NCBI RefSeq assembly: GCF_000016645.1
Contig: NC_009441.1
Coordinates: 4,836,001 to 4,900,000, forward strand
Origin: Flavobacterium johnsoniae UW101
Lineage (GTDB): Bacteria > Bacteroidota > Bacteroidia > Flavobacteriales > Flavobacteriaceae
Reading direction: 5' to 3'
DNA: 64,000 nucleotides
The notes under the pieces are model-generated. The model ran no database searches and was not told the DNA's origin. It saw only the letters and a list, made by a program, of their open reading frames with translations. Shown here in pieces: positions 1 through 64,000 of the stretch (position 1 is its first letter; each line of letters starts with the position of its first letter). A program made the translations under genes and the position numbers.

Positions 1-1676
1 CAAGCGACGGAACCGCTGCTGTAACAGCTTCTGGAGGAACTTCGCCTTATACTTATTCATGGTCTCCATCAGGAGGAACTGCAGCAGCAGCATCAGGATT
101 AAGTCCAAATACGTATACAGTTACCGTGACAGATGCAAACGGATGTTTTACAACTCAATCAGTTACTATTGGTACAACTCCAGACGTAACAGCACCGGTA
201 CCTAATGTGGCTGTTTTACCGGAGATTACAAATTACTGCTCAGTTTTAGCATCAGAAATTGCTATTCCAACTGCAACAGATAATTGTGCAGGAACAATAA
301 ACGCAACTACAACTGATCCTTTAACTTATAATGCAACAGGAACTTATACTATTACATGGGCATACAATGATGGAAACGGAAACGTTACTACTCAGACTCA
401 AACTGTAAAAGTATTAGCTTCACCTCTAGATTTAGTTACTTTCAGTAATGCATCAGTGACTTACGATGGAAATGCTCATCCTCTACAGGTTGCAAATCTT
501 CCAACTGGAGCGGCTGTAGCTTACTCTGCAAATAACACATCTGTAAATGCGGGAACTTACACAGTAACAGCTGTAATAACTCCTGCTGCCAGTTCGCCTA
601 ACTGTTCTCAAATAACATTAACTGCGAACCTGACTATTAATAAAGCACCACAAACAATTACGTTTAGTGCTATTCCGGTTAAAACACTAGGAGCAAATAA
701 TACTTTTAATTTGACTGCAGCAGCAAGTTCAAATTTACCAGTAGATTATACTTTTAATTATACTTCTGCTCTGCCTCCTGCAAATGTTTCTACGACTGGT
801 GTTGTAAATATGCTGCAATCTGGAGAAGTAACCATCACAGCACATCAGGCTGGAGATGCTAATTATCTTCCTGCTGCAGATGTTTCACAATTATTGGTAA
901 TCCTTAACAACAATATTGATGTTAAGAGAATTACAATAGGAACAAAAGTATTCGAAAACCCTGGAAAAGCCATTACACACATAATGTCATGTGCTGAAAA
1001 CAATCCGGCTGTTTCAATTGTAAACGAATCAAATGCTGTAATTTCTCCTTCTGCTAATTTCACGATTCAAACTCCAAAACCTGGAATTTATACTCAAAAC
1101 GTGACCATTACATCAGAAGATGGAAGTTTGTCTGCAACGTATGCAATTACTGTTGAAAAACCATTCGGATTCTTCGATATCGTTCGTCAGAAATTTAACA
1201 ATGTACTTCTTGTAAACAATAATCCGGCAACAAACGGAGGTTACGAATTTGTAGCTTACCAATGGTTTAAAAACGGACAATTGATAGGAACTGGTCAATA
1301 TTACTCTGTAAGCGAAAGTTTGAGTACAACTTTAGACCCAACAGCTGATTACAGCGTAAAAATGACAACAAAAGATGGTAAAGTATTACAGACTTGTTCT
1401 GGCAGAATTACACTTACCAACTCACTTCAGGCTAAGCTGTATCCAAACCCAATTCAAACTGGAAAAGCAATCACTGTTGAAGCTGATTTCCCTCAGGAAG
1501 AATTAAATAACATGCAGATCAGCCTTTACTCAGTTTCTGGCCAATTGATTAAAACTGTTCAATCTTCATCAGCATTAACTGAGATACAATTACCTCAAAC
1601 AATCGAGAGTAATATACTTATGGTAGTTCTTGAAACTCCTAATGTAAAAAAATCTTTCAAAGTAATTGTAAAATAG
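1..1676 (+). CDS. T9SS-secreted adhesin with SprB-type repeat (5' end missing)
   Basis: The reading frame is open from base 3 at the window edge; the GTG at 126 is only the first start-like codon inside it. Residues read before 126 ([19 protein letters not shown] and following) match the SprB repeat seen in gliding-motility adhesins. After that come an HYR-like module with ATDNC, then MBG-type Ig-like modules with the NAGTYTVTA and ITFSAI signatures. The last ~80 residues, beginning [10 protein letters not shown] and ending KSFKVIVK, are a type A T9SS sorting domain, so the protein is expected to be exported by T9SS and attached to the cell surface. It could serve gliding, adhesion or biofilm. 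The full length cannot be judged. A barrel protein gene follows 50 bp downstream. Confidence 0.85.
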
Positions 1677-1683
1677 ATAAACC

Positions 1684-1711
1684 TGCCGGCACTCTAAAAG
1701 CAGTGCCGGCA
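1684..1711. other. Perfect 10-bp inverted repeat between adhesin and barrel genes
   Basis: TGCCGGCACT (1684-1693) and AGTGCCGGCA (1702-1711) are perfect complements around an 8-nt loop. No T-tract follows, so it is a weak terminator candidate. In a joint transcript it could be an mRNA-stabilising or attenuating hairpin between the two genes. Confidence 0.5.
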
Positions 1712-1725
1712 TAATAAAATTTAAG

Positions 1726-2559
1726 ATGAAAAAATATATCAAATCACTCGCCATTATAACCGCATTTTTTGCAGCATCTCAAAGTTATGGTCAGGATAAA
1801 AAACAGGAGTTTTCGATTTCATTGGGCGGTCCGTTTTCATTTATAAAATCTGCTGGAGTAGAATACGTTCCCGGAAACGGTATCAATGCAGGTCTTCGTT
1901 ATTCTTACTATTTAAATGAAGGTTTGAGTTTAGGTGTTGGAGTTGAATACCAAACCTATACATCTGACTCAAAATCTAACTTTATTTACGGGCAGTACAA
2001 CACTGTCGATGCAGAAAATGAAGCTTTTCAGTTTAGATACAGGCTTAGTAATTATAGAGAAGAACAAAAACTGACTTATATTAATGTTCCTATCAACATT
2101 CAGTTTGAAACTCCTGGAACCTCTAAGCTGTATGTTTCTGCCGGAGCTAAAATAGGATTTGCTTCAAGCGGTACTTATCAGTCAACCATAGGCAACAGTA
2201 CTACAAGCGGTTATTATCCACAGTATAATGTAGAACTATTTAGTCCTGCATTTGCCGGATTTGCCAGCGTAAATGACCTAAAAACTTCTGAAAGAGACCT
2301 TGACACAAAAGTTTCGTATTCAGCAACTTTTGAGACAGGTTTAAAACAAGAATTAGGAAACAGAAATTCAATCTATATTGGAGCTTATCTGGACTATGGT
2401 TTAAATGATATTTACGACAAAAAAGACAGCAAAAATCTTGTTCAATACAATGCAGAATTACCTGTAGATTTACAATACAACAGCGTATTTGATTCTGGTA
2501 TTGCAAGAAACATGAGATTGGTTTCTTACGGTTTAAAGTTAAGATTCGCAATTCGTTAA
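1726..2559 (+). CDS. Outer-membrane beta-barrel protein
   Basis: 277 residues with a signal peptide ending SQSYGQ. The rest consists of alternating amphipathic strands rich in Tyr, Gly and Asn (for example GINAGLRYSYYLNEGLSLG) and ends in an aromatic/basic strand LKLRFAIR, as in the PorT-like outer-membrane beta-barrel families of Bacteroidota. It lies 50 bp after the T9SS adhesin and before a strong terminator, so the two are probably co-transcribed. In gliding bacteria SprB-type adhesins are often paired with a SprF/PorP barrel. This protein is shorter than that family and I do not see its signature, so a partner role is only inference. Confidence 0.6.
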   Translation: MKKYIKSLAIITAFFAASQSYGQDKKQEFSISLGGPFSFIKSAGVEYVPGNGINAGLRYSYYLNEGLSLGVGVEYQTYTSDSKSNFIYGQYNTVDAENEAFQFRYRLSNYREEQKLTYINVPINIQFETPGTSKLYVSAGAKIGFASSGTYQSTIGNSTTSGYYPQYNVELFSPAFAGFASVNDLKTSERDLDTKVSYSATFETGLKQELGNRNSIYIGAYLDYGLNDIYDKKDSKNLVQYNAELPVDLQYNSVFDSGIARNMRLVSYGLKLRFAIR

Positions 2560-2580
2560 TTACATACTAATTAATAAAAA

Positions 2581-2611
2581 GCTGCTCAGTTAATTTTGAG
2601 CAGCTTTTTTT
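2581..2611 (+). terminator. Rho-independent terminator after barrel gene
   Basis: GCTGCTCA (2581-2588) pairs with TGAGCAGC (2597-2604), followed by a run of seven T. It ends the adhesin/barrel unit. Confidence 0.85.
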
Positions 2612-2729
2612 GTATAAGCCTGTTTCAAAATTTTAAAGTTCTCAAAACCTAACATTTATCATATTTTAATTTTAAGTCAATGCTTTCCTTTGCTGTAACA
2701 CTACAAAATATATTGGAGTTTAAAAAAGA

Positions 2730-3365
2730 ATGATCCTTAATCATTTTAATTGCAGTAATTGTCGACAAATGCATATTGATACTGATTTACTTTATACCTG
2801 GGGAGCCGTTGCAAAAAAAGTCCCAAAACATGCCGTCATCTTTTTCGAGAATGACCCGCCCCTTTCCTATTATCAAATTTTAGAGGGAACCGTTAAAATG
2901 AGTTATACCAATGAAGACGGCAAAGATCTTACAATTGGTATTTTTAATGAAGGAAATAGTTTTGGAGAACCGCCCTTATTTATTGAGCAGCCCTACCCTG
3001 CTTCTGCAGAAGCTCAAACTGATTGTGTAATTTTAAAACTATCAAAAACCAATTTCTTTTCGCTGCTTGAAGAAAATCCTGAAATACAATCAAGGGTTTT
3101 AAAACTCTTTGCGTGGAAAATTTACAATAAAATTGTTTTCTCCAAAAATATAATAAATCACAAACCAGAATACCGCATTCAATATTTTCTGGATAATTTA
3201 AAAAGACAGCATAACAGCAAACCTTCTCAGAAAATGAAAATTCCTTATACAAGACAGGAGATTGCAGATTTCACCGGTCTTCGTGTAGAAACAGTCATTA
3301 GAACAATTTCATTAATGAATAAAAACAAAAAAATCGAAATCATCGATCATAAATTGTTTTACTAA
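2730..3365 (+). CDS. Crp/Fnr-family regulator, probable redox or NO sensor
   Basis: 211 residues. The N-terminal cyclic-nucleotide-binding-type beta-roll spans about 25-125, with the GEPPLF turn near 79, followed by a dimer helix and a C-terminal helix-turn-helix (about 165-205, TRQEIADFTGLRVETVIRTI). Cys8 and Cys11 form a CxxC and Cys99 lies in the roll, reminiscent of the cluster cysteines of FNR (three N-terminal plus one internal) but with one fewer, so Fe-S binding is uncertain. In the recognition helix VETVIR the Glu and Arg that read TGA in FNR (VETISR) are kept, while the FNR Ser is Ile. Neighbours (hemoglobin, RIC, NrdD/NrdG) and palindromes nearby suggest it controls the anaerobic/nitrosative regulon. 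The start is the first ATG after the terminator. Confidence 0.8.
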   Translation: MILNHFNCSNCRQMHIDTDLLYTWGAVAKKVPKHAVIFFENDPPLSYYQILEGTVKMSYTNEDGKDLTIGIFNEGNSFGEPPLFIEQPYPASAEAQTDCVILKLSKTNFFSLLEENPEIQSRVLKLFAWKIYNKIVFSKNIINHKPEYRIQYFLDNLKRQHNSKPSQKMKIPYTRQEIADFTGLRVETVIRTISLMNKNKKIEIIDHKLFY

Positions 3366-3399
3366 CGTCACTTTACGATTAAGTTTAAAAATAATAAAG

Positions 3400-3444
3400 T
3401 ATGATTCAAATCATATTTCTGAAAAAATGGTTTGTCTTTCTTTG
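3400..3444 (+). promoter_or_regulatory. Crp/Fnr operator 1 with -7 element, reading away from the regulator gene
   Basis: TATGATTCAAATCATA (3400-3415) is a perfect 7-bp-arm palindrome. Exactly 29 nt lie between its dyad axis and TTTCTTTG (3437-3444), a one-mismatch match to TAnnTTTG. This equals the spacing at nadA, the hemoglobin gene and ribB. The implied start site near 3449 puts the axis at about -41.5, the class II activator position. No protein-coding gene follows within the next 70 bp on this strand. Confidence 0.65.
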
Positions 3445-3448
3445 TAAA

Positions 3449-3521
3449 GGTTAAAGAAAATTATTAATTCAGCTTAATAAAATTCAAATTAAAAACGGGA
3501 TTCCTTAGATTCCCGTTTTCT
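3449..3521 (+). ncRNA. Candidate Crp/Fnr-activated small RNA
   Basis: A transcript starting near 3449 from operator/promoter 1 would run about 72 nt to the hairpin at 3492-3519. There is no ATG in this stretch and no plus-strand gene until nadA at 4220, so the output would be non-coding. The arrangement resembles E. coli FnrS, an FNR-induced small RNA, but no sequence similarity is claimed. Alternatively operator 1 may act on something else and the hairpin may serve only the hemoglobin gene. Confidence 0.4.
3492..3519. terminator. Bidirectional terminator hairpin
   Basis: AAAACGGGA (3492-3500) pairs with TCCCGTTTT (3511-3519). On the minus strand it immediately follows the hemoglobin stop codon and gives a U-rich tail. 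On the plus strand TTTTCTTT follows, so it could also end the putative small RNA. Confidence 0.7.
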
Positions 3522-3893
3522 TTAATTAACCACTTTATTCATCATTGCTTTTGCAATATTTTTGGCTCTTATTTTTACCTCATCAGCCTTTTCTCCTTCA
3601 AACAAATCATCGACCGTTTTTCTCCATAATTGAGTCCAGTGCAAAAAATGAGTTTCGCTTAAAGTGCTTTTATCATTCAGCAGGCGGTGTTTCATCATTG
3701 GGTTTCCGTCAAAATTTCCGGTATGAAAAAGAATATTATCCCAAAAATCATACATAATCGGGAGGTGTTTTTCCCAATTCACAACAGCTATTTTGGTAAA
3801 CAAATAACCAATTGTTTCGTCAGTTTGAATTTTGTGATAAAAAGCATCTACCAATACTTTGATATCTTCCTTATTTCTAATATCGGTTTTCAT
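3522..3893 (-). CDS. Group III truncated hemoglobin
   Basis: 123 residues, the usual size of a truncated globin. Features include an early Phe-Tyr segment VDAFYHKI, WEKHLPIMYDFWDNILF in the region of helices B to E, KHRLL with His69 as the likely proximal heme ligand, and the downstream HFLHWTQLWRKTVDDLFEG block typical of the group III (Ctb-like) clade. These proteins bind O2/NO and are linked to NO detoxification or peroxide chemistry at low oxygen. It is transcribed away from the nad/nrd operon, with its own palindromic operator about 85 bp upstream of the start. The shared operator type and the nearby RIC gene support a nitrosative-stress role. Confidence 0.85.
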   Translation of the reverse strand: MKTDIRNKEDIKVLVDAFYHKIQTDETIGYLFTKIAVVNWEKHLPIMYDFWDNILFHTGNFDGNPMMKHRLLNDKSTLSETHFLHWTQLWRKTVDDLFEGEKADEVKIRAKNIAKAMMNKVVN

Positions 3894-3943
3894 GTCCTTG
3901 TTTTTAATTTCTTTCTATTTCCAAACTATAGAAAACTTTAGAT

Positions 3944-3988
3944 CAAAAATCCAAAACTAATAGTTCATAAAGTATGATTGTAATCATA
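3944..3988 (-). promoter_or_regulatory. Crp/Fnr operator 2 and -7 element for the hemoglobin gene
   Basis: TATGATTGTAATCATA (3973-3988) is a perfect 7-bp-arm palindrome. Read on the minus strand, 29 nt separate its axis from GATTTTTG (3951 down to 3944), a one-mismatch -7 element. The predicted start is near 3939, leaving a leader of about 46 nt. A better isolated -7 match, TAGTTTTG (3959 to 3952), lies 8 nt closer and would break the common spacing. Confidence 0.65.
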
Positions 3989-4052
3989 TCCTGCTAAAAA
4001 ACATTGATTTCAAGAGATTTACTTCTACAATAAAAAAATAAATGTAAAACAG

Positions 4053-4097
4053 TATGACTGGAATCATAATTTGAAAAATTTGATGATACTACATTTA
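4053..4097 (+). promoter_or_regulatory. Crp/Fnr operator 3 and -7 element for the nadA operon
   Basis: TATGACTGGAATCATA (4053-4068) is the same palindrome with one arm mismatch. Its axis is 29 nt before TACATTTA (4090-4097), which matches TAnnTTTG except the last base. The predicted start near 4102 gives a leader of about 118 nt to nadA. The 3894-4219 gap otherwise holds only operator 2 and AT-rich sequence. Confidence 0.7.
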
Positions 4098-4219
4098 CCA
4101 TATCAAAATTAGCTTAACAGCATTTCGAAAAACAAATTTCAATAAAAACCACAAACTTTCTCAACAGCAGTATTTCATTAAAAAATGGGCTTTGCTGTTG
4201 AAAAAACAAGACTTTAATA

Positions 4220-5152
4220 ATGGACAAAAAATTTTTGATACAGGAAATCATCCGCTTAAAACAAGAAAAAAATGCTGTAATTCTGGCTCATTATTATCAA
4301 AATGAGGAAATTCAGGAAATAGCAGATTTTATTGGAGACAGTCTTGAATTATCAAAAAAAGCACAAAATACAAATGCCGATGTTATTGTTTTTGCCGGAG
4401 TTCACTTTATGGCAGAAACTGCCAAAATATTAAATCCTGACAAAAAAGTTGTACTTCCGGATTTCAACGCAGGATGTTCTCTCGCTGACGGCTGCAATCC
4501 TAAAGATTTTAAATTATTTAAAGAAAAATATCCTGATCATGTTGTTGTAACTTACATCAACTGTTCTGCCGAAATAAAAGCAATGAGCGATTTGGTCTGC
4601 ACTTCATCAAACGCAGCAAAAATTATTGGTTCTATTCCTTCTGATAAAGAAATCATTTTTGCACCCGATAAAAATTTAGGCAGTTATTTAAAAAAAGAAA
4701 CACAACGCGAACTAATCCTCTGGGATGGATCTTGTGTAGTTCACGAAGCCTTTTCGCTGGATAAACTAGTCGAAATTTACAATAAAAATCCAAACGCAAA
4801 AATTGCGGCACATCCGGAATCTGAAAGTCATATCTTAAAAGCAGCACATTACATTGGCTCTACTTCCGGCATTATTAATTTTATTAAAACGGATCCTGCT
4901 GCCGTTTTCATTGTGGCTACAGAAGCCGGTATCCTGCATGAGCTTTCAAAAGCGGTACCCGAAAAAACGCTGATTCCGGCTCCTTCCACAGAAGATAACA
5001 CTTGCGCCTGCAGCGAATGTGCTTTCATGAAAGTCAATACTCTTGAAAAATTGTATTGGTGTCTGAAAAACGAAAGCCCGGAAATCCTGGTAAACGAACC
5101 GTTAAGGATCGAAGCACTGAAACCTATACAAAGAATGCTTGAATTGTCTTAA
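4220..5152 (+). CDS. nadA: Quinolinate synthase (NadA)
   Basis: 310 residues, normal for the family. NadA condenses iminoaspartate with dihydroxyacetone phosphate to quinolinate on a [4Fe-4S] cluster in the cytoplasm. The three expected cluster cysteines are visible in AGCSLADGC, DGSCVVHE and CACSECAFMK. Other family motifs are the N-terminal LAHYYQ, FAGVHFMAETAKIL and the C-terminal PAPSTEDNTCAC. It is the first gene of the run nadA-nadB-ric-nrdD-nrdG with short gaps (17 bp to nadB) and follows operator 3. An oxygen- and NO-sensitive Fe-S enzyme beside an Fe-S repair protein makes sense in this operon. Confidence 0.95.
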   Translation: MDKKFLIQEIIRLKQEKNAVILAHYYQNEEIQEIADFIGDSLELSKKAQNTNADVIVFAGVHFMAETAKILNPDKKVVLPDFNAGCSLADGCNPKDFKLFKEKYPDHVVVTYINCSAEIKAMSDLVCTSSNAAKIIGSIPSDKEIIFAPDKNLGSYLKKETQRELILWDGSCVVHEAFSLDKLVEIYNKNPNAKIAAHPESESHILKAAHYIGSTSGIINFIKTDPAAVFIVATEAGILHELSKAVPEKTLIPAPSTEDNTCACSECAFMKVNTLEKLYWCLKNESPEILVNEPLRIEALKPIQRMLELS

Positions 5153-5169
5153 ACTTAAAAACAAAGAAA

Positions 5170-6693
5170 ATGCTTAAAACAGATATACTTATAGTAGGTT
5201 CTGGTATTTCGGGATTATTTCTTGCCATGAAAACAGCAAAAAAACGTCCTGATTTATCGATTGTGATTATGACAAAGAAAACGGCAGGAAACACTAATAC
5301 ACAGCTTGCACAAGGCGGAATTGCCGTTGTAACCAATCATTTACAGGATAGTTTTGAGCAGCATATAAAAGATACACTGAAATCAGGAGGCGGACATTGT
5401 GATGAGGAAATTGTAAAAATGGTAGTGCAGCAGGCACCGGAAAGGTTAAAAGAATTAATTGAGATTGGGACTTCTTTTGATAAAAATCAAAACGGTCAAT
5501 GGGATTTAGGTCTAGAAGGCGGACATTCTCAGCATAGAATTCTGCACCATAAAGACAGATCTGGTTTAGAAATAGAAAAAAAGCTGCTCCATATTATAAC
5601 AGAATTGCCTAACATAAAATTATTCGAAAATTATCAGGTTGTCGATTTAAATACCGAAACAAAAGAAAATGAAACACATTGTACAGGTGCTTTTTTTTAT
5701 GATAAAAACGAAAACAAAATAAAATATATCCGCGCCAGATCGATAATATTAAGCACAGGAGGATGCGGGACTCTTTTTGAAAACACAACAAATCCTGAAA
5801 TTGCAACCGGAGACGGAATTGCCATTGCAGCGCGTGCAGGTGTAGAAATTGAAGATATGCAGTACATTCAGTTTCATCCTACGGCTTTGTACACTGGCAA
5901 AAAAAGCCAGCTCTTTTTAATTTCAGAAGCCGTTAGAGGTTTTGGTGCTTATGTAGTAAATGAAGACCAAAAAAGGTTTTTATTTAAATACGATTCAAGA
6001 GGCGAACTTGCCACACGTGATATTGTTTCACACGCCATTCATAAAGAAATGCATGAAACACAAAAAAAACATGTTTATCTCGATTGCAGGCATTTAGATA
6101 AAAAAGCTTTCTACAAAAAGTTTCCCGCTATAACAGCACATTGCAATGAACTGGGATTGTTTCCTGAAAAAGATTTGATTCCTATAGTTCCTGCAGCACA
6201 TTATCAATGCGGCGGCATAAAGGTAGACCGTAATGGAGCAACAATAATTCCTAATTTATATGCGGTTGGCGAATGCGCCAGAACGGGACTTCATGGAAAA
6301 AACCGTCTGGCTTCTAATTCCCTGCTCGAAGCTTTGGTATTTGCACATCAGGCATCAGAGAATATAGACAAAACAATAGATTCGTTTCAGTTTTCATCAA
6401 AACTGCTTATTCCAAAATTTCCCGATTCGGAAATCAAAACTGATTATGTTGCCTTTTTAATTTTAAAAAAAGAAATACAGGCACTTATAACCAATTTTTA
6501 TTCCAGCGAAGAACGCAATACCGATTATGCAATTCAAAAAATAAAATTGATTAAAAATGCAGCCGAAACCCTTATACACGGCCAGGAAATTACAATTCCG
6601 TTTATAGAATTTTCTAATATGCTTACCGTGGCCTTAATTATTATTAAACACTGCAAAAAAAGAAAAGCCCCATATATTTTGTCTTTAAACTAA
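5170..6693 (+). CDS. nadB: L-aspartate oxidase (NadB)
   Basis: 507 residues. It oxidises L-aspartate to iminoaspartate with FAD, feeding NadA, and can use fumarate instead of O2 as acceptor, as known for the E. coli enzyme. The dinucleotide-binding glycines GSGISG are at 10-15, then AQGGIAVV and the succinate dehydrogenase/fumarate reductase flavoprotein-type motifs GGHSQHRILH, DMQYIQFHPT, EAVRGFGA and HYQCGGI. The FAD-domain tail carries GECARTGLHG and NRLASNSLLEALVFA. It sits 17 bp after nadA and 11 bp before ric, so co-transcription is near certain. Confidence 0.95.
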   Translation: MLKTDILIVGSGISGLFLAMKTAKKRPDLSIVIMTKKTAGNTNTQLAQGGIAVVTNHLQDSFEQHIKDTLKSGGGHCDEEIVKMVVQQAPERLKELIEIGTSFDKNQNGQWDLGLEGGHSQHRILHHKDRSGLEIEKKLLHIITELPNIKLFENYQVVDLNTETKENETHCTGAFFYDKNENKIKYIRARSIILSTGGCGTLFENTTNPEIATGDGIAIAARAGVEIEDMQYIQFHPTALYTGKKSQLFLISEAVRGFGAYVVNEDQKRFLFKYDSRGELATRDIVSHAIHKEMHETQKKHVYLDCRHLDKKAFYKKFPAITAHCNELGLFPEKDLIPIVPAAHYQCGGIKVDRNGATIIPNLYAVGECARTGLHGKNRLASNSLLEALVFAHQASENIDKTIDSFQFSSKLLIPKFPDSEIKTDYVAFLILKKEIQALITNFYSSEERNTDYAIQKIKLIKNAAETLIHGQEITIPFIEFSNMLTVALIIIKHCKKRKAPYILSLN

Positions 6694-6704
6694 AAACCAA
6701 TATT

Positions 6705-7436
6705 ATGAAAATAACCAGTAAAACTACAATTGGCGAGATCGCAGCAAATGATTTTAGAACAGCAGCAATTTTTACAAAATACAATATCGATTTTTGCTGC
6801 AAAGGCCACCGCACTATAGAAGAAGTCTGCAAAAAAAGAGACATTCCCGAAGCGGTTTTAATTGAAAAACTTGAAGAAGCCAAAACTCAGGCCGCTAATC
6901 AATCTTTCGACTATAAATCCTGGCCGTTAGACCTTTTAACGGATTATATTATAAAAACCCATCATCGATACATAAAAGAGAAAACGCCTGTACTGCTTCA
7001 ATATTTACATAAATTATGCAATGTATATGGCGAAACGTTTCCTGAATTGTTCGAAATATATAAAATTTTCAAAGCATCATCTTTAGACCTTGAAGAACAC
7101 ATGGAAAAAGAAGAACGCGTGATGTTCCCTTTCATCATTCAAATGAAAAGAGCGCAGAGCAAAGGATTTTCTGTTGAAACTACTCCCTTTGGAAGCATTG
7201 AAAATCAGGTCATCATGATGAAAGAAGAACATGCCGCAGAAGGACAGCGTTTTAGAAAAATTGCAGCATTGACCAATAATTATGTTCCGCCGGCAGAAGC
7301 CTGCAATACTTACAAAGCAGCATTTTCGATGCTGGAAGATTTTGAAATGAATCTGCACAAGCATATTCACATGGAAAACAATATACTGTTTCCTAAAGCA
7401 ATTATGCTTGAAAAAAACTTTGAGCAAGTGCCTTAA
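6705..7436 (+). CDS. ric: Di-iron repair-of-iron-centres protein (RIC/YtfE/ScdA)
   Basis: 243 residues. The N-terminal ScdA_N domain (about 1-60) carries the diagnostic NIDFCCKGH near residues 26-34. A hemerythrin-like four-helix domain (about 85-235) supplies the di-iron ligands, with His/Glu in THHRYIKE, LEEHMEKEERVMFPF, KEEHAAEG and HKHIHMENNILFP. RIC proteins restore Fe-S clusters damaged by NO or peroxide. The gene is 11 bp after nadB and 12 bp before nrdD, and nearby substrates are obvious (NadA, NrdG). The gene symbol varies in the literature (ytfE, scdA, norA). Confidence 0.9.
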   Translation: MKITSKTTIGEIAANDFRTAAIFTKYNIDFCCKGHRTIEEVCKKRDIPEAVLIEKLEEAKTQAANQSFDYKSWPLDLLTDYIIKTHHRYIKEKTPVLLQYLHKLCNVYGETFPELFEIYKIFKASSLDLEEHMEKEERVMFPFIIQMKRAQSKGFSVETTPFGSIENQVIMMKEEHAAEGQRFRKIAALTNNYVPPAEACNTYKAAFSMLEDFEMNLHKHIHMENNILFPKAIMLEKNFEQVP

Positions 7437-7448
7437 ATTATAAATATC

Positions 7449-9572
7449 ATGGAAAAATATGTGATCAAACGAAACGGAGATTATAAACCTTTTGAAGCTT
7501 ATAAAATTCAGGATGCCATCCAGAAAGCTTTTAAAAGCGTCAATCTGCCGATGGATAAAAAAATTCTGAAAATCGTTCTAAACGGACTCGAACCAAAATA
7601 TTCGTGGCCTGTTGAGGAGATTCAGGATAGTATAGAACGTGTGCTTTTTGAAAACGGTTATTTTAAAACCATGCGTTCCTTTATTATCTATCGACATACC
7701 CGAAAACTCCAGAGAGAACATATTAACGGCCTAAACGACGATACAACGTATGTAGACAGCACACAAACGGTTGAAGAATACATCAATCAATCTGACTGGC
7801 GTATTAATGCCAATGCTAATACATCGTACTCAAATGCCGGTTTAGTAAGCAATACTGCCGGTAAAATTATTGCCAATTACTGGCTCGATAAAATTTATAC
7901 TAAAGAAGAAGGCGCCTCACACCGAAACGGAGATATTCACATTCATGATCTGGACTGCCTTACGGGATATTGTGCCGGATGGAGCTTACGTGTTCTTTTA
8001 AACGAAGGTTTCAACGGCGTTCGCGGCCGTGTAGAAAGCAGACCTCCTTCGCATTTTAGGGAAGCTTTGGGGCAGATGGCTAATTTTCTGGGAATTCTGC
8101 AAAGCGAATGGGCAGGCGCTCAGGCTTTCAGTTCTTTTGATACATATCTAGCTCCTTATGTTTTCAAAGACCAGCTTTCTTACGATCAGGTTTTAAAAGG
8201 CATTAGAAGTTTTGTTTACAACCTCAATGTTCCGGCAAGATGGGGACAATCTCCTTTTACGAATATAACCTTAGACTGGAATGTGCCAAACGATCTTAAA
8301 GAACAGATTCCGACAAGAAATGACGAACATTTGTTTCTGTATTCAGATGATCCCGAACTGGTTTATAAAGCTAAAAAAAGAGGGGTTAATAAACTGACTG
8401 ATTTAAAATATGCCGATTTCCAAAACGAAATGAACCTAATCAATAAGGCATATTATACCATCATGACAGAAGGCGACACAAATGGACAGCCTTTTACCTT
8501 CCCTATTCCAACTGTAAATATTACGGAGGATTTTGACTGGGAAGGCGAAAATGTCGATTTATTATTTGAAAACACAGCCAAGATAGGGTCTTCTTATTTT
8601 CAGAATTTTATTGGAAGCCAGTATATTTTAAATGAAAATGGAAATAAAATCGAAAATCCAGAAGCTTACAAACCCAACGCTGTCAGAAGTATGTGCTGTC
8701 GTTTACAGCTCGATCTGCGCGAATTATTAAAACGAGGAAATGGTCTTTTTGGAAGTGCAGAAATGACAGGCAGTATTGGTGTTGTAACCATTAATATGGC
8801 CCGTTTGGGATATCTGTATAAAGGAAATATTATAAACTTATTTGATCATTTAAATGATCTGCTTCAGATTGCCAAATCGACTTTGGAGAAAAAGAGAATC
8901 TTTATTCAAAAAATGTACGACCGTGGTTTGTATCCTTATACACAGCGCTATTTGTCACATTTTAGAAACCACTTTTCCACCATTGGCGTAAACGGAATGA
9001 ATGAAATGGTACTCAATTTTACTGATGGAAAACAAGATATTACAACAAGTTCAGGAATTCATTTTGCTGAAGAAATTTTAGATTACATCCGTTCGAGAAT
9101 GAAAGAATTTCAGGCAGAAACCGGAAATTTATACAATCTGGAAGCTACTCCCGCAGAAGGAACTACCTATCGTTTTGCCAAAGAAGATAAAAAACGTTTT
9201 CCAGAAATCCTGCAGGCCGGACATGGAGAAAATATTTATTACACAAACAGTTCGCAGATTCCGGTAGATCATACAGATGATCCGTTTGAAGCTTTACTGC
9301 TTCAGGACGCTTTACAATGTAAATATACCGGCGGTACCGTTCTGCATTTGTATATGAGAGAAAAAATAAGCAGTCCTGCTGCGTGTAAAAACTTCGTAAA
9401 AAAAGTGCTGACCAATTTTAAACTGCCTTATATAACAGTAACGCCAGTTTTCAGTATCTGCCCAATTCATGGATACCTGGACGGTGAGCATGAATACTGC
9501 CCAAAATGCGATGAAATATTGTTAAATGAAAATAACCAAAAAGCTATACTATATGAAAACACTGTATCATAA
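7449..9572 (+). CDS. nrdD: Anaerobic ribonucleoside-triphosphate reductase, catalytic body without glycyl-radical tail
   Basis: 707 residues. An ATP-cone occupies about 1-95 (YVIKRNGDYKPFEAYKI to IIYRHTRKLQRE), followed by the class III barrel with HIHDLD, GYCAGWSL, PFTNITLDW, MCCRLQLDLRELLKRGNGLFG and MTGSIGVVTINMARLGYL. Near the C-terminus SICPIHGYLDGEHEYCPKC provides the metal-binding cysteines. The frame stops at 9572, before the glycyl-radical loop every class III enzyme needs. That loop is encoded in the next frame (9526-9717). A change of frame within 9526-9572, possibly at the five-A run 9538-9542, would restore one protein of about 755 residues. Whether this is a natural split, a programmed shift, a mutation or a sequence error cannot be told here. 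Confidence 0.9.
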   Translation: MEKYVIKRNGDYKPFEAYKIQDAIQKAFKSVNLPMDKKILKIVLNGLEPKYSWPVEEIQDSIERVLFENGYFKTMRSFIIYRHTRKLQREHINGLNDDTTYVDSTQTVEEYINQSDWRINANANTSYSNAGLVSNTAGKIIANYWLDKIYTKEEGASHRNGDIHIHDLDCLTGYCAGWSLRVLLNEGFNGVRGRVESRPPSHFREALGQMANFLGILQSEWAGAQAFSSFDTYLAPYVFKDQLSYDQVLKGIRSFVYNLNVPARWGQSPFTNITLDWNVPNDLKEQIPTRNDEHLFLYSDDPELVYKAKKRGVNKLTDLKYADFQNEMNLINKAYYTIMTEGDTNGQPFTFPIPTVNITEDFDWEGENVDLLFENTAKIGSSYFQNFIGSQYILNENGNKIENPEAYKPNAVRSMCCRLQLDLRELLKRGNGLFGSAEMTGSIGVVTINMARLGYLYKGNIINLFDHLNDLLQIAKSTLEKKRIFIQKMYDRGLYPYTQRYLSHFRNHFSTIGVNGMNEMVLNFTDGKQDITTSSGIHFAEEILDYIRSRMKEFQAETGNLYNLEATPAEGTTYRFAKEDKKRFPEILQAGHGENIYYTNSSQIPVDHTDDPFEALLLQDALQCKYTGGTVLHLYMREKISSPAACKNFVKKVLTNFKLPYITVTPVFSICPIHGYLDGEHEYCPKCDEILLNENNQKAILYENTVS

Positions 9573-9717
9573 AATTCCTGAAAAACTAAATGCTAAAAGA
9601 AGCAAATGTTTAGTATACACAAGAGTAATGGGCTATCACAGGCCAGTAGAAAGTTTTAACATTGGAAAAAAAGGCGAACATCAGCAGCGAACGCATTTCA
9701 AAGAAATTTTGGTCTAA
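9553..9717 (+). CDS. nrdD: Separate glycyl-radical C-terminal segment of NrdD
   Basis: This frame is open from 9526, just after a TAA at 9523. ATGs at 9526 and 9553 are both possible starts; from 9553 it gives 54 residues beginning MKTLYHKIPEKL. It contains YTRVMGYHRPVESFNIGKKG, the glycyl-radical loop of class III ribonucleotide reductase, with the radical Gly at codon 9631-9633 and a conserved RTHF-type tail. It overlaps the nrdD stop by 20 nt, and NrdG overlaps its end. Read as one gene with 7449-9572 it is a one-base frameshift; read alone it is an autonomous radical module, comparable in principle to GrcA (YfiD), which replaces the tail of pyruvate formate-lyase. Confidence 0.75.
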   Translation: MKTLYHKIPEKLNAKRSKCLVYTRVMGYHRPVESFNIGKKGEHQQRTHFKEILV

Positions 9718-10390
9718 TAAAGCTGTTTACAGCATAACCCCTTTTACCTTATTAGACTACCCGGATAGAGCAGCCTGCATTGTGTGGTTTACGGGCTGTA
9801 ATATGCGGTGTTCCTATTGTTACAATCCGGATATTGTTTTTGGGAAAGGAAAACTGGACTTTGAAAACATTCTTAATTTTCTAAAATCCCGAATTGGATT
9901 ATTAGACGGAGTCGTTTTAAGCGGCGGCGAATGCACCATTCATAAAAATATTATTCCGTTTATTGAAGAAATAAAAGCCTTAGGATTTATTGTAAAAATT
10001 GATACTAACGGCTCAAAACCAGCTGTTTTAAAAAAACTGATCGATCAAAAACTAATCGATTACGCCGCTTTAGATTTTAAATCCCTGTCTTTAACTTTTA
10101 AAACCATAACTCAATCTAACCTATTTGCTGAATTTGAAGAAAGTCTGAAACTTTTAATGAATTCCTCCATTCCGTTTGAAGTCCGGACTACGCTTCATTC
10201 AGCACTTATAACCCCAACACAGTTTTTAAAAATGACCGAATATCTCGAAAACCTGAATTATAATGGAAATTATTACGTCCAGTATTTTATAAATAATGTT
10301 CCCACTATTGGCGATTTAGGACATTCAGAAAGACTGTTGAAATCTGAAAATTTCTCAACCTCAAAAATAAACGTCATTTTTAGGGAATAA
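9662..10390 (+). CDS. nrdG: Anaerobic ribonucleotide reductase activating protein (radical SAM)
   Basis: The radical SAM motif CNMRCSYC (CX3CX2C) follows YSITPFTLLDYPDRAACIVW, the typical N-terminus of Bacteroidota NrdG-like activases. GGECTIHKN and KIDTNG are the SAM-binding strands. It would make the glycyl radical on NrdD using reduced [4Fe-4S] and SAM. Recognisable homology begins near 9722, but no in-frame ATG or GTG precedes it. The only conventional start is TTG at 9662, giving 242 residues and a 56-nt overlap with the glycyl-radical frame, so the true start is uncertain. Translational coupling to the upstream stop at 9717 is plausible. Confidence 0.85.
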   Translation: MEKKANISSERISKKFWSNKAVYSITPFTLLDYPDRAACIVWFTGCNMRCSYCYNPDIVFGKGKLDFENILNFLKSRIGLLDGVVLSGGECTIHKNIIPFIEEIKALGFIVKIDTNGSKPAVLKKLIDQKLIDYAALDFKSLSLTFKTITQSNLFAEFEESLKLLMNSSIPFEVRTTLHSALITPTQFLKMTEYLENLNYNGNYYVQYFINNVPTIGDLGHSERLLKSENFSTSKINVIFRE

Positions 10391-10432
10391 TACACTACTG
10401 TTTTTTAACGCTTTCTTCTAAAATATTGTATT

Positions 10433-10879
10433 ATGACACTTCACCATTTTATTTTAATAATTCACCTTCTGGCAGCCACAATCTGGGTTGGCGGACATCT
10501 TACGCTTAGTATTGTTTTTCTGCCTTCGGCTTTAAGAAAAAAAGACCCCAATATTATTTTAAATTTTGAACGAAAGTTCGAAACTCTCGGTATGTCATCG
10601 CTTATTACACTTGTCATTACCGGAATCTGGATGGCATACGATTTTGGCGTTACAATCGATACCTGGTTTACATTTTCCGGCAGTTTTGAAAAAGTAGTTT
10701 CTGCTAAGCTGTTACTTCTCTTTCTTACTATAATCTGCGCTCTTATTGCCCAGTTTAAGATCATTCCAAACCTAAACGAATTCAATATAAAGAAAATGGC
10801 GGTGTTAATTATTTCCGTTACTTTAATTGGAGTTACAATGCTTATTTTAGGATCGACTTTGAGATACGGCGGCATATAA
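10433..10879 (+). CDS. Small CopD-like four-helix membrane protein
   Basis: 148 residues with four hydrophobic helices (about 5-25, 52-72, 85-105, 122-142). His-containing helix starts (HHFILIIHLLAATIWVGGH) resemble the CopD/putative copper-export and related b-heme membrane families. It lies 42 bp after nrdG on the same strand and could be the last gene of the anaerobic operon. Function is unknown; the conserved His residues suggest heme or copper binding. Confidence 0.5.
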   Translation: MTLHHFILIIHLLAATIWVGGHLTLSIVFLPSALRKKDPNIILNFERKFETLGMSSLITLVITGIWMAYDFGVTIDTWFTFSGSFEKVVSAKLLLLFLTIICALIAQFKIIPNLNEFNIKKMAVLIISVTLIGVTMLILGSTLRYGGI

Positions 10880-10890
10880 ATTCACAAAAA

Positions 10891-10914
10891 AAACCGCAAA
10901 TAATTTTACGGTTT
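10891..10914. terminator. Bidirectional terminator between convergent genes
   Basis: AAACCG (10891-10896) pairs with CGGTTT (10909-10914), and AAA/TTT pairs extend the inner stem. A-rich and T-rich flanks suit termination in both directions. Confidence 0.6.
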
Positions 10915-10925
10915 ATCTCTGTTTG

Positions 10926-11114
10926 TTAATTTCTCTTTTTCTGCTGTCCCGGTGCATAAGGCTTAGCACTTTTACTGCCAGACATTTTCTTCGCCTGTCC
11001 CGGAGGAATTTTTCCCGAATTAGGAGATGAAGATGAACTATGTGTACTGCATCCTGCAATAAATAATGCTATTAACACAAAAGATAGAATTTTAATTAAA
11101 TCAGCTTTTTTCAT
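10926..11114 (-). CDS. Small basic lipoprotein of the PPGQ-KK type
   Basis: 62 residues. The signal peptide ends in lipobox FIAGC, then a Ser-rich spacer and a short basic module containing IPPGQAKKMSG and YAPGQQKK. Proteins with this PPGQ(A/V)KK repeat are common in Bacteroidota and uncharacterised. The product is expected to be a lipid-anchored periplasmic or outer-membrane peptide. No function can be assigned. Confidence 0.6.
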   Translation of the reverse strand: MKKADLIKILSFVLIALFIAGCSTHSSSSSPNSGKIPPGQAKKMSGSKSAKPYAPGQQKKRN

Positions 11115-11172
11115 TTAGTTATTTTTTAGTCAAAAATAGAGGTTTAAAAACAAGAAAAAGACAGGAAATAAA

Positions 11173-11205
11173 AAAACCTGCAAATGATTTATCATTGCAG
11201 GTTTT
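11173..11205 (-). terminator. Terminator after the 11226-11426 lipoprotein gene
   Basis: AAAACCTGCAA and TTGCAGGTTTT form a strong hairpin, extended internally by ATGAT/ATCAT, with A/T-rich flanks. It follows the minus-strand stop codon at 11226. Confidence 0.7.
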
Positions 11206-11225
11206 AGTTTTTAATTTAAAATTTT

Positions 11226-11426
11226 CTATTTCTTAATAGAATCTGCCGGCATTGTTCTAACAGTATCTGTAGAAGTTGTATCTACTTCAGGCCCTACAGT
11301 GTCTATTATAGTTTCTGTAGAATCTGTTGTTACAGGTTCAACCGTTGTTTCGTTCTTCTTACATGAAAATGCCAATCCTGTCAGCAGGATCAATAATGCA
11401 ATTTTAGTTTTTAATATCGTTTTCAT
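11226..11426 (-). CDS. Small acidic Thr/Asp-rich lipoprotein
   Basis: 66 residues. Lipobox LAFSC with the cysteine near residue 22, then KKNE and a low-complexity tail of Thr, Asp, Ser and Val with DTTSTDTV. No fold or family is recognised. It is monocistronic, with its own terminator. Confidence 0.55.
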   Translation of the reverse strand: MKTILKTKIALLILLTGLAFSCKKNETTVEPVTTDSTETIIDTVGPEVDTTSTDTVRTMPADSIKK

Positions 11427-11535
11427 AATTATATTTTTTTACTGTTTGTATTCAACTTAATATTCCAAATTTAAAAAACTGGCAGTCAATACAATTACAT
11501 AATTATTACTATCATTTATAAGAATCCAAGAAATG

Positions 11536-13137
11536 CTACTCCTCGTACATTTCCATCCAAAGACGCGTTTCTTCCAGATCGAGTTCTTTTTCTATTTTAC
11601 GGAAAATTTCTTCGTTTACAGAACCTTTTTTGTGCATGCTCTCAAGTTTACTGCGCTCAACATTCAAAAGATCGATTTGAACTCTCGTAAACTCATTAAA
11701 AATCTGGCCGTCTAATACTTTTCCGTTTCCAAAAAAGTTAGCCGGAAGTTCTGTTTTTTGCAAACGGTTAAATTTTACTTCGTATTTGCTCTTAATGTTA
11801 TGCAGTAATTCATCATCTAATAAAGAGAAATTATCTTCAATATGCGAAATGGTTTCAGAAACGATTACGTTGCGGACATTATATTCTTCTGCTAAAATAG
11901 AATAGCGTTCTATTTTGAGTTTTTTAATAAGCCACGGAAGTGTAAGTCCCTGAATAACCAATGTTGACAATATTACACAGAAAACCAAATATATAATTAA
12001 ATTACGAAGCGGAAATTCTTCTGTTTTATTCAACATTAACGGAAGTGCCAGAGCAGCTGCCATCGAAACCACACCGCGCATACCAGACCAGCCAAAAACA
12101 ATCATGTTTCGATAATCAAATTCTTCTTTTTCCCGGATTCTTTTACTTAACATTCTAGGAATCACAGTAGCAGGAATCACCCATAAAAAACGAACAACAA
12201 TAACTACAATACTAATTACTGATCCCCAGATAAATAAAGCATTCCCTGAGTAATTGCTGATTCCATCCATAATCTGGCGCAGCTGAAGACCAATTAAAAT
12301 AAAAATTAATCCGTTGAGAATGTTATTTAAAACATCCCATATAGTATTGGTCATGATTCGGCTTTCATGAGAAAAAATAGCTCCTGTTCTTGCCGCTAAA
12401 AAAAGACCTGTTGCAACTACCGCTAAAACTCCTGAACCATGAAAATGTTCTGCAATTAAATACGATGCAAAGGGTGTCAGTAATGTAAGCGTTACTTCGA
12501 TAATGTCATCGCAGACAAATTTTTTATGAATGTAATACATGATAAAACCTACTGCCAAACCTACTGCAATACCTAGAACCGACATTAAAACAAAGTTTAA
12601 TCCTGCCTGCCATAAAACGAAATTTCCTGCTGTAATAGCCGTAAGTGCATATTTGTAAGCAACAAGACCACTGGCGTCATTTACAAGACTTTCTCCTTCT
12701 AGAATGGCAATTAATCTGGGATGCAGCCCTAAACCTTTAGTAATGGCTGTTGCCGAAACCGCATCTGGAGGCGATACAATAGCACCAAGTAAAAAAGCTA
12801 ACGGCCAGGAAATATCATCTATAAGCCAGTGCGCCACAACAGCGACCAAACCTGTAGTAAAAAAAACCAAACCAACAGCTGCTAAAGTTATGGGACGTAT
12901 GGTTTGTTTAAAATCGGACCAGCTTGTATGCCATGCTGCATGATATAAAAGAGGCGGCAAAAAGATAATAAAAACAATTTCCGGGCTCAGTGCTATTACT
13001 GGAAGTCCCGGAATAACGCTGATAATTACACCGCACATTACCAAAACAATAGGAATTGGAAAATTATATCTTTTACTTATTAAACTAAGAAAAGCTACGC
13101 CAAAGAGTAACATTATAATTACTGTGATATTTTCCAT
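11536..13137 (-). CDS. CPA1-family Na+/H+ antiporter
   Basis: 533 residues. About twelve hydrophobic segments fill residues 1-410, followed by a ~120-residue charged cytoplasmic tail. GESLVNDASGLVAYKYAL is the ion-binding/transport signature of NhaP/NHE-like (CPA1) exchangers, and ALLLGAIVSPPDA-like (FLLGAIVSPPDAVSATAI) and GWSGMRGVVSMAAALALP are further family motifs. It would exchange Na+ or K+ for H+ across the inner membrane. It is transcribed alone, divergently from ribB. Confidence 0.85.
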   Translation of the reverse strand: MENITVIIMLLFGVAFLSLISKRYNFPIPIVLVMCGVIISVIPGLPVIALSPEIVFIIFLPPLLYHAAWHTSWSDFKQTIRPITLAAVGLVFFTTGLVAVVAHWLIDDISWPLAFLLGAIVSPPDAVSATAITKGLGLHPRLIAILEGESLVNDASGLVAYKYALTAITAGNFVLWQAGLNFVLMSVLGIAVGLAVGFIMYYIHKKFVCDDIIEVTLTLLTPFASYLIAEHFHGSGVLAVVATGLFLAARTGAIFSHESRIMTNTIWDVLNNILNGLIFILIGLQLRQIMDGISNYSGNALFIWGSVISIVVIVVRFLWVIPATVIPRMLSKRIREKEEFDYRNMIVFGWSGMRGVVSMAAALALPLMLNKTEEFPLRNLIIYLVFCVILSTLVIQGLTLPWLIKKLKIERYSILAEEYNVRNVIVSETISHIEDNFSLLDDELLHNIKSKYEVKFNRLQKTELPANFFGNGKVLDGQIFNEFTRVQIDLLNVERSKLESMHKKGSVNEEIFRKIEKELDLEETRLWMEMYEE

Positions 13138-13243
13138 TTTTTACTGCGGGTATTTTATTGTTTAGGATTATAATTTCTGGGTACTAAATTAAGATTTTAT
13201 GATAATTAAATTAGAATAACACTAAAAAAGTATATCCAATTTA

Positions 13244-13287
13244 TTGACTTATATCAAACTTTTAGATTCCAGACAACTGTACATTTG
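13244..13287 (+). promoter_or_regulatory. FNR-like operator 4 and perfect -7 element for ribB
   Basis: TTGACTTATATCAA (13244-13257) matches the FNR consensus TTGAT-N4-ATCAA at all but one base. Exactly 29 nt lie between its axis and TACATTTG (13280-13287), a perfect TAnnTTTG. The predicted start is about 13292, 34 nt before the ribB ATG. The geometry is identical to operators 1-3. Confidence 0.7.
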
Positions 13288-13325
13288 AAATTCAATTATT
13301 TTAAAAAGTTTCAAAACACAATACC

Positions 13326-13988
13326 ATGATAAGTACAGAAATAAGTCCGTTAGTACAATTTGGAATAACCAGTAAAGAACGGGTTGAAAACGCCCTAGAA
13401 CAGCTAAAAAACGGAAAAGGTATTATCGTAACCGATGATGAAGACCGCGAAAATGAGGGCGATCTGATTTTTTCTGCCCACCACATGAATACTGCAGATA
13501 TGGCTTTAATGATTCGTGAATGCAGCGGTATTGTCTGTCTCTGCCTTCCAAATGAAAAAGCAGACCAGCTTGATCTTCCTTATATGGTAAAAGAAAATAC
13601 AAGCAGTTTCCAGACTCCTTTTACCGTTACGATCGAAGCCAAAAAAGGCGTTACAACCGGAGTTTCTGCAGCTGACAGAATTACAACCATTAAAGCTGCT
13701 ATTGCACAAAATGCAAAACCGGAAGATCTGGCAAGGCCCGGACATATTTTTCCGCTTCGCGCGAGAGATAATGGCGTTTTAGAACGAAACGGCCATACAG
13801 AAGGAAGTGTCGATTTAATGAAACTGGCGGGTTTACAGCCCGAAGCCGTTCTTTGCGAATTAATGAATGAAGACGGCAGCATGGCTAAACTGGACAAAAT
13901 CATTAGCTTTGCACAACAGCACGACTTAGTAGTTTTATCTATCGAAGATATTCTACACTACCGTAAATTTGTGCGTGATTATAACTAA
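13326..13988 (+). CDS. ribB: 3,4-dihydroxy-2-butanone 4-phosphate synthase
   Basis: 220 residues, a single-domain RibB without GTP cyclohydrolase II. It converts ribulose 5-phosphate to the four-carbon precursor of riboflavin. Active-site motifs are [15 protein letters not shown] near 36-50, [28 protein letters not shown] and [12 protein letters not shown]. Only 2 bp separate it from a Crp/Fnr gene, so the two form an operon under operator 4. No FMN-riboswitch-like leader fits in the ~34-nt predicted leader. An extra, regulator-linked ribB suggests raised flavin demand under low oxygen or stress, which is inference. Confidence 0.92.
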
Positions 13989-13990
13989 AA

Positions 13991-14560
13991 ATGATATACG
14001 AACAGCTTGGTAATTATATTAAAAAAAGCATTGAAGTTTCGGATGAAGATTTAAATACCATTCTCTCCTATTTCAAACCTTTAAAAAAAAGTAAAAATGA
14101 GTTACTGCTGGAACAGGGACAAACCAGCCAGCAGACTTTTTTTATTGGAAAAGGCTGTATAAGAATCTTTTTTATTAATGAAGAAGGAAAAGACGTTACC
14201 CGATATATTGCTTTTGAAAATCAGTTTGCCACAGCTTTAGTTAGTTTTATAACCAAAATGCCTGCTCAGGAAAACATTCAGGTAATCGAGAAATCTGAAT
14301 TACTCGCCATCACACACGAAGATTTTAATCATTTAATGAAGATTATTCCGCAATGGAGAGAGTTTTACAGCAATTACTTAGAGAAAGCTTATGTAAATAA
14401 TGCCAATCGATTAATGTCGTTTACAACTATGGACGCTTTGGAACGTTACAATCAATTACTCAAAATTAATCCCACTATCGTAAAAAGACTCCCAAATAAA
14501 ATAGTGGCTTCGTATATCAATATTTCGCAGGAAACCTTGAGTCGATTGAAATCAAATTAA
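13991..14560 (+). CDS. Crp/Fnr-family regulator encoded with ribB
   Basis: 189 residues. The beta-roll domain (about 20-120) carries LLLEQGQTSQQTFFIGKGCI and GKDVTRYIAFENQF; the C-terminal helix-turn-helix ends in YINISQETLSRLK. The recognition helix QETLSR has the Glu-x-x-Ser-Arg pattern of FNR (VETISR), in keeping with the FNR-like TTGA half-site in front of its own operon, so autoregulation is likely. There is no N-terminal cysteine cluster, hence no sign of an FNR-type Fe-S sensor. The protein ends soon after the recognition helix, as many short Bacteroidota Crp-like proteins do. Confidence 0.8.
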   Translation: MIYEQLGNYIKKSIEVSDEDLNTILSYFKPLKKSKNELLLEQGQTSQQTFFIGKGCIRIFFINEEGKDVTRYIAFENQFATALVSFITKMPAQENIQVIEKSELLAITHEDFNHLMKIIPQWREFYSNYLEKAYVNNANRLMSFTTMDALERYNQLLKINPTIVKRLPNKIVASYINISQETLSRLKSN

Positions 14561-14696
14561 AACACATAGAAACATAGCTTTTTTAACTTGAAAAAAGGCG
14601 TTTCACTTGCATTAACAATCATAGTAAACTATGTGTGGAAAGCATGTTTTCTTTTGAATTCTTTTTAGCAATAGTAAATCTATGTTTCTATGTGTT
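14561..14696. repeat. 17-bp inverted repeat pair bracketing ~100 bp
   Basis: AACACATAGAAACATAG (14561-14577) and its exact reverse complement (14680-14696) bracket a gene-free 102-bp spacer. It starts directly at the regulator stop codon. It looks like a small non-autonomous palindromic element; no transposase is present. Confidence 0.6.
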
Positions 14697-14714
14697 TAAA
14701 AAGACAATCATTAC

Positions 14715-14753
14715 AGAGTTACTTGCGGAGATATCTCCTTCGTCGACATGACG
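14715..14753. repeat. Half-copy of the CTCCTTCGTCGA dispersed repeat
   Basis: Carries the CTCCTTCGTCGA core (positions 14736-14747 region) with the preceding GAGTTACTTG-type segment. The same right-hand half recurs at 47760-47794, and the arm again at 59949-59975. The left arm is missing, so this is a decayed copy. Confidence 0.6.
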
Positions 14754-14761
14754 ATATGAAT

Positions 14762-14797
14762 AAAAAAGCCGAATCTTAATTTAGATTCGGCTTTTTT
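14762..14797 (-). terminator. Strong terminator after nrdA
   Basis: AAAAAAGCCGAATCT (14762-14776) and its exact complement (14783-14797) with a 6-nt loop. It lies directly after the nrdA stop on the minus strand and has a run of six U in that direction. It can also act on plus-strand transcripts. Confidence 0.85.
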
Positions 14798-14802
14798 AAT
14801 AT

Positions 14803-16500
14803 TCATGATTCACAGCTGCTGCAAGAAACAAGACTCGTTACTAATTCTTTAGAAACACTCTGGCTTCTTTGGTAGTACAAACTTTTAACTCCTTGCTGCC
14901 AGGCTTCGATCATTAAACGGTTTACATCTTTAATCGCTAATTCAGCCGGAATATTAAGATTTAAACTTTGTCCCTGATCTACAAATTTCTGACGAATTCC
15001 TGCCTGTTGAACAATTTCTAACTGGCTGATTTCTTTAAATGTTTTAAAAACATCTTTTTCCTGCTGTGTTAGTTGTGACATGTGCTGAACGCTTCCTCCG
15101 TTTAGCATAATTCCTCTCCAGACTTCTTCATTGTCTAAACCTTTTTCTTCTAATAACTTTTTAAGATATTTATTCTTACGCATGAAATTACCTTTGCTTA
15201 ATCCAGCTTTATAATAATTACTGCTGAAAGGTTCAATTCCTGGTGAAGTCTGTCCTAAAATAGCAGAAGATGAAGTCGTTGGAGCAATTGCCATTGTAGT
15301 GGTATTACGTCTTCCGTAACCTTTTAACAATTCTGGTTCACCGTAAATTCTAGCCAGTTCCTGACTTGCTTTATCCGCTTTATCACTTATATGTTTGAAA
15401 ATCTCTGTTGTTTTCATTTTAGCTTCCATTCCTTCAAACGGAATCATATTTTTTTGCAGATAAGAATGCCATCCTAAAACACCTAATCCAAGCGCACGGT
15501 GTCTTTTAGCAAATTTATTTGCTGCAGAAAGATAATAGTTGCCTTCTGTTTTTTCGATGAATTCCTGTAAAACTGCATCTAAGAAAAAGATCGCCAGTTT
15601 TACCGCTTCAGTATCTTTCCATTCTTCATACAATTCTAAGTTCATAGAAGAAAGACAGCAGATAAATGATTCGTCATGAGTTGACGGAAGCATAATCTCA
15701 CTGCATAAATTACTTGCATTGATTCTTAGGTTTTGATCTTTATAAACCTGTGGTTTGTTTTTATTTACGTTATCGCTGAAAAAGATATACGGCAGTCCTT
15801 TCTGCTGACGGCTTTCTAATACTTTTGCCCAAATTTGTCTTTTATCAGCATCACCATCAATCATTTCCTGCATCCAGTAATCCGGCACACAGATTCCGGT
15901 AAATAAATTCTGAATTGGATTTCCAATACTTTTAATTTTCAAAAACTCCTCGATATCCGGATGGTCAATATCCAAATACGCTGCAAATGCACCGCGGCGT
16001 ACTCCGCCTTGCGAAATCGTATCCATAGCCGTATCAAAAAGTTTCATAAAACTTACGGCACCGCTGCTTTTTCCGTTATCGGTTACGGCACTTCCGCGCT
16101 CACGCAATTCTCCAAAATAACCAGATGTTCCACCACCTATTTTAGTCTGCATGATTACTTCGCCTAATTTATGTGTAATTCCTTCAATTTTATCCGGAAC
16201 GTGAACGTTAAAACAAGAAATAGGCAGACCTCTTTCGGTTCCCATATTAGCCCAGACCGGCGAACTGATACTCATCCAGCCGCGTTCGATCATTTCTACA
16301 AAAGACTCTTTTAATTCTGGTTTGTATAATCTTCTGGCAGCAGCCGTACAAATTCTGTCAATTGCACCTTCTACTGTTTCTCCTTTTAAAAGATAACCAC
16401 GATTTAAAATTTGTTCACTTTCAGAGTTCTTCCACCACATTTTGGTTCCTGCTTCATTATGCGGAAGACTATTTACTTCATTTGGATCTATTGTATTCAT
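14803..16500 (-). CDS. nrdA: Class I ribonucleoside-diphosphate reductase, alpha subunit
   Basis: 565 residues. It reduces ribonucleotides to deoxyribonucleotides with a radical from NrdB. Catalytic features are Cys96 in LPISCFN, the radical Cys and Glu in NLCSEI, the redox partner in CCLSSMNLE, APTTSSSAILGQTSPGIEP, the radical-path tyrosines in SLYYQRSQS and a C-terminal CSSC shuttle. Length and N-terminus show that the ~90-residue ATP-cone of many class I alpha chains is absent, so overall dATP inhibition through that site is not expected; the NrdB partner lacks it too. It is 12 bp after nrdB in the same unit and is followed by a strong terminator. Confidence 0.93.
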   Translation of the reverse strand: MNTIDPNEVNSLPHNEAGTKMWWKNSESEQILNRGYLLKGETVEGAIDRICTAAARRLYKPELKESFVEMIERGWMSISSPVWANMGTERGLPISCFNVHVPDKIEGITHKLGEVIMQTKIGGGTSGYFGELRERGSAVTDNGKSSGAVSFMKLFDTAMDTISQGGVRRGAFAAYLDIDHPDIEEFLKIKSIGNPIQNLFTGICVPDYWMQEMIDGDADKRQIWAKVLESRQQKGLPYIFFSDNVNKNKPQVYKDQNLRINASNLCSEIMLPSTHDESFICCLSSMNLELYEEWKDTEAVKLAIFFLDAVLQEFIEKTEGNYYLSAANKFAKRHRALGLGVLGWHSYLQKNMIPFEGMEAKMKTTEIFKHISDKADKASQELARIYGEPELLKGYGRRNTTTMAIAPTTSSSAILGQTSPGIEPFSSNYYKAGLSKGNFMRKNKYLKKLLEEKGLDNEEVWRGIMLNGGSVQHMSQLTQQEKDVFKTFKEISQLEIVQQAGIRQKFVDQGQSLNLNIPAELAIKDVNRLMIEAWQQGVKSLYYQRSQSVSKELVTSLVSCSSCES

Positions 16501-16512
16501 ATTGTGCTGCTT

Positions 16513-17487
16513 TTAGAAAAGGTCGTTTGCCGTGATGCTTTTATCGTGTTTAGTGTATTCTACAGGGCGTTTTGCAAAGAAATCGTCCAGACTGTTGGCA
16601 AAAACTTCTTCTTCAAACCAAGCCAGAGCTTTGTAATCTTCAACCTTTACATCAAAAATTACCGGAATATTAATTTGTTTCAGGCTTTCGTCAATTCTAA
16701 ATTTCATAAAATTCACTAAATCACCTTTTTTAATACTTTCAATTTCACCTTCTTCAAATATCCAGTCTAATATGTCTGATTCGACTGCAATAGAATCTTT
16801 AACTGTTTCTCTCACCAAAGCCAAAGTTTCTTCATCAAAATAATCTGGGAATTCTTCTCTGATTTTATTGATAATATAGATTCCTCCATTTGCATGAATC
16901 TGCTCATCAATAGAAGTCCAGGCGATAATGTTGCTCACATTTTTCATGTACCCCTTAAATCTTGTAAAAGAAAGCAAGATGGCAAACTGGCTGAAAAGCG
17001 AAACATTTTCGATCAGAATACTGAATAAGATCAGCGAAACCATATATTTTCTGTTGTCCTGAGATTTGGTATCTTTAAGTACATTTGAAAGGTAATCTAC
17101 ACGACGACGAATAACTGGTACATCCAGAAGTTTTTCAAATTCATCATTATAACCTAACACTTCCAAAAGACGAGAATACGCTTCAGAATGTCTGAATTCA
17201 CACTCAGCAAAAGTACTTCCTAAACCATTAAATTCTGGTTTTGGAAAATGCTCGTAAATGTTTCCCCAAAAACTTTTTACGGCTACCTCAATCTGTGCAA
17301 TTGCCAGCAGACTGTTTTTTACCGCTGTTTTCTCTGCCAGAGATAAGTGAGCGTGAAAATCCTGAGTATCAGCAGTAAAATCAACTTCTGTATGAACCCA
17401 ATACGCTTTATTTATCGCTTCTGTAAATTGTAAAACCTCCGGGTATTCAAAAGGTTTATAATTGACTCTTTTATCAAATATAGACAT
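16513..17487 (-). CDS. nrdB: Class I ribonucleotide reductase, beta (radical) subunit
   Basis: 324 residues, a ferritin-like helical fold. Metal ligands are in IAQIEVAVKSFWG, ECEFRHSEAYSRLL (Glu, His and the likely radical Tyr), SILIENVSLFSQF and SIDEQIHANGG. There is no ATP-cone at its N-terminus, unlike the NrdB of some other Flavobacteria. It is the first gene of nrdB-nrdA, with a perfect -7 element about 80 bp upstream and DnaA-box-like 9-mers beyond. Confidence 0.93.
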   Translation of the reverse strand: MSIFDKRVNYKPFEYPEVLQFTEAINKAYWVHTEVDFTADTQDFHAHLSLAEKTAVKNSLLAIAQIEVAVKSFWGNIYEHFPKPEFNGLGSTFAECEFRHSEAYSRLLEVLGYNDEFEKLLDVPVIRRRVDYLSNVLKDTKSQDNRKYMVSLILFSILIENVSLFSQFAILLSFTRFKGYMKNVSNIIAWTSIDEQIHANGGIYIINKIREEFPDYFDEETLALVRETVKDSIAVESDILDWIFEEGEIESIKKGDLVNFMKFRIDESLKQINIPVIFDVKVEDYKALAWFEEEVFANSLDDFFAKRPVEYTKHDKSITANDLF

Positions 17488-17568
17488 ATATATAGTATTT
17501 ATCGGTGACTAATTCAGATTAGAAAACGAACAGGATTTTGGGGTGGGTAACTGTGTTTTCTATACATA

Positions 17569-17576
17569 CAAAATTA
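17569..17576 (-). promoter_or_regulatory. -7 promoter element for nrdBA
   Basis: Minus-strand TAATTTTG is a perfect TAnnTTTG, predicting a start near 17564 and a leader of about 77 nt. No clear -33 TTTG was found at the usual distance, and no NrdR-type box was seen. Confidence 0.5.
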
Positions 17577-17625
17577 ACCCCTCAATTTTCTATTGTCTAA
17601 GTTTTGATGTTAAAAATCCGAGCAA

Positions 17626-17792
17626 TTATCAACAGGAAAGAACAATGTTAAAAACCACTAAAAAAACTATTTATTAACAGCTGCATAATTTTCCGTAGTT
17701 ACCGAATTATCAGTTATTTATACTAAATCTAAATAGAGTTGTCAACAAAAAAAACAGAAATATTACTTCAAACAAAAAAACAGTTATCAACA
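17626..17792. promoter_or_regulatory. Cluster of four DnaA-box-like 9-mers upstream of nrdBA
   Basis: TTATCAACA (17626-17634), TTATTAACA (17671-17679), TTGTCAACA (17739-17747) and TTATCAACA (17784-17792), all in the same orientation, share TTRTYAACA and lie 60-220 bp upstream of the predicted nrdB start. They resemble the DnaA box TTATnCACA with one change. In E. coli DnaA boxes regulate nrdAB. An origin-like function is possible but unsupported. Confidence 0.4.
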
Positions 17793-18223
17793 GATAAATT
17801 TAAATTTTGGTCATTTTTAGGTAAAATCTGATAAACTTTGAGGAGCAGATTTCGTCATGAAAAGGTATTTTTTTAAGTAAGAAATAAAAACTGCCAATAG
17901 TTAAAATGTTCTACTTATTAAAAAGTTAAAATATTAATTACCAATATTTTAAATCAATAAGAATAAAAAAAATATTAAACACTTTTAAACTAAAACATAA
18001 AATTCTTGTCTTACAATTTTAAAAAATCGATATAGTTGAAAACAAAAAACCAGAAGTCCAGAAATAAATTAAAAAATTATTAGAATTAAACTTTTGAAGG
18101 CAATAAAACTTGATTTAAAAATATTAATCTTTACATTTGCGATTATTTTGATTTATTCTAAATAGACATTTGTTTCATCTATAATTTTTGGACGTCATAC
18201 TCCAATAAACAACATAACAAAAT
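17793..18223. other. AT-rich gene-free stretch
   Basis: No ORF, hairpin terminator or repeat family was recognised between the 9-mer cluster and the ankyrin gene. It is very A/T-rich with poly-A runs. A promoter for the ankyrin gene must lie near its 3' end, but no perfect -7 element could be fixed. Confidence 0.6.
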
Positions 18224-19711
18224 ATGAAAAAGAATCTTTTTATTTCTTTAGCATTAACGACAGTGTTCTTTGTTAATGCACAGCAAAAAAACACCTTATT
18301 AGAGCAGTCTTTCTGGAAAACTTCTCCAACTGTTGAAACGGTTAAAGCTGAAATTGCAAAAGGAAACAATCCAGCCGAAGCAAACATAAATGCTTTTGAT
18401 GTTACTACACTGGCAATTAACAATGATGCACCAATTGCTGTGATTAAATACTTAATTGAGCAGCCTGGAAACTCAATAACAAAATTAACGCATGATAACC
18501 GTATTTATTTACACTGGGCGGCATACAGAGGAAATACAGAATTAGTTGAATATTTAATAGCAAAAGGTTCTGATGTTAAATTTGAAGACAGCCACGGAAC
18601 TACTCCAATAGATTTTGCTGCTTCAAACGGACAATCAAATCCTGCTTTATATGATGCTTTTTTTAAAGCCGGAATCGATCCTAAGAAAAAATATAATAAT
18701 GGTGCCAACTTATTGCTTTTAGCCATTTCTTCTGATAAAGATTTAAAAGCGGCAGATTATTTTGCAACAAAAGGAATGTCTCTTAAAGATGTAGATAATG
18801 ACGGAAATACTGCTTTTGTTTATGCAGCAAGATCTGGTAATATTGATCTTTTGAAAAAACTTTTAGCAAAAGGTGTAAAACCAAATGATAATGCATTGTT
18901 TACAGCTGCTCAGGGAAGCCGAAGAGAAACCAATACAATCGAAACTTATAAATATTTAGTTGAAGAAGTAAAACTGAAACCAACTGCACAAAACAAAGCA
19001 GGACAAAATGTATTGCATATTTTAGCCGGAAAACCAAATCAGGCAGAAATTGTAAAATACTTTTTGAGTAAAGGTACTGATGCTAACAAAGGAGATAAAG
19101 AAGGAAACACACCTTTAATGGCTGCAGCATCTGCAAGAGAAACTGCTGTTTTAGAGATTTTACTTCCTGTGGCTAAAAATATCAATGCTCAGAACTTAAA
19201 AGGAGAATCAGCTTTGACAAATGCGGTTAGATATGGAACGCCAGAAGCTGTAAATGTACTTTTAAGCAAAGGTGCTGATGTAAATGTAAAAGACAAAGAC
19301 GGAAACAATCTAGGTGTGTATTTAGTACAATCTTACCGTCCGGCAGGAAAAGACAATGCGGCAGATCCATTTGATGCTAAAGCGAAATTACTGCAGGATA
19401 AAGGTTTAAACTTAGCAGTGGCTCAAAAAGACGGAAATACATTGTATCATTTAGCTATTACAAAAAATGACGTTTCGCTTCTTAAAAAAATTACAGATTT
19501 AAAAGTAGACGTAAATGCAAAAAACAAAGATGGTTTAACCGCTTTGCACAGAGCTGCTATGACATCTAAAGATGATTCTATATTAAAGTATCTTATTTCT
19601 GCAGGAGCTAAAAAAGACATCAATACTGAGTTTGACGAAACTCCTTATGCTCTGGCTAAAGAAAATGAGTTACTTACAAAAAACAATGTATCAATTGACT
19701 TTTTAAAATAA
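18224..19711 (+). CDS. Exported ankyrin-repeat protein
   Basis: 495 residues with a signal peptide ending VNAQQ. From about residue 55 there are a dozen or so ankyrin repeats, seen as NRIYLHWAAYRGNTELVEYLI, DSHGTTPIDFAASNG, DGNTAFVYAARSGNIDLLKKLL, EGNTPLMAAASARETAVLEILL and DGLTALHRAAMTSKDDSILKYL, giving a periplasmic or surface protein-protein binding solenoid. It begins a plus-strand run with the DUF2271, PepSY, ApbE and TonB-receptor genes. A role as a scaffold or stability partner for the redox proteins is inference. Confidence 0.85.
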   Translation: MKKNLFISLALTTVFFVNAQQKNTLLEQSFWKTSPTVETVKAEIAKGNNPAEANINAFDVTTLAINNDAPIAVIKYLIEQPGNSITKLTHDNRIYLHWAAYRGNTELVEYLIAKGSDVKFEDSHGTTPIDFAASNGQSNPALYDAFFKAGIDPKKKYNNGANLLLLAISSDKDLKAADYFATKGMSLKDVDNDGNTAFVYAARSGNIDLLKKLLAKGVKPNDNALFTAAQGSRRETNTIETYKYLVEEVKLKPTAQNKAGQNVLHILAGKPNQAEIVKYFLSKGTDANKGDKEGNTPLMAAASARETAVLEILLPVAKNINAQNLKGESALTNAVRYGTPEAVNVLLSKGADVNVKDKDGNNLGVYLVQSYRPAGKDNAADPFDAKAKLLQDKGLNLAVAQKDGNTLYHLAITKNDVSLLKKITDLKVDVNAKNKDGLTALHRAAMTSKDDSILKYLISAGAKKDINTEFDETPYALAKENELLTKNNVSIDFLK

Positions 19712-19720
19712 TCTTTAAAA

Positions 19721-19831
19721 GTTATGAGTTTTGAGTTATAAGTTATGAGTTGTAGACTACTTATACATTATAACTCAAAAAAAACTCATAATTCATAACT
19801 CATAACATAATTCACAACTCATAATTCACAA
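19721..19831. repeat. TTATGAGTT-type palindromic repeat
   Basis: Several copies of GTTATGAGTT or its variants on the left (19721-19751) face inverted AACTCATAA copies on the right (19769-19831), so the whole gap between two genes can fold into a long hairpin. Confidence 0.7.
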
Positions 19832-19840
19832 TTAATTAAA

Positions 19841-20311
19841 ATGAAATCTATACTTAAAATCGTTCTTATATTCTTTGTTGCTTTACAGGCAAATGCACAA
19901 TCAAGCAAATACAAATGCATGTTGCAAATGACAAATTATATGGGAGAAGGTGCTTATATTGTTGTTTCGCTTATTAACCCAAGCGGTGCATACGAAAAAA
20001 CACTTTATGTAATGGGCGACGACAAAAAATGGTACAAATCATTAAAAGAATGGAATAAATTCCACGCTCAGAAAAGTGAAGACATCAGCGCAAAAACCGG
20101 TGCATCTGTTACCGGAGGAGACCGCAGTGTTACAACAATCGAAATTGAAGATTCTAAAATCAATAAAGGTTACAAACTGCGTTTTGAGTCAGCAGTTGAA
20201 GATCAGAAATATTATGTAAGCGATCTTGAAATTCCGCTTACAACAGAAGGTCTTGCTGACAAAACAGACGGTAAAGGTTACATTAAATATGTAAGACTGA
20301 ACAAAATATAA
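19841..20311 (+). CDS. Exported DUF2271 protein with flavinylation-like motif
   Basis: 156 residues with a signal peptide ending ANAQ. The body matches my recollection of DUF2271 (WYKSLKEW, ISAKTGASVTGGDRS, GYKLRFE). The segment T86-G87-A88-S89-V90-T91 fits the [S/T]GA[S/T] context modified by ApbE flavin transferases, which predicts FMN attached to Ser89; the usual upstream Asp is at 81, two residues further than in NqrC/RnfG sites. An exported ApbE and a PepSY-flavoreductase are encoded just downstream, so this is a likely periplasmic FMN electron carrier. The gene lies 129 bp after the ankyrin gene, with a repeat between. Confidence 0.75.
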   Translation: MKSILKIVLIFFVALQANAQSSKYKCMLQMTNYMGEGAYIVVSLINPSGAYEKTLYVMGDDKKWYKSLKEWNKFHAQKSEDISAKTGASVTGGDRSVTTIEIEDSKINKGYKLRFESAVEDQKYYVSDLEIPLTTEGLADKTDGKGYIKYVRLNKI

Positions 20312-20366
20312 TCTTATTTTAACTTAGATAAGCATGAAATATTTTTCTGCTTAAACTTAAAATCCG

Positions 20367-20400
20367 AGCTTTGTCAAAGTTGCAAAACCTTGACAAAGCT
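20367..20400. repeat. TTTGTCAA inverted repeat
   Basis: AGCTTTGTCAA (20367-20377) and TTGACAAAGCT (20390-20400) form a perfect 11-bp stem with a 12-nt loop. No T-tract follows, so it is more likely a dispersed palindrome or mRNA hairpin than a terminator. Confidence 0.6.
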
Positions 20401-20433
20401 TTAAATATTTATTACATTTCTAGAATACACTAA

Positions 20434-22617
20434 ATGACTCTTTCTTTCTGGCGCTACGCACATTTGGCTCTGGCCTTATTTTCTTCGATATTTCTGCTTT
20501 TAGCTTCTGTTACCGGAATCATTCTCGCAGTCGATGCAGTACAGGAAAAAACACTTCCGTACAAAGCTGCTGATTTTGATAAAATTACTTTAGGAGAAAC
20601 ACTGCCGGTATTAAAAAAAGAATACTCAGAAATCACCGAATTGAGTGTCGATTACAATCAGTTTGTAACACTTCAGGCCATTGATAAAGATGGAAATGAT
20701 GTGAATGCTTATATTGATCCTAAAACCGGAAAAGCATTAGGAACGCCTGCAAAAAAGAGTGAATTTATTAAATGGGTTACAAGTTTTCATCGTTCGCTGT
20801 TTCTTCATGAAACCGGCCGATTCTTTGTTGGCGTAATTTCTTTTTGTTTACTGTTAATTTCAATTTCGGGATTTGTGCTGGTTTTAAAAAGACAAAGAGG
20901 CATCCGTAATTTCTTTTCGAAAGTAATTAAAGAATATTTTGCACAATATTATCATGTTGTTTTAGGCCGTCTGGCTTTGATCCCAATTTTGATTATCGCG
21001 CTTACCGGAACTTATTTATCGCTGGAAAGATTTAACTTTTTTATGGGTGAAGAAAAAGCAAAACCGGTAAAAACAGAACTTTCGGCGGAAGCCAAAAAAA
21101 CTTCGGTATTTAAAACCACACTCCTGTCTGAAGTAAAGAAAATCGAATTTCCTTTTACAGATGATCCTGAAGAATATTATATCATTGAACTAAAAGACCG
21201 CGAAATTGAAGTCAATCAGGTTGACGGCACTTTACTTTCAGAAAAACGTTCGCCGTTTACTGTTCAGTTATCAGCTTTAAGCCTTGACCTGCATACAGGA
21301 AGAATTAATACTGTCTGGGCTGTAATTTTAGCCATTGCGTGTCTCAATATTCTTTTCTTTATTTATTCTGGTTTTGCTATTACTCTAAAACGAAGATCAA
21401 GCCGAATTAAAAATAAATTCAAAGCCAATGAAAGCAATTATATTTTGCTGGTTGGTTCTGAAAACGGAAGCTCTTTTCGATTTGCCAATGCTATTGCGAA
21501 GCAGTTAATCAGCCATGGAAAAAAAGTTTTTACGGCCGAATTAAATAGTTTTTCGGTTTACCCAAAAGCTGAGCATATTATTGTTTTTTCGTCTACTCAT
21601 GGTTTAGGTGATCCGCCTTCAAACGCCAGAAAATTCAAAACCCTTTTACAAAAACAAAATCAGGAACAAAAAATTAAATTTTCGGTTGTTGGTTTTGGAT
21701 CAAAATCTTATCCTGATTTCTGTCAATTTGCTATTGAAATCGATCAGCTTCTGGAAAATCAAAATTGGGCAGAACGCTTTTTAGATTTACAAACCGTTAA
21801 TGATAAATCGGCAGTTGAGTTTACAGAATGGTTGAAATTATGGAGCGGGAAAACCGAAATTCCACTTGCCTGTACTCCATCTCTGTACAACCATGTTCCA
21901 AAAGGTTTACAAAAATTAATGGTTTTAGATAAAACGCCAATTTCAGATACTGAACATACATTTATTTTAACACTGCACGCCAATAGCCGAACGAAATTTG
22001 CTTCGGGCGATTTACTGGCTGTTTATCCTGCCAATGATTCGAGAGAACGCCTCTACTCTATTGGAAATCATTCCGGAAATGTACAATTGGTTGTAAAACT
22101 GCATCAAAATGGATTAGGTTCTGGATATTTAAATAATCTGGAACCGGGCGATACTATTAAAGCCAGAATTATTAATAATCACGCTTTCCATTTTCCAAAG
22201 AAAGCGTCAAAAGTGGCTTTTATTTCTAACGGAACGGGAATTGCTCCTTTTCTTGGAATGATCGAACAAAATAAAGCTAAGAAAGAAATACAGCTTTACA
22301 GCGGATTTAGAATGGAAACGCCGACACTGCTGGCTTATAAAAAGTTTGCCAATATAATGATCCAAAAAGAATATCTGGATAATTTTCATGTCGCTTTATC
22401 ACGAGAAGCCGAACAAATTTATGTAATGGATTTGATAAAAAGGGACACAGTCTTTTTTGTTAATTTATTGAAAGACGGCGGTGTAATCATGATTTGCGGT
22501 TCACTTGCAATGCAGAAAGATGTCGAAGTGATTCTGGATGAATTGTGTCGTGATAACGGAATGCAAAATCTCGCTGATTACAAGGAAAAAGGACAAATTT
22601 TAACCGATTGTTATTAG
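20434..22617 (+). CDS. PepSY membrane protein fused to flavodoxin and flavin reductase
   Basis: 727 residues. Residues 1-320 are a PepSY-associated membrane part with four helices (about 8-30, 135-155, 180-200, 290-315) and periplasmic PepSY segments; helix-flanking His (SFHRSLFLHETGR, LDLHTGRI) may bind heme. Residues 335-470 are flavodoxin-like (GSENGSSFRFANAIAKQL, SSTHGLGDPPSNA). Residues 485-727 form an FAD/NAD(P)H reductase of the sulfite-reductase/P450-reductase type (ERLYSIGN, FISNGTGIAPFLGM, MICGSLAMQKDVE). It can pass cytoplasmic NAD(P)H electrons through FAD and FMN across the inner membrane. Context suggests ferric-siderophore reduction or loading of the flavinylated DUF2271 carrier. 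Confidence 0.85.
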   Translation: MTLSFWRYAHLALALFSSIFLLLASVTGIILAVDAVQEKTLPYKAADFDKITLGETLPVLKKEYSEITELSVDYNQFVTLQAIDKDGNDVNAYIDPKTGKALGTPAKKSEFIKWVTSFHRSLFLHETGRFFVGVISFCLLLISISGFVLVLKRQRGIRNFFSKVIKEYFAQYYHVVLGRLALIPILIIALTGTYLSLERFNFFMGEEKAKPVKTELSAEAKKTSVFKTTLLSEVKKIEFPFTDDPEEYYIIELKDREIEVNQVDGTLLSEKRSPFTVQLSALSLDLHTGRINTVWAVILAIACLNILFFIYSGFAITLKRRSSRIKNKFKANESNYILLVGSENGSSFRFANAIAKQLISHGKKVFTAELNSFSVYPKAEHIIVFSSTHGLGDPPSNARKFKTLLQKQNQEQKIKFSVVGFGSKSYPDFCQFAIEIDQLLENQNWAERFLDLQTVNDKSAVEFTEWLKLWSGKTEIPLACTPSLYNHVPKGLQKLMVLDKTPISDTEHTFILTLHANSRTKFASGDLLAVYPANDSRERLYSIGNHSGNVQLVVKLHQNGLGSGYLNNLEPGDTIKARIINNHAFHFPKKASKVAFISNGTGIAPFLGMIEQNKAKKEIQLYSGFRMETPTLLAYKKFANIMIQKEYLDNFHVALSREAEQIYVMDLIKRDTVFFVNLLKDGGVIMICGSLAMQKDVEVILDELCRDNGMQNLADYKEKGQILTDCY

Positions 22618-22678
22618 GAGTGCAATTTTAGATTGTTGATTTTAGATTGTTGATTATTGATATTACAAATAGATACTA

Positions 22679-23127
22679 CCAATCACAGAGGGATGACATA
22701 TAGATTAATTGGCAGATCTAAAAAAATAACACCAGCGAGTTAATATATCGCTCCGTTGGAGCTTTATTAACGATAAATCAATAATTATCTATAAATATTT
22801 TGCTCCTCAGGAGCTGTGTTGATTTTAGAAATACAAATCCCGGAGGGATGATATATTTATAGATTAAATTGACACATCTAAAAAACAAAATCCCACTGGG
22901 TAATATATATCGCTCCGCTGGAGCTTTATTAACGATAAATCAATAATTATCTATAAATATTTTGCTCCTCAGGAGCTGTGTTGATTTTAGAAATACAAAT
23001 CCCGGAGGGATGATATATTTATAGATTAAATTGACACATCTAAAAAAAATAGCCCCAGCGGGGCGATATATTTATAGATTAATTTAATTCATACCAAACC
23101 AAAGCCCCAGCGGGGCGGCACATATGA
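22679..23127. repeat. Array of short GC-rich palindromic repeats with a 162-bp tandem duplication
   Basis: The gap between the PepSY gene and apbE has no ORF. It is filled by small palindromes such as GCTCCGCTGGAGC, GCTCCTCAGGAGC, TCCCGGAGGGA and GCCCCAGCGGGGC, each next to ATATATTTATAGATT. A unit starting at 22749 recurs from 22911 with a 162-bp period and is almost identical (CTCCGTTGG against CTCCGCTGG). Related copies lie at 29551-29722, 44766-44919 and 56995-57168. This is a REP-like dispersed family; no transposase is in the window. Confidence 0.8.
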
Positions 23128-23148
23128 CTCTTCAAATTCTTTAAAAAT

Positions 23149-24156
23149 ATGCACAAATTATTGTCACATAAATTATTAATCCTGTTTGTAATTTCCTGTT
23201 GTTTTTCAGCACATTCGCAGGTTTTACGAAAAAGAACTACTCTGCTTATGGGCGGACGTTTTGACATTAGTATTGTGGCAAAGGATTCTCTAACTGCAGA
23301 ACAAAATATAAACGAAGTAATTGCCGAAATTACGCGAATTGAAAACCTAATTTCTGACTGGAAACCGGATTCGCAGGTTTCTCAGGTAAATCAAAATGCC
23401 GGAATTAAACCCATAAAAGTTGATCGCGAAGTATTTGAACTTGCACAAAGAGCTTTAAAATTATCAGAAATAACCAACGGCGGATTTGATGTTAGTTTTG
23501 CCGCAATGGACCGAATCTGGAAATTTGACGGATCAATGACCGAAATGCCTTCGGCGGAAGCCATAAAAAAGTCGGTTGAGAAAGTGGGTTATAAAAACAT
23601 TATTTTAGATTCTGTTCAATCAACAATTTTCTTAAAACTAAAAGGAATGAAGATTGGCTTTGGCGCTTTAGGTGAAGGTTACGCAACTGATAAATGCCGT
23701 ACAATGATGATTGCAAAAGGCATTGAAGCCGGAATTGTAAACGGTTCGGGAGATATGAGCACCTGGGGGAAACAGCCCAACGGACAGCCTTGGAAAATTG
23801 GAATCACAAACCCTTTTAAACCTGAAAAACTTCTGGCAGTCGTTCCCTTAAATCAAGGTGCGGTCACTACATCCGGGAGTTATGAAAAGTTCGTTATTTT
23901 TAACGGAAAACGATATTCTCACATTATAAATCCTGCAACCGGATATCCTGCAACGGGCTTGTGCAGCGTGACTGTCTTTGGTCCAAATGCCGAAACCGCA
24001 AACGGATTAAGCACTTCAATGATGGTTTTGGGACAGACAGAAGGCTTGCTTTTACTTCAAAAATTTCCAGATTACAGCTGTGTAATGATTACTGATAACG
24101 GAAAAGTTATTAAGTCAAAAAATTTCTCCATTAAAAAGTTCAAAGCAAAATTGTAA
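23149..24156 (+). CDS. apbE: Exported FAD:protein FMN transferase (ApbE)
   Basis: 335 residues. An N-terminal export signal (LLILFVISCCFSAHSQ) could also be read as a lipobox at ISC. Family motifs are LLMGGRFDISIVA near the start, EITRIENLISDWKPDSQVSQVN, GGFDVSFAAMDRIW, GFGALGEGYATDKC, GIVNGSGDMSTWG, VTTSGSYEKF and SHIINPATGYPA, with the metal/FAD-site residues in place. ApbE moves FMN from FAD to Ser/Thr of exported proteins. The DUF2271 protein encoded upstream is an obvious local candidate substrate. Confidence 0.92.
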   Translation: MHKLLSHKLLILFVISCCFSAHSQVLRKRTTLLMGGRFDISIVAKDSLTAEQNINEVIAEITRIENLISDWKPDSQVSQVNQNAGIKPIKVDREVFELAQRALKLSEITNGGFDVSFAAMDRIWKFDGSMTEMPSAEAIKKSVEKVGYKNIILDSVQSTIFLKLKGMKIGFGALGEGYATDKCRTMMIAKGIEAGIVNGSGDMSTWGKQPNGQPWKIGITNPFKPEKLLAVVPLNQGAVTTSGSYEKFVIFNGKRYSHIINPATGYPATGLCSVTVFGPNAETANGLSTSMMVLGQTEGLLLLQKFPDYSCVMITDNGKVIKSKNFSIKKFKAKL

Positions 24157-24179
24157 ATTTAAGGTACTAAGATTCTAAG

Positions 24180-24212
24180 GTGCTGAGGCTCTAAGTTTTC
24201 AGCACGGTTTTT
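24180..24212 (+). terminator. Probable terminator after apbE
   Basis: GTGCTGA (24180-24186) and TCAGCAC (24199-24205), followed by GGTTTTT. It sits in a CTAAG-repeat-rich stretch and separates apbE from the promoter of the receptor gene. Confidence 0.4.
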
Positions 24213-24310
24213 CATTATAACAATTACTGCTTATTTCCAACATTAAAATCTCTAATGTAAATCTAATAATCTTCTAACAGGTTTATTTAGATCAAATTTA
24301 AATAATACTA

Positions 24311-24318
24311 TAAGTTTG
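24311..24318 (+). promoter_or_regulatory. -7 promoter element for TonB receptor gene
   Basis: TAAGTTTG is a perfect TAnnTTTG, 30 bp before the receptor ATG. Surrounding AT-rich sequence could hold a Fur-type site, but none was convincing. Confidence 0.5.
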
Positions 24319-24348
24319 CTGCCATATAAAATCAGTACAACTTAAAAT

Positions 24349-26754
24349 ATGAGATTTTTTTACTTTCTCCTTTTCATGATAACTCTTTCTGGCTGGTCTC
24401 AAACTGGAAAAATTACAGGAAAAGTAACCTTTACCAATAACGAAATTGCCACAGGAGCTTCTGTACAAATCAGCGGTACAAAAAAAAATGCCGTTGTTGA
24501 TAACAATGGTCAATTTGAATTTAGAAACCTTTCTTACGGAAATTATACATTGGATATTTCTTCAATGGAAGCCCAAAACAAAAGTGTAAATATTGTTTTA
24601 AATCGTCCTTCGCAACAAATTACGATTTCTCTGGAAAAAATAACGGATCCAAAAGCTTTGAACGAAGTATTGATTCAGAAAAAAACTGCCAAAAAAGAAA
24701 TCATCGAAAAAGGCTTTTCTGTAAATGTTATCGAAACTCAGGAAGCAGCCAAAAGAAATATCCAAACTAATGATTTATTAGGACAGTCTGCGGGAGTCAG
24801 AATCAGACAAAACGGAGGTTTAGGTTCCAGCGTAAATTACAACCTAAACGGAATGTCTGGCAATGCCATCCGAATATTTATCGACGGAATTCCTATTTCT
24901 ACTTACGGTTCGTCTTTTAACTTAAACAGTATTCCTCCTGCTTTAATTGAAAGAATTGAAGTTTATAAAGGCGTAATTCCAGCACATTTAGCCGATGATG
25001 CTTTGGGCGGTGCTATTAATGTAATCCTGAAAAAAGGAGCTAAAAATTCGTTGAACGCTTCTGTATCTTATGGTTCATTTAATACCATTCAATCAAATTT
25101 TAATACGACATACCGCGACAAATCTGGTTTTACTTTAAAAGGATCAGGATTTTATAATTACTCTGACAATAATTATGAAATATGGGGGAAATTTGCCCGT
25201 GACGTACAGGCAGATGGTGTAATGAAACAAATTCGCGCTAAACGTTTTAATGATGCTTATCGTTCTTATGGAGGCCGTTTTGAACTTGGTTTTACAGATG
25301 TTGAGTGGGCTGATACTTTTTTAGTGGGCATAAACATGTCTGATGATTATAATGAAATCCAGCATGGTCAGGCAATGTCTACTCCATATAAAGGAAGGTT
25401 TACAGAAGCAGATGCCAAAGTAATAAGCATTAATTACGCTAAAAAAGATTTTATAATAAAAGGTCTTGAATTTAATATTAATTCGGTTTTCAGCCAGAGA
25501 AATGAGGTTTTAAACGATACAGTAAAATGGAATTACAACTGGTTTAACGAAAAAGCAATTGGTCTTAAAGGTCTTCCTATTCTAACACCAAACGGAGCAC
25601 AGCAGGGAGCACCGACAATTCTTCATCTTAATAATAAAATTTTCAGTACAAGGGGCGGTTTAAATTATTCTGTAAATGAAAATCACAGATTTGTATTCAG
25701 TACAATGCTTTACTCATTTATGAGAGATGATTACGATGAAATGAAATCTGAACTGGAAAGAAATTTTCAGCAGAAACGCGACCTGCAAAAAAACATTTTA
25801 TCATTTGCCTACGAATTTGAAGGTCTTGGTTCCCGCTTAAGAACAAATGTATTTGGTAAAAGATACAACCAAAAAACGGAACAGAAAACTCCTGTTTTGA
25901 CTACAACAAACGGACAGACTAAAATTACCGAAAATCTGGAAAATAACAATACGACTTTCTACGGATACGGATTTGCAGCATCTTATTTTGTTCTGCCTAA
26001 ATTAATGTTATCTACATCTGCAGAAAAGGCAATAAGACTTCCGTCTGAAAATGAAATTTTTGGTAATCCGGGTGAAAATCAAACATCAAATAGTTCATTA
26101 AAACCAGAGCAGAGTAATAACCTAAATGTTGGTCTTCGATTTGGTCCTTTTAAAATTAATGAACACAAATTCAGTTTTTCGGGTTCAGGATTCTGGAGAA
26201 ATTCTAAAGATAAAATTGTGCGCCAGTTCAGCACCAGAGTTAATGAGGCTCTGCAGGCAACGCCATCTGTAAATATGGGAACTGCACAATCTCTTGGCTA
26301 TGAAGCTTCATTAGAATATTCAAATAAAAACAAATTGTTTGTATCAATGAATATGTCACGATTTAATTCATTGTTCAAACTTAAATACGATCCAAACGGC
26401 AAAATTTATGACAATTATAATAAACAGTATCCAAATGAACCTTACTTCATTATAAATACTAATGCACAATACAACTTTAAAAATGTATTACAGGAAAAAT
26501 CAGAATTGAATCTATATTACAATTTTAGTTATGTAGGTGAATTTTATACAACATGGCTTCAAACAGAAATGGACAAAACTCCATCGCAGTTTCCTCATGA
26601 TCTGGGTTTAAGTTACATATTTCCAGGCAAAAGATATATTGTAAGCTTTGATGCTAAAAACATAACCAACGAAGAGGTTTATGACAATTTTGCGGTTCAA
26701 AAACCCGGAAGAGCTTTCTATTTAAAAGTAAACTACATACTCAATAAATTTTAG
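24349..26754 (+). CDS. TonB-dependent outer-membrane receptor
   Basis: 801 residues. A signal peptide ending GWSQ is followed by a carboxypeptidase-regulatory-like beta-sandwich (about 20-100, GKITGKVTF and FEFRNLSYGNYTLDI), then a plug domain (VIETQEAAKRNIQTNDLLGQSAGVRIRQNGG, IRIFIDGIPIS, PALIERIEVYKGVIPAHLADDALGGAINVI). The rest is a 22-strand-type barrel ending VNYILNKF. It is the size of a siderophore or heme receptor rather than a SusC (~1000). The neighbouring DUF4374 lipoprotein and PepSY reductase point to a ferric chelate; compare the Bacteroides Xus xenosiderophore system. Confidence 0.9.
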   Translation: MRFFYFLLFMITLSGWSQTGKITGKVTFTNNEIATGASVQISGTKKNAVVDNNGQFEFRNLSYGNYTLDISSMEAQNKSVNIVLNRPSQQITISLEKITDPKALNEVLIQKKTAKKEIIEKGFSVNVIETQEAAKRNIQTNDLLGQSAGVRIRQNGGLGSSVNYNLNGMSGNAIRIFIDGIPISTYGSSFNLNSIPPALIERIEVYKGVIPAHLADDALGGAINVILKKGAKNSLNASVSYGSFNTIQSNFNTTYRDKSGFTLKGSGFYNYSDNNYEIWGKFARDVQADGVMKQIRAKRFNDAYRSYGGRFELGFTDVEWADTFLVGINMSDDYNEIQHGQAMSTPYKGRFTEADAKVISINYAKKDFIIKGLEFNINSVFSQRNEVLNDTVKWNYNWFNEKAIGLKGLPILTPNGAQQGAPTILHLNNKIFSTRGGLNYSVNENHRFVFSTMLYSFMRDDYDEMKSELERNFQQKRDLQKNILSFAYEFEGLGSRLRTNVFGKRYNQKTEQKTPVLTTTNGQTKITENLENNNTTFYGYGFAASYFVLPKLMLSTSAEKAIRLPSENEIFGNPGENQTSNSSLKPEQSNNLNVGLRFGPFKINEHKFSFSGSGFWRNSKDKIVRQFSTRVNEALQATPSVNMGTAQSLGYEASLEYSNKNKLFVSMNMSRFNSLFKLKYDPNGKIYDNYNKQYPNEPYFIINTNAQYNFKNVLQEKSELNLYYNFSYVGEFYTTWLQTEMDKTPSQFPHDLGLSYIFPGKRYIVSFDAKNITNEEVYDNFAVQKPGRAFYLKVNYILNKF

Positions 26755-26785
26755 TAACTAATTAATAACTTTTAATGTAATAAAT

Positions 26786-28120
26786 ATGAAAAAAAGTACA
26801 TTTAAACTACTGGCATGTGGATTGGTTTTTACCACATTTGCGCTGACAAGCTGCAGCAGTGACGATAATAAAAATGAAGAAACTCCTGTAAATCCTACTC
26901 CAACCGAAGAAAGATGGATAACTGTTGCAGGTGCTTTAATGCAGACTAATCCCGGAGACGGAGACGGCGGAACTAAAGTATTTTCTGTAAGCAAAACAGA
27001 TGCTAAAAATCCAAATGTTTCTATTGATGTTTACGAAAACGGAGAACCTGTTCAGTCAAGCAGAACAGCACGTTTACAATCATCTGTAGACGGAAAAACT
27101 CTTTTTAATATTACTTACACAGGTGCTAACGGAGGCCAGTTTATGACTTATAATGTAAATGGAGGTAAAAACTTCGTACAGTCAGGACAAACGGTAAGCA
27201 TTGCACAATATGCAGGAGCATCACCAAGATGGGTAAAACTTTTTGACGGCGATAAAACTGGTGTAGCTGTAAACGTAACCGCTCCTGTTGTAAAAACAGA
27301 AGAGGACGGGACAACATATAAATACACAAGAGGTTCTGCAACGGTATTAAGTTTAGACTTCCAAAAAATTAATATTTCTACTTACGAGCAGTATGAAATT
27401 GCTTTATCTGCTGCAGAAGAAGCTTTAGGACACCATATTTTCCGTTTAGATGCTCCAACCTTAAACAAAGCAGGAGACAAACTGATTATTGGAACCTGGA
27501 TGCGTAAAACAAATCCGGCTACAGGAACAAACGAAAGCACATTTGATCGTTTAGGATCTAAATCAGTTGTAGTAGATTATCCTTCATTAAAAAATCCTAA
27601 AGTAATTACTTCTACAGTTGGTTTTGGTGATACAAGCGGATACAGAAGTTTTAACAGCTTTGTAGCAAATGATGGAAATATCTATCAGGCAACTCAAAGA
27701 GATACTAAAAAAGGTTCTTATATCCTGAAAATTAACCAAAGTAATGAATATGATAACTCGTATTCCTTTAGTTTAGATGCTGCTCTTGGAGTTACAGGTT
27801 CTTATATCGATGCCTGGAGATATGTAGGAAACGGAATTGCATATGCAGTTTACCACCATAATGCAAATGATCAGGGATATGTTGCAAGACTTGACCTAAA
27901 CGCAAAAACAGCAAAATTAGTAGATGGAATTCCTTACGATGCAGATTTAGATTTTGGTCAATACCAAGGTTTTGTAGTTGATGGAAACGAAATTTACATT
28001 GCAGTAACTCCAGTTGGTAAAGATGGAAATATCTATATTATTGATGCAGTAACAGGTGCTGTTACAAAAGGTGCAAAATTGGTTAACAAACCAGGAAACC
28101 ACTACATTGGTGTTTTCTAA
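26786..28120 (+). CDS. DUF4374-type surface lipoprotein (XusB-like)
   Basis: 444 residues. Lipobox LTSC with Cys23, then SSDDNKNEE, an acidic stretch after the cysteine of the kind that sends Bacteroidota lipoproteins to the cell surface. The body is beta-rich with repeated DGN/DGT turns (VANDGNIYQATQRD, GKDGNIYIIDAVTGAV), consistent with a beta-propeller. I recognise it as DUF4374-like, a family found beside TonB receptors and PepSY reductases; in Bacteroides thetaiotaomicron XusB of this kind binds ferric enterobactin. It follows the receptor by 31 bp and is the last gene before a strong terminator. Confidence 0.75.
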   Translation: MKKSTFKLLACGLVFTTFALTSCSSDDNKNEETPVNPTPTEERWITVAGALMQTNPGDGDGGTKVFSVSKTDAKNPNVSIDVYENGEPVQSSRTARLQSSVDGKTLFNITYTGANGGQFMTYNVNGGKNFVQSGQTVSIAQYAGASPRWVKLFDGDKTGVAVNVTAPVVKTEEDGTTYKYTRGSATVLSLDFQKINISTYEQYEIALSAAEEALGHHIFRLDAPTLNKAGDKLIIGTWMRKTNPATGTNESTFDRLGSKSVVVDYPSLKNPKVITSTVGFGDTSGYRSFNSFVANDGNIYQATQRDTKKGSYILKINQSNEYDNSYSFSLDAALGVTGSYIDAWRYVGNGIAYAVYHHNANDQGYVARLDLNAKTAKLVDGIPYDADLDFGQYQGFVVDGNEIYIAVTPVGKDGNIYIIDAVTGAVTKGAKLVNKPGNHYIGVF

Positions 28121-28170
28121 AAACGATAACTTGAGTTATAGCGATAATTCTTGATTTTTTTTTAATGGTG

Positions 28171-28208
28171 ACATTCCGCTTCAGTTTTTGGAGCGGAATG
28201 TTTTTTTT
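28171..28208 (+). terminator. Strong terminator after DUF4374 gene
   Basis: ACATTCCGCT (28171-28180) and AGCGGAATGT (28192-28201) with an 11-nt loop, followed by eight T. It closes the iron-uptake operon. Confidence 0.9.
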
Positions 28209-28214
28209 ATTTTA

Positions 28215-29426
28215 TTAGGTATCACAGGTAACATCATCCCAATCCTGATCCATATAATTTATAAGCCAGTTTAGGGCGTATTGCCTTTCGTAAACAATTC
28301 CTGGATTTATTGCCTCAATTTGTTTTCCGTTAATTCTTGCATCAACACAAGCCCAATTATAACGATAATACAAATCTGCAGCATCTAAAATTTCTTTTTT
28401 AGAGCGAACCTCATGAACTGCATTTATAAATTCAAAAGGATCTTTGTCTTTTGCAACAGGATAATCTTCTGCATTGATATTTCCAAGATCACAAAACTCA
28501 TTTGGAAAATCAAGTCTAGCGACTTTTTTCAAAGCCCACATTAAAGTCCAAATTCCTTCGCATTTCCATGTTTCATGTATTTTTCTACTTTCAGTAGGAT
28601 TGGCAAGAAATTCCTTTTCAACATCGGTTGTAAAATCCCATAGATTATAATTTTGTAAATAATCAACAGCTTCTTCAGGAGAGATATTATTAAATGCTAC
28701 ATAATTAGTTACTGCCAAAACGCTAACTCTTTGTGCAACTTCTTTTGCTGATCGAATTGTAGTTTCTCTTTCCGATTCAATATAAGGTAAATTATTGTTG
28801 ATTTTTATATTTTCTCTTTCAAGAATTTCTTCGTTTTTAGCTTTTCTTTCTATTTGATCTTCTTCTAATTCTGTCTGATCATTGTCAAAATATTCCGAAT
28901 TGATATTAACTTTTAATTCTTCAATTTCACTTCTCCCTTCTGAATCAATAATTAGATTTAAATCTTTATCTAAAAAATGCTGCGTTTCAGATTTACTTAT
29001 TATAGTATTTGGCTGAACAAATAAAACTGCATCAAATTCTTTTGCAAGATCGGCTATAATGATGTCTAATTCTTTTAATTCTCCCTTGTCTTCACGAATC
29101 GAAAATTCAGAATTCAATGTTTGTATTTTACGAAGAAATACCCCTTTTACCTTTTCATTTTCAGTTGGTAACGAATCTACAAAACCATACAAGCCCTTCA
29201 AATTGGCAGTTAACTCAGAATCGTCTATTTGCGGAATTTGGTAGGAAGGAATAGCTCTTTCTCTGTAAAAGATAGTTACTTTTTTTGATGGACTTAAGAT
29301 TCCACCTTTCACTTCAAATTCGAGGTTTTCACCATTAGTAGAAAAAACACCATTAGGAACATGAGAAAGAAATATTTGTTTGATTTTTTCCAGTCCTAAA
29401 TGATGCGAATAAATTGTACAAATCAT
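28215..29426 (-). CDS. DUF4272-containing protein
   Basis: 403 residues, cytoplasmic, no signal peptide. The C-terminal half (about 210-400) has the DUF4272 pattern: SAKEVAQRVSVLAVTNYVAF, WKCEGIWTLMWALKKVARLDFP, ADLYYRYNWACVDAR and YERQYALNWLINY. The N-terminal half is a mixed alpha/beta region without a family I recognise, joined by a charged linker near 175-205. Function is unknown. It has no obvious link to either the iron operon or the glycan locus that flank it. Confidence 0.7.
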   Translation of the reverse strand: MICTIYSHHLGLEKIKQIFLSHVPNGVFSTNGENLEFEVKGGILSPSKKVTIFYRERAIPSYQIPQIDDSELTANLKGLYGFVDSLPTENEKVKGVFLRKIQTLNSEFSIREDKGELKELDIIIADLAKEFDAVLFVQPNTIISKSETQHFLDKDLNLIIDSEGRSEIEELKVNINSEYFDNDQTELEEDQIERKAKNEEILERENIKINNNLPYIESERETTIRSAKEVAQRVSVLAVTNYVAFNNISPEEAVDYLQNYNLWDFTTDVEKEFLANPTESRKIHETWKCEGIWTLMWALKKVARLDFPNEFCDLGNINAEDYPVAKDKDPFEFINAVHEVRSKKEILDAADLYYRYNWACVDARINGKQIEAINPGIVYERQYALNWLINYMDQDWDDVTCDT

Positions 29427-29504
29427 TTTTCGGCTTTTATATTACGAGACAAATATAAGTTTAATTCTACAAAAAAATAAATATTCTGAATGAGCTAAAA
29501 ACAA

Positions 29505-29534
29505 AAAATCCGCATCTAGTTTGAAACGGATTTT
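29505..29534 (-). terminator. Terminator for the left end of the glycan locus
   Basis: AAAATCCG (29505-29512) pairs with CGGATTTT (29527-29534). On the minus strand the hairpin is followed by TTTTTTGTTTTT, so it stops transcripts from the GH2 gene at 29726 before they enter the DUF4272 gene. Confidence 0.7.
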
Positions 29535-29550
29535 GATTATTTGTATTATC

Positions 29551-29722
29551 TCGCTCCTCTGGAGCTTTATTCTTATGGGAGATTCATTTTTCTATAAATA
29601 TTTCGCTCTTCCAGAGCTAGAAAGATTTTCTAAATTGTAATTTAAAAGCTCCAGCGGAGCTTAAATATTTATAGAAGAAAATAATAGATTAGAGAATCAA
29701 AGCCCCAGCGGGGCGACATATA
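29551..29722. repeat. REP-like GC-palindrome cluster
   Basis: Contains CGCTCCTCTGGAGC, GCTCTTCCAGAGC, GCTCCAGCGGAGC and GCCCCAGCGGGGC, with ATAAATATT/AATATTTATAG spacers. It is the same family as the array at 22679-23127 and lies directly after the GH2 stop codon. Confidence 0.75.
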
Positions 29723-29725
29723 AAA

Positions 29726-32146
29726 TTAATTAACGTTTATCTGAATTGCTGAAAACGGAATTCCATTTCCTGCCATCGCTTTCAGCTGAATATTTTCTTT
29801 CTTCCCATTCGACTGAATAATCGCAACACATTTTCCATTAAACAATTTACAGGAATTGGCTTTAAAAGAATCCAAATTAGCCTGATAACCATTATCAACT
29901 CCAACTAATTTTCCTCCGCCAGAAACTTCAAAATTGACTAAATCCATTGCGTTTGGGACTAAATTTCCATCTTTATCAGTCATAGAAACAGTTACATAAA
30001 CCAAATCGTAAGTATCGTTTTTGATTGAAGTTTTATCTGCTTTTAAATCGATTTTAGAAGCTTCTCCAGCCGTCTTTATTTCTTTTTCTAAAACCACCTT
30101 TCCGTACTTTCTCGAAACCGCTTTTAATGTTCCTGGCTCAAATTTTACTCTCCAAGAAATATGCAAATCATCATTTTGTTTTGCTTTCTTTCCTAACGAC
30201 TTTCCGTTTAAGAATAATTCTACTTCATCAGCATTATTGTAATACGCCCAAACTTCGACTTCTTGATCTTTTTTCCAGTTCCAATGCGGTAAAATATGCA
30301 GAACCGTTTTGTTCGACCATTCACTTTGATACATATAATACACATCTTTTGGAAGTCCGGCTAAATCAACGATTCCGAAATACGAACTTCTTGCAGGAAA
30401 CGGATACGGATCTGGTTCTCCGATATAATCAAAACCTGTCCAGATAAAAGTTCCCGCCATGAAATCCTGACTTTTAATCGTTTTCCAGTTTTCTTCGTGC
30501 GTTGCGCCCCAATACGATTTTACCTGATCATAAGCCGAAACCGTCCAATCGGCATTTCCGTCAAACGGAGCTCCGTGTTTTGTTGGCCAGGCTTTAATTC
30601 CGTCAGGAAAATCATAATGCCCACGTGTTTCTAAAGCCGAAACACTTTCTGAAGCCAATATTTTTTGTCCTTTAAATTTCGTTGGAAAATCTTTATAATC
30701 TTCATGTTTGTAATTGAATCCTAAGAGATCCAAAGCTCCTGACTGATAAATGAAGTTTTTCTCAATTACATTTTCTGTCAAAGCCGAAGTTACAGGACGA
30801 GTTTTATCTAAAGATTTTACAATTTTAGCCAATTCTCTGGTAATCGCAATTCCTGTCGAATCAAACTGTTCTCTAATTTCGTTACCAATACTCCACATCA
30901 TAACCGATGGATGATTACGATCTCTTTTAATAAAATCTTCTAAATCTTGTTTGTGCCAAGCATCCCAATCTTTATGATAATCGTTGGTTACTTTTTTCTT
31001 TTTCCAAACATCAAAAGCTTCATCTTGAACGATAAACCCCATTTCGTCGCACAATTGCATCATTTCCAACGAATGTGGATTATGAGACATTCTGATAGCG
31101 TTTGCTCCCATTTCTTTCATTAAAGCCAGCTTTCTTCTTACGGCATGAATATTTTCTACCGCACCCAAAGCACCATTATCGTGATGCAAACAAACGCCGT
31201 AAATTTTGGTTGGAACACCATTTAAAGAAAATCCTTTTTCTGAATCAAAATTAAAATATCTAAACCCAAGTGGAGTTTCATAATTATCAACCAATTTCGA
31301 TTTCTCGTAAACCTTTGTAATGACTTTATACAAATACGGATTTTCTGTACTCCATAATTTCGGCTGATTTAAAACCAAATCATGAATCTTTTTTTCTGAG
31401 GTTTTAGCACCAATTTTTTCTGTTGATGTAAAATTGACAACTTCTTTATTTTCTGCATTTATAATCGAAGTAACCAGTTTAAATTCTTTCGCAGAAGCAT
31501 TATCATTATCAATCGTAACTTCTAGATGTATCTTTGATTTTTCTGCTGAAACTTCTGGCGTTGTTACAAAAGTTCCCCATTTTCCAACGTGCAGTTTTTC
31601 ACTGGCAACTAAACGTACATTTCTGTAAATCCCAGAACCTGTGTACCATCTAGAATTCGGTTGTGCATCGTTATCGACTTTTACGGCAATTGTATTTGAT
31701 TTTCCAAAGTTTAAATATTGCGTCAAGTCATATCCAAAAGAAATATAACCATTTGGGCGAACTCCTAATGATTTTCCATTTATGAAAACTTCACTGTTCT
31801 TAAAAACACCGTCAAATTCAATTGAAATAGTTTTGTTTTTCCAGTTCGCCGGAACTGTAAATACTTTGCGATACCAGCCTTTTCCAGCAGGTAAAAATCC
31901 TTGTGCTTGCTTGGTTTTAGCATCCTTATCAAAAGCGCCTTCAATACTCCAATCGTGTGGTAATTGAAGCGTTCTCCAATCTGATGCAGTGAAATTGGCA
32001 TTTATTGCTTCTGGATAATCTCCTAATTTGAAGTTCCAATTTTTGTTGAAATCTTCGACAATTCTGGCTTGTTTTTGTGCAAAAATGGATACTGAAAACA
32101 ATAAGGCAATTGTAATTTTTTGAAATATGTTTTTATGTTTAATCAT
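29726..32146 (-). CDS. Glycoside hydrolase family 2 (beta-galactosidase-like)
   Basis: The chosen start at 32146 gives 806 residues with a signal peptide ending SIFAQ; an upstream in-frame ATG at 32215 would add 23 residues encoded by a dispersed repeat (SAQPDK) and is rejected. Domain order: sugar-binding jelly roll (about 25-180), Ig-like, TIM barrel (about 290-590) and C-terminal Ig-like domains. MWSIGNEIRE carries the acid/base Glu and ASESVSALETRG the likely nucleophile; VCLHHDNGALGA and MGANAIRMSHNP are further GH2 marks. It would remove a beta-linked terminal sugar (Gal, GlcA, GalA or L-Arap) from pectin side chains. It is the last gene of the minus-strand locus. Confidence 0.88.
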   Translation of the reverse strand: MIKHKNIFQKITIALLFSVSIFAQKQARIVEDFNKNWNFKLGDYPEAINANFTASDWRTLQLPHDWSIEGAFDKDAKTKQAQGFLPAGKGWYRKVFTVPANWKNKTISIEFDGVFKNSEVFINGKSLGVRPNGYISFGYDLTQYLNFGKSNTIAVKVDNDAQPNSRWYTGSGIYRNVRLVASEKLHVGKWGTFVTTPEVSAEKSKIHLEVTIDNDNASAKEFKLVTSIINAENKEVVNFTSTEKIGAKTSEKKIHDLVLNQPKLWSTENPYLYKVITKVYEKSKLVDNYETPLGFRYFNFDSEKGFSLNGVPTKIYGVCLHHDNGALGAVENIHAVRRKLALMKEMGANAIRMSHNPHSLEMMQLCDEMGFIVQDEAFDVWKKKKVTNDYHKDWDAWHKQDLEDFIKRDRNHPSVMMWSIGNEIREQFDSTGIAITRELAKIVKSLDKTRPVTSALTENVIEKNFIYQSGALDLLGFNYKHEDYKDFPTKFKGQKILASESVSALETRGHYDFPDGIKAWPTKHGAPFDGNADWTVSAYDQVKSYWGATHEENWKTIKSQDFMAGTFIWTGFDYIGEPDPYPFPARSSYFGIVDLAGLPKDVYYMYQSEWSNKTVLHILPHWNWKKDQEVEVWAYYNNADEVELFLNGKSLGKKAKQNDDLHISWRVKFEPGTLKAVSRKYGKVVLEKEIKTAGEASKIDLKADKTSIKNDTYDLVYVTVSMTDKDGNLVPNAMDLVNFEVSGGGKLVGVDNGYQANLDSFKANSCKLFNGKCVAIIQSNGKKENIQLKAMAGNGIPFSAIQINVN

Positions 32147-32185
32147 AAATATGTTTTTTATTCTACTCTTAAATTCTACTTCGGT

Positions 32186-32342
32186 TTTGTCAGGCTGAGC
32201 GGAGTCGAAGCCCACGCAAACTAAGTCATCAATCTTTGTCGAGCAACTAGTGTGATCCTTCGTTCCTCAGGATGACAAACTGAATGTGATAAGCGTTGGG
32301 TAAATACTTTGCGTAGGCTTCGACTTCGCTCAGCCTGACAAA
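32186..32342. repeat. GTCAGGCTGAGCGGAGTC inverted-repeat element
   Basis: Two 35-bp arms, 32186-32220 and 32308-32342, are inverted complements with about two mismatches and contain TGTCAGGCTGAGC / GCTCAGCCTGACA. The interior holds a second smaller unit around TCCTTCGTTCCTCAGGATGA. It fills the gap between the two GH2 genes. Confidence 0.75.
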
Positions 32343-32403
32343 TGACATAAACCTTTGCACCTTTGTTCCTTTGTTCCTTTGAACCTTTGAACCTCAAAAA
32401 AAC

Positions 32404-35400
32404 CTATTGAAACTCAAAATTATCCAACATCAACCCCTTCAAATCATCACCTTCAATCGTTATTTTATACGTTCCTGCATTAATATAACCACCAGAAGTC
32501 GTATTTAAAATCTTCCATTTTTCAGGCGAAGGGAAAAATTCAATTGTATCGTTTCGCATTAAAATCCCGTAGGCATCCTCCATTTTGAATTTGACTTTTA
32601 ATGGCGTTTCATTTCTATTCATAAAACGGAAACGCATTAAATAAATTCCGGCAACACCAGGTTTTACTTCAAACTCGATGCTATTGTTTGTCTTTTTTGT
32701 GAACTCAATATAATCGGCTTTTTTGAAATTTCCTTTTTCGATTCCTGTTCCTGTTGTTTTTGTTTTTTCGGCTTCTATGACTACAACTGGTCTTGAATCG
32801 TCTTTTTCGCCCATATCGTACGTTGGAACGACTGCAATCGAAGATATTGTTTCAGAATTATCAAAAAGAACTTTCTCGCCTTTCTTTACTTTTTTAGTGA
32901 AAACATCAAATGAAATTCCGTTGCTATTCTTCGCTTTCTCTTCTATTTTCTTATAATCTGAAAGTCCGTTTAATGTTTTGATTTTACTATCAACTAAAAC
33001 ATAAATTGTCGATTCTTCTTTAGCTATAAATGATCCTTTGTTTTTTGGATTAACTGAAAACTGTAAATAATCTGCTCCAAAAACCTCAGAAGGCAATTCG
33101 GTAAAAATAACATCAGAATCTGAATATTGTTTTGAATTAATATCTAGCCATGAAGCTACTCTATTCGTTTTATCATAAGAATCTAAAACCAGATTCTGAA
33201 TGTTTTTTGAAGATTCTAACGCAGGTCTTGCATGAATGTCTTTTGTTGCAATCGCAATGGCAGAAATAATCGCTTGTGAAGCTTTTACATTTGGGAAGGA
33301 AATAACAATTTTTCCGTTTGTACTTTTTACTTTAAAGGTCTTTTTCAAAGCGTTATCATGTCCAGCTTCTGCCCAAATATCGAAATCTTTTAAAACAACA
33401 TTATCGTTGATGGCAACGTCAAACAATCGCCAGCCTTTGCAGTCTAAGCCTCCGCCAGTTCCGTACCAAGGTTCTGTAAAATATAATTCGACTAAATATT
33501 CGCCATCTGGAGCTGGAAATTCGTAACGTAGTTTATCAACTCCATATCTAAAACTTTGAAATAACTCAGGATCTTTCGTACCGTTTATTGGATCGAAAGT
33601 TGTTCTTTGACTGGCAAAAAAGTCTGGCAATTTTTCAAAATTATCTGTCCACGATAACGAACCCCAAGTATTTTGACCGTTTTTGTGTGTATCGGTTAAC
33701 CAAGTATTTCCAGCAGAATCTGTTAATTCAGAACCTCCGCAATTTACTCTATAAATGTAATTATAACTTTTTTGGGCTTTTGTTATATCTGTTTTCTCAG
33801 ACGTTAAAGCATCAAAACTTGGTGCTTTTGGAAAATTATTTAAAACGATATAATCTTTAGCAACCGCTTTCCCATTTACGTAACCAACGGCATATAAAAC
33901 ATTGTATTGAATATTGACATTATTGAACTGAAAATGCTGTCCGATTCCTGGATTTTTTAGTTTTCCAAGTGAAGTTTTATTAACATCATTAAACAATTCT
34001 ACTTCATCACAATTCGAATAAATATCGATTCCGTTTTTGATTCCCGGTTTTTCCCAACGGCTTGGCCAAGTATGCGAAACAATATAAACCATCGGATTGG
34101 TTTTGTTTGAAACATAATTGGCGCGATACATGTAAAATGCATCCAAAGGCTCGCCCCAAATGGTAAAAAGTCCTTTGTAATTTACTGGTCCGACTTTGTC
34201 AATATCTCTAAAACCTTCTCCGTTTTGCACTCGTCCCGGATTTTCGTGGGAAGCAAAAAGCCAGTTAAACTGTCCCGCAATTTTATCTTTTACCGATTCG
34301 GCTTCTCTAACTTTAATTTCCATTAATTGAGAAAAACGGTTTTCGCTCAAAGTTCCTTTTTGGTCAAATTCCCCTTCTGTATGCAAATCGGCTGAACGCC
34401 ATGCGCCATATTCTCCGTTTAGAAGCTGAGTCGTCATTTCCAGATGGTATTTTAACGGATCTCCGCCATACGTTCCTGACCAATTTTGAACAACATTCCA
34501 ATCTGTTCCTTCTCCACCATTACAAGTTGTTACAATGCGCTGTGACGCTGATAACGGATCCATTTCACGGATAATCTGTGTACATTCTTCGGCAAATTCC
34601 TTCGGAATGGTGCTTTCATTCTGCAATCCCCACATTACTACAGATGGACTGTTTCTGCGTTCTTTAATCCATTCTCGTAATAAGGTTTTGAAGTTTTCTT
34701 TAAATTCTGGCGTATCGTACCAAATATGTGCTGAAAACTGACTCCAAAACAGAATACCGTTTTCGTCTAATTCTTTTTGATATAATAAATTATGAGGCTG
34801 ATGCGCTTCTCTAAAAGCATTAAATCCGCCTGCTTTGATTTGTTCAATTCTGGAATGAATCATTTCATCTGAAAACGAATGACTTTTTCCAATCAAATGT
34901 TCGTATTCGCAAACGCCGTTTATAAAAACAGGTTCATCATTTATGAAAAAACGATTGTCTTTTCCGTCACGGCTAACTGGCCAACTTACCCAGCGAATTC
35001 CGTAAGGCGTTGCTAACTGATCGATTATTTTTCCGTTTTCATAAATTGAAGTCACCAATTTATACAAATACGGATTGGATGGCGACCATAATTTCGGATT
35101 CTGAATCTCAGGAAGCGTTTGTGCTATTTCCTTTGTTTCTCCCGAATTGATTTTGTTATCGCTTTTATTGATAGCAACTTTCTTTCCTGAAGCATCCAAA
35201 AAGATATTTTCGATAGTTAAGTTGCGTTGTGAAGTGCCGTAATTCTTGATTTCTGTAGTGGTATGAAGAATCGCTTTTTGTTTAGAAACCGATTTATCGT
35301 TCCAGATATGAACACCAAACGGCTGAATTCTAACATTGTTTGTAATTACCAAAGAAACTGGCCTAAAAATTCCCATTGGCTGAGAACCTTCAGAAAATCC

Positions 35401-35931
35401 CCATTCTCCTGAACAACCTCCGCAAACCCAAGGAAGATCTGCAATAAAAGAGGGATGTGCTGCTTTAACTACAATGATATTTTCTTTGTCGAAAGAAACC
35501 GCTTTTGTAATGTCTAAGGTGAAAGTAGTTCTTCCGCCTTTGTGTTCGCCCACTTTTTTACCATTTATCCAAACGGTTGCATACGAACTTACCCCTTCAA
35601 AATAAAGAAAGTGCTGTTTTGAACTGTCTTTCTTATCGAGTTTTAGTGTTTTTTTGTACCAGGCGGTACCATGTAAATTCCCATGTTTTGTTCTTCTGAA
35701 ACCATAATACTGATCCCAATTGTGAGGCACACTAACCTTTTGCCAATTGGAATCAGTTTTTGGATTTTCTACAAAATCTTCTTCTTTCAGCGGAAGATTA
35801 TCCAGTATTACGGTTTCCCAAGATGAATTCAGCGAGATTTCTTTACGAAACTTCCCCGAATCTTTGCTCTGACTCCAAACAAAGCAAAGACTTGAAAAAA
35901 AACAAAAAATAAAAAAAACTATTCTATTCAT
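32404..35931 (-). CDS. Multidomain GH2 with malectin and carbohydrate-binding domains
   Basis: The start at 35931 gives 1175 residues with a signal peptide ending CFVWSQ. Order: GH2 sugar-binding domain (about 30-200), Ig-like, TIM barrel (about 310-600; GGFNAFREAHQPHN, VVMWGLQNESTIP with the acid/base Glu, LLNGEYGAW a possible nucleophile), then a malectin domain (about 720-900; YRVNCGGSELTDSAG, ELYFTEPWYGTGGGLDCKGWRLFDV) and a C-terminal CBM6/35-like module (about 1050-1175; IEAEKTKTTGTGIEKGNFKKADYIEF). The binding modules suggest action on polymeric or bulky substrate. Linkage is unknown; beta-galacturonidase or beta-glucuronidase would fit the setting. Confidence 0.85.
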   Translation of the reverse strand: MNRIVFFIFCFFSSLCFVWSQSKDSGKFRKEISLNSSWETVILDNLPLKEEDFVENPKTDSNWQKVSVPHNWDQYYGFRRTKHGNLHGTAWYKKTLKLDKKDSSKQHFLYFEGVSSYATVWINGKKVGEHKGGRTTFTLDITKAVSFDKENIIVVKAAHPSFIADLPWVCGGCSGEWGFSEGSQPMGIFRPVSLVITNNVRIQPFGVHIWNDKSVSKQKAILHTTTEIKNYGTSQRNLTIENIFLDASGKKVAINKSDNKINSGETKEIAQTLPEIQNPKLWSPSNPYLYKLVTSIYENGKIIDQLATPYGIRWVSWPVSRDGKDNRFFINDEPVFINGVCEYEHLIGKSHSFSDEMIHSRIEQIKAGGFNAFREAHQPHNLLYQKELDENGILFWSQFSAHIWYDTPEFKENFKTLLREWIKERRNSPSVVMWGLQNESTIPKEFAEECTQIIREMDPLSASQRIVTTCNGGEGTDWNVVQNWSGTYGGDPLKYHLEMTTQLLNGEYGAWRSADLHTEGEFDQKGTLSENRFSQLMEIKVREAESVKDKIAGQFNWLFASHENPGRVQNGEGFRDIDKVGPVNYKGLFTIWGEPLDAFYMYRANYVSNKTNPMVYIVSHTWPSRWEKPGIKNGIDIYSNCDEVELFNDVNKTSLGKLKNPGIGQHFQFNNVNIQYNVLYAVGYVNGKAVAKDYIVLNNFPKAPSFDALTSEKTDITKAQKSYNYIYRVNCGGSELTDSAGNTWLTDTHKNGQNTWGSLSWTDNFEKLPDFFASQRTTFDPINGTKDPELFQSFRYGVDKLRYEFPAPDGEYLVELYFTEPWYGTGGGLDCKGWRLFDVAINDNVVLKDFDIWAEAGHDNALKKTFKVKSTNGKIVISFPNVKASQAIISAIAIATKDIHARPALESSKNIQNLVLDSYDKTNRVASWLDINSKQYSDSDVIFTELPSEVFGADYLQFSVNPKNKGSFIAKEESTIYVLVDSKIKTLNGLSDYKKIEEKAKNSNGISFDVFTKKVKKGEKVLFDNSETISSIAVVPTYDMGEKDDSRPVVVIEAEKTKTTGTGIEKGNFKKADYIEFTKKTNNSIEFEVKPGVAGIYLMRFRFMNRNETPLKVKFKMEDAYGILMRNDTIEFFPSPEKWKILNTTSGGYINAGTYKITIEGDDLKGLMLDNFEFQ

Positions 35932-35940
35932 ATTTTCTAT

Positions 35941-36024
35941 TTCCTGCAAGGTTTTGAAAACCTTGTAGGTTTATTTTTAACGTTCATTTAGAATACCCAC
36001 AAGGTTTTCAAAACCTTGCAGGAA
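35941..36024. repeat. CCTGCAAGGTTTTGAAAACC inverted-repeat element
   Basis: The left arm (35941-35970) is itself a small palindrome (AAGGTTTTGAAAACCTT) and is repeated inverted at 35995-36024. Copies or relatives are at 58161-58242 and 46056-46087. Confidence 0.8.
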
Positions 36025-36030
36025 TGCAAA

Positions 36031-38760
36031 CTAATAAAACAACCAGTCAATTGCTGCTTTTTCTCCTGCATCGATATATCCAACATCACGTGGTGTTATA
36101 GTTTGATCTGCGTCGATGAAACCTAAAATCAATACTTTTCCTTTTCCTAAATCTAATTTATTCTCTCCCGGCTGGAACGTATAGGTATGAATGTTTACAC
36201 GAGGTAAATCTTTTAAATTCATTGCACTTGCCAGAATTACTTCAGCTTGACCGTGCGCATTTCCTGCTGCATCTGTCTCCAAACTTGGCGGCAATAAAAA
36301 TCGCTTCTGATCAGAATTAAAATATCCTACCACTAATTTAACCGCTTTTGTATTTCTAAACTTCAAATGTGTTCCTTTTTCGTTTTGATCGTTTTCAACA
36401 AAAGAATAACCTCTTAAATTCTGAAGTTCTGGAGCAACTTTAGTCAATTCAGAAATATCTGTTCCGTACACTTTTGTCCCTGTTTTAACTAGATACGTTC
36501 CCGGTTTTTCATCTATAAAAGTTACTTCGGCTGGTTTCCAAGGTTTTCCTTCTTTAGTTTCTATTTTACCATCTTTTGAAGATTTTAGTTTCTCTAGATT
36601 TCTTTTGAAATTAGCCAATTCACGCTCGTAATGCGGTAACAATTCTGCCCAAGTTTTGTTGTTTCCGTCGTCTCCTCCAATCGGGATTCGGCGTTGAGCA
36701 GTCTGCATACTGTTAGCATAATAGTACGTATCTTTTGTTAGTTTTACCAATAACTCATAGTACTCAATGCTCTTTTCTAAATGAGGCAAAGCTTTATCTA
36801 AATCTGTAATATCATTTGAATAACTGTATCTTAAAACCAATAAAGCTGCTTTTACTTTTTCTGAGAAAAAATCGGCGAAAGCCTTATACGCATGCATATC
36901 ATTTTTAAGACGTTCAAATTCTTCTTTGTCTTTGGTTACACTTGCTTCAGCTTTGTCGATTGCTTCAACAGCTAATCTTCCGTGTTCTGTAATTTCAGCA
37001 ATAATCTGCGTTGGAAGTTCGCCCGAATGCGGTTCTTTGTTCCACTCTTTTTTAGCATATTCTAAAAGCAATTCGCCCGCTGGTCCGCATGATTCGTGGA
37101 ATCCTGGATAAACTCTCCATTTTGACGGATTGACCAACTGACTTTCAAACATTCCCAACAATAAAGTCTGACGGTTACCTTCTGTAATTCCGAAACGTCT
37201 TAATGTTTTTGGAGCAATTTCTCCTGTTTCTTCGTAAGCTTTTAAAATGTTATTTGCAGCTTCCTGACTCGTTCCGAATTTTGCAGCTAAATCATTATCC
37301 CAAAATTTAACTTCTTCATTTCTATCTCTTTTGCTGTCCCAAGCATATCTTGCCCAAGCTTTGTACCAAATCCAGTCACGATCCATTTCTAATAAACGTT
37401 CTCCTGATTTCGTTTTATCTGCCGAATATGGCCAATCCCAATACGAAGCTTGCGGATATAAATGCAGTGCATTTGCTCCGTGAACGCTATGCATTGCTTT
37501 TACCGTTTTCTGAATAAAGTCTGGTGAACCGTATCTGAAAGGTTCTAAATTAGCCAAAATATGAACGTTCTCAATGTGAATTGATTTTAAAGCGCTTAAT
37601 TGTTTGTGCGTTTCTCCCCAAGGACCTCCCGGCGTATAAGTCGTTAAAGATTCTCCTGTATATTTACTTTCTGTATATAAGTTTTTGTATAACGGAAGTG
37701 ATTTTTCCATTACTAAAGGCCCATCTGTATCATGAGAACGAAGAATAATTGGTGGTTCTTCTGTTTTTCCTAATGCTTGTAAACCGTCACGAACACCCGG
37801 AATAATAGTTTTGGTGAACCATTCTACATCATCATCAACGGTATTGATTGCTTCTCCCAAACAAACCATTAATCCAACATTTGGATATTTTTCGATAAAA
37901 GCTGCAATAGATTTTCTAGTATAATCAGACAATAATGGCGTGATTGGTCTTGAACGATCTTGTGTTTTAATGTTGTAATGCTCTGCAAAAGGCTTAGAAA
38001 CAATAATGTTATAAAACATCTGAATTACCCAGATTCCACGTTTGTTGGCTTCAACTGTTAAGAATTTATAGATTTCTTCGTTCTTTTTGAAATCTTCATC
38101 ACTCACTTCAACTGCAAACGGATATTCTTTTAGTTTCACCAAAGAAGCAAATGGATGTCCGTTCCATAAATACAAAGAGTTCATGCGGTTTTCTACCAGC
38201 ATATCTAAATATTTTACCCATAAAGCTTTATCGTAAAACCACGGGAAAGTTTCTGGCGTATATGGATATTCGTAAACATCACGACCTGGGAGATAAACCG
38301 GTTTCTGCATTCCGATGCAAGCTCCTCTCAAAACCATTTCTGGGCTATCATCAATATTGATTTCTGAAGGAAGTTTTCCTGAAGCTTTAATTTTATCTGT
38401 TAATTCTAAAGCGCCATACAAAGCTCCGCTTGCATCTGTTCCTTCAATATAAATTATATTATTTTGAGTGCGAATCTGGAAACCTTCTTTCTTGGTTAAT
38501 TTGCTATCATCGATTTTAGCGCTTTTAGCATTTTTCTTCCAGAAATCGGTTCCTTTTTCTCCAATTACAATTACTTTATCTTTTGATTTTTTGAATTTAT
38601 CAGAAGAAGTTACGCTGAATCCTTTTGCTGAAAGGGTTTCTGATAATTTCTCTGCTCCAAATTTTGCTCTCGGCGAACTCGGATCACTCACAACTGTGAT
38701 GTTCTGCGCTGTCGCGAAAGAGACGTAAAGACATAAAAAAAGTAATTGTAAATATTTCAT
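36031..38760 (-). CDS. Alpha-uronidase-like glycoside hydrolase (GH67/GH115/GH138 type, family not certain)
   Basis: The start at 38760 gives 909 residues with a signal peptide ending FATAQ. An N-terminal alpha/beta domain of the GH20b/GH67-N kind (about 20-140; VIVIGEKGTDFW, IIYIEGTDASGALYGALELTDKI) is followed by a TIM barrel (about 150-480; MVLRGACIGMQKP, MNSLYLWNGHPFASL, VGLMVCLGEAINTVDDDVEWF, HILANLEPFRYGSPDF) and a helical plus beta C-terminal part. GH115 hallmarks (GIFLNDE, LWPAMWG) are absent. Length and layout would suit the GH138 alpha-galacturonidase of rhamnogalacturonan II, but I cannot confirm it. The likely task is removal of alpha-linked GalA or GlcA. Confidence 0.6.
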   Translation of the reverse strand: MKYLQLLFLCLYVSFATAQNITVVSDPSSPRAKFGAEKLSETLSAKGFSVTSSDKFKKSKDKVIVIGEKGTDFWKKNAKSAKIDDSKLTKKEGFQIRTQNNIIYIEGTDASGALYGALELTDKIKASGKLPSEINIDDSPEMVLRGACIGMQKPVYLPGRDVYEYPYTPETFPWFYDKALWVKYLDMLVENRMNSLYLWNGHPFASLVKLKEYPFAVEVSDEDFKKNEEIYKFLTVEANKRGIWVIQMFYNIIVSKPFAEHYNIKTQDRSRPITPLLSDYTRKSIAAFIEKYPNVGLMVCLGEAINTVDDDVEWFTKTIIPGVRDGLQALGKTEEPPIILRSHDTDGPLVMEKSLPLYKNLYTESKYTGESLTTYTPGGPWGETHKQLSALKSIHIENVHILANLEPFRYGSPDFIQKTVKAMHSVHGANALHLYPQASYWDWPYSADKTKSGERLLEMDRDWIWYKAWARYAWDSKRDRNEEVKFWDNDLAAKFGTSQEAANNILKAYEETGEIAPKTLRRFGITEGNRQTLLLGMFESQLVNPSKWRVYPGFHESCGPAGELLLEYAKKEWNKEPHSGELPTQIIAEITEHGRLAVEAIDKAEASVTKDKEEFERLKNDMHAYKAFADFFSEKVKAALLVLRYSYSNDITDLDKALPHLEKSIEYYELLVKLTKDTYYYANSMQTAQRRIPIGGDDGNNKTWAELLPHYERELANFKRNLEKLKSSKDGKIETKEGKPWKPAEVTFIDEKPGTYLVKTGTKVYGTDISELTKVAPELQNLRGYSFVENDQNEKGTHLKFRNTKAVKLVVGYFNSDQKRFLLPPSLETDAAGNAHGQAEVILASAMNLKDLPRVNIHTYTFQPGENKLDLGKGKVLILGFIDADQTITPRDVGYIDAGEKAAIDWLFY

Positions 38761-38792
38761 AGTATGCTGTTTTTGGGTATTCATTCTAAAAA

Positions 38793-38871
38793 TAATCTGC
38801 TAAATCTGCCTGATCTGCGTGAAAAATATCTCTCGCAGATTTAGCAAATTCGGCAGATTTATAGTGAAAAA
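38793..38871. repeat. AATCTGC/GCAGATT inverted repeats
   Basis: AATCTGCTAAATCTGCC on the left faces GCAGATTTAGCAAATTC and GGCAGATTT on the right, an imperfect hairpin filling the spacer. Related CAGATT repeats occur at 50384-50510 and 61488-61605. Confidence 0.6.
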
Positions 38872-38912
38872 TTGTGTTGTTTAACGATTACATATTGATC
38901 ACTGTTTATTGT

Positions 38913-39797
38913 TTAATTCTGGAAAATTTTCTTCAAATAAGCCACGTTTGCTCCATAATTGGCTTTAACATTATGTACTTGTGTCACGTCGCGAGAACGC
39001 TCAACAATTAGCCATCCGCTCCATTTCATTTCATCCAAAGTTTGTTTGATTTTTGGCATGTCGATCGCTTTGTCATTTTCTAACCAAAACTGATCGGTGT
39101 TGGAAGCGTGAATTTGTGCTACGTATTTCTTTCCTAATATTTTCAATTCTGATGAAATATCTCTTTTATTATCTAAAGCATTCGCAAAATTGAAAGAGCT
39201 TTTAATATATTTTGAACCGACTTCATCTAAAAGTTTTTTCTCTTCTGTCGCGTCCAAAGAGGTTTCAATCGCAATTACACCACCTATTTTCCCCACTTCT
39301 TTTCCTGCCCATTGTAGTCTTTTAATTACTTCTGGACGTAACTCCGGATTTTTAACTAAATCGGTTTGTGTTCCTAACGGAAGATAAGCCACTTTTACCT
39401 TCATGTCTTTCATAGCTTTGATACAATCTGCAATCATTGGTGTGATTTCTCTTGTGGCAAAAGACTGTGCATAAAATCCAGACATCGCAATTGAGCTTAT
39501 TCCAACTCCTGTTCCTTTTGATTTATCTAGGAATTTTTGTCTTTCAACTGGGTCGCCTAGTTTGCTATCAAAAGTTGGTCTGTTTCCTAAACCTCCCATA
39601 TCGAGTTCGATTCCGTCAGCTTTTATTTCAGCTGCTAAACCAAAAGCACCTAATTTTTGTCTTTTTAAAATCATCCAGTCACAAACAGCAACTTTGTATT
39701 TTTGCTTTTTATTGGAAGACTGCGCCGTTGCACAGCTATTAAATGTCGTTGATAAAGTAACAAACAATACAACAATTAAATTTTTATTTAGCTTCAT
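38913..39797 (-). CDS. Lipoprotein of the sugar-phosphate isomerase/epimerase TIM-barrel fold
   Basis: The start at 39797 gives 294 residues with lipobox TFNSC (Cys22). The barrel shows IKADGIELDMGGLG, ISSIAMSGFYAQSF, VAYLPLG, GGVIAIETSLDATEE, YIKSSFNFANALD, VAQIHASNTDQFW and WSGWLIVERSRD, the xylose-isomerase-like AP-endonuclease-2 fold with metal-type Glu, Asp and His. Family members usually epimerise or isomerise sugars in the cytoplasm; here lipid-anchored export suggests a periplasmic step on a released sugar or a 3-keto intermediate. The substrate is unknown. Confidence 0.75.
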   Translation of the reverse strand: MKLNKNLIVVLFVTLSTTFNSCATAQSSNKKQKYKVAVCDWMILKRQKLGAFGLAAEIKADGIELDMGGLGNRPTFDSKLGDPVERQKFLDKSKGTGVGISSIAMSGFYAQSFATREITPMIADCIKAMKDMKVKVAYLPLGTQTDLVKNPELRPEVIKRLQWAGKEVGKIGGVIAIETSLDATEEKKLLDEVGSKYIKSSFNFANALDNKRDISSELKILGKKYVAQIHASNTDQFWLENDKAIDMPKIKQTLDEMKWSGWLIVERSRDVTQVHNVKANYGANVAYLKKIFQN

Positions 39798-39810
39798 GTT
39801 AATTGGTTTT

Positions 39811-39946
39811 ACCATTAAGGCATTAAGGAAATTAAGCTTCAATACTTTTTATTATTATCATTAGAAGATGAAGAAAATTAAGCTTAATGTTCTTTTTAAA
39901 AGAATAAATAGATACAACAACTTAACTTTCTTAATCTCTTAATGGT
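39811..39946. repeat. ACCATTAAG inverted repeat
   Basis: 26-bp arms (39811-39836 and 39921-39946) are inverted complements with four mismatches. It starts inside the leader of the TIM-barrel gene and ends just before the sialidase-like stop. Confidence 0.65.
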
Positions 39947-39956
39947 TCAATTTATT

Positions 39957-41102
39957 TTACTCTTCTTCGGCTTTTACCGCTGTAACTACTTTTCCTTCTT
40001 CGCCTGGCCAGATTCCGTTTTTAATTGGAAGCGCCACTAATTTACTTGGATCAACTTTTACATATTTCAGTTTTTCTCTTCTCCAAGTATATACAATATG
40101 CACCATTCCGTCTGAACTTTGAATCATTGAAGGATAAGAATATTGGCTGATTTTTGAATCTTCTAAAACTAAAGCAGCGTTCCAATGAATTCCGTCTTTA
40201 GAAACCGAAACATTCAAAGGCGTTCTTGGCCCTTTTGCTTCTTTTCCTGGAGGAAGAACGTGATTGTAAACTAATAAATGTCTACCATCTCTTAACGTTA
40301 CAGCATCAGTTCCTGAATTGTTATTTGGAAGTCCGATTAACTCTACATCCGACCAAGTTTTTCCGTTATCTTTTGAGAATGTGCTGAAAATAGCTCTGTT
40401 TCTAGTTCTTCCAATAGCCTGAATACTTCCGTCTTTATGGAATAAAATACTTGGTTGAATCGCATTGATTTTTTGTTTTCCTCTTGGAAGCGTATCGCCC
40501 ATTACCCAAGTCTTTCCGAAATCTGGAGTAGATTCCATACGAAGTCTCCAGCCGTCGCCTTCAATGCTTGACGGACATAATAAAGTTCCGTTGCTTAATA
40601 AAACTGGTTTGTTTTTGATTGGGCCTAAGAAACCGTCTGGCATTTTCTGAGCCTCGGACCAAGTTTTTCCGCCATCAGATGAAGTTCTGATAACACCCCA
40701 CCATTCCGATGGTTTTGGACCTATTTTGTAGAATAACATTAAATCGCCTCCCGGAATTTGATATAAAACTGGGTTCCAAGTTGGTAATCTCGGCCCTTCT
40801 TTCATCACACCATCGGCAACTTTTACACCTTCTCCCCATTTATCACTTCCTTTTGGTTTAATGGCCACATAAATGCAAACATCTGGATGTCTCTCGTGAG
40901 TTCCACCAAACCATGAGGCAACTAAATCACCATTTGTAGCTTCGACAATTGTAACGGCGTGGCAAGACGGATAAGGTGCTTTATCATAAATAAATTCATC
41001 TACTAAAATTCCTTCTTTCCAAGTCTTTTTCTCTAAAGCCGATTTACAACTTCCTAAAAGGAAAAGTCCAAACAAGACAAATGCTAATTTTGTTATCTTC
41101 AT
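39957..41102 (-). CDS. Sialidase-like (BNR/Asp-box) lipoprotein hydrolase
   Basis: 381 residues, lipobox LLGSC (Cys19). A six-bladed propeller is indicated by Asp boxes SSDGGKTWSEAQ, TPDFGKTWVMGD, SKDNGKTWSDVE and SKDGIHWNAA, and by the sialidase-superfamily starts SCHAVTIVEATNGDLVASWFGG and GPRLPTWNPVLYQIPGGDLML. True GH33 sialidases have an Arg triad that I cannot place with confidence. In a pectin locus the sialic-acid-like targets would be Kdo or Dha of rhamnogalacturonan II; other propeller hydrolases, such as rhamnosidases, remain possible. It is divergent from the small gene at 41470, so it needs its own promoter. Confidence 0.7.
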   Translation of the reverse strand: MKITKLAFVLFGLFLLGSCKSALEKKTWKEGILVDEFIYDKAPYPSCHAVTIVEATNGDLVASWFGGTHERHPDVCIYVAIKPKGSDKWGEGVKVADGVMKEGPRLPTWNPVLYQIPGGDLMLFYKIGPKPSEWWGVIRTSSDGGKTWSEAQKMPDGFLGPIKNKPVLLSNGTLLCPSSIEGDGWRLRMESTPDFGKTWVMGDTLPRGKQKINAIQPSILFHKDGSIQAIGRTRNRAIFSTFSKDNGKTWSDVELIGLPNNNSGTDAVTLRDGRHLLVYNHVLPPGKEAKGPRTPLNVSVSKDGIHWNAALVLEDSKISQYSYPSMIQSSDGMVHIVYTWRREKLKYVKVDPSKLVALPIKNGIWPGEEGKVVTAVKAEEE

Positions 41103-41469
41103 TCTTAATTAAATTATGAATTATTTTTTTGACTATAAATACATACCTAACATTTTTTTAGGTAAAAATATTTAATAAGTGTAAAAATAACACCAAAAAA
41201 TTAACAATGTATCCTGTACTGTCCCGAATTATTAAAAATGCAGATTATTTAACGCTAATAGCAAAATTTCCTGACGAAAGTGTAACAACTATTTGATTTT
41301 TCTCTGTTGAATGAGTATAAGAAGTCTTATGCCTCTTTGTTGTTAACTGAAATAACCAATACATTATGTCAATGTAATTTCTTACAATTAATTATAGTCT
41401 TGAGTATTATATTCTTTTAAATTTGTATTAAAAACAAACATTATATATTTTATAATTAGTCAAATAAAA
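41103..41469. promoter_or_regulatory. Divergent intergenic region with -7 element
   Basis: This is the only gap in the glycan locus without a long inverted repeat. TAAATTTG (41418-41425) is a perfect plus-strand -7 element 44 bp before the 41470 ATG. A minus-strand promoter for the sialidase-like gene should also lie here, but I could not fix it. Confidence 0.5.
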
Positions 41470-41967
41470 ATGGAAACATTTGAATTAGAAAAAAATATCT
41501 GGACAGAGAATGACTTTGAACAAATGGGCTGGCATGATTGCTCAATACATGCATTTGCTATTGATTCAGATGCATATGATGACTTTGTAAAATGTGATTT
41601 ACTATTTGATATCGACTATATTTTTAAATGGGTCTTAACTGAAGACAAGTCTCGTTACTGCTTTTGGGTCGCACCAAGTACCCTGATTTTTACAGAAGTT
41701 ACCGATTTAAAATTTCAATATGCTTCTGGAACTAGTTTTTTACCCGAACTTGAAATAAGTAATATTTCACGCAAAGAAAAAATCTATGAAAATGGGTATA
41801 AAAGCTGGCACTGGCAAATAGAACTTGTTGGAGATAATTTTATAAGCTTTGACAGCACTGGATATAAACAAATCATAAAACGTACACCTTCTTATATGAA
41901 TAGACAAGTATTAACCCAAACAGAAAGAGGAGGAATAAATTTTGACTGTACACCTGTAACGAATTAA
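41470..41967 (+). CDS. Hypothetical cytoplasmic protein
   Basis: 165 residues, no signal peptide or membrane segment, acidic and rich in Trp, Phe and Tyr (MGWHDCSIHAFAID, DLLFDIDYIFKWVL, YCFWVAPSTLIFTEV). I do not recognise a named family. It is the only plus-strand gene in the glycan locus and has its own promoter. Size and composition resemble stand-alone immunity-type proteins, but this is only an impression. Confidence 0.6.
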   Translation: METFELEKNIWTENDFEQMGWHDCSIHAFAIDSDAYDDFVKCDLLFDIDYIFKWVLTEDKSRYCFWVAPSTLIFTEVTDLKFQYASGTSFLPELEISNISRKEKIYENGYKSWHWQIELVGDNFISFDSTGYKQIIKRTPSYMNRQVLTQTERGGINFDCTPVTN

Positions 41968-41993
41968 TTTTAACATCAATTCGTTACATTACT

Positions 41994-44744
41994 TCATTTC
42001 ATATTCAAAACGTAAGTACCAGAAGGTAAAGTTAAAACTGTGCTATTATCTTCTATTTTATAAGTTCCTGAAAATTGAGCTAACTTTTGTTTGTTTACAG
42101 TAACTGATGAAGCATTATGAGTTGGTAAATAAACAACCGCAGAAGTATTTGCAGGAATAGTAATATTCCAAACTAAAGCTTTTTTATCTTTTTTCCAGTC
42201 ACTTTTGATTGTTCCGTAAATTGATTCGTATGAAGCATTTACATAAGTTAATCCGGCATTAAAATCAGGTTTCATGATAATTTGTTTGAAACCCGGTGTT
42301 TCAGGATTGCTTTTGATTCCTGCCATATTTTCGTAATACCAAATCAGTAAATCGCCTAAAAGCATGACGTGATTTTGCGAATTCATTGCCGGATCGGCAG
42401 TATTTCCGTTCCAAAGTTCCCAAATGGTTGTGGCGCCGTTTTCAACCATATAACCCCAGCTTGGGTATGTTTTATTTGAGGCTAATTTGAAAGCCAAATC
42501 GCCACGACCAAAATTGGTTAATGTTCGCATTAAAAACTGTGTTCCAATAACTCCCGTGCTTACGTGACCGTTTTTTGTCACTTCCACTTCGTGTACCAGA
42601 TTTTCGAAAACTTTTTGCTGTAATTCTTCTGGAACCATTCCGAAAGTCAAAGGCAGTAAATTGGCTGTTACGGTATTATTGGCATAATTATTTTTTGATG
42701 GATTAAAGTATTTAGCGTTGAATGCTTTTTTGATTCTCGAAGCTAATTCGTCATAATGTTTAATGTCATTTTGTGCATTGGCAATAACAGCAAACTTTTT
42801 CATGATATTTAGAAGCTGATAATAAAACGCACTCGAAATCAATTCGCCGTCCGTTAAACGAGAAGGATCTTTCGAACGGATTAATTCCAAAGATTCAGGC
42901 GGAACACACCAATCGCCGTATTTGTCTTTGGTCATGATATCATCAACTAAATAGTTTTCTTCCATATAGTCCATCCATTTTTTCATAGACGGATACTGTT
43001 TTTCTACTACTTTTTTGTCTCCAAATTGCTGATACAGCATATCAGCAACTGTAATATACGTTCCCGGCCAAGTCACATTATCTCCGTAATAACGCCAGAA
43101 AGCTGGTGCCACATCTGGAAGTCCGCCATCAATAGTTTGTGAGTTTTTAATATCATCTAACCATTTTGCATATAAAGTCTGATTATCAAATAAAAAACTT
43201 TCTCCGTAAGCTCCCGTTGTTCTGTCTCCCAACCAAGGCTGACGCTCATTTCGTTGCGGACAATCAATTGGCATTCCTTTATAATTCCCGCTGATTCCCC
43301 ACCAAGCATTCTTAAAAATCTGATTCATAATTGGGTTTGACGAATCAAAAGTTCCTGTTGTGGCAATGTCATCATAAACGACTTTTCCAACGAAATTTTC
43401 TAAAGTAGGTTTTGTTTTGAAACCTGAAATCTCCACAAATCGAAATCCGTGAAAAATAAAACGAGGTTCCCAAACTTCTTCGCCTTCACCTTTTAACGTA
43501 TAAATATCAGTTGTTTTGGCATCACGAAGATTGGCAATATACAACGAACCATCTGGCTGTAAGGATTCGGCAAATTTCATTGTGATTTTATCTCCAGCAT
43601 TTCCTTTCACTTTCAATTGTAACCAGCCCACCATATTTTGCCCCATATCTAAGATATAAGTTCCTTTTGATGTTTGTTTGATCGAAATAGGTTTTACTTC
43701 ACGTTTTATCTTCATATTCGCCGACATCTGTCCTTCGTAGAATCCGCCCGGTTCCTGAACATATTCTGCCGAAAGCCATTTTTTATCATTGAAATTAATG
43801 GTATTCCAGCCTTTCATTTCTTTACGGGCATCATATTCTTCACCATCGTATTCGTTGTTCGATAAAATCGGACCGTCAGTTGTGATTTTCCAAGTATCAT
43901 CTGTTCTGATTACGTCTTTACTTCCGTCTGTATATTCCACAAACAACTGCAAAGCCATTTTCGGATACCCAAAAGTTTTGATTTTATAAGGTTTATAATC
44001 TTGACGCATCGTAAAAAAACGTCCGTTTCCTAAAATCGTTCCCAACGCATTTTTACCTTCCTGCAATTGCGAAGTCACATCAAAAACATTGTATTTCACG
44101 TTCTTAGTATAATCCGTAGGAACTGGTGCTAAAACCTGATCTCCAATTTTATTTCCGTTAATGTATAACTCGTACAAGCCCATTCCCATGATATAAACCT
44201 TGGCACTTTTGACTTTCTTTTTCAAGTCAATTTCTTTTCTTAAATATCTCGCTGATAATCGTGAATACTGCGAAATACTATCTCCTGGAGAAGTTTTTTC
44301 ATAACCAATCCATCGTGTTGATTTCCAATCAGCATAAGTCAAAATTCCGATGCTAAAATGTGCTGTTTCTTTTGATTGAATTTCTCCTTTATTGGTAAAA
44401 ATCATTACTTTCCAATAAACATCTTGTCTATCTTTTAGCTTTTTTCCGTTATAAATTACATTTACAGATTCGTCGCTTTGTACCTTTCCGCTATCCCATA
44501 AATCTGCGTTTCCTGCATTTAGTTTTTCTAAAGACGAAGAAGCTAAAATTTGATAATGAGTTTGTTTTACATCATTAATATCTGCTTTAATTTTCCAGCT
44601 CAATCTTGGCTGTAAAACGTCAATTCCTTCTGGATTCGTTAGCATTTCGCATTTTAAATCACTCACAATTATTTTGGTTTGGGCTTTCGCCGAAATTGTG
44701 AAAAGTGAAATGATTAAGGTAAGATGTAAAAAAAACTTTTTCAT
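41994..44744 (-). CDS. Alpha-L-rhamnosidase (GH78), copy 1
   Basis: 916 residues with a signal peptide ending SAKAQ. An N-terminal fibronectin-like domain (about 25-130, LTNPEGIDVLQPRLSWKI) is followed by the rhamnosidase N domain (about 160-330, MGMGLYELYINGNKIGDQVLAP), a beta-sandwich (YILDMGQNMVGWLQLKVKG) and an (alpha/alpha)6 barrel (about 480-830). GMPIDCPQRNERQPWLGD is the acid-containing GH78 signature and NGATTIWELWNG carries the base Glu. It removes alpha-linked L-rhamnose from rhamnogalacturonan. The second GH78 at 52143 has a more canonical CPQREKLGWL and may have a different linkage. Confidence 0.92.
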   Translation of the reverse strand: MKKFFLHLTLIISLFTISAKAQTKIIVSDLKCEMLTNPEGIDVLQPRLSWKIKADINDVKQTHYQILASSSLEKLNAGNADLWDSGKVQSDESVNVIYNGKKLKDRQDVYWKVMIFTNKGEIQSKETAHFSIGILTYADWKSTRWIGYEKTSPGDSISQYSRLSARYLRKEIDLKKKVKSAKVYIMGMGLYELYINGNKIGDQVLAPVPTDYTKNVKYNVFDVTSQLQEGKNALGTILGNGRFFTMRQDYKPYKIKTFGYPKMALQLFVEYTDGSKDVIRTDDTWKITTDGPILSNNEYDGEEYDARKEMKGWNTINFNDKKWLSAEYVQEPGGFYEGQMSANMKIKREVKPISIKQTSKGTYILDMGQNMVGWLQLKVKGNAGDKITMKFAESLQPDGSLYIANLRDAKTTDIYTLKGEGEEVWEPRFIFHGFRFVEISGFKTKPTLENFVGKVVYDDIATTGTFDSSNPIMNQIFKNAWWGISGNYKGMPIDCPQRNERQPWLGDRTTGAYGESFLFDNQTLYAKWLDDIKNSQTIDGGLPDVAPAFWRYYGDNVTWPGTYITVADMLYQQFGDKKVVEKQYPSMKKWMDYMEENYLVDDIMTKDKYGDWCVPPESLELIRSKDPSRLTDGELISSAFYYQLLNIMKKFAVIANAQNDIKHYDELASRIKKAFNAKYFNPSKNNYANNTVTANLLPLTFGMVPEELQQKVFENLVHEVEVTKNGHVSTGVIGTQFLMRTLTNFGRGDLAFKLASNKTYPSWGYMVENGATTIWELWNGNTADPAMNSQNHVMLLGDLLIWYYENMAGIKSNPETPGFKQIIMKPDFNAGLTYVNASYESIYGTIKSDWKKDKKALVWNITIPANTSAVVYLPTHNASSVTVNKQKLAQFSGTYKIEDNSTVLTLPSGTYVLNMK

Positions 44745-44765
44745 GGTATTGTTTAAATAATGTCA

Positions 44766-44919
44766 AGTCCCAGAGGGACGATATATTTATAGATTTTATA
44801 ATAGTTAGTTCGATAAGCCCCAGCGGGGTGACATAATTTTCTATAGGTATCGCTCCGCTGGAGCTTTTTATCAATTGGATCTTTATTTTGCTATAAATAT
44901 TAAGCTTCTCCGAAGCTCA
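44766..44919. repeat. REP-like GC-palindrome cluster
   Basis: TCCCAGAGGGA, GCCCCAGCGGGG, GCTCCGCTGGAGC and GCTTCTCCGAAGC with ATATTTATAGA spacers; same family as 22679-23127. Confidence 0.75.
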
Positions 44920-44930
44920 AAATTAGATTG

Positions 44931-46019
44931 TTAATGATTTATAAATCGTCTTAATTTATCCAATGTGCTTAAACTCTCAAAAGCAACTTTATTTTGCTCC
45001 AATAACTTACTTGTTTCCCAGCGTATTTTCCACTCTGGATCTTTCAGCTTTTGTCTCAGCTTCGATACTATAGTTGGATTACTCTTTAAAACCTGTTCAT
45101 CAATCCAATCAGGAAGAAATTCCAAAGCATTTAAACGAGTTTCAAATTCTTTATGATCTAAACCCTTTAACAGTATTTCTCTAACCCTTTCTGCAGGATA
45201 AGAATCTATTGTCTCGACTATAATCTCATTAATAACAGAAGAAAGTTCCTTAACTTTATTTTGCTCTAATCCTATTTGGTAAACCCTTCTGAATTCATTT
45301 GAAAGAAAATCTGCCCATTTATCAAGATCTTCATCCTCACTCAATGCATAGTAGACAAATCTAACTTTATCAGGCTGTGCATAAATATTATTTTCACAAA
45401 AACGCTTTACCTCCTCTAGATCTTTTACCGCCAATTTCTGAATGTCTTTAATCGCTTCTTCAGATTCCTCATATTCAAGATCGTAATATTCATCTAGAGT
45501 GATGATCTGGTCAAAATCATGTATAGGTTGGTAAACTACTTTATTTTCGCTCATAGTGCTTGGTATAAACTTTGGAGTATATTTTTTAAGAAGTTCTTTA
45601 ATTTCATTTTCAGATACATCGTAATCATCTATTTTTATTTCGATCGTTTTCTGTTTATAAACAAAAGTGAGATAAAACTCCTTGTATGACAAATTGTACT
45701 TTGCCGTGTGTTCTGTTTTCACGATAACTCTTGGAAATATAATATCTTTCCATTCATAAAAAATCTCATTAAGTTCTAATCCTTCTTTTGAGAATATTAT
45801 TTTTTTATGAAAATTAAAGAGCGTCATTACCGCTTTTTTCCCATAAACGATGATAAACAAAACAGCAACAATTGGTAATATTAAATTGCTAAATTTAAAT
45901 GTAAATTTTTCAACATTTATAAGTGATAAAAAGTAAATCCCTAAAACCACAAATACCATATTCCATATAATATGAAATACACCACCTTTGATTGAATAAC
46001 TTAATACTGTTTTCTCCAA
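44931..46019 (-). CDS. Membrane-anchored protein with C-terminal HEAT-like helices
   Basis: 362 residues. Two membrane helices near 13-33 and 45-65, then a PH/YcxB-like beta domain (about 75-150, KEFYLTFVYKQKTIEIKIDDYDV), a charged helical middle and a C-terminal HEAT-like segment (HKEFETRLNALEFLPDWIDE, LRQKLKDPEWKIRWETSKLL). No enzymatic motif is seen. It lacks an export signal for the periplasm and does not look like a glycan gene, although it is embedded in the locus. Confidence 0.55.
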   Translation of the reverse strand: MEKTVLSYSIKGGVFHIIWNMVFVVLGIYFLSLINVEKFTFKFSNLILPIVAVLFIIVYGKKAVMTLFNFHKKIIFSKEGLELNEIFYEWKDIIFPRVIVKTEHTAKYNLSYKEFYLTFVYKQKTIEIKIDDYDVSENEIKELLKKYTPKFIPSTMSENKVVYQPIHDFDQIITLDEYYDLEYEESEEAIKDIQKLAVKDLEEVKRFCENNIYAQPDKVRFVYYALSEDEDLDKWADFLSNEFRRVYQIGLEQNKVKELSSVINEIIVETIDSYPAERVREILLKGLDHKEFETRLNALEFLPDWIDEQVLKSNPTIVSKLRQKLKDPEWKIRWETSKLLEQNKVAFESLSTLDKLRRFINH

Positions 46020-46055
46020 ATTTTATTCTTAACTAAATCAACTTATTAGCGTATC

Positions 46056-46087
46056 AAACCCGACAGGTTTTAAAAACCTGTTGGGTT
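46056..46087. repeat. AAACCCGACAGGTTT palindrome
   Basis: Near-perfect 32-bp palindrome (ACAGGTTT...AAACCTGT inside AAACCC...GGGTTT), a short relative of the 35941 element. Confidence 0.6.
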
Positions 46088-46092
46088 TATAA

Positions 46093-47661
46093 CTAATTTG
46101 AAATCACACGCTCCAATTTCTCAGAAACTGCAATTTCCTTTCCGTTTTTAAAGATTCTAAAACCTTTTCCTTTTTTATATTTTTCTCCTGTTTTATCCCA
46201 AAGAATGGTAATAATATTGCCGTGATACAGAACATTGTCAAGACAAAACCAATCCCATTTTTCTTGTGGAATCAACGGATTTACTTCTATCTTTTCATCT
46301 GCTCTCGGACGTAAACCAATCAATCCTGTAATCACCAAATCATTAAAAGTCGAATGATTATAATAACGGCTTCTTTCTTTGTCTCCCATTAACCAATAAC
46401 CCGTTGTTTCATCCAAATACTCGCCAAGATAAGGTTTTCCTCTATAATATTGTGATTGAACATACAATTCCATCTGTTTGAAATAATCGGGTTTGGCTAC
46501 AAAGTTCTGATTGTAATTATTCAAAACATTACCTAAAGCCGTTAACGTCTGCGAACTTGCAAATGGCCAAATCGCGCCGTCCCATTCGCAGGTTCCTGTT
46601 CCGTGTGTTCTAAATCTTGGACTTCTTCTTTCAGCCGTTGTCAAACCAAACGGAGCCGAAAATCCTTTTTCATCCTTAATCTGTTCCCAGGCTTTTTCAA
46701 AACCTTTACCTTTTTCAGGAAGATTAAAATACCAAGGAATAAATCCTATTGCTTCTCGAACTTGTGCTAAAGTATCTTTTTCTGTTAAAGTTTCAAAAAA
46801 TTCGCTTTTCTGATTCCATAATTTGGTTTCTACTAATTTTTGCAGAACATCAGCTTTCGCTTTGAATTTGTTTTCTGCTTCCTTATCACCTTTCAATTCA
46901 GCCATTTTAGAAATTGCCATAGCATTCCCGTACATATAACTGTTTATCGTTGGTCTTGCATTTTGTACTTTACGCCCACCACTTAAGGATTCTTCCATTC
47001 CATCTTTCACATCATGTTGCCAAAACAAACCATCTTTACGCTGACGGTCTTTTTCCCAAACGGCATAATCTGTAACCATGTCTGGATATAAATCCAATAA
47101 GAATTTTTCATCTTTATTCACCAAATAACGATTATATAAAGCATCGGCTGTCCAACTGCTGAATTTATACAATTTGTTCATTGGTTTTCCATCATTTCCT
47201 CGGTACCAAAGTTTCACATCCTGCTCGATATATTTCGGATCATGAACCCATCTGAATTCGTTGATATGATGCCCCAAAGCACAACTAATCATATTGTATT
47301 TATCGGCATACGAACGATCGACTAAAAACTCTGTGATCGCAAATCCCTGTGGTGTATTTTTGATATGTTTACGAACGCTCCACCATCTGAAATAATAGAT
47401 TTCCTCAAAATTCTGCTGTGGACATTCAAACAACGGAATATTCTTTTCCATCCAAGCCCAAGCGCTGTCATTCGGAATTGCAAACTTCAAATTTTCATCT
47501 TCCATTGTGTTGAAATAATCCACATAATGTTTGAAGTTTTTTTCTTTTAAAATAACCCATTTTCCTTTTTGTGAATGTTCCACAGTCGATTTGCAACCAC
47601 TGTTTATACAAGCAACGACAACTGAAAGCGTAATTATTTTATGTTTAAAATGTTGTAACAT
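46093..47661 (-). CDS. Lipoprotein hydrolase with (alpha/alpha)6-type toroid
   Basis: 522 residues, lipobox INSGC (Cys23). Aromatic/acidic motifs typical of helical-toroid glycosidases (trehalase/GH63/MGH1-like) run through it: YYFRWWSVRKHI, SSWTADALYNRYL, MVTDYAVWEKDRQRKDGLFWQHD, NSYMYGNAMAISKMAEL, GTGTCEWDGAIWPFASSQTLTAL and GYWLMGDKERSRYYNHSTFNDLVI. In these folds an Asp/Glu pair near the central pore does the chemistry, and Asp in KDGLFWQHD and Glu in TCEWDG are candidates. The exact CAZy family is unclear; a GH142-like beta-arabinofuranosidase or a mannosidase-like enzyme are possibilities. Confidence 0.65.
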   Translation of the reverse strand: MLQHFKHKIITLSVVVACINSGCKSTVEHSQKGKWVILKEKNFKHYVDYFNTMEDENLKFAIPNDSAWAWMEKNIPLFECPQQNFEEIYYFRWWSVRKHIKNTPQGFAITEFLVDRSYADKYNMISCALGHHINEFRWVHDPKYIEQDVKLWYRGNDGKPMNKLYKFSSWTADALYNRYLVNKDEKFLLDLYPDMVTDYAVWEKDRQRKDGLFWQHDVKDGMEESLSGGRKVQNARPTINSYMYGNAMAISKMAELKGDKEAENKFKAKADVLQKLVETKLWNQKSEFFETLTEKDTLAQVREAIGFIPWYFNLPEKGKGFEKAWEQIKDEKGFSAPFGLTTAERRSPRFRTHGTGTCEWDGAIWPFASSQTLTALGNVLNNYNQNFVAKPDYFKQMELYVQSQYYRGKPYLGEYLDETTGYWLMGDKERSRYYNHSTFNDLVITGLIGLRPRADEKIEVNPLIPQEKWDWFCLDNVLYHGNIITILWDKTGEKYKKGKGFRIFKNGKEIAVSEKLERVISN

Positions 47662-47698
47662 ATTCTGTTTTTATTTTATTCTTTTTACTCAATCTTGC

Positions 47699-47794
47699 CA
47701 TTTCGACGAAGGAGAAATCTTCGTTAGAAATTTGACAAAGATTGGCGACTCATTTTGCGGAGTTACTTGTGGAGATTTCTCCTTCGTCGAAATG
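47699..47794. repeat. GACGAAGGAGAAATC perfect inverted repeat
   Basis: The arms 47699-47720 and 47773-47794 are perfect 22-bp inverted complements around a 52-nt interior. Copies are at 59878-59975 and, as a half, at 14715-14753. Confidence 0.85.
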
Positions 47795-47847
47795 ACAAAT
47801 ATGACGTGTTATTATATTTTCTTATATAACTTATATGGTTCAAAAAA

Positions 47848-50298
47848 TTAATTCCCCGAAAAAGTATAAGTCTGCCCTGCTTTCATATTCACATCGTAAA
47901 TATTGTAAGTTGGCAATTGTACTTTAGGCAATTTTGCTTCTTTAGAAATAATTGGTTTCTTTACTTCTACATCGTAAAACAAGGGATTCGGATTCTTTCC
48001 TTTTGCTTTTTTAAGCGAAGAACCTTTTAAAGTATTTTCTACTTTTAATCTACAGTTTCCTCCAATTTTCGAATAGATTTTTAACTCCGAAACTTTATTG
48101 TTTTTCCAAGTCATATCAATTACAAATCCGCCTCTGGCCACCAAACCTTTAATACTTCCGTCTTTCCATACAGTTGGCAAAGCTGGCAATAAATGAATCG
48201 CCTCTTCCTGACTCTGCATCAGCATTTCAGCAAAACCGGCTGTACATCCAAAATTTCCATCGATTTGAAAAGGCTGATGCGCGTCTAACATATTCGGATA
48301 CGTTCCGCCACCTTTTCTCTGATCCGCTGTTACCAAATGCAATTGATCCTGAATCAATTTATAAGCGTGATTTCCGTCTAATAATCTCGCCCACAAATTC
48401 ACTTTCCACCCCATTGACCAGCCAGTAGATTCGTCTGTTCTGTAAATCAAGGATTGTTTAGCAGCTTCAAATAATTCAGGTGTTTTAATTGCTGAAATCT
48501 GATTACTTGGATACAATCCGTACAAATGCGAAACGTGTCTGTGATTGTCTTTTGGGTTATCCCAATCGTCCTGCCATTCCTGCAACTGATTGTATTTCCC
48601 AATTTTCATTGGAGGCATTTTAGCTAAAGCATCGCTCACTTTTTTGGCATAAGCCACATCTGGCGAAACCAAAGCCGAAGCTTCGATAACATGTGTAAAC
48701 AAATCAAAAACCAGCTGATTATCCATTGTTGTTCCTGATGCAATTGTTGCTTTTCCTGTTCCGCCTGCGTGTGTGTTTTCAGGAGAACTCGAAGGAACAA
48801 CAACTAAATATTTTGTATTAGGATCAATAACCATAAAATCCAAAAAGAAATCGGCCGCACCTTTCATGATTGGATAAATTTCTACTAAATACTTTTTGTC
48901 TCCTGTATATAAATATCTTTCCCATAAATCCTGACAAACCCAAGCGCCACCTGTCGGCCACATTCCCGACGCAGCTGAATCTACCGGAGCTGTAACACGC
49001 CAAATATCAGTGTTGTGATGTAAAACCCAACCGCTGGCATTGTACATTGTTTTGGCAGTTTCTGCACCAGTTACCGCTAACTCTTTTGCCATTTGCACAA
49101 AAGGCTCATGCATTTCCTGCAAATTGGTTACTTGTGCCGGCCAATAATTCATTTCGGCATTGATGTTTGTTGTGTATTTACTATCCCAAGGCGGTGTGAC
49201 CATATCGTTCCAGATTCCTTGCAAATTGGCTGGCTGACCACCTGGTTGCGAACTTGAAATTAAAAGATAACGTCCAAACTGGAAATACAAACTCGCCAAT
49301 TGCGGATCAAATTGTTTAGAGAAATCTCGGATTCTTTCGTTTGTGGGTTTCTTAACCAAATCATTTGAACCTAAATTTAAAGAAACTCTGTTGAAGAATT
49401 TCTGGTAATAATCAACGTGGGCTTTCTTAATCGTTTCAAAATCTTTTACTTCGGCTTTAGCCAAATAATCTTTGCTTTTTGCAATTTCATCTCCTGAAAT
49501 ATCCTGATAATTTTTGAAATTGGTTGCAATCGAAATGTACAAAGTCACTTCATCGGCTTTGTTGATACTTAAAACACCGTTGCTGGCATCGATTTCACCG
49601 CCTTTGTTTTTAGCCGTTAATCGGCCTTGAAATTTTACTTTTCCTTTTACGCCTTCAAAATTAGTTCCAACTCCTGAAAGTATAATCTGGTTTCCTTCTG
49701 TCGAAGCCACCGTTTTATCAATTGGACTGTTCATGAAAACATTACAAGTAATCTGTCCCGGCTGACTAGCAGAAAGTTTCACCACAATAACCTGATCTGA
49801 AAATGCAGTTAGAATTTCTCTTGTAAATTCAACGCCATTTACTTTGTATTTTACTTTTGCCGTAGCATTGCTGATATCTAAATCACGATAATAATCCGCA
49901 TATTTTTGATGTCCTGCGAATGAAATATAAACGCTTCCGAAAGTCTGATACGGCATACCGTCATTGGTTTGCGACATAATATCCTGCGTTGCCAAATCCT
50001 GCGCTTCATCAAATTTTCCGTCAAAAATTAACTGACGAACAATTGGAAGTGCTTTAATAGATTTATTATGTGCATTGCCGTTTGGAGAACCTGCCCAAAT
50101 CGTTTCTTCGTTCAATTGCAAACGTTCTACCGCTGGATCTCCAAAAACCATTGCGCCCAAACGTCCGTTACCTAAAGGTAGAGCTTCGTTCCAGATGGAT
50201 GCGGGTTTATCGTACCATAATTTTAGGTCACTTTGTGCTGTTGCTGTCAAGGAAAAAATTCCAAAACAAATCGCAGTTATTTTAATTTTCAATCCCAT
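47848..50298 (-). CDS. GH95 alpha-L-fucosidase / alpha-L-galactosidase
   Basis: 816 residues with a signal peptide ending TATAQ. The GH95 N-terminal beta domain is clear: LWYDKPASIWNEALPLGNGR, LGAMVFGDPAVERLQLNEET, IWAGSPNG. The (alpha/alpha)6 part has TTNINAEMNYWPAQVTNLQE, GWVLHHNTDIWRV, VVVPSSSPEN and DAHQPFQIDGNFGCTAGFAE, which hold the catalytic Asn/Asp/Glu of the family. GH95 enzymes invert alpha-1,2-L-fucose or, in pectin loci, terminal alpha-L-galactose. With apiosidase and uronidase genes nearby, L-galactose of rhamnogalacturonan II side chain A is the better guess. Confidence 0.92.
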   Translation of the reverse strand: MGLKIKITAICFGIFSLTATAQSDLKLWYDKPASIWNEALPLGNGRLGAMVFGDPAVERLQLNEETIWAGSPNGNAHNKSIKALPIVRQLIFDGKFDEAQDLATQDIMSQTNDGMPYQTFGSVYISFAGHQKYADYYRDLDISNATAKVKYKVNGVEFTREILTAFSDQVIVVKLSASQPGQITCNVFMNSPIDKTVASTEGNQIILSGVGTNFEGVKGKVKFQGRLTAKNKGGEIDASNGVLSINKADEVTLYISIATNFKNYQDISGDEIAKSKDYLAKAEVKDFETIKKAHVDYYQKFFNRVSLNLGSNDLVKKPTNERIRDFSKQFDPQLASLYFQFGRYLLISSSQPGGQPANLQGIWNDMVTPPWDSKYTTNINAEMNYWPAQVTNLQEMHEPFVQMAKELAVTGAETAKTMYNASGWVLHHNTDIWRVTAPVDSAASGMWPTGGAWVCQDLWERYLYTGDKKYLVEIYPIMKGAADFFLDFMVIDPNTKYLVVVPSSSPENTHAGGTGKATIASGTTMDNQLVFDLFTHVIEASALVSPDVAYAKKVSDALAKMPPMKIGKYNQLQEWQDDWDNPKDNHRHVSHLYGLYPSNQISAIKTPELFEAAKQSLIYRTDESTGWSMGWKVNLWARLLDGNHAYKLIQDQLHLVTADQRKGGGTYPNMLDAHQPFQIDGNFGCTAGFAEMLMQSQEEAIHLLPALPTVWKDGSIKGLVARGGFVIDMTWKNNKVSELKIYSKIGGNCRLKVENTLKGSSLKKAKGKNPNPLFYDVEVKKPIISKEAKLPKVQLPTYNIYDVNMKAGQTYTFSGN

Positions 50299-50315
50299 AC
50301 TTATATTTTTTTCTC

Positions 50316-50565
50316 GCCACGAATTTCACGAATTGGCACTAATTCCTTTTTAATTTTTATTTCAATTTCTCTAATTTATTTTGCCACAGATTAAAAGGAT
50401 TTCCACTGATTAAAAATCTGCTAGATCTGCTATCCCGATAGCTATCGGGAGCGTGAAAAAATTTTACTCCCGCAGATTTTGCAGATTAAGGAGATAAAAA
50501 AATCCTTCTAAGCTGTGTAATCTGTGGTAAAAAAATAATTCGTGCCAATTCGTGTAATTCGTGGC
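50316..50565. repeat. Three nested inverted repeats
   Basis: The outermost arms (50316-50339 and 50542-50565) are 24 bp with one mismatch (GCCACGAATT / AATTCGTGGC). Inside them CCACAGATTA faces TAATCTGTGG, then AAATCTGC faces GCAGATTT, and at the centre CCCGATAGCTATCGGG (50434-50449) is a perfect palindrome. The whole spacer could fold into one long cruciform or hairpin. Confidence 0.8.
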
Positions 50566-50573
50566 AAACTCTA

Positions 50574-51992
50574 TTACTTCTTAACCTCGTAAACTTTCAG
50601 ATTTTTTTCTCCAAACATTTCATATAATTTGTTGATGTCTTTCAAAGCGTTTTTCGGCAGTTTTTCACCTTTATCTCCAAAAACAAACAACTTTTCTTTT
50701 GGTTCAATTACACAAGTCGATTCGTCGATTTCGCCTTTGTCGTTCTTCACTTTATCCAAATCTAGATTTAAATATTTCGCCATAAACGGATACAAAGCCA
50801 TACGTTTCGAGATTCCGAAATCATGGCCTTCTTTTCCAAAATGTGCATTTTCGACTAAATCTTTCTTTCCGTATAATTCATACGTTCTTTGGATAAAAGG
50901 AAATTCCAATTCCGGAACTGCCAAAGTCCAGTCTTTTCCATCAGAAACAATCAATTGTGGTTTTGGCGCCATCATTGCAGAGATTTCGGCGTTGTTTGTT
51001 CCGTTTCCACAAAGGTGAATTCCACGACCACTTTCGCATGGACAACCGCCTGAGAAATGAGAAGAAACCATTACAACTGGAGCTGAAACTTTTACTCTGT
51101 CATCAATTGCGGCTAAAAACATCGTGTGCGATCCTCCACCAGAACCTCCAGTAACGCCAACTCTTGTCATATCAGCATCCTTAACTGTTGCCAAATAATC
51201 CAATAAACGAATTCCAGTTAAAACCTGAACCGTAGATGCAATGCTGTTTCTATGTGTTTCTTCTGGAAATTGTAGTAACGATTCTCCCCAAGCAAATAAA
51301 TCGTAACCTACCACAATTGCGCCCATTTTTGCCATCATTGCACAACGATATTGTTCGTCTTTTCTATATCTTCCGTCGCCAAAATGTCCGTCAGGAGTTA
51401 AAATAACAGCTGCTTTTTTATTTAACGGATATGGTTTGTAAATCGATCCTGTCGCATAAACACCAGGCAAAATTTCCAATGCAATATTTTCGACACTGTA
51501 ATCTTTATAAATTCTTTTTGGAGTTAAAAGTGGTTTAGACTTTGGTGTAGGGGGCGCCTTATCCAAACCAAATGATTCAATCATACAAGCTTTTAACTCC
51601 GTTTTACGTTTTTCCCATTCTTCCTTGGTTGAGTAAAGGCTTTCTAAGTAAAACAAGCGTTCCTTTCCTTTATCTACCGAAACTTTATGGTTTTCATACT
51701 TGCGTATGATGTAGGTTCCATCGGGTTGTTTAAAATACATCAATTCAAACGGCGCTAGAATATTAGTCAGCGAAAGTGGCAGATTTCCAGGTTCAATTCT
51801 CCAATCGGAATAATCCAGTTCTTTTCCTTTTAATAAACCTCTGTCGTCGTTGATCGTTACACTAAAAAGAGTTTCTATTTTTTTCAATGTTTCTGATACT
51901 GGCTTTCTAAAATTAGTATCAGAAGTGCTTTGCGCATTGGCAAATGTCAAAGCAAAAATGGAAACTAAGAAGATGTATTTTATTTTTTTCAT
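50574..51992 (-). CDS. Alpha/beta-hydrolase acetyl esterase with STN-like N-terminus
   Basis: 472 residues with a signal peptide ending FANAQ. Residues about 30-100 (LKKIETLFSVTINDDRG, LPLSLTNILAPFELMYFKQ, DGTYIIRKYE) look like the STN fold found at the start of secretins and some TonB receptors. The main domain (about 110-440) is an acetyl-xylan-esterase-like alpha/beta hydrolase: ILTPDGHFGDGRY, GYDLFAWGES, VGVTGGSGGGSHTMF with the nucleophile Ser, VSDGKDW with a likely Asp and GKEGHDFG with the His. It would remove O-acetyl groups from pectin in the periplasm. The STN-like module before an esterase is unusual. Confidence 0.78.
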   Translation of the reverse strand: MKKIKYIFLVSIFALTFANAQSTSDTNFRKPVSETLKKIETLFSVTINDDRGLLKGKELDYSDWRIEPGNLPLSLTNILAPFELMYFKQPDGTYIIRKYENHKVSVDKGKERLFYLESLYSTKEEWEKRKTELKACMIESFGLDKAPPTPKSKPLLTPKRIYKDYSVENIALEILPGVYATGSIYKPYPLNKKAAVILTPDGHFGDGRYRKDEQYRCAMMAKMGAIVVGYDLFAWGESLLQFPEETHRNSIASTVQVLTGIRLLDYLATVKDADMTRVGVTGGSGGGSHTMFLAAIDDRVKVSAPVVMVSSHFSGGCPCESGRGIHLCGNGTNNAEISAMMAPKPQLIVSDGKDWTLAVPELEFPFIQRTYELYGKKDLVENAHFGKEGHDFGISKRMALYPFMAKYLNLDLDKVKNDKGEIDESTCVIEPKEKLFVFGDKGEKLPKNALKDINKLYEMFGEKNLKVYEVKK

Positions 51993-52021
51993 TTTAATAT
52001 TGTTGTGTGTTGGTACGCTGA

Positions 52022-52141
52022 TGAAACGGATTTACTTCGTAAAGACGCGGATTAAAACGGATTTTCTTTTCCCTAAAACAAATAAAAAAATCCGTGTCTA
52101 TCAGCGTTTTCGCGATAGCGAATCTGCGTCATCCGCGTTCC
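52022..52141. repeat. CGGATTTACTTCGTAAAGACG inverted-repeat element, copy 1
   Basis: The left part (GGATTTACTTCG, GACGCGGATT) is imperfectly complementary to the right part (CGTGTCTATCAGCG, CGATAGCGAATCTGCG). The same design recurs at 54946-55071 on the other side of the GH78 gene. Confidence 0.7.
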
Positions 52142-52142
52142 A

Positions 52143-54923
52143 TTATATTGTGCATTCTATTGTATAAATTCCAGATCCTAATTCTAAAACAGGCTTTTGA
52201 GCTTTTTCATCAAAACCTGCTCTAACCCTTTTACCATCCATTTTTATTTCTGAATTTTTAGCAACTGGCAATTTTATTGTTGCTGTCGTATTTACTGGAA
52301 TTTGAACGGTCAAAATAAACTTGCCGTCTTTCTTTTCCCATGAAGAAGCAATTTTTCCGTAAACCGATTGATAGTCCGCTTTCGCGAAAGTCATATCGCC
52401 AACCACTTCTGGCTGAATAAAGAAATGTTTGAATCCTGGCTTTTCAGGATCAGACATAATTCCGGCTAAACTTTGATAAAACCATTCTTCAATTTGTCCT
52501 AACATAAAATGATTCCACGAATTTCCTTTTCTCGGATCCCATTGTTCCGTTAAAGTGGTCAATCCAAATTTAATCTGAAAACCATAACCCGGCGCATCGT
52601 AATGATTGTGCATTCTGTACATGGTTTCATTTTCGCCGTTTCTTGCCAATGTTTGAAATAAGTAACGATTTCCAACATCTCCCGTTGTCAAACGATCGCC
52701 TTTTTCTTTGATATCAGCTAGTAAATTCTGCATTACTGCCTCTTTATATTGCGGTTCTACGATATCCATAAATATCGGAACGGCATTGCTAAACTGACTA
52801 CTTGTTCCGTATTGTTTGGTTTCTTCGTTAAAAAATGCCGCATTGAAAGCCGTTTTAATCTCAGAAGCCAACGTATTATATTTCTCAAAATCTTCAGTTT
52901 TACCTAATAATTTTGATGCTTTTGCAACTAAAAAAGCGCCATAGTAGTAATGAGAAGTCGCAGAAAGCGCAATCGGACTATTTTTAGAATATCCCGCAGG
53001 ATGTGTTCCGTAATCGTACCAATCGCCCAATCCGTGCGAAACGATATGGTTTGTTGCTTTCGTTCCTAAATAATCCACGTAGTTTTTCATTACAGGAAAA
53101 TATTTCTCTAATAATGAAGCATCTCCGTAATATTCATAATACATCCAAGGCAGAATTACGCCTGTTACACCCCATTCTGGAGAATCGGTAAAATCGCCTC
53201 CAAAAATGACATATTCAGGAACAATTGTCGGAATTAAACCGTTCTCTCTTTGTGAATCAGAAATATTCTGCATCGTTGCCGGAAGGAAAGTCTGCAAGTT
53301 ATAATTGAACATTAAACTCGGACCATTCAACTGAATTTCTTCCAGCCAGCCTAACTTTTCACGTTGCGGACAGTCGGTAAAAACGCTTTGGAAATTGCTT
53401 TTGATCGAGTTATTAATCAGTTCATGCGTTTTATTGAAAATCTCATTTGAACAGGCAAAACTTCCCGCTTCTCCTGCGGAATTGTAAATAAAATTCGATT
53501 TTAAATCTACTAAAGTTGGAAATTCTTTATTCTTATCTTCTTTATAATTAATGTTTTCAATTTGAACATATTGATAACCGTAGAAACTGAATTTTGGCGT
53601 CCATTCTTCTACGTCTTTCCCTTTTAAAGTATAATCGTAATAATATGGTTTTCCTGATCTCCCCTGCGCTATTGTTCCCTCTTCATTTAAACCTTCGGCC
53701 ACCCAAACACGAATCGTCTGTCCTCTTTTTCCTTTTACTTTGATGGTTGGAAATCCTGAAAGATTCTGTCCCATATCAAAAACATAGAAATTTGGTTTCA
53801 GTTCTTTTACGGTTTTAACTTCGTATTGTTTCTGAATGGTAACCGGCGGAGCAGTCTGTGGTCTTAAAATACCTTTTGGCGCTTCTTGAATGACTACTTT
53901 TTTCCAATCTCTATCTTTGAATCCTTTACGATTCCAGTCTTTTTGTTCTAAATTAGCATTGTAATCCTCTCCGCCAAAAATACTGTTATAAGTAATCGGA
54001 CTTTTGCTGTATTTCCAAGTTCTATCTGATTTTATAATTTCTTCTGAACCATCATTATATTTGATTTTCATTTTAAAGAATAAAGTTGGCGGACCAAAAC
54101 TCACGAAGAATTTAGTATATCTTTCGGCAAGCGTATTGTACATTCCGTTTCCTAACAAAACACCAATTACGTTATCACCTTTTTGAAATTCTTTTGCACT
54201 TAATTCGTAAACATTGTAATTAACCGTTTTATCGTAATCGGTCCACAAAGGAGCAAATTGGCTGTTACCCACTTTTTTCCCGTTGATAGTTAATTCGTAA
54301 TGTCCTAAACCTGAAATATAAACGACAGCTTCTTTGACTGCTTTTTCAACTTCGAAAGGTTTACGCAACATAATACTTCTTCTTGCCAAAGAATCGGAAG
54401 CATTGATAAAGGACATCTTTTTTTCTCTGTTGAAAGTGGCTGTGTGATAATTTCTTCCTTCTGGCAAATGGCTATCGGCTTTGGTAATCGCTCCAATCCA
54501 AATCGGATTTAAATCTGATTCTAACGAAGCGGTTCTGAACGAAGCTGTTTTGCTCCATTTTGAAATCTTCCCTAATTGATTCCAAACCTTAACTTTCCAG
54601 AAATATTTGGTTTCGCTTTTTAATGGTTTTCCGCTATAAACAATATGCAGGTTTTTGTCGGTATTAACTCTTCCGCTGTTCCAAATATCTCCATCGTCAT
54701 TGTTCAATTTTTCTTCTGATGAAGCTACTAAAATCAAATAAGCAACTTGCGATACATCGGATTCTTTTGAAATCAATTGCCAGCTAAATTTCGGCTGATT
54801 CTCGATAACTGCTAATGGATTTTCGGCCATTTCTGTTGTTAAACGTACAGGTAGAATTTGCCCATTTGAAATGAACGTGATTAAAAAGCTAAGTCCTAAT
54901 AATATGTTTTTGAAATTCTTCAT
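52143..54923 (-). CDS. Alpha-L-rhamnosidase (GH78), copy 2
   Basis: 926 residues with a signal peptide ending ISNGQ. It has the same domain plan as the 41994 protein: fibronectin-like start (LAVIENQPKFSWQL), N domain (ISGLGHYELTINGKKVGNSQ), beta-sandwich (FYVFDMGQNLSGFPTIKVKG) and (alpha/alpha)6 barrel. DCPQREKLGWLEEIQLNGPS matches the canonical GH78 general-acid signature and TTLTEQWDP carries the base Glu. It cleaves terminal alpha-L-rhamnose. Matching repeat elements flank the gene on both sides. Confidence 0.93.
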   Translation of the reverse strand: MKNFKNILLGLSFLITFISNGQILPVRLTTEMAENPLAVIENQPKFSWQLISKESDVSQVAYLILVASSEEKLNNDDGDIWNSGRVNTDKNLHIVYSGKPLKSETKYFWKVKVWNQLGKISKWSKTASFRTASLESDLNPIWIGAITKADSHLPEGRNYHTATFNREKKMSFINASDSLARRSIMLRKPFEVEKAVKEAVVYISGLGHYELTINGKKVGNSQFAPLWTDYDKTVNYNVYELSAKEFQKGDNVIGVLLGNGMYNTLAERYTKFFVSFGPPTLFFKMKIKYNDGSEEIIKSDRTWKYSKSPITYNSIFGGEDYNANLEQKDWNRKGFKDRDWKKVVIQEAPKGILRPQTAPPVTIQKQYEVKTVKELKPNFYVFDMGQNLSGFPTIKVKGKRGQTIRVWVAEGLNEEGTIAQGRSGKPYYYDYTLKGKDVEEWTPKFSFYGYQYVQIENINYKEDKNKEFPTLVDLKSNFIYNSAGEAGSFACSNEIFNKTHELINNSIKSNFQSVFTDCPQREKLGWLEEIQLNGPSLMFNYNLQTFLPATMQNISDSQRENGLIPTIVPEYVIFGGDFTDSPEWGVTGVILPWMYYEYYGDASLLEKYFPVMKNYVDYLGTKATNHIVSHGLGDWYDYGTHPAGYSKNSPIALSATSHYYYGAFLVAKASKLLGKTEDFEKYNTLASEIKTAFNAAFFNEETKQYGTSSQFSNAVPIFMDIVEPQYKEAVMQNLLADIKEKGDRLTTGDVGNRYLFQTLARNGENETMYRMHNHYDAPGYGFQIKFGLTTLTEQWDPRKGNSWNHFMLGQIEEWFYQSLAGIMSDPEKPGFKHFFIQPEVVGDMTFAKADYQSVYGKIASSWEKKDGKFILTVQIPVNTTATIKLPVAKNSEIKMDGKRVRAGFDEKAQKPVLELGSGIYTIECTI

Positions 54924-54945
54924 TCTAACTTTTAAAATTGAACGC

Positions 54946-55071
54946 GGATAAAACGGATTTACTTCGTAAAGACGTGGATAAAACGGATTTTTTTATTTAC
55001 TCTAAAATATAAAATCTGTGTTAATCTGCGTCTTCGCGGTAGCGAATCCGTCTCATCTGTGTTCCATAATT
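54946..55071. repeat. CGGATTTACTTCGTAAAGACG inverted-repeat element, copy 2
   Basis: Same left block as copy 1 (GGATTTACTTCGTAAAGACG) and a matching right block with CTTCGCGGTAGCGAATCCG. Confidence 0.7.
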
Positions 55072-55072
55072 T

Positions 55073-56935
55073 TTACAACTTTCTAGTTATCAAAGATTCG
55101 ATATTGAATACTGCTTCTGGAATTAATTTTCCTGTTTGAGGCAGGTCGTCATAATCGTCTGTGTCCGGTGCTGTGTCCGGATCTGGCGAATGTCTCTGTT
55201 CTCCTGTGCGGAACATAATTCGCTCAAAACCGTCTGTTGGCGCATAAAATATCTTTGTTGATTCTTTTCCATCGTTTACTTTTATAGTGTACTGACGGTT
55301 TTTAGCATCTAATTTAACTGTGATTGTATATGCTTTGTTTGCTTCGTATTTTGTAACCGAACTCAAACGCGCACCATTTTTTACCTTTAATTCTCCATCC
55401 GAATCAAAAATCAATCTTACAGAAGGCAAGCCTTGTTTATTTTGGAATTCAACCTGCAATAAACCGTGATTGTTTTGCTCTGGTTTTACGGTGAAAACCG
55501 CTTCCATTTTTGATGCGAAAGGAATCACTCTTTCAGCACGAGAATAATCAAAATAATCCTGATCTCTTAACGTCAGCCATTTTTTACCATCGACTTTCTT
55601 TTCGATTTTGGTTGATGCCCAAGAAAGGTCATACGTATTCCACAATTTTAATTCTTGTCCGTCTGGAAGATTATTGAAAACATCATTTACATTTTCGGTA
55701 ACCACAGAAGTTACAGGAACGGGAATCGATGCCACCCAAATATCCTCTTTATTCATACTGTATCCTACCCAGATTTTTCCGTCTGGCGGAGTTCCATTTT
55801 TCTCTGTAATTCCACGAACGTATTGAGGACCTGCCGATTTGTAGTTTCCGCCGTAACGCATCGGACTAACTTCTCCATGAACTAATAATAAATCTTTATA
55901 ATTTAATCCATCATCACTTGTTGAAATTGCCAAAGGCCAACGATATTCTGACGGGTTATAAAGCGTTGCATAACGATTGTCTGACGTTTTTTGTCCCCAG
56001 ATTTTAGCATTGCTGTTTACAAATCCAAGAGCACGCAACGGCATATAATCCCATGATTTTCCTCCATCCTTACTAATAGAAGTTAAAGCATGTTTCCATA
56101 AACCCACTACATTTCCGTTTGGTAAATGATAATAACTAAACGCTTTATATGGTTTTTGTAACGGAATCAATTCATCGTCACGATCGGCTTCTTCCACCCA
56201 TTGCTGTAAAACCAATGGTTCTGATAAAATTTCTTCACAAGCCTTTTTCAAACCTTTATCTTTTGATGCGGTATAAAATGGGAATTTCGATTTCGATTTG
56301 TCCCAAGTTTTGTTGTATCTAATGAAATAGATTTCGCCGAAACTACCGTCTTTCTTGATTTCACGAATGACGCGTCCAATTCCTTTTCCATCGTTTGGAT
56401 CATCTTTTTCATCCATTGCAATTCCGTAATACGCTAACGCAAAAAGTCGGTTGTCTTTTGAGGTATAAAAGCCCATTCTTTGGTGCATAATTGCATCAAG
56501 ATTTTTAGCAACGCCTTCAACGCCTTCTTTCTTCCATCCGTCAGGAATTCTATAAATTGGAAAAATAACTTCTGGTTTTGTCCACGTTACACCATCTTTA
56601 GAAGTCATTAATAAAGTTTGGCTTGGCGGAATATGTTCGCCCGAAGGATCGCTTAAATAATGTAAATAAAATGTATTATTCCAATAAGCCATCATCGGCT
56701 GGTGATTGTATGTCCATCCAAAACCATCCGCTTTTTCAGGATGTTCGCGGCTTGCACGCATGATTTGCGTGGCGTGAACTCCAACCGCGGGGCTTAATTG
56801 TCCGTGATGGTAATCAATGTTTGAAAGTGTTTTTCCAACATAACGCACAGTGTCGTTTTGTGCATTTACAGCGGTGCAAGCCAATATAATTGTGGCTGTG
56901 ATAATGTTGGTTTTTATGTTTTGGAAAGTAATCAT
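55073..56935 (-). CDS. Beta-propeller hydrolase-like protein with C-terminal jelly roll
   Basis: 620 residues with a signal peptide ending AVNAQ. Propeller blades with Asp-box-like turns fill about 60-420 (QTLLMTSKDGVTWTKPEV, SISKDGGKSWDYMPL, AISTSDDGLNYKDLLLV), with TYNHQPMMAYWNNTFYLHYL near the start. Residues about 450-600 form a concanavalin-like beta-sandwich (DYSRAERVIPFASKMEAVFTV, AYTITVKLDAKNRQYTIKV). It resembles exported sialidase/BNR proteins of pectin loci. It may be a glycosidase acting on a terminal acidic or rhamnosyl unit (a GH145-like or GH33-like role), but no catalytic set could be fixed. Confidence 0.6.
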   Translation of the reverse strand: MITFQNIKTNIITATIILACTAVNAQNDTVRYVGKTLSNIDYHHGQLSPAVGVHATQIMRASREHPEKADGFGWTYNHQPMMAYWNNTFYLHYLSDPSGEHIPPSQTLLMTSKDGVTWTKPEVIFPIYRIPDGWKKEGVEGVAKNLDAIMHQRMGFYTSKDNRLFALAYYGIAMDEKDDPNDGKGIGRVIREIKKDGSFGEIYFIRYNKTWDKSKSKFPFYTASKDKGLKKACEEILSEPLVLQQWVEEADRDDELIPLQKPYKAFSYYHLPNGNVVGLWKHALTSISKDGGKSWDYMPLRALGFVNSNAKIWGQKTSDNRYATLYNPSEYRWPLAISTSDDGLNYKDLLLVHGEVSPMRYGGNYKSAGPQYVRGITEKNGTPPDGKIWVGYSMNKEDIWVASIPVPVTSVVTENVNDVFNNLPDGQELKLWNTYDLSWASTKIEKKVDGKKWLTLRDQDYFDYSRAERVIPFASKMEAVFTVKPEQNNHGLLQVEFQNKQGLPSVRLIFDSDGELKVKNGARLSSVTKYEANKAYTITVKLDAKNRQYTIKVNDGKESTKIFYAPTDGFERIMFRTGEQRHSPDPDTAPDTDDYDDLPQTGKLIPEAVFNIESLITRKL

Positions 56936-56994
56936 TGATATTTTATTTTTTTAATCCTGAATAAAAAAGCTGTCTAAAAAGGAAGCTTCATTTT

Positions 56995-57168
56995 GTAAGC
57001 TTCGGAGAAGCGAAATATTTATAGCAAAGAATGAATGTCTACAATATAAAGCTCCGGAGGAGTGACATATTTTTTTCATAATCTATAATATATATATCGC
57101 TCCGCTGGAGCTTTTTTCATATCCCTTATTGAATTTCTATAAATATTTTACCCCTCTGGGGCTTTTGC
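56995..57168. repeat. REP-like GC-palindrome cluster
   Basis: GCTTCGGAGAAGC, GCTCCGGAGGAG, GCTCCGCTGGAGC and CCCCTCTGGGGC with AATATTTATAGC-type spacers; same family as 22679-23127. It fills the 295-bp gap between stop and start codons. Confidence 0.75.
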
Positions 57169-57230
57169 TGATAAAAATAATTTTAAAATATTCTGTTCAG
57201 GCAAAAGAGCCTTTTTGAGAATAAATTCTT

Positions 57231-58148
57231 TTATTTTCTTTCAATTAATCCTTTTAAAACGTCTTCAGAGATTGTTGTAATCGTTCCGTGTTTGTGTCCT
57301 TCGGGAAGGCTTATTTTGGATGATACATCTTCAAAATGAACAAAATCTGTTGTGCTTAACGCTTTATAATTTTTTGAACCGTAATTATCATAATACAATA
57401 ACCAGTTTTTATCGACTTTCACTACTGTCGGGCCTTCTGATAAATATTCTGTTAACGGTTCAGAACTCTTTTCAAACGGACCTAAAGGCGATTTCCCGAA
57501 AGCTACTTTTATGTTTCGCATGGGTCTTGTATTGTCTTTCAAAACCAAAACATAATCTTTCTTTCCTTTTTTGACAATCACACAATCAATTACACTGAAA
57601 CCTGGATCGTAGTATAGTTTTGTATCTGAAAAAGTTTTAAAATCTTTTGTCGTTACATAATACATTCTGTGGTTATTTTTCTCTTCTTCAACTCCTTTTT
57701 CAAATCGGAACGGAATTGTTGATGCCCAAATAATAATGTATTCTTTTTTGACATCATCATAAAAAATCTCCGGCGCCCAAACGTTTACCACTTCTGGTTC
57801 GTTTTTCATTACTGGAATATATTCCTGTTGCGACCAATGAATCAGGTCTTTTGAACTTGCATATCCAAAACCGTTCCCACCTTTCCAATCTGTTGTCCAA
57901 ACCATGTGATAGGTTCCGTCTGCTCCTTTTGTGATGGACGGATCACGCATAATTTTGCTGGCTCCGATTTCGGGTTTTAAAAATGATCCTACTAATCCTT
58001 TCCAATTGTAACCGTCTTCGCTATAGGCCAAATATAAACCTTCTGTTGCAGGTTCTCTAAACGACGTAAAAAGATATAAATCTTTCTTTTTCTGCGAATA
58101 ACTAATCGCGAAAAGTGAAAGGGTTATTATGATGAATATTTTTTTCAT
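57231..58148 (-). CDS. Glycoside hydrolase family 43-like enzyme
   Basis: The start at 58148 gives 305 residues with a signal peptide ending ISYSQ; an upstream in-frame ATG at 58205 lies in a repeat and is rejected. It is a single five-bladed propeller. IMRDPSITKGADGTYHMVWT has the base Asp, VWAPEIFYDDVKKEYIIIWA the acid Glu and FSVIDCVIVK the pKa-modulating Asp. The small one-domain form resembles GH43 arabinofuranosidases of the rhamnogalacturonan II system, though the subfamily cannot be confirmed. The expected product is L-arabinose. Confidence 0.82.
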   Translation of the reverse strand: MKKIFIIITLSLFAISYSQKKKDLYLFTSFREPATEGLYLAYSEDGYNWKGLVGSFLKPEIGASKIMRDPSITKGADGTYHMVWTTDWKGGNGFGYASSKDLIHWSQQEYIPVMKNEPEVVNVWAPEIFYDDVKKEYIIIWASTIPFRFEKGVEEEKNNHRMYYVTTKDFKTFSDTKLYYDPGFSVIDCVIVKKGKKDYVLVLKDNTRPMRNIKVAFGKSPLGPFEKSSEPLTEYLSEGPTVVKVDKNWLLYYDNYGSKNYKALSTTDFVHFEDVSSKISLPEGHKHGTITTISEDVLKGLIERK

Positions 58149-58160
58149 TTCTTGTTTTCT

Positions 58161-58242
58161 TTTCCTGCGAGGTTTCCAAAACCTCGTAGGTATTTCTATG
58201 TGCACAAACTAAACCTACAAGGTTTTGAAAACCTTGCAGGAA
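58161..58242. repeat. CCTGCAAGGTTTTGAAAACC inverted-repeat element, copy 2
   Basis: The left arm is TCCTGCGAGGTTT...AAACCTCGTAGG (58161-58191) and the right arm, to 58242, is its inverse; the family of 35941-36024. The left arm lies across the leader of the GH43 gene. Confidence 0.8.
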
Positions 58243-58246
58243 CGCA

Positions 58247-59815
58247 TTATTCTGCAATTGCTTTTTTATCTAAAGAAGCTCCTTTTTTGATTTTCGTTGT
58301 TACGTTGTTTAAAACATTGTTTTTCAAGAAAATGTTTTTAGTGTCTTTCCCATCCGCCTCGATAAAAATATCGGTTGGATTGAATGGAAAATTATTGTTG
58401 ATCAACGCATTTGAAACATTATCTAATTTGATAACGGGAACTCCTTTTATTGGTGTTGAAGATCCAACATTGTCTAAAATAATATTTTTTGAATCTGATA
58501 TTTTGAAAGACGAACCTACAGTTGCATTCACTTTTACATCATGGAATTCAACATCTGTCGCCGTACTTACTGTAAAACCTTCTTTTCCATCCATATTGAT
58601 GTTAGAAAAAGTGATGTTTTGAATTGGCATTTCGGTGATTCCCAAAATCTGTCCTGCTTTATTTACGTTTGAAGCTGTAATGTTGCTCATATGAATGTTT
58701 CTGAAAATCGGCGTTTTCTCGGTTACAGGTTCAACCTGAGTTCCTTTATCGTAGAAAAGGCTCAAAACGATAGCTTCTTCTTTGATGTTTTTCATGACGA
58801 TATTATCGACGCGAATATCTTCTACAACTCCTCCTCTTCCGCGAGCCGATTTGATACGGATTCCGCGATCTGTTCCATCAAAAACACAGTTCGATATTGT
58901 GATTTTTTTGATTCCACCCGACATTTCACTACCAATAACAACACCGCCGTGACCACTTAACATCGTACAGTTTGTAATGGTTACATTTTCTGTCGCTTTC
59001 CCATATTTACGTCCGTCACCGTCTCTTCCTGATTTAATCGTGATACAATCATCGCCAACGCTGATATGGCAGTTTGAAATGTGAACATTGGTACAAGAAG
59101 AAGGATTGATTCCATCTGTATTTGGTGAATGTGGATTGAAAATCGAAATTCCCGTAACAGTTACATTATCACAGAATTCCGGGTTGATTGTCCAAAAAGG
59201 TGAATTTTGAAAGGTTACACCTTCTATTAAAATATTTTTGCAATTATAAGCCTGAAAGAAAGAAGGTCTGAAAAACTTTTTATCAACCGTTCTTTTGTAA
59301 TATGGTTCTGTGTAAAGGCCTTTATTTTGCTCTTCCCACATAGTTTGATATTTAGTTGGAGGAAGTGGTTCCTTAGCCGTTTCGATTCGGTACACTTCAT
59401 TCCACCACGCTTTTCCTTGTCCGTCGATTACGCCTCTTCCTGTAATAGTGATATTTTGTACATCTTTAGCATAAAATAAAGGTTGGAAACTCTTCATTAC
59501 AATTCCTTCGTAACGCATTTCTACGTAAGGAAGGAAATCATCGAAGTTCTCTGAAAACTTTAAAAGTGCTCCAGAATCTAAATGAATCGTAATGTTGCTT
59601 CTTAGTGTTAAAGCTCCTGTTAAATATTCTCCTGCTGGAAAAAAGATGGTTCCTCCGCCGTTTTTAGATGCTTTTTCGATGGCATTTTGAATGGCTTGAG
59701 TGCATTTTATTCCTTTGTTATTTCCTCCTTCTTTTAAGATGTTTAACCAGCCGTCGTTTGCGAAAGTGGTGTTCAATCCAGTTATGAAGCAGAGTATTAT
59801 TAGTATGTTTTTCAT
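58247..59815 (-). CDS. Polygalacturonase-type GH28
   Basis: The start at 59815 gives 522 residues with a signal peptide ending NTTFA. It is a right-handed parallel beta-helix with all four GH28 motifs in order: NTDGINPSS (Asp), VGDDCITIKSG (Asp pair), SGHGGVVIGSE (His) and RIKSARGRGG (Arg-Ile-Lys). It hydrolyses alpha-1,4-galacturonan or rhamnogalacturonan linkages. The exo-type N-terminal insert (RIETAKEPLPPTKYQTMWEE) and its place among exo-acting genes suggest action on short oligosaccharides or the stripped backbone. Confidence 0.93.
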   Translation of the reverse strand: MKNILIILCFITGLNTTFANDGWLNILKEGGNNKGIKCTQAIQNAIEKASKNGGGTIFFPAGEYLTGALTLRSNITIHLDSGALLKFSENFDDFLPYVEMRYEGIVMKSFQPLFYAKDVQNITITGRGVIDGQGKAWWNEVYRIETAKEPLPPTKYQTMWEEQNKGLYTEPYYKRTVDKKFFRPSFFQAYNCKNILIEGVTFQNSPFWTINPEFCDNVTVTGISIFNPHSPNTDGINPSSCTNVHISNCHISVGDDCITIKSGRDGDGRKYGKATENVTITNCTMLSGHGGVVIGSEMSGGIKKITISNCVFDGTDRGIRIKSARGRGGVVEDIRVDNIVMKNIKEEAIVLSLFYDKGTQVEPVTEKTPIFRNIHMSNITASNVNKAGQILGITEMPIQNITFSNINMDGKEGFTVSTATDVEFHDVKVNATVGSSFKISDSKNIILDNVGSSTPIKGVPVIKLDNVSNALINNNFPFNPTDIFIEADGKDTKNIFLKNNVLNNVTTKIKKGASLDKKAIAE

Positions 59816-59877
59816 AGTTTGTTTTTTTCTTTTGCCACAGATTAAAATGATTAGCACAGATTTTTACTCTCATTTTT

Positions 59878-59975
59878 TGTCATTTCGACGAAGGAGAAAT
59901 CTTCACAAGAAACTCTACAAAGTTGCTCAACTATACGGAGCTACTAACGAAGATTTCTCCTTCGTCGAAATGACA
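59878..59975. repeat. GACGAAGGAGAAATC perfect inverted repeat, copy 2
   Basis: The arms 59878-59904 and 59949-59975 are perfect 27-bp inverted complements with a 44-nt interior whose sequence differs from the copy at 47699. Confidence 0.88.
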
Positions 59976-60045
59976 AGATTGTGGATAATTCGTGATTCTA
60001 TATTCACAAATTGCATTTCACTAATTACTTTTTACTTTTCACTAA

Positions 60046-61452
60046 TCACTTAGTAGATTTCAAAATCAAAACCCAGTCATTACCATCTTCCTTTTTTCCT
60101 TCTGGCTGAAAATTTTGAGTTCCTTTATTATCAAATGTTCCGATTTTAGTTTTCTTTCCATTTCTTGGATTATACCAAGTCGCTTCGAATTTATCTCCAG
60201 CAATTTTTCCTAGTTTTACTTCTATTATTCTTCCATTGTAAGTGTATAATAAAGCGTATTTTTCGCCTCTTATAGCCGGAATATAATCGTATTTCTCCCC
60301 TTGATTCACCACTAAAGAAACATCTGGAACTCCTTCTAAAAATGGCACTTCTTCCATTAATTTCTTAATATAAACCATTTGTTTTGCTCCTGGCGCACTG
60401 ATGGCTGATGTCCATAATTCTTTGTTTCCGTAAGCTGGTTTATCGCCTTTTCTGAACATTTGCATTACAGCGTTATGTCCGTACGTATAACCTGCACCAC
60501 CTGAAAGTACTGACCAATATCCGTAACGGCGAACATCGTTTGCGGTCCATTTTGGCTGTAAAGTGTCGTGCAAACCGTGTGGAATTCCTTCGTATGATGG
60601 TTCTCCGTCAAGAGTTGGTTTTGTTGGTTTTAATTCGAAATCTCTTAGAACGAATTTGTAATTGTCTTCTTTGAAATTTGTTTTTATAGAATCCTGATCG
60701 TATCTTCTGTGTCCTGATTGGAACATATTGAAATCCAGCCATTTTTCGTTGTGGAAGTTCTCTGAAGAGTCGGTTCTTCCAAACGGGTGAAACGTCACTA
60801 ACTGATTTGGATTGTTGGTTTTTAAAGTATTTCCAATGGCATTCCAGATATCCTGAAATTCATTTCCATGTGTGTCTCCTCCGTTTAACCAAATTACGTT
60901 GGTTCTGTTTTTATATCGGTTAGCTAAGAACTTCGCATATTCAGCTGCCTGTTCTTTGCTTACTTTATTTCCTTTTGAAACATTTGTTCCCCAAACCGGA
61001 ACCATAGCAAGATAAACTCCGTTTTTCTGAGCCACATCTAAAGTGTAATCTACATGATCCCAGTAATCGTATTGCTTTGCATCTTTGAAATCATTTCCTG
61101 CTGTGATTAAAGGCTTTGAAACGTCTTCGTTGATTAAAGCTGCATCGCCATACACGTTAACCGCATTTATATTGTGCAAAACCATTACCTGAACGACATT
61201 AAATCCTTTCTCTTTTCTGTCTTTAAAATATTTCTCAATTCCTGCTCTGTCCAGTTTTCCGAATGCCAGCCAGCCCGTGTCGCCAAGCCAGAAGAATGGT
61301 TTTTCGTTTTCGGTAACAAAATAATGCTGATTTTTAGATACTTTGATTTCAGGCAGAGATGCTTTTGTTTTGGCAGATTGCGAAAATCCGCTTTGTGCTG
61401 TAAACATAAAGCTTATACAAAGAGCGTATAAAGATTTAATTTTCAGATTCAT
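60046..61452 (-). CDS. GH140-type (DUF4038) apiosidase
   Basis: 468 residues with a signal peptide ending SGFSQ. An (alpha/beta)8 barrel (about 45-370) is followed by a small C-terminal beta domain (about 380-468) of the collagen-binding-like type. KPFFWLGDTGWLAF, FNVVQVMVLHN, NVIWLNGGDTHG with Asp193 and TLDGEPSYEG with Glu284 match the catalytic pair of the founding GH140 enzyme, which frees apiose-linked side chains from the rhamnogalacturonan II backbone. This is the strongest single pointer to that substrate. Confidence 0.85.
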   Translation of the reverse strand: MNLKIKSLYALCISFMFTAQSGFSQSAKTKASLPEIKVSKNQHYFVTENEKPFFWLGDTGWLAFGKLDRAGIEKYFKDRKEKGFNVVQVMVLHNINAVNVYGDAALINEDVSKPLITAGNDFKDAKQYDYWDHVDYTLDVAQKNGVYLAMVPVWGTNVSKGNKVSKEQAAEYAKFLANRYKNRTNVIWLNGGDTHGNEFQDIWNAIGNTLKTNNPNQLVTFHPFGRTDSSENFHNEKWLDFNMFQSGHRRYDQDSIKTNFKEDNYKFVLRDFELKPTKPTLDGEPSYEGIPHGLHDTLQPKWTANDVRRYGYWSVLSGGAGYTYGHNAVMQMFRKGDKPAYGNKELWTSAISAPGAKQMVYIKKLMEEVPFLEGVPDVSLVVNQGEKYDYIPAIRGEKYALLYTYNGRIIEVKLGKIAGDKFEATWYNPRNGKKTKIGTFDNKGTQNFQPEGKKEDGNDWVLILKSTK

Positions 61453-61487
61453 TTTGGTTTGTTTTTGAATTGTGTTCTTATTTTTTT

Positions 61488-61605
61488 GCCACAGATTTCA
61501 CTGATTTAATGGATTTCCCAAGCTTTGTCTTTATATTTTTTCCCGCAGATTTCACAGATTAGGCAGATTTTATTTTTAATCCTTTTAATCTGTGAAATCT
61601 GTGGC
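61488..61605. repeat. GCCACAGATTTCAC inverted repeat
   Basis: 28-bp arms 61488-61515 and 61578-61605 with three mismatches, and an inner GCAGATT/AGATT block. It fills the spacer before the GH140 gene. Confidence 0.75.
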
Positions 61606-61608
61606 TAA

Positions 61609-64000
61609 CTATTTCTTAATTAAAAAAAGCACCTTTTCTTTTATTTCAGCTTGTGGAATTGTCACTTGTTTTCCTCCGCTGATATTTGCTTTTTTCGTTA
61701 TATTTCCTGTTGTTGCATTAATTGCAAATACTTCAAATGTTCCTTTTTCGTTTTCTAAATCGATTGTAATATCTTGGTCATTTTTTACATAAATAAGATA
61801 GCTTTTTCCCTTATTTTCCAGTTTCCAAAGATTGTCTGAAAACGTATTTCCGTCAACTAATTTCATTTCGCTTAAAGCGGTATAAAACTGAGGCAATTCG
61901 ATTTTCGGAATATTTGGCAATGAAGCTCCCGCCATTAAAGCCGGCCATCCAAATCTTGAAGAACCATCTGTTGAATATAAAATGACTTTCTCTGGATATT
62001 TTTCTCGGTATTCACGAACGGCGCGATATACTTGATTATCTGTTTCTTTTCCGGTTTTTAGTTTTCTGGCGTGCTGTCTCGGTGCTAAATTTACGCCTCC
62101 TTGCGGAGCGTATGCTGAACCATCTTCTTTGTAATACCAATAACGAATGTCAATTAAATCAACTGTTTTTACTCTTTTAGCATCATTTAAAATAGCATCC
62201 TGAACGTCTTTTGTAGCACTTAAACCAATTAATCCTTTTTTACCTGTTTCGTCTTTCCATTTTTGGGCTTGGTCTAACCAGAATTCCATAAAATGTAACG
62301 GACCTGTATACTCGGCACTTGTCAATTGAATTACGTTGCTGTTTTCCTGAAAATTTTCAAATGATTTTCTGATGAAACCTTCGTGTAATTTTCTTCTTTG
62401 AGCATTCGTAATATCGTAAAACTGCTCCGCCATAAAAATACGTTTGTCTCCTGCGTAGGGCGGTGGCTCAGGAAATCCTGTACTGTTGATATTATTTGCT
62501 GAACGCCAAGGCGAACTTGCCCAATGCGCTCCAGCCTCTAAAATATTGTGCTGAAAATATTGCTGATTGATTAACATTTGTCCGTTTGGTTCTGCCAGCG
62601 TTGCAAACTGCGCTAAACGGCTCCAGTACCAATCGTTGAATTTTGTTAAATCGTATTTACTTAAATGATCCCAAGCTAGATCTTGCCCGCTTCTTGCGAA
62701 AGGCTGTTCGTAAAACGGAGGCCAAACATCATCATCAATTCGGCGTACACGTTCATGATCGTCCATTCTTCTGTCGTACCACAAACCGTAATTGTGTTCT
62801 AAGGCAACGATATTATTTTTAGTTAGATTATCTACAGTTTCCTGAACTTTGTCTGTCAATCCGTTTCCTGTTCTTCCTGGAACAAAACGAGTGATATGCG
62901 GTGTTGATTTGTTTACGAAATCATCGGTTAAATCACCCCTCCACCAAGCAACATTGGTTTGTTTTCCTGCAATTACTTTTCCTTCAAAAGTTAACCAGCC
63001 ATTTTCTGTAGTTACTTTAGAAGTTGATTTTTCTGTTTTATTTGATGCAACTTTTAAATCGTTTGCATTTTTTAAACCTTTACTGTCTGTATTAATCGGA
63101 TTTCCTTTTGAAGCTTCTGCAATCAATTCTTGTAAACTTTTTGCCGTTGTAGCAGCGTTTTTAGTCAATTCTGCAGCAACTTCTATACTCGGGCTTGAAG
63201 AAGCTTCTGAACCTAAATCGTAGATAAAAGGCTGAACTGGAAGTTTTCCTAATCTAGCTTCTAGTTGTGTGTAGAATAAACTTCTTGGACTGATATGTTC
63301 GTTTACGTTTTTCCAATGTCCGTTTCCTCCAAATTGTCCCCAAACTCCAAAAGCCCAGTTTTGTGCTGTTGGCGGACTGTAACATTCTACTTTTGATGCC
63401 GATGATTCCCAGATTACAGAATTGGCTGCTGTCCATCCAGCGCCTCTTCCACCTTGTTCTCTGTTATTATAGCTTAATGCTTTTCCGTCGATATTGGCAA
63501 TGTCAAATAAAACTCCAGTTGCCCAGCTTCCAATTGCACCGCTGTTTTCGAATGGCAAATGTGATTCACATTGCACGAACACATTTGGTCCAGTTGTTCC
63601 AAATCCGCCAACGGCAAAATCATGATATCCAAATTCTGAATAACAACGCTGAAATAAAGTCTGCTGACCTTCAGTATAAAAAGTGTGTCTTCTGAATGAT
63701 GCGATTTCTGAAATTGGTTCTGTAGCAATACAATCTTCAACTGTAATTTGCTGACTTGTTTTTAAAATCGTAACAGCTCCGCCTGCAAAGTGTTTAAAAT
63801 TAACTTGTTTAACCCAAGCATTTCTGGTGTTTTCAATGCTGATAGCCTGCCATCTATGTTCTTCGTCTTTTAAGTTTGAAGGATTGTAAGTTGATTTTAT
63901 TAATATGTTTTCAATTCCGGAATTTTCAATTCTTCCCTGCCAAGAATAAACGGTTACTTTTGAAGTTCCGAAAACGTCATCCAAAGACATTGTGATTGGA
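61609..64000 (-). CDS. Beta-helix plus uncharacterised C-terminal domain protein (N-terminus outside window)
   Basis: The frame is still open at the right edge; at least 796 residues are visible. The first ~240 are a parallel beta-helix (WQAISIENTRNAWVKQVNFK, QQITVEDCIATEP, QRCYSEFGYHDFAVGG). A linker near 260-320 is followed by a large alpha/beta domain (about 330-700) with HITRFVPGRTGNGLTDKVQE, IVALEHNYGLWYDRRMDDHE, MLINQQYFQHNILEAGAHW and IFMAEQFYD, then a short beta C-terminus. I recall this as a DUF6298-type region, which is not certain. The His/Asp/Glu-rich loops look like a TIM-barrel glycosidase active site. The target is presumably a pectin side chain. Confidence 0.65.
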   Translation of the reverse strand, partial: PITMSLDDVFGTSKVTVYSWQGRIENSGIENILIKSTYNPSNLKDEEHRWQAISIENTRNAWVKQVNFKHFAGGAVTILKTSQQITVEDCIATEPISEIASFRRHTFYTEGQQTLFQRCYSEFGYHDFAVGGFGTTGPNVFVQCESHLPFENSGAIGSWATGVLFDIANIDGKALSYNNREQGGRGAGWTAANSVIWESSASKVECYSPPTAQNWAFGVWGQFGGNGHWKNVNEHISPRSLFYTQLEARLGKLPVQPFIYDLGSEASSSPSIEVAAELTKNAATTAKSLQELIAEASKGNPINTDSKGLKNANDLKVASNKTEKSTSKVTTENGWLTFEGKVIAGKQTNVAWWRGDLTDDFVNKSTPHITRFVPGRTGNGLTDKVQETVDNLTKNNIVALEHNYGLWYDRRMDDHERVRRIDDDVWPPFYEQPFARSGQDLAWDHLSKYDLTKFNDWYWSRLAQFATLAEPNGQMLINQQYFQHNILEAGAHWASSPWRSANNINSTGFPEPPPYAGDKRIFMAEQFYDITNAQRRKLHEGFIRKSFENFQENSNVIQLTSAEYTGPLHFMEFWLDQAQKWKDETGKKGLIGLSATKDVQDAILNDAKRVKTVDLIDIRYWYYKEDGSAYAPQGGVNLAPRQHARKLKTGKETDNQVYRAVREYREKYPEKVILYSTDGSSRFGWPALMAGASLPNIPKIELPQFYTALSEMKLVDGNTFSDNLWKLENKGKSYLIYVKNDQDITIDLENEKGTFEVFAINATTGNITKKANISGGKQVTIPQAEIKEKVLFLIKK

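Follow-up and report, generated by a model that had tools for sequence, protein, structure and literature searches.

Probable Crp/Fnr-type activator sites at a fixed distance from the -7 element in Flavobacterium johnsoniae, and a candidate small RNA beside crpA

Four palindromes in a 64,000-nucleotide stretch of the Flavobacterium johnsoniae UW101 genome (the window) raise the question of whether their common distance to a promoter element marks one small regulon, as originally predicted, or a wider class of promoters. Their coordinates and letters are as first reported. Operator 1 (TATGATTCAAATCATA) lies at 3400..3415 (plus strand), operator 2, in the globin promoter, at 3973..3988 (minus strand), operator 3, in the nadA promoter, at 4053..4068 (plus strand), and operator 4 (TTGACTTATATCAA), of a different subtype, at 13244..13257 (plus strand). 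At each, exactly 29 nt separate the dyad axis from a TAnnTTTG-like element, equivalent to 23 nt after RTCA (gap 23). The site 4 element is perfect (TACATTTG, 13280..13287, plus strand; 6/6), and the other three are imperfect, matching at 5/6: TTTCTTTG at site 1 (3437..3444, plus strand), GATTTTTG at site 2 (3951-3944, minus strand), and TACATTTA at site 3 (4090..4097, plus strand).

A fixed spacing between palindrome and -7 element

The window contains eight TGAYN4RTCA sequences, and a gap-23 element matching at least 5/6 is present only at the four reported and absent from the other four. That such equal spacing is hard to obtain by chance is borne out by a rough P of ~6e-5 for four coincidences at one common gap among 31 gaps, using the local background rate of 24/1298 positions. 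A genome-wide scan gives 40 perfect palindrome/-7 pairs at gaps 8–38; gap 23 accounts for 13 of them (P 2e-10 if all gaps were equally likely), compared with 17 for the 14 neighbouring gaps together and a single gap-23 pair for the reversed-pattern control. Site 4 is the only one of our four among these 13, the others being imperfect. Eleven of the 13 stand before a gene start in the correct orientation; the pairs at C1:1262525 and C1:3295605 are inside ORFs and probably arose by chance. Promoters with the 29-nt spacing also lie ahead of cbb3 oxidase, hemN, nirK, hydrogenase, and usp genes, and genes of this set include ones usually under FNR-type control. The spacing is not absolute, as four pairs in this genome have 30 nt. 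The bare palindrome core is enriched genome-wide (379 versus 222 for the reversed pattern), and the flanked form TATGAYN4RTCATA, with one mismatch allowed, shows no genome-wide enrichment (89 places versus 115). The 29-nt spacing is thus common to a far larger promoter set, and marks a promoter class rather than one regulator.

The same peak recurs among relatives, standing above neighbouring gaps 14-fold in 17 genomes of the genus (133 matches versus 130 for the 14 neighbouring gaps together, with 4 reversed-pattern matches at gap 23), 23-fold in 12 of the family (130 versus 78, with 1), 4.5-fold in six of the order, and 8-fold in 37 of the class (112 versus 202, with 7), although P values are overstated because the genomes counted are related to each other. 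The six same-order genomes have 24 matches at gap 23, 18 at gaps 16–22, and 56 at gaps 24–30, an excess suggesting that the spacing there may be longer; in distant relatives, the 18 palindromes lying upstream of crpA show a 30-nt spacing eight times toward crpA and twelve times away from it.

From the geometry, its genome-wide and cross-species peak, the conservation, and the synteny we infer an explanation that as a whole we consider likely. The four palindromes would be operators of Crp/Fnr-family activators, with the dyad at -41.5 and 29 nt ahead of the Bacteroidota -7 element, such that the bound activator replaces the upstream promoter contact; CrpA would bind sites 1–3 and another family member site 4, and site 1 would direct an RNA derived from a lost fasciclin gene. 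The fixed-distance operators probably switch genes on under low oxygen or nitrogen oxides. The -7 elements of sites 1–3 are off consensus at one conserved position, and activator-dependent promoters often have off-consensus -7 elements. The palindrome core is of the same type as the FNR/DNR box TTGATnnnnATCAA (PMC1274295), in keeping with the predicted Crp/Fnr-type operators. The Bacteroidota -7 element is described as TAnnTTTG in F. psychrophilum, at positions -12 to -5 (PMC9723704), so a distance of 29 nt would put the dyad at -41.5; this agrees with the proposed class II position, with the transcription start site taken from F. psychrophilum.

Site 1 and a predicted small RNA

Site 1 had been assigned to a gene-free segment, which probably represents either the gene of an RNA or the relic of a promoter. 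It has a conserved body and a stem, and the corresponding promoter elsewhere serves a fasciclin gene. The segment at 3448..3520 (plus strand) contains no ATG and is predicted (model R1) to give a small RNA of ~73 nt, whose fold z of -3.7 is largely that of a terminator-like stem at 3493..3520, between crpA and the globin gene (nine predicted pairs, two with two-sided changes; no strand assigned). A consensus terminator scan reported none in this segment, and six Rfam matches at E <= 1 are all below the gathering score, the best at 24 bits versus 56 required. Relatives retain the operator, the -7 element, and the 73-nt segment with its terminator; the palindrome is strict in 14/16 of them and TTTG is at the same place in 15/16; in L015 the palindrome has been lost. 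At the corresponding position in more distant species, a similarly built promoter drives a fasciclin gene; 9/10 distant loci have a TTTG-ending element at gap 23 there, and one genome (G044) keeps the promoter together with a truncated fasciclin end.

Our best guess is that site 1 drives an activator-dependent small RNA remaining after loss of the fasciclin gene, a ~73-nt transcript that would comprise leader, 3′ UTR, and terminator. The strongest competitor, with a little less than an even chance, is that site 1 is the decaying relic of a promoter, or else an operator serving to titrate CrpA or as feedback on it, with no functional RNA. The gene driven by the same-build promoter is indeed absent here, the palindrome has gone from L015, and the RNA is itself a prediction from sequence; however, the site 1 geometry is retained across the clade, and the palindrome, -7 element, and RNA 5′ block (1.56, 1.60, and 1.51 bits) are conserved well above the spacer (0.76). 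As for the origin of the small RNA, we propose more tentatively still that deletion of the whole coding sequence joined a CrpA-dependent fasciclin promoter to a conserved 3′ UTR element, AATTATTAATTCA, and its terminator, which could have created an FnrS-like, nitrogen-oxide-controlled riboregulator outliving the fasciclin gene and, in the lineage of the window, the nos operon.

Ten matches to the RNA model near crpA in distant species were rejected as separate small RNA genes, being the fasciclin 3′ UTR; the remaining matches outside those ten are weak and were inspected only briefly. Nor is AATTATTAATTCA unique to the locus, having 80 matches in 16 genomes versus nine for the reversed pattern. 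Fifteen of the 80 are the crpA locus, and the 19 inspected of the other 65 lie partly within ORFs and partly ahead of terminator-like stems.

CrpA, its neighbours, and site 4

Sites 1–3 match TATGAYTnnRATCATA and all adjoin crpA (2769..3365, plus strand), which codes for a 198-residue Crp/Fnr regulator starting MHIDTDLL with PF00027 and HTH_Crp_2 domains; PF00027 (79 bits), PF13545 (30.6), and PF00325 (23.1) all score above cut-off, and start and sequence are conserved in 17/17. Sites 1–3 are also present in F. johnsoniae strain CI04 (L002). CrpA lacks the conserved N-terminal cysteine cluster of an FNR 4Fe-4S sensor. A CxxC in the long crpA ORF precedes the invariant MHID start, is present in only 2/16 relatives, and was rejected as an Fe-S ligand, since it falls outside the conserved protein. 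CrpA and its paralog c1834 have TGLRVETVIR in common, and the genes of both adjoin TATGAYTnnAATCATA sites and a globin. The genome has 30 cNMP-domain matches, any of which could supply the binder, and 29 of these were aligned (C1:2971732 was left out).

Site 2 fronts a group III truncated haemoglobin gene (3522..3893, minus strand; PDB 2ig3, E 1.1e-10), for which Pfam and NCBIfam searches at 0.001 gave no match. A perfect TAGTTTTG also lies nearer, at 21 nt, but is ruled out as the globin -7 element by conservation: in the 15 relatives holding this stretch GAnnTTTG is kept at 29 nt in 15/15, whereas the 21-nt element is perfect in 0/15 and 5/6 in three. Site 2 corresponds to the nos-operon promoter of relatives, in which crpA faces a nosZ cluster. 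In L004 the order is cytochrome c-nosZ-nosL-nosD-ABC ATPase-membrane protein-globin, convergent with crpA, and 12/12 relatives sharing this arrangement have one palindrome with gap-23 elements both ways. The F. johnsoniae genome itself has no nosZ, and site 2 is most simply an old nos-operon promoter. Site 3 is conserved, with TAnnTTTA at 29 nt, in 3/3 syntenic relatives and precedes, all on the plus strand, nadA (quinolinate synthase, 4220..5152), nadB (L-aspartate oxidase, 5170..6693), ric/ytfE (Fe-S repair di-iron protein, 6705..7436; TIGR03652), nrdD (anaerobic ribonucleotide reductase, 7449..9572), and an nrdG-type activase gene (9662..10390; TIGR02495). The globin gene and nadA-nrdG stand as likely targets.

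CrpA probably activates the nos/globin cluster in response to nitrogen oxides or NO. Its link to NO/haem regulators of the DNR/NnrR/HcpR type rests on synteny with nos and globin genes. It is unlikely that sites 1–3 are bound by fnr3018 or c5599, which are oxygen sensors of the FNR type, in place of CrpA. Both proteins carry CxxC or CxxCx4C N-termini, and nrdD-nrdG are typical anaerobic genes, but the ccoN site near fnr3018 is TGATAATTATCA, compared with TGAYTnnAATCA beside crpA and c1834, and crpA is syntenic with sites 1–3.

Site 4 precedes ribB (13326..13988, plus strand; TIGR00506) and crpB (13991..14560, plus strand; PF00027), a short Crp-like regulator that is sister to c3833 (support 0.965), the gene for which is also preceded by a 29-nt site. 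A single regulator over all four sites is decidedly doubtful: the spacing and the TGAY...RTCA core are the same throughout, but site 4 has neither TA flanks nor the inner T...R pattern, its core is identical to that at a queD-like gene, and the spacing recurs at many other promoters. The one small regulon originally envisaged is not supported for these four sites and is only partly right: sites 1–3 share a pattern and lie close to crpA, and site 4 is of another subtype. Although a protein bound near -41 might also obstruct RNA polymerase, it is very improbable that the palindromes are repressor sites of an unrelated dimeric regulator, given the adjoining Crp/Fnr genes, the weak -7 elements, and the FNR/DNR type of the core.

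Relation to known systems

At class II promoters of E. coli CRP and FNR the dyad is at -41.5, the position predicted here, and a palindromic TGA..TCA core is common to both, although the partner is the Bacteroidota TAnnTTTG -7 element and a 30-nt variant is also in use. E. coli FnrS is a short RNA behind an FNR-family operator, which site 1 resembles in layout, while the predicted site 1 RNA sits between two genes and seemingly derives from a lost one. Campylobacter NssR is a Crp/Fnr regulator, and the NssR-Ctb system pairs it with a group III truncated haemoglobin as here, the globin match 2ig3 being a Ctb-type structure. DNR/NnrR regulons, as described in PMC1274295, likewise combine a Crp/Fnr regulator and an FNR-like box with targets of the nos, globin, or dnrN/ytfE kind, whereas the present system belongs to another phylum and has TATGA flanks and a Sec-type NosZ. 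In B. thetaiotaomicron the noncoding RNA SnoA, downstream of the gene for the Crp/Fnr nitrosative-stress regulator HcpR, recalls site 1; SnoA is antisense to the hcp promoter and its level is reported as unchanged by hcpR deletion (PMC13370916), whereas the RNA predicted here lies behind a putative class II operator. A literature search, mostly of titles and the starts of abstracts, found neither this spacing nor a Flavobacterium Crp/Fnr regulon described.

The spacing offers Bacteroidota, in which the main sigma factor reads TAnnTTTG, a simple grammar for promoters activated by Crp/Fnr proteins, and with it regulons may be readable from sequence. CrpA probably regulates flavobacterial N2O reductase clusters, and site 1 is a concrete candidate for the origin of a small RNA through gene loss.

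Spacing between operator and -7 element

Re-reading of the sequence confirms the positions and letters of the four predicted operators: palindromes at 3400–3415 (site 1, crpA/globin interval), 3973–3988 on the minus strand (site 2, globin promoter), 4053–4068 (site 3, nadA promoter), and 13244–13257 (site 4, ribB-crpB promoter). The predicted equal spacing also holds, with 29 nt from the dyad axis to the first base of the -7 element at all four sites, corresponding to a 23 nt gap between RTCA and TAnnTTTG; five of six element positions match in three sites and all six in the other. The remaining four of the eight TGAYN4RTCA sequences in the window (5478, 21714, 28876, and 56805) have no such element at gap 23. 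In E. coli, -41.5 is the class II position of CRP/FNR. A Flavobacterium psychrophilum 5′-end map assigns TAnnTTTG to positions -12 to -5 (PMC9723704), such that a dyad 29 nt before -12 is at -41.5, in agreement with the predicted class II position if the start site is taken from that map; neither Fnr nor Crp is mentioned in its main text. Class II geometry is an old idea, intact within a new promoter grammar.

The 6.10 Mb genome, a single contig in which the window spans C1:4836001-4900000, contains 40 perfect palindrome/-7 pairs at gaps of 8–38 nt, with 13 at gap 23 (one for the reversed pattern), four at 24, two at 22, and at most three at each other gap, and the spacing is indeed hard to get by chance, as originally proposed. 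Site 4 is the only window site among the 13. In relatives, 37 of 110 pairs among the matches listed for five of 20 relatives are at gap 23, with G010 contributing 22 of its 25. We also scanned 296 Bacteroidota genomes at fixed gaps, comparing gap 23 with its seven shorter and seven longer neighbours, and tallied the nearest 73 by relatedness. Counts at gap 23, below, and above are 13, 9, and 8 in the genome itself, 133, 61, and 69 in the same genus (17 genomes), 130, 38, and 40 in the same family (12 genomes), 24, 18, and 56 in the same order (six genomes), and 112, 99, and 103 in the same class (37 genomes); reversed-pattern controls at gap 23 give 1, 4, 1, 0, and 7, respectively. The peak is therefore real, and it is wide. 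Of the 296 genomes, 123 have at least one gap-23 match.

The six same-order genomes (G016, G249, G364, G417, G429, and G433; family f5) have 56 pairs at gaps 24–30 and 18 at gaps 16–22, and their spacing may be longer. G423, of the same phylum, tops the 296 genomes with 28 gap-23 pairs versus no reversed-pattern matches. When one mismatch is allowed, the flanked palindrome occurs genome-wide no more often than its reverse (89 vs 115), and the palindrome alone therefore predicts little. At least ten copies of TGATTARYGTCA among those listed recur about every 93 bp at C1:1308073-1309022, forming a tandem repeat and probably not serving as operators.

Two of the 13 gap-23 sites lie inside ORFs (C1:1262525 and 3295605) and 11 precede genes: a QueD-like gene, a YceI gene, nirK (copper nitrite reductase), a PAS protein gene, ccoN of the cbb3 oxidase, hemN, a universal stress protein gene, the crpB paralog c3833, the ORF at C1:4110222-4110860, a hydrogenase small subunit gene, and ribB-crpB. 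The four pairs at 30 nt precede a gene resembling TrhP/UbiU (scoring below the NCBIfam cut-offs), a short ORF upstream of a globin gene and adjoining the CrpA paralog c1834, another globin gene, and a further ORF. Several such targets are under FNR, FixK, or DNR-type control in other organisms.

Regulators predicted to bind the operators

The genome has 30 cNMP-domain matches (28 over the cut-off), of which 29 were aligned for a tree. The DNR motif and targets were taken from PMC1274295. CrpA (2769–3365) and c1834 form one clade (support 1.00) and share the stretch TGLRVETVIR, with fnr3018, c5599, and c5368 as a weakly supported (0.64) neighbour group, two of these three having N-terminal cysteine pairs or triplets. 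Five of the nine strict TATGAYN4RTCATA sequences in the genome fit TATGAYTnnRATCATA: three in the window, one adjoining c1834, and one between transporter and porin-like genes. The ccoN operator, near fnr3018, reads TGATAATTATCA. We thus predict CrpA as the binder of sites 1–3 and infer that site 4 belongs to another family member, so that sites 1–3 would stay together and site 4 would leave the single small regulon first envisaged.

The CrpA start MHIDTDLL is common to all 17 sequences; because the CxxC precedes this start, and in only 2 of 16 relatives, CrpA is on this evidence predicted not to be an FNR-type Fe-S sensor. All 16 close-CrpA loci in the named genome collection are from Flavobacterium. 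No palindrome was seen upstream of crpA in the 15 testable close relatives (L005 being outside the set), apart from an imperfect one in L016. TGAYN4RTCA lies within 300 bp upstream of crpA in 18 of 22 distant loci (L105–L126), often accompanied by -7 elements at gaps 23–24 in both directions.

A candidate RNA between crpA and the globin gene

The 156 bp between the convergent crpA and globin genes are conserved in 16 relatives, with a strict site 1 palindrome in 14 (one mismatch in L003, lost in L015) and TTTG in place in all but L015. Downstream of TTTG come GGTTAAA and AAATTATTAATTCA, followed by a stem in which two of nine pairs show two-sided changes; the palindrome carries 1.56 bits of information, the -7 element 1.60, the RNA 5′ block 1.51, and the spacer 0.76. 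At E ≤ 0.1, a covariance model built from these 17 sequences finds matches, mostly weak, in 72 of the 150 genomes searched in the genus. Its top eight matches (E < 1e-6) fall in exactly those eight genomes whose CrpA is at least 85% identical; five of these genomes were model sources, leaving only G050, G104, and G117 as new. In ten weaker matches, located downstream of a more divergent CrpA (48–56% identity) and on its strand, the block serves as a fasciclin gene's 3′ UTR (identified by PF02469 in L075). The fasciclin promoter has TATGAYTnnACnCATA in all ten and an element ending TTTG at gap 23 in nine, and G044 keeps operator, element, truncated fasciclin end, block, and stem. Loss of the fasciclin coding sequence would leave the site 1 arrangement, and site 1 may be a relic promoter or a titrating operator instead of an RNA gene. 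Selection on the remaining sequence suggests an RNA, and what was taken for a gene-free segment thus becomes a candidate sRNA, new here. Its nearest parallel found is the Bacteroides thetaiotaomicron SnoA locus, with an RNA downstream of hcpR (PMC13370916).

In distant loci, ORFs such as L107:2095-3324 (~410 aa, hydrophobic by eye) lie between crpA and the fasciclin gene; the L107 product, the only one searched, has no Pfam match. Another possible RNA is a conserved ORF-free block, ttaagggttggct...AATTATTAATTCA...stem, shared by three genomes, this one among them (L130:475, L132:514, and L142:501), and located less than 1 kb from a tRNA gene; only the tRNA reaches the Rfam gathering score in this region.

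Origin of the globin promoter

In the relative L004, crpA is convergent with an operon encoding cytochrome c, NosZ (clade II; TIGR04246, 927 bits), NosL, NosD, an ABC ATPase, a membrane protein, and globin, and the ORF order in L001 and L012 is the same by eye as far as these loci reach. The nos operator is a single palindrome with gap-23 elements on both sides in all 12 such loci, GAnnTTTG toward nos and TACCTTCG or TATCTTCG in the opposite direction. L002, L003, and L005 resemble the window, with GAnnTTTG followed directly by globin and with nadA-nrdG beyond, and all three keep the nadA operator and TAnnTTTA. GAnnTTTG is at gap 23 in all 15 relatives with sequence reaching that point (L012 being too short), and no NosZ match exceeds the cut-off in this genome. 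Operator 2 is therefore most simply read as an old nos-operon promoter that would now serve globin alone; the link between regulator, nos, and globin is new here.
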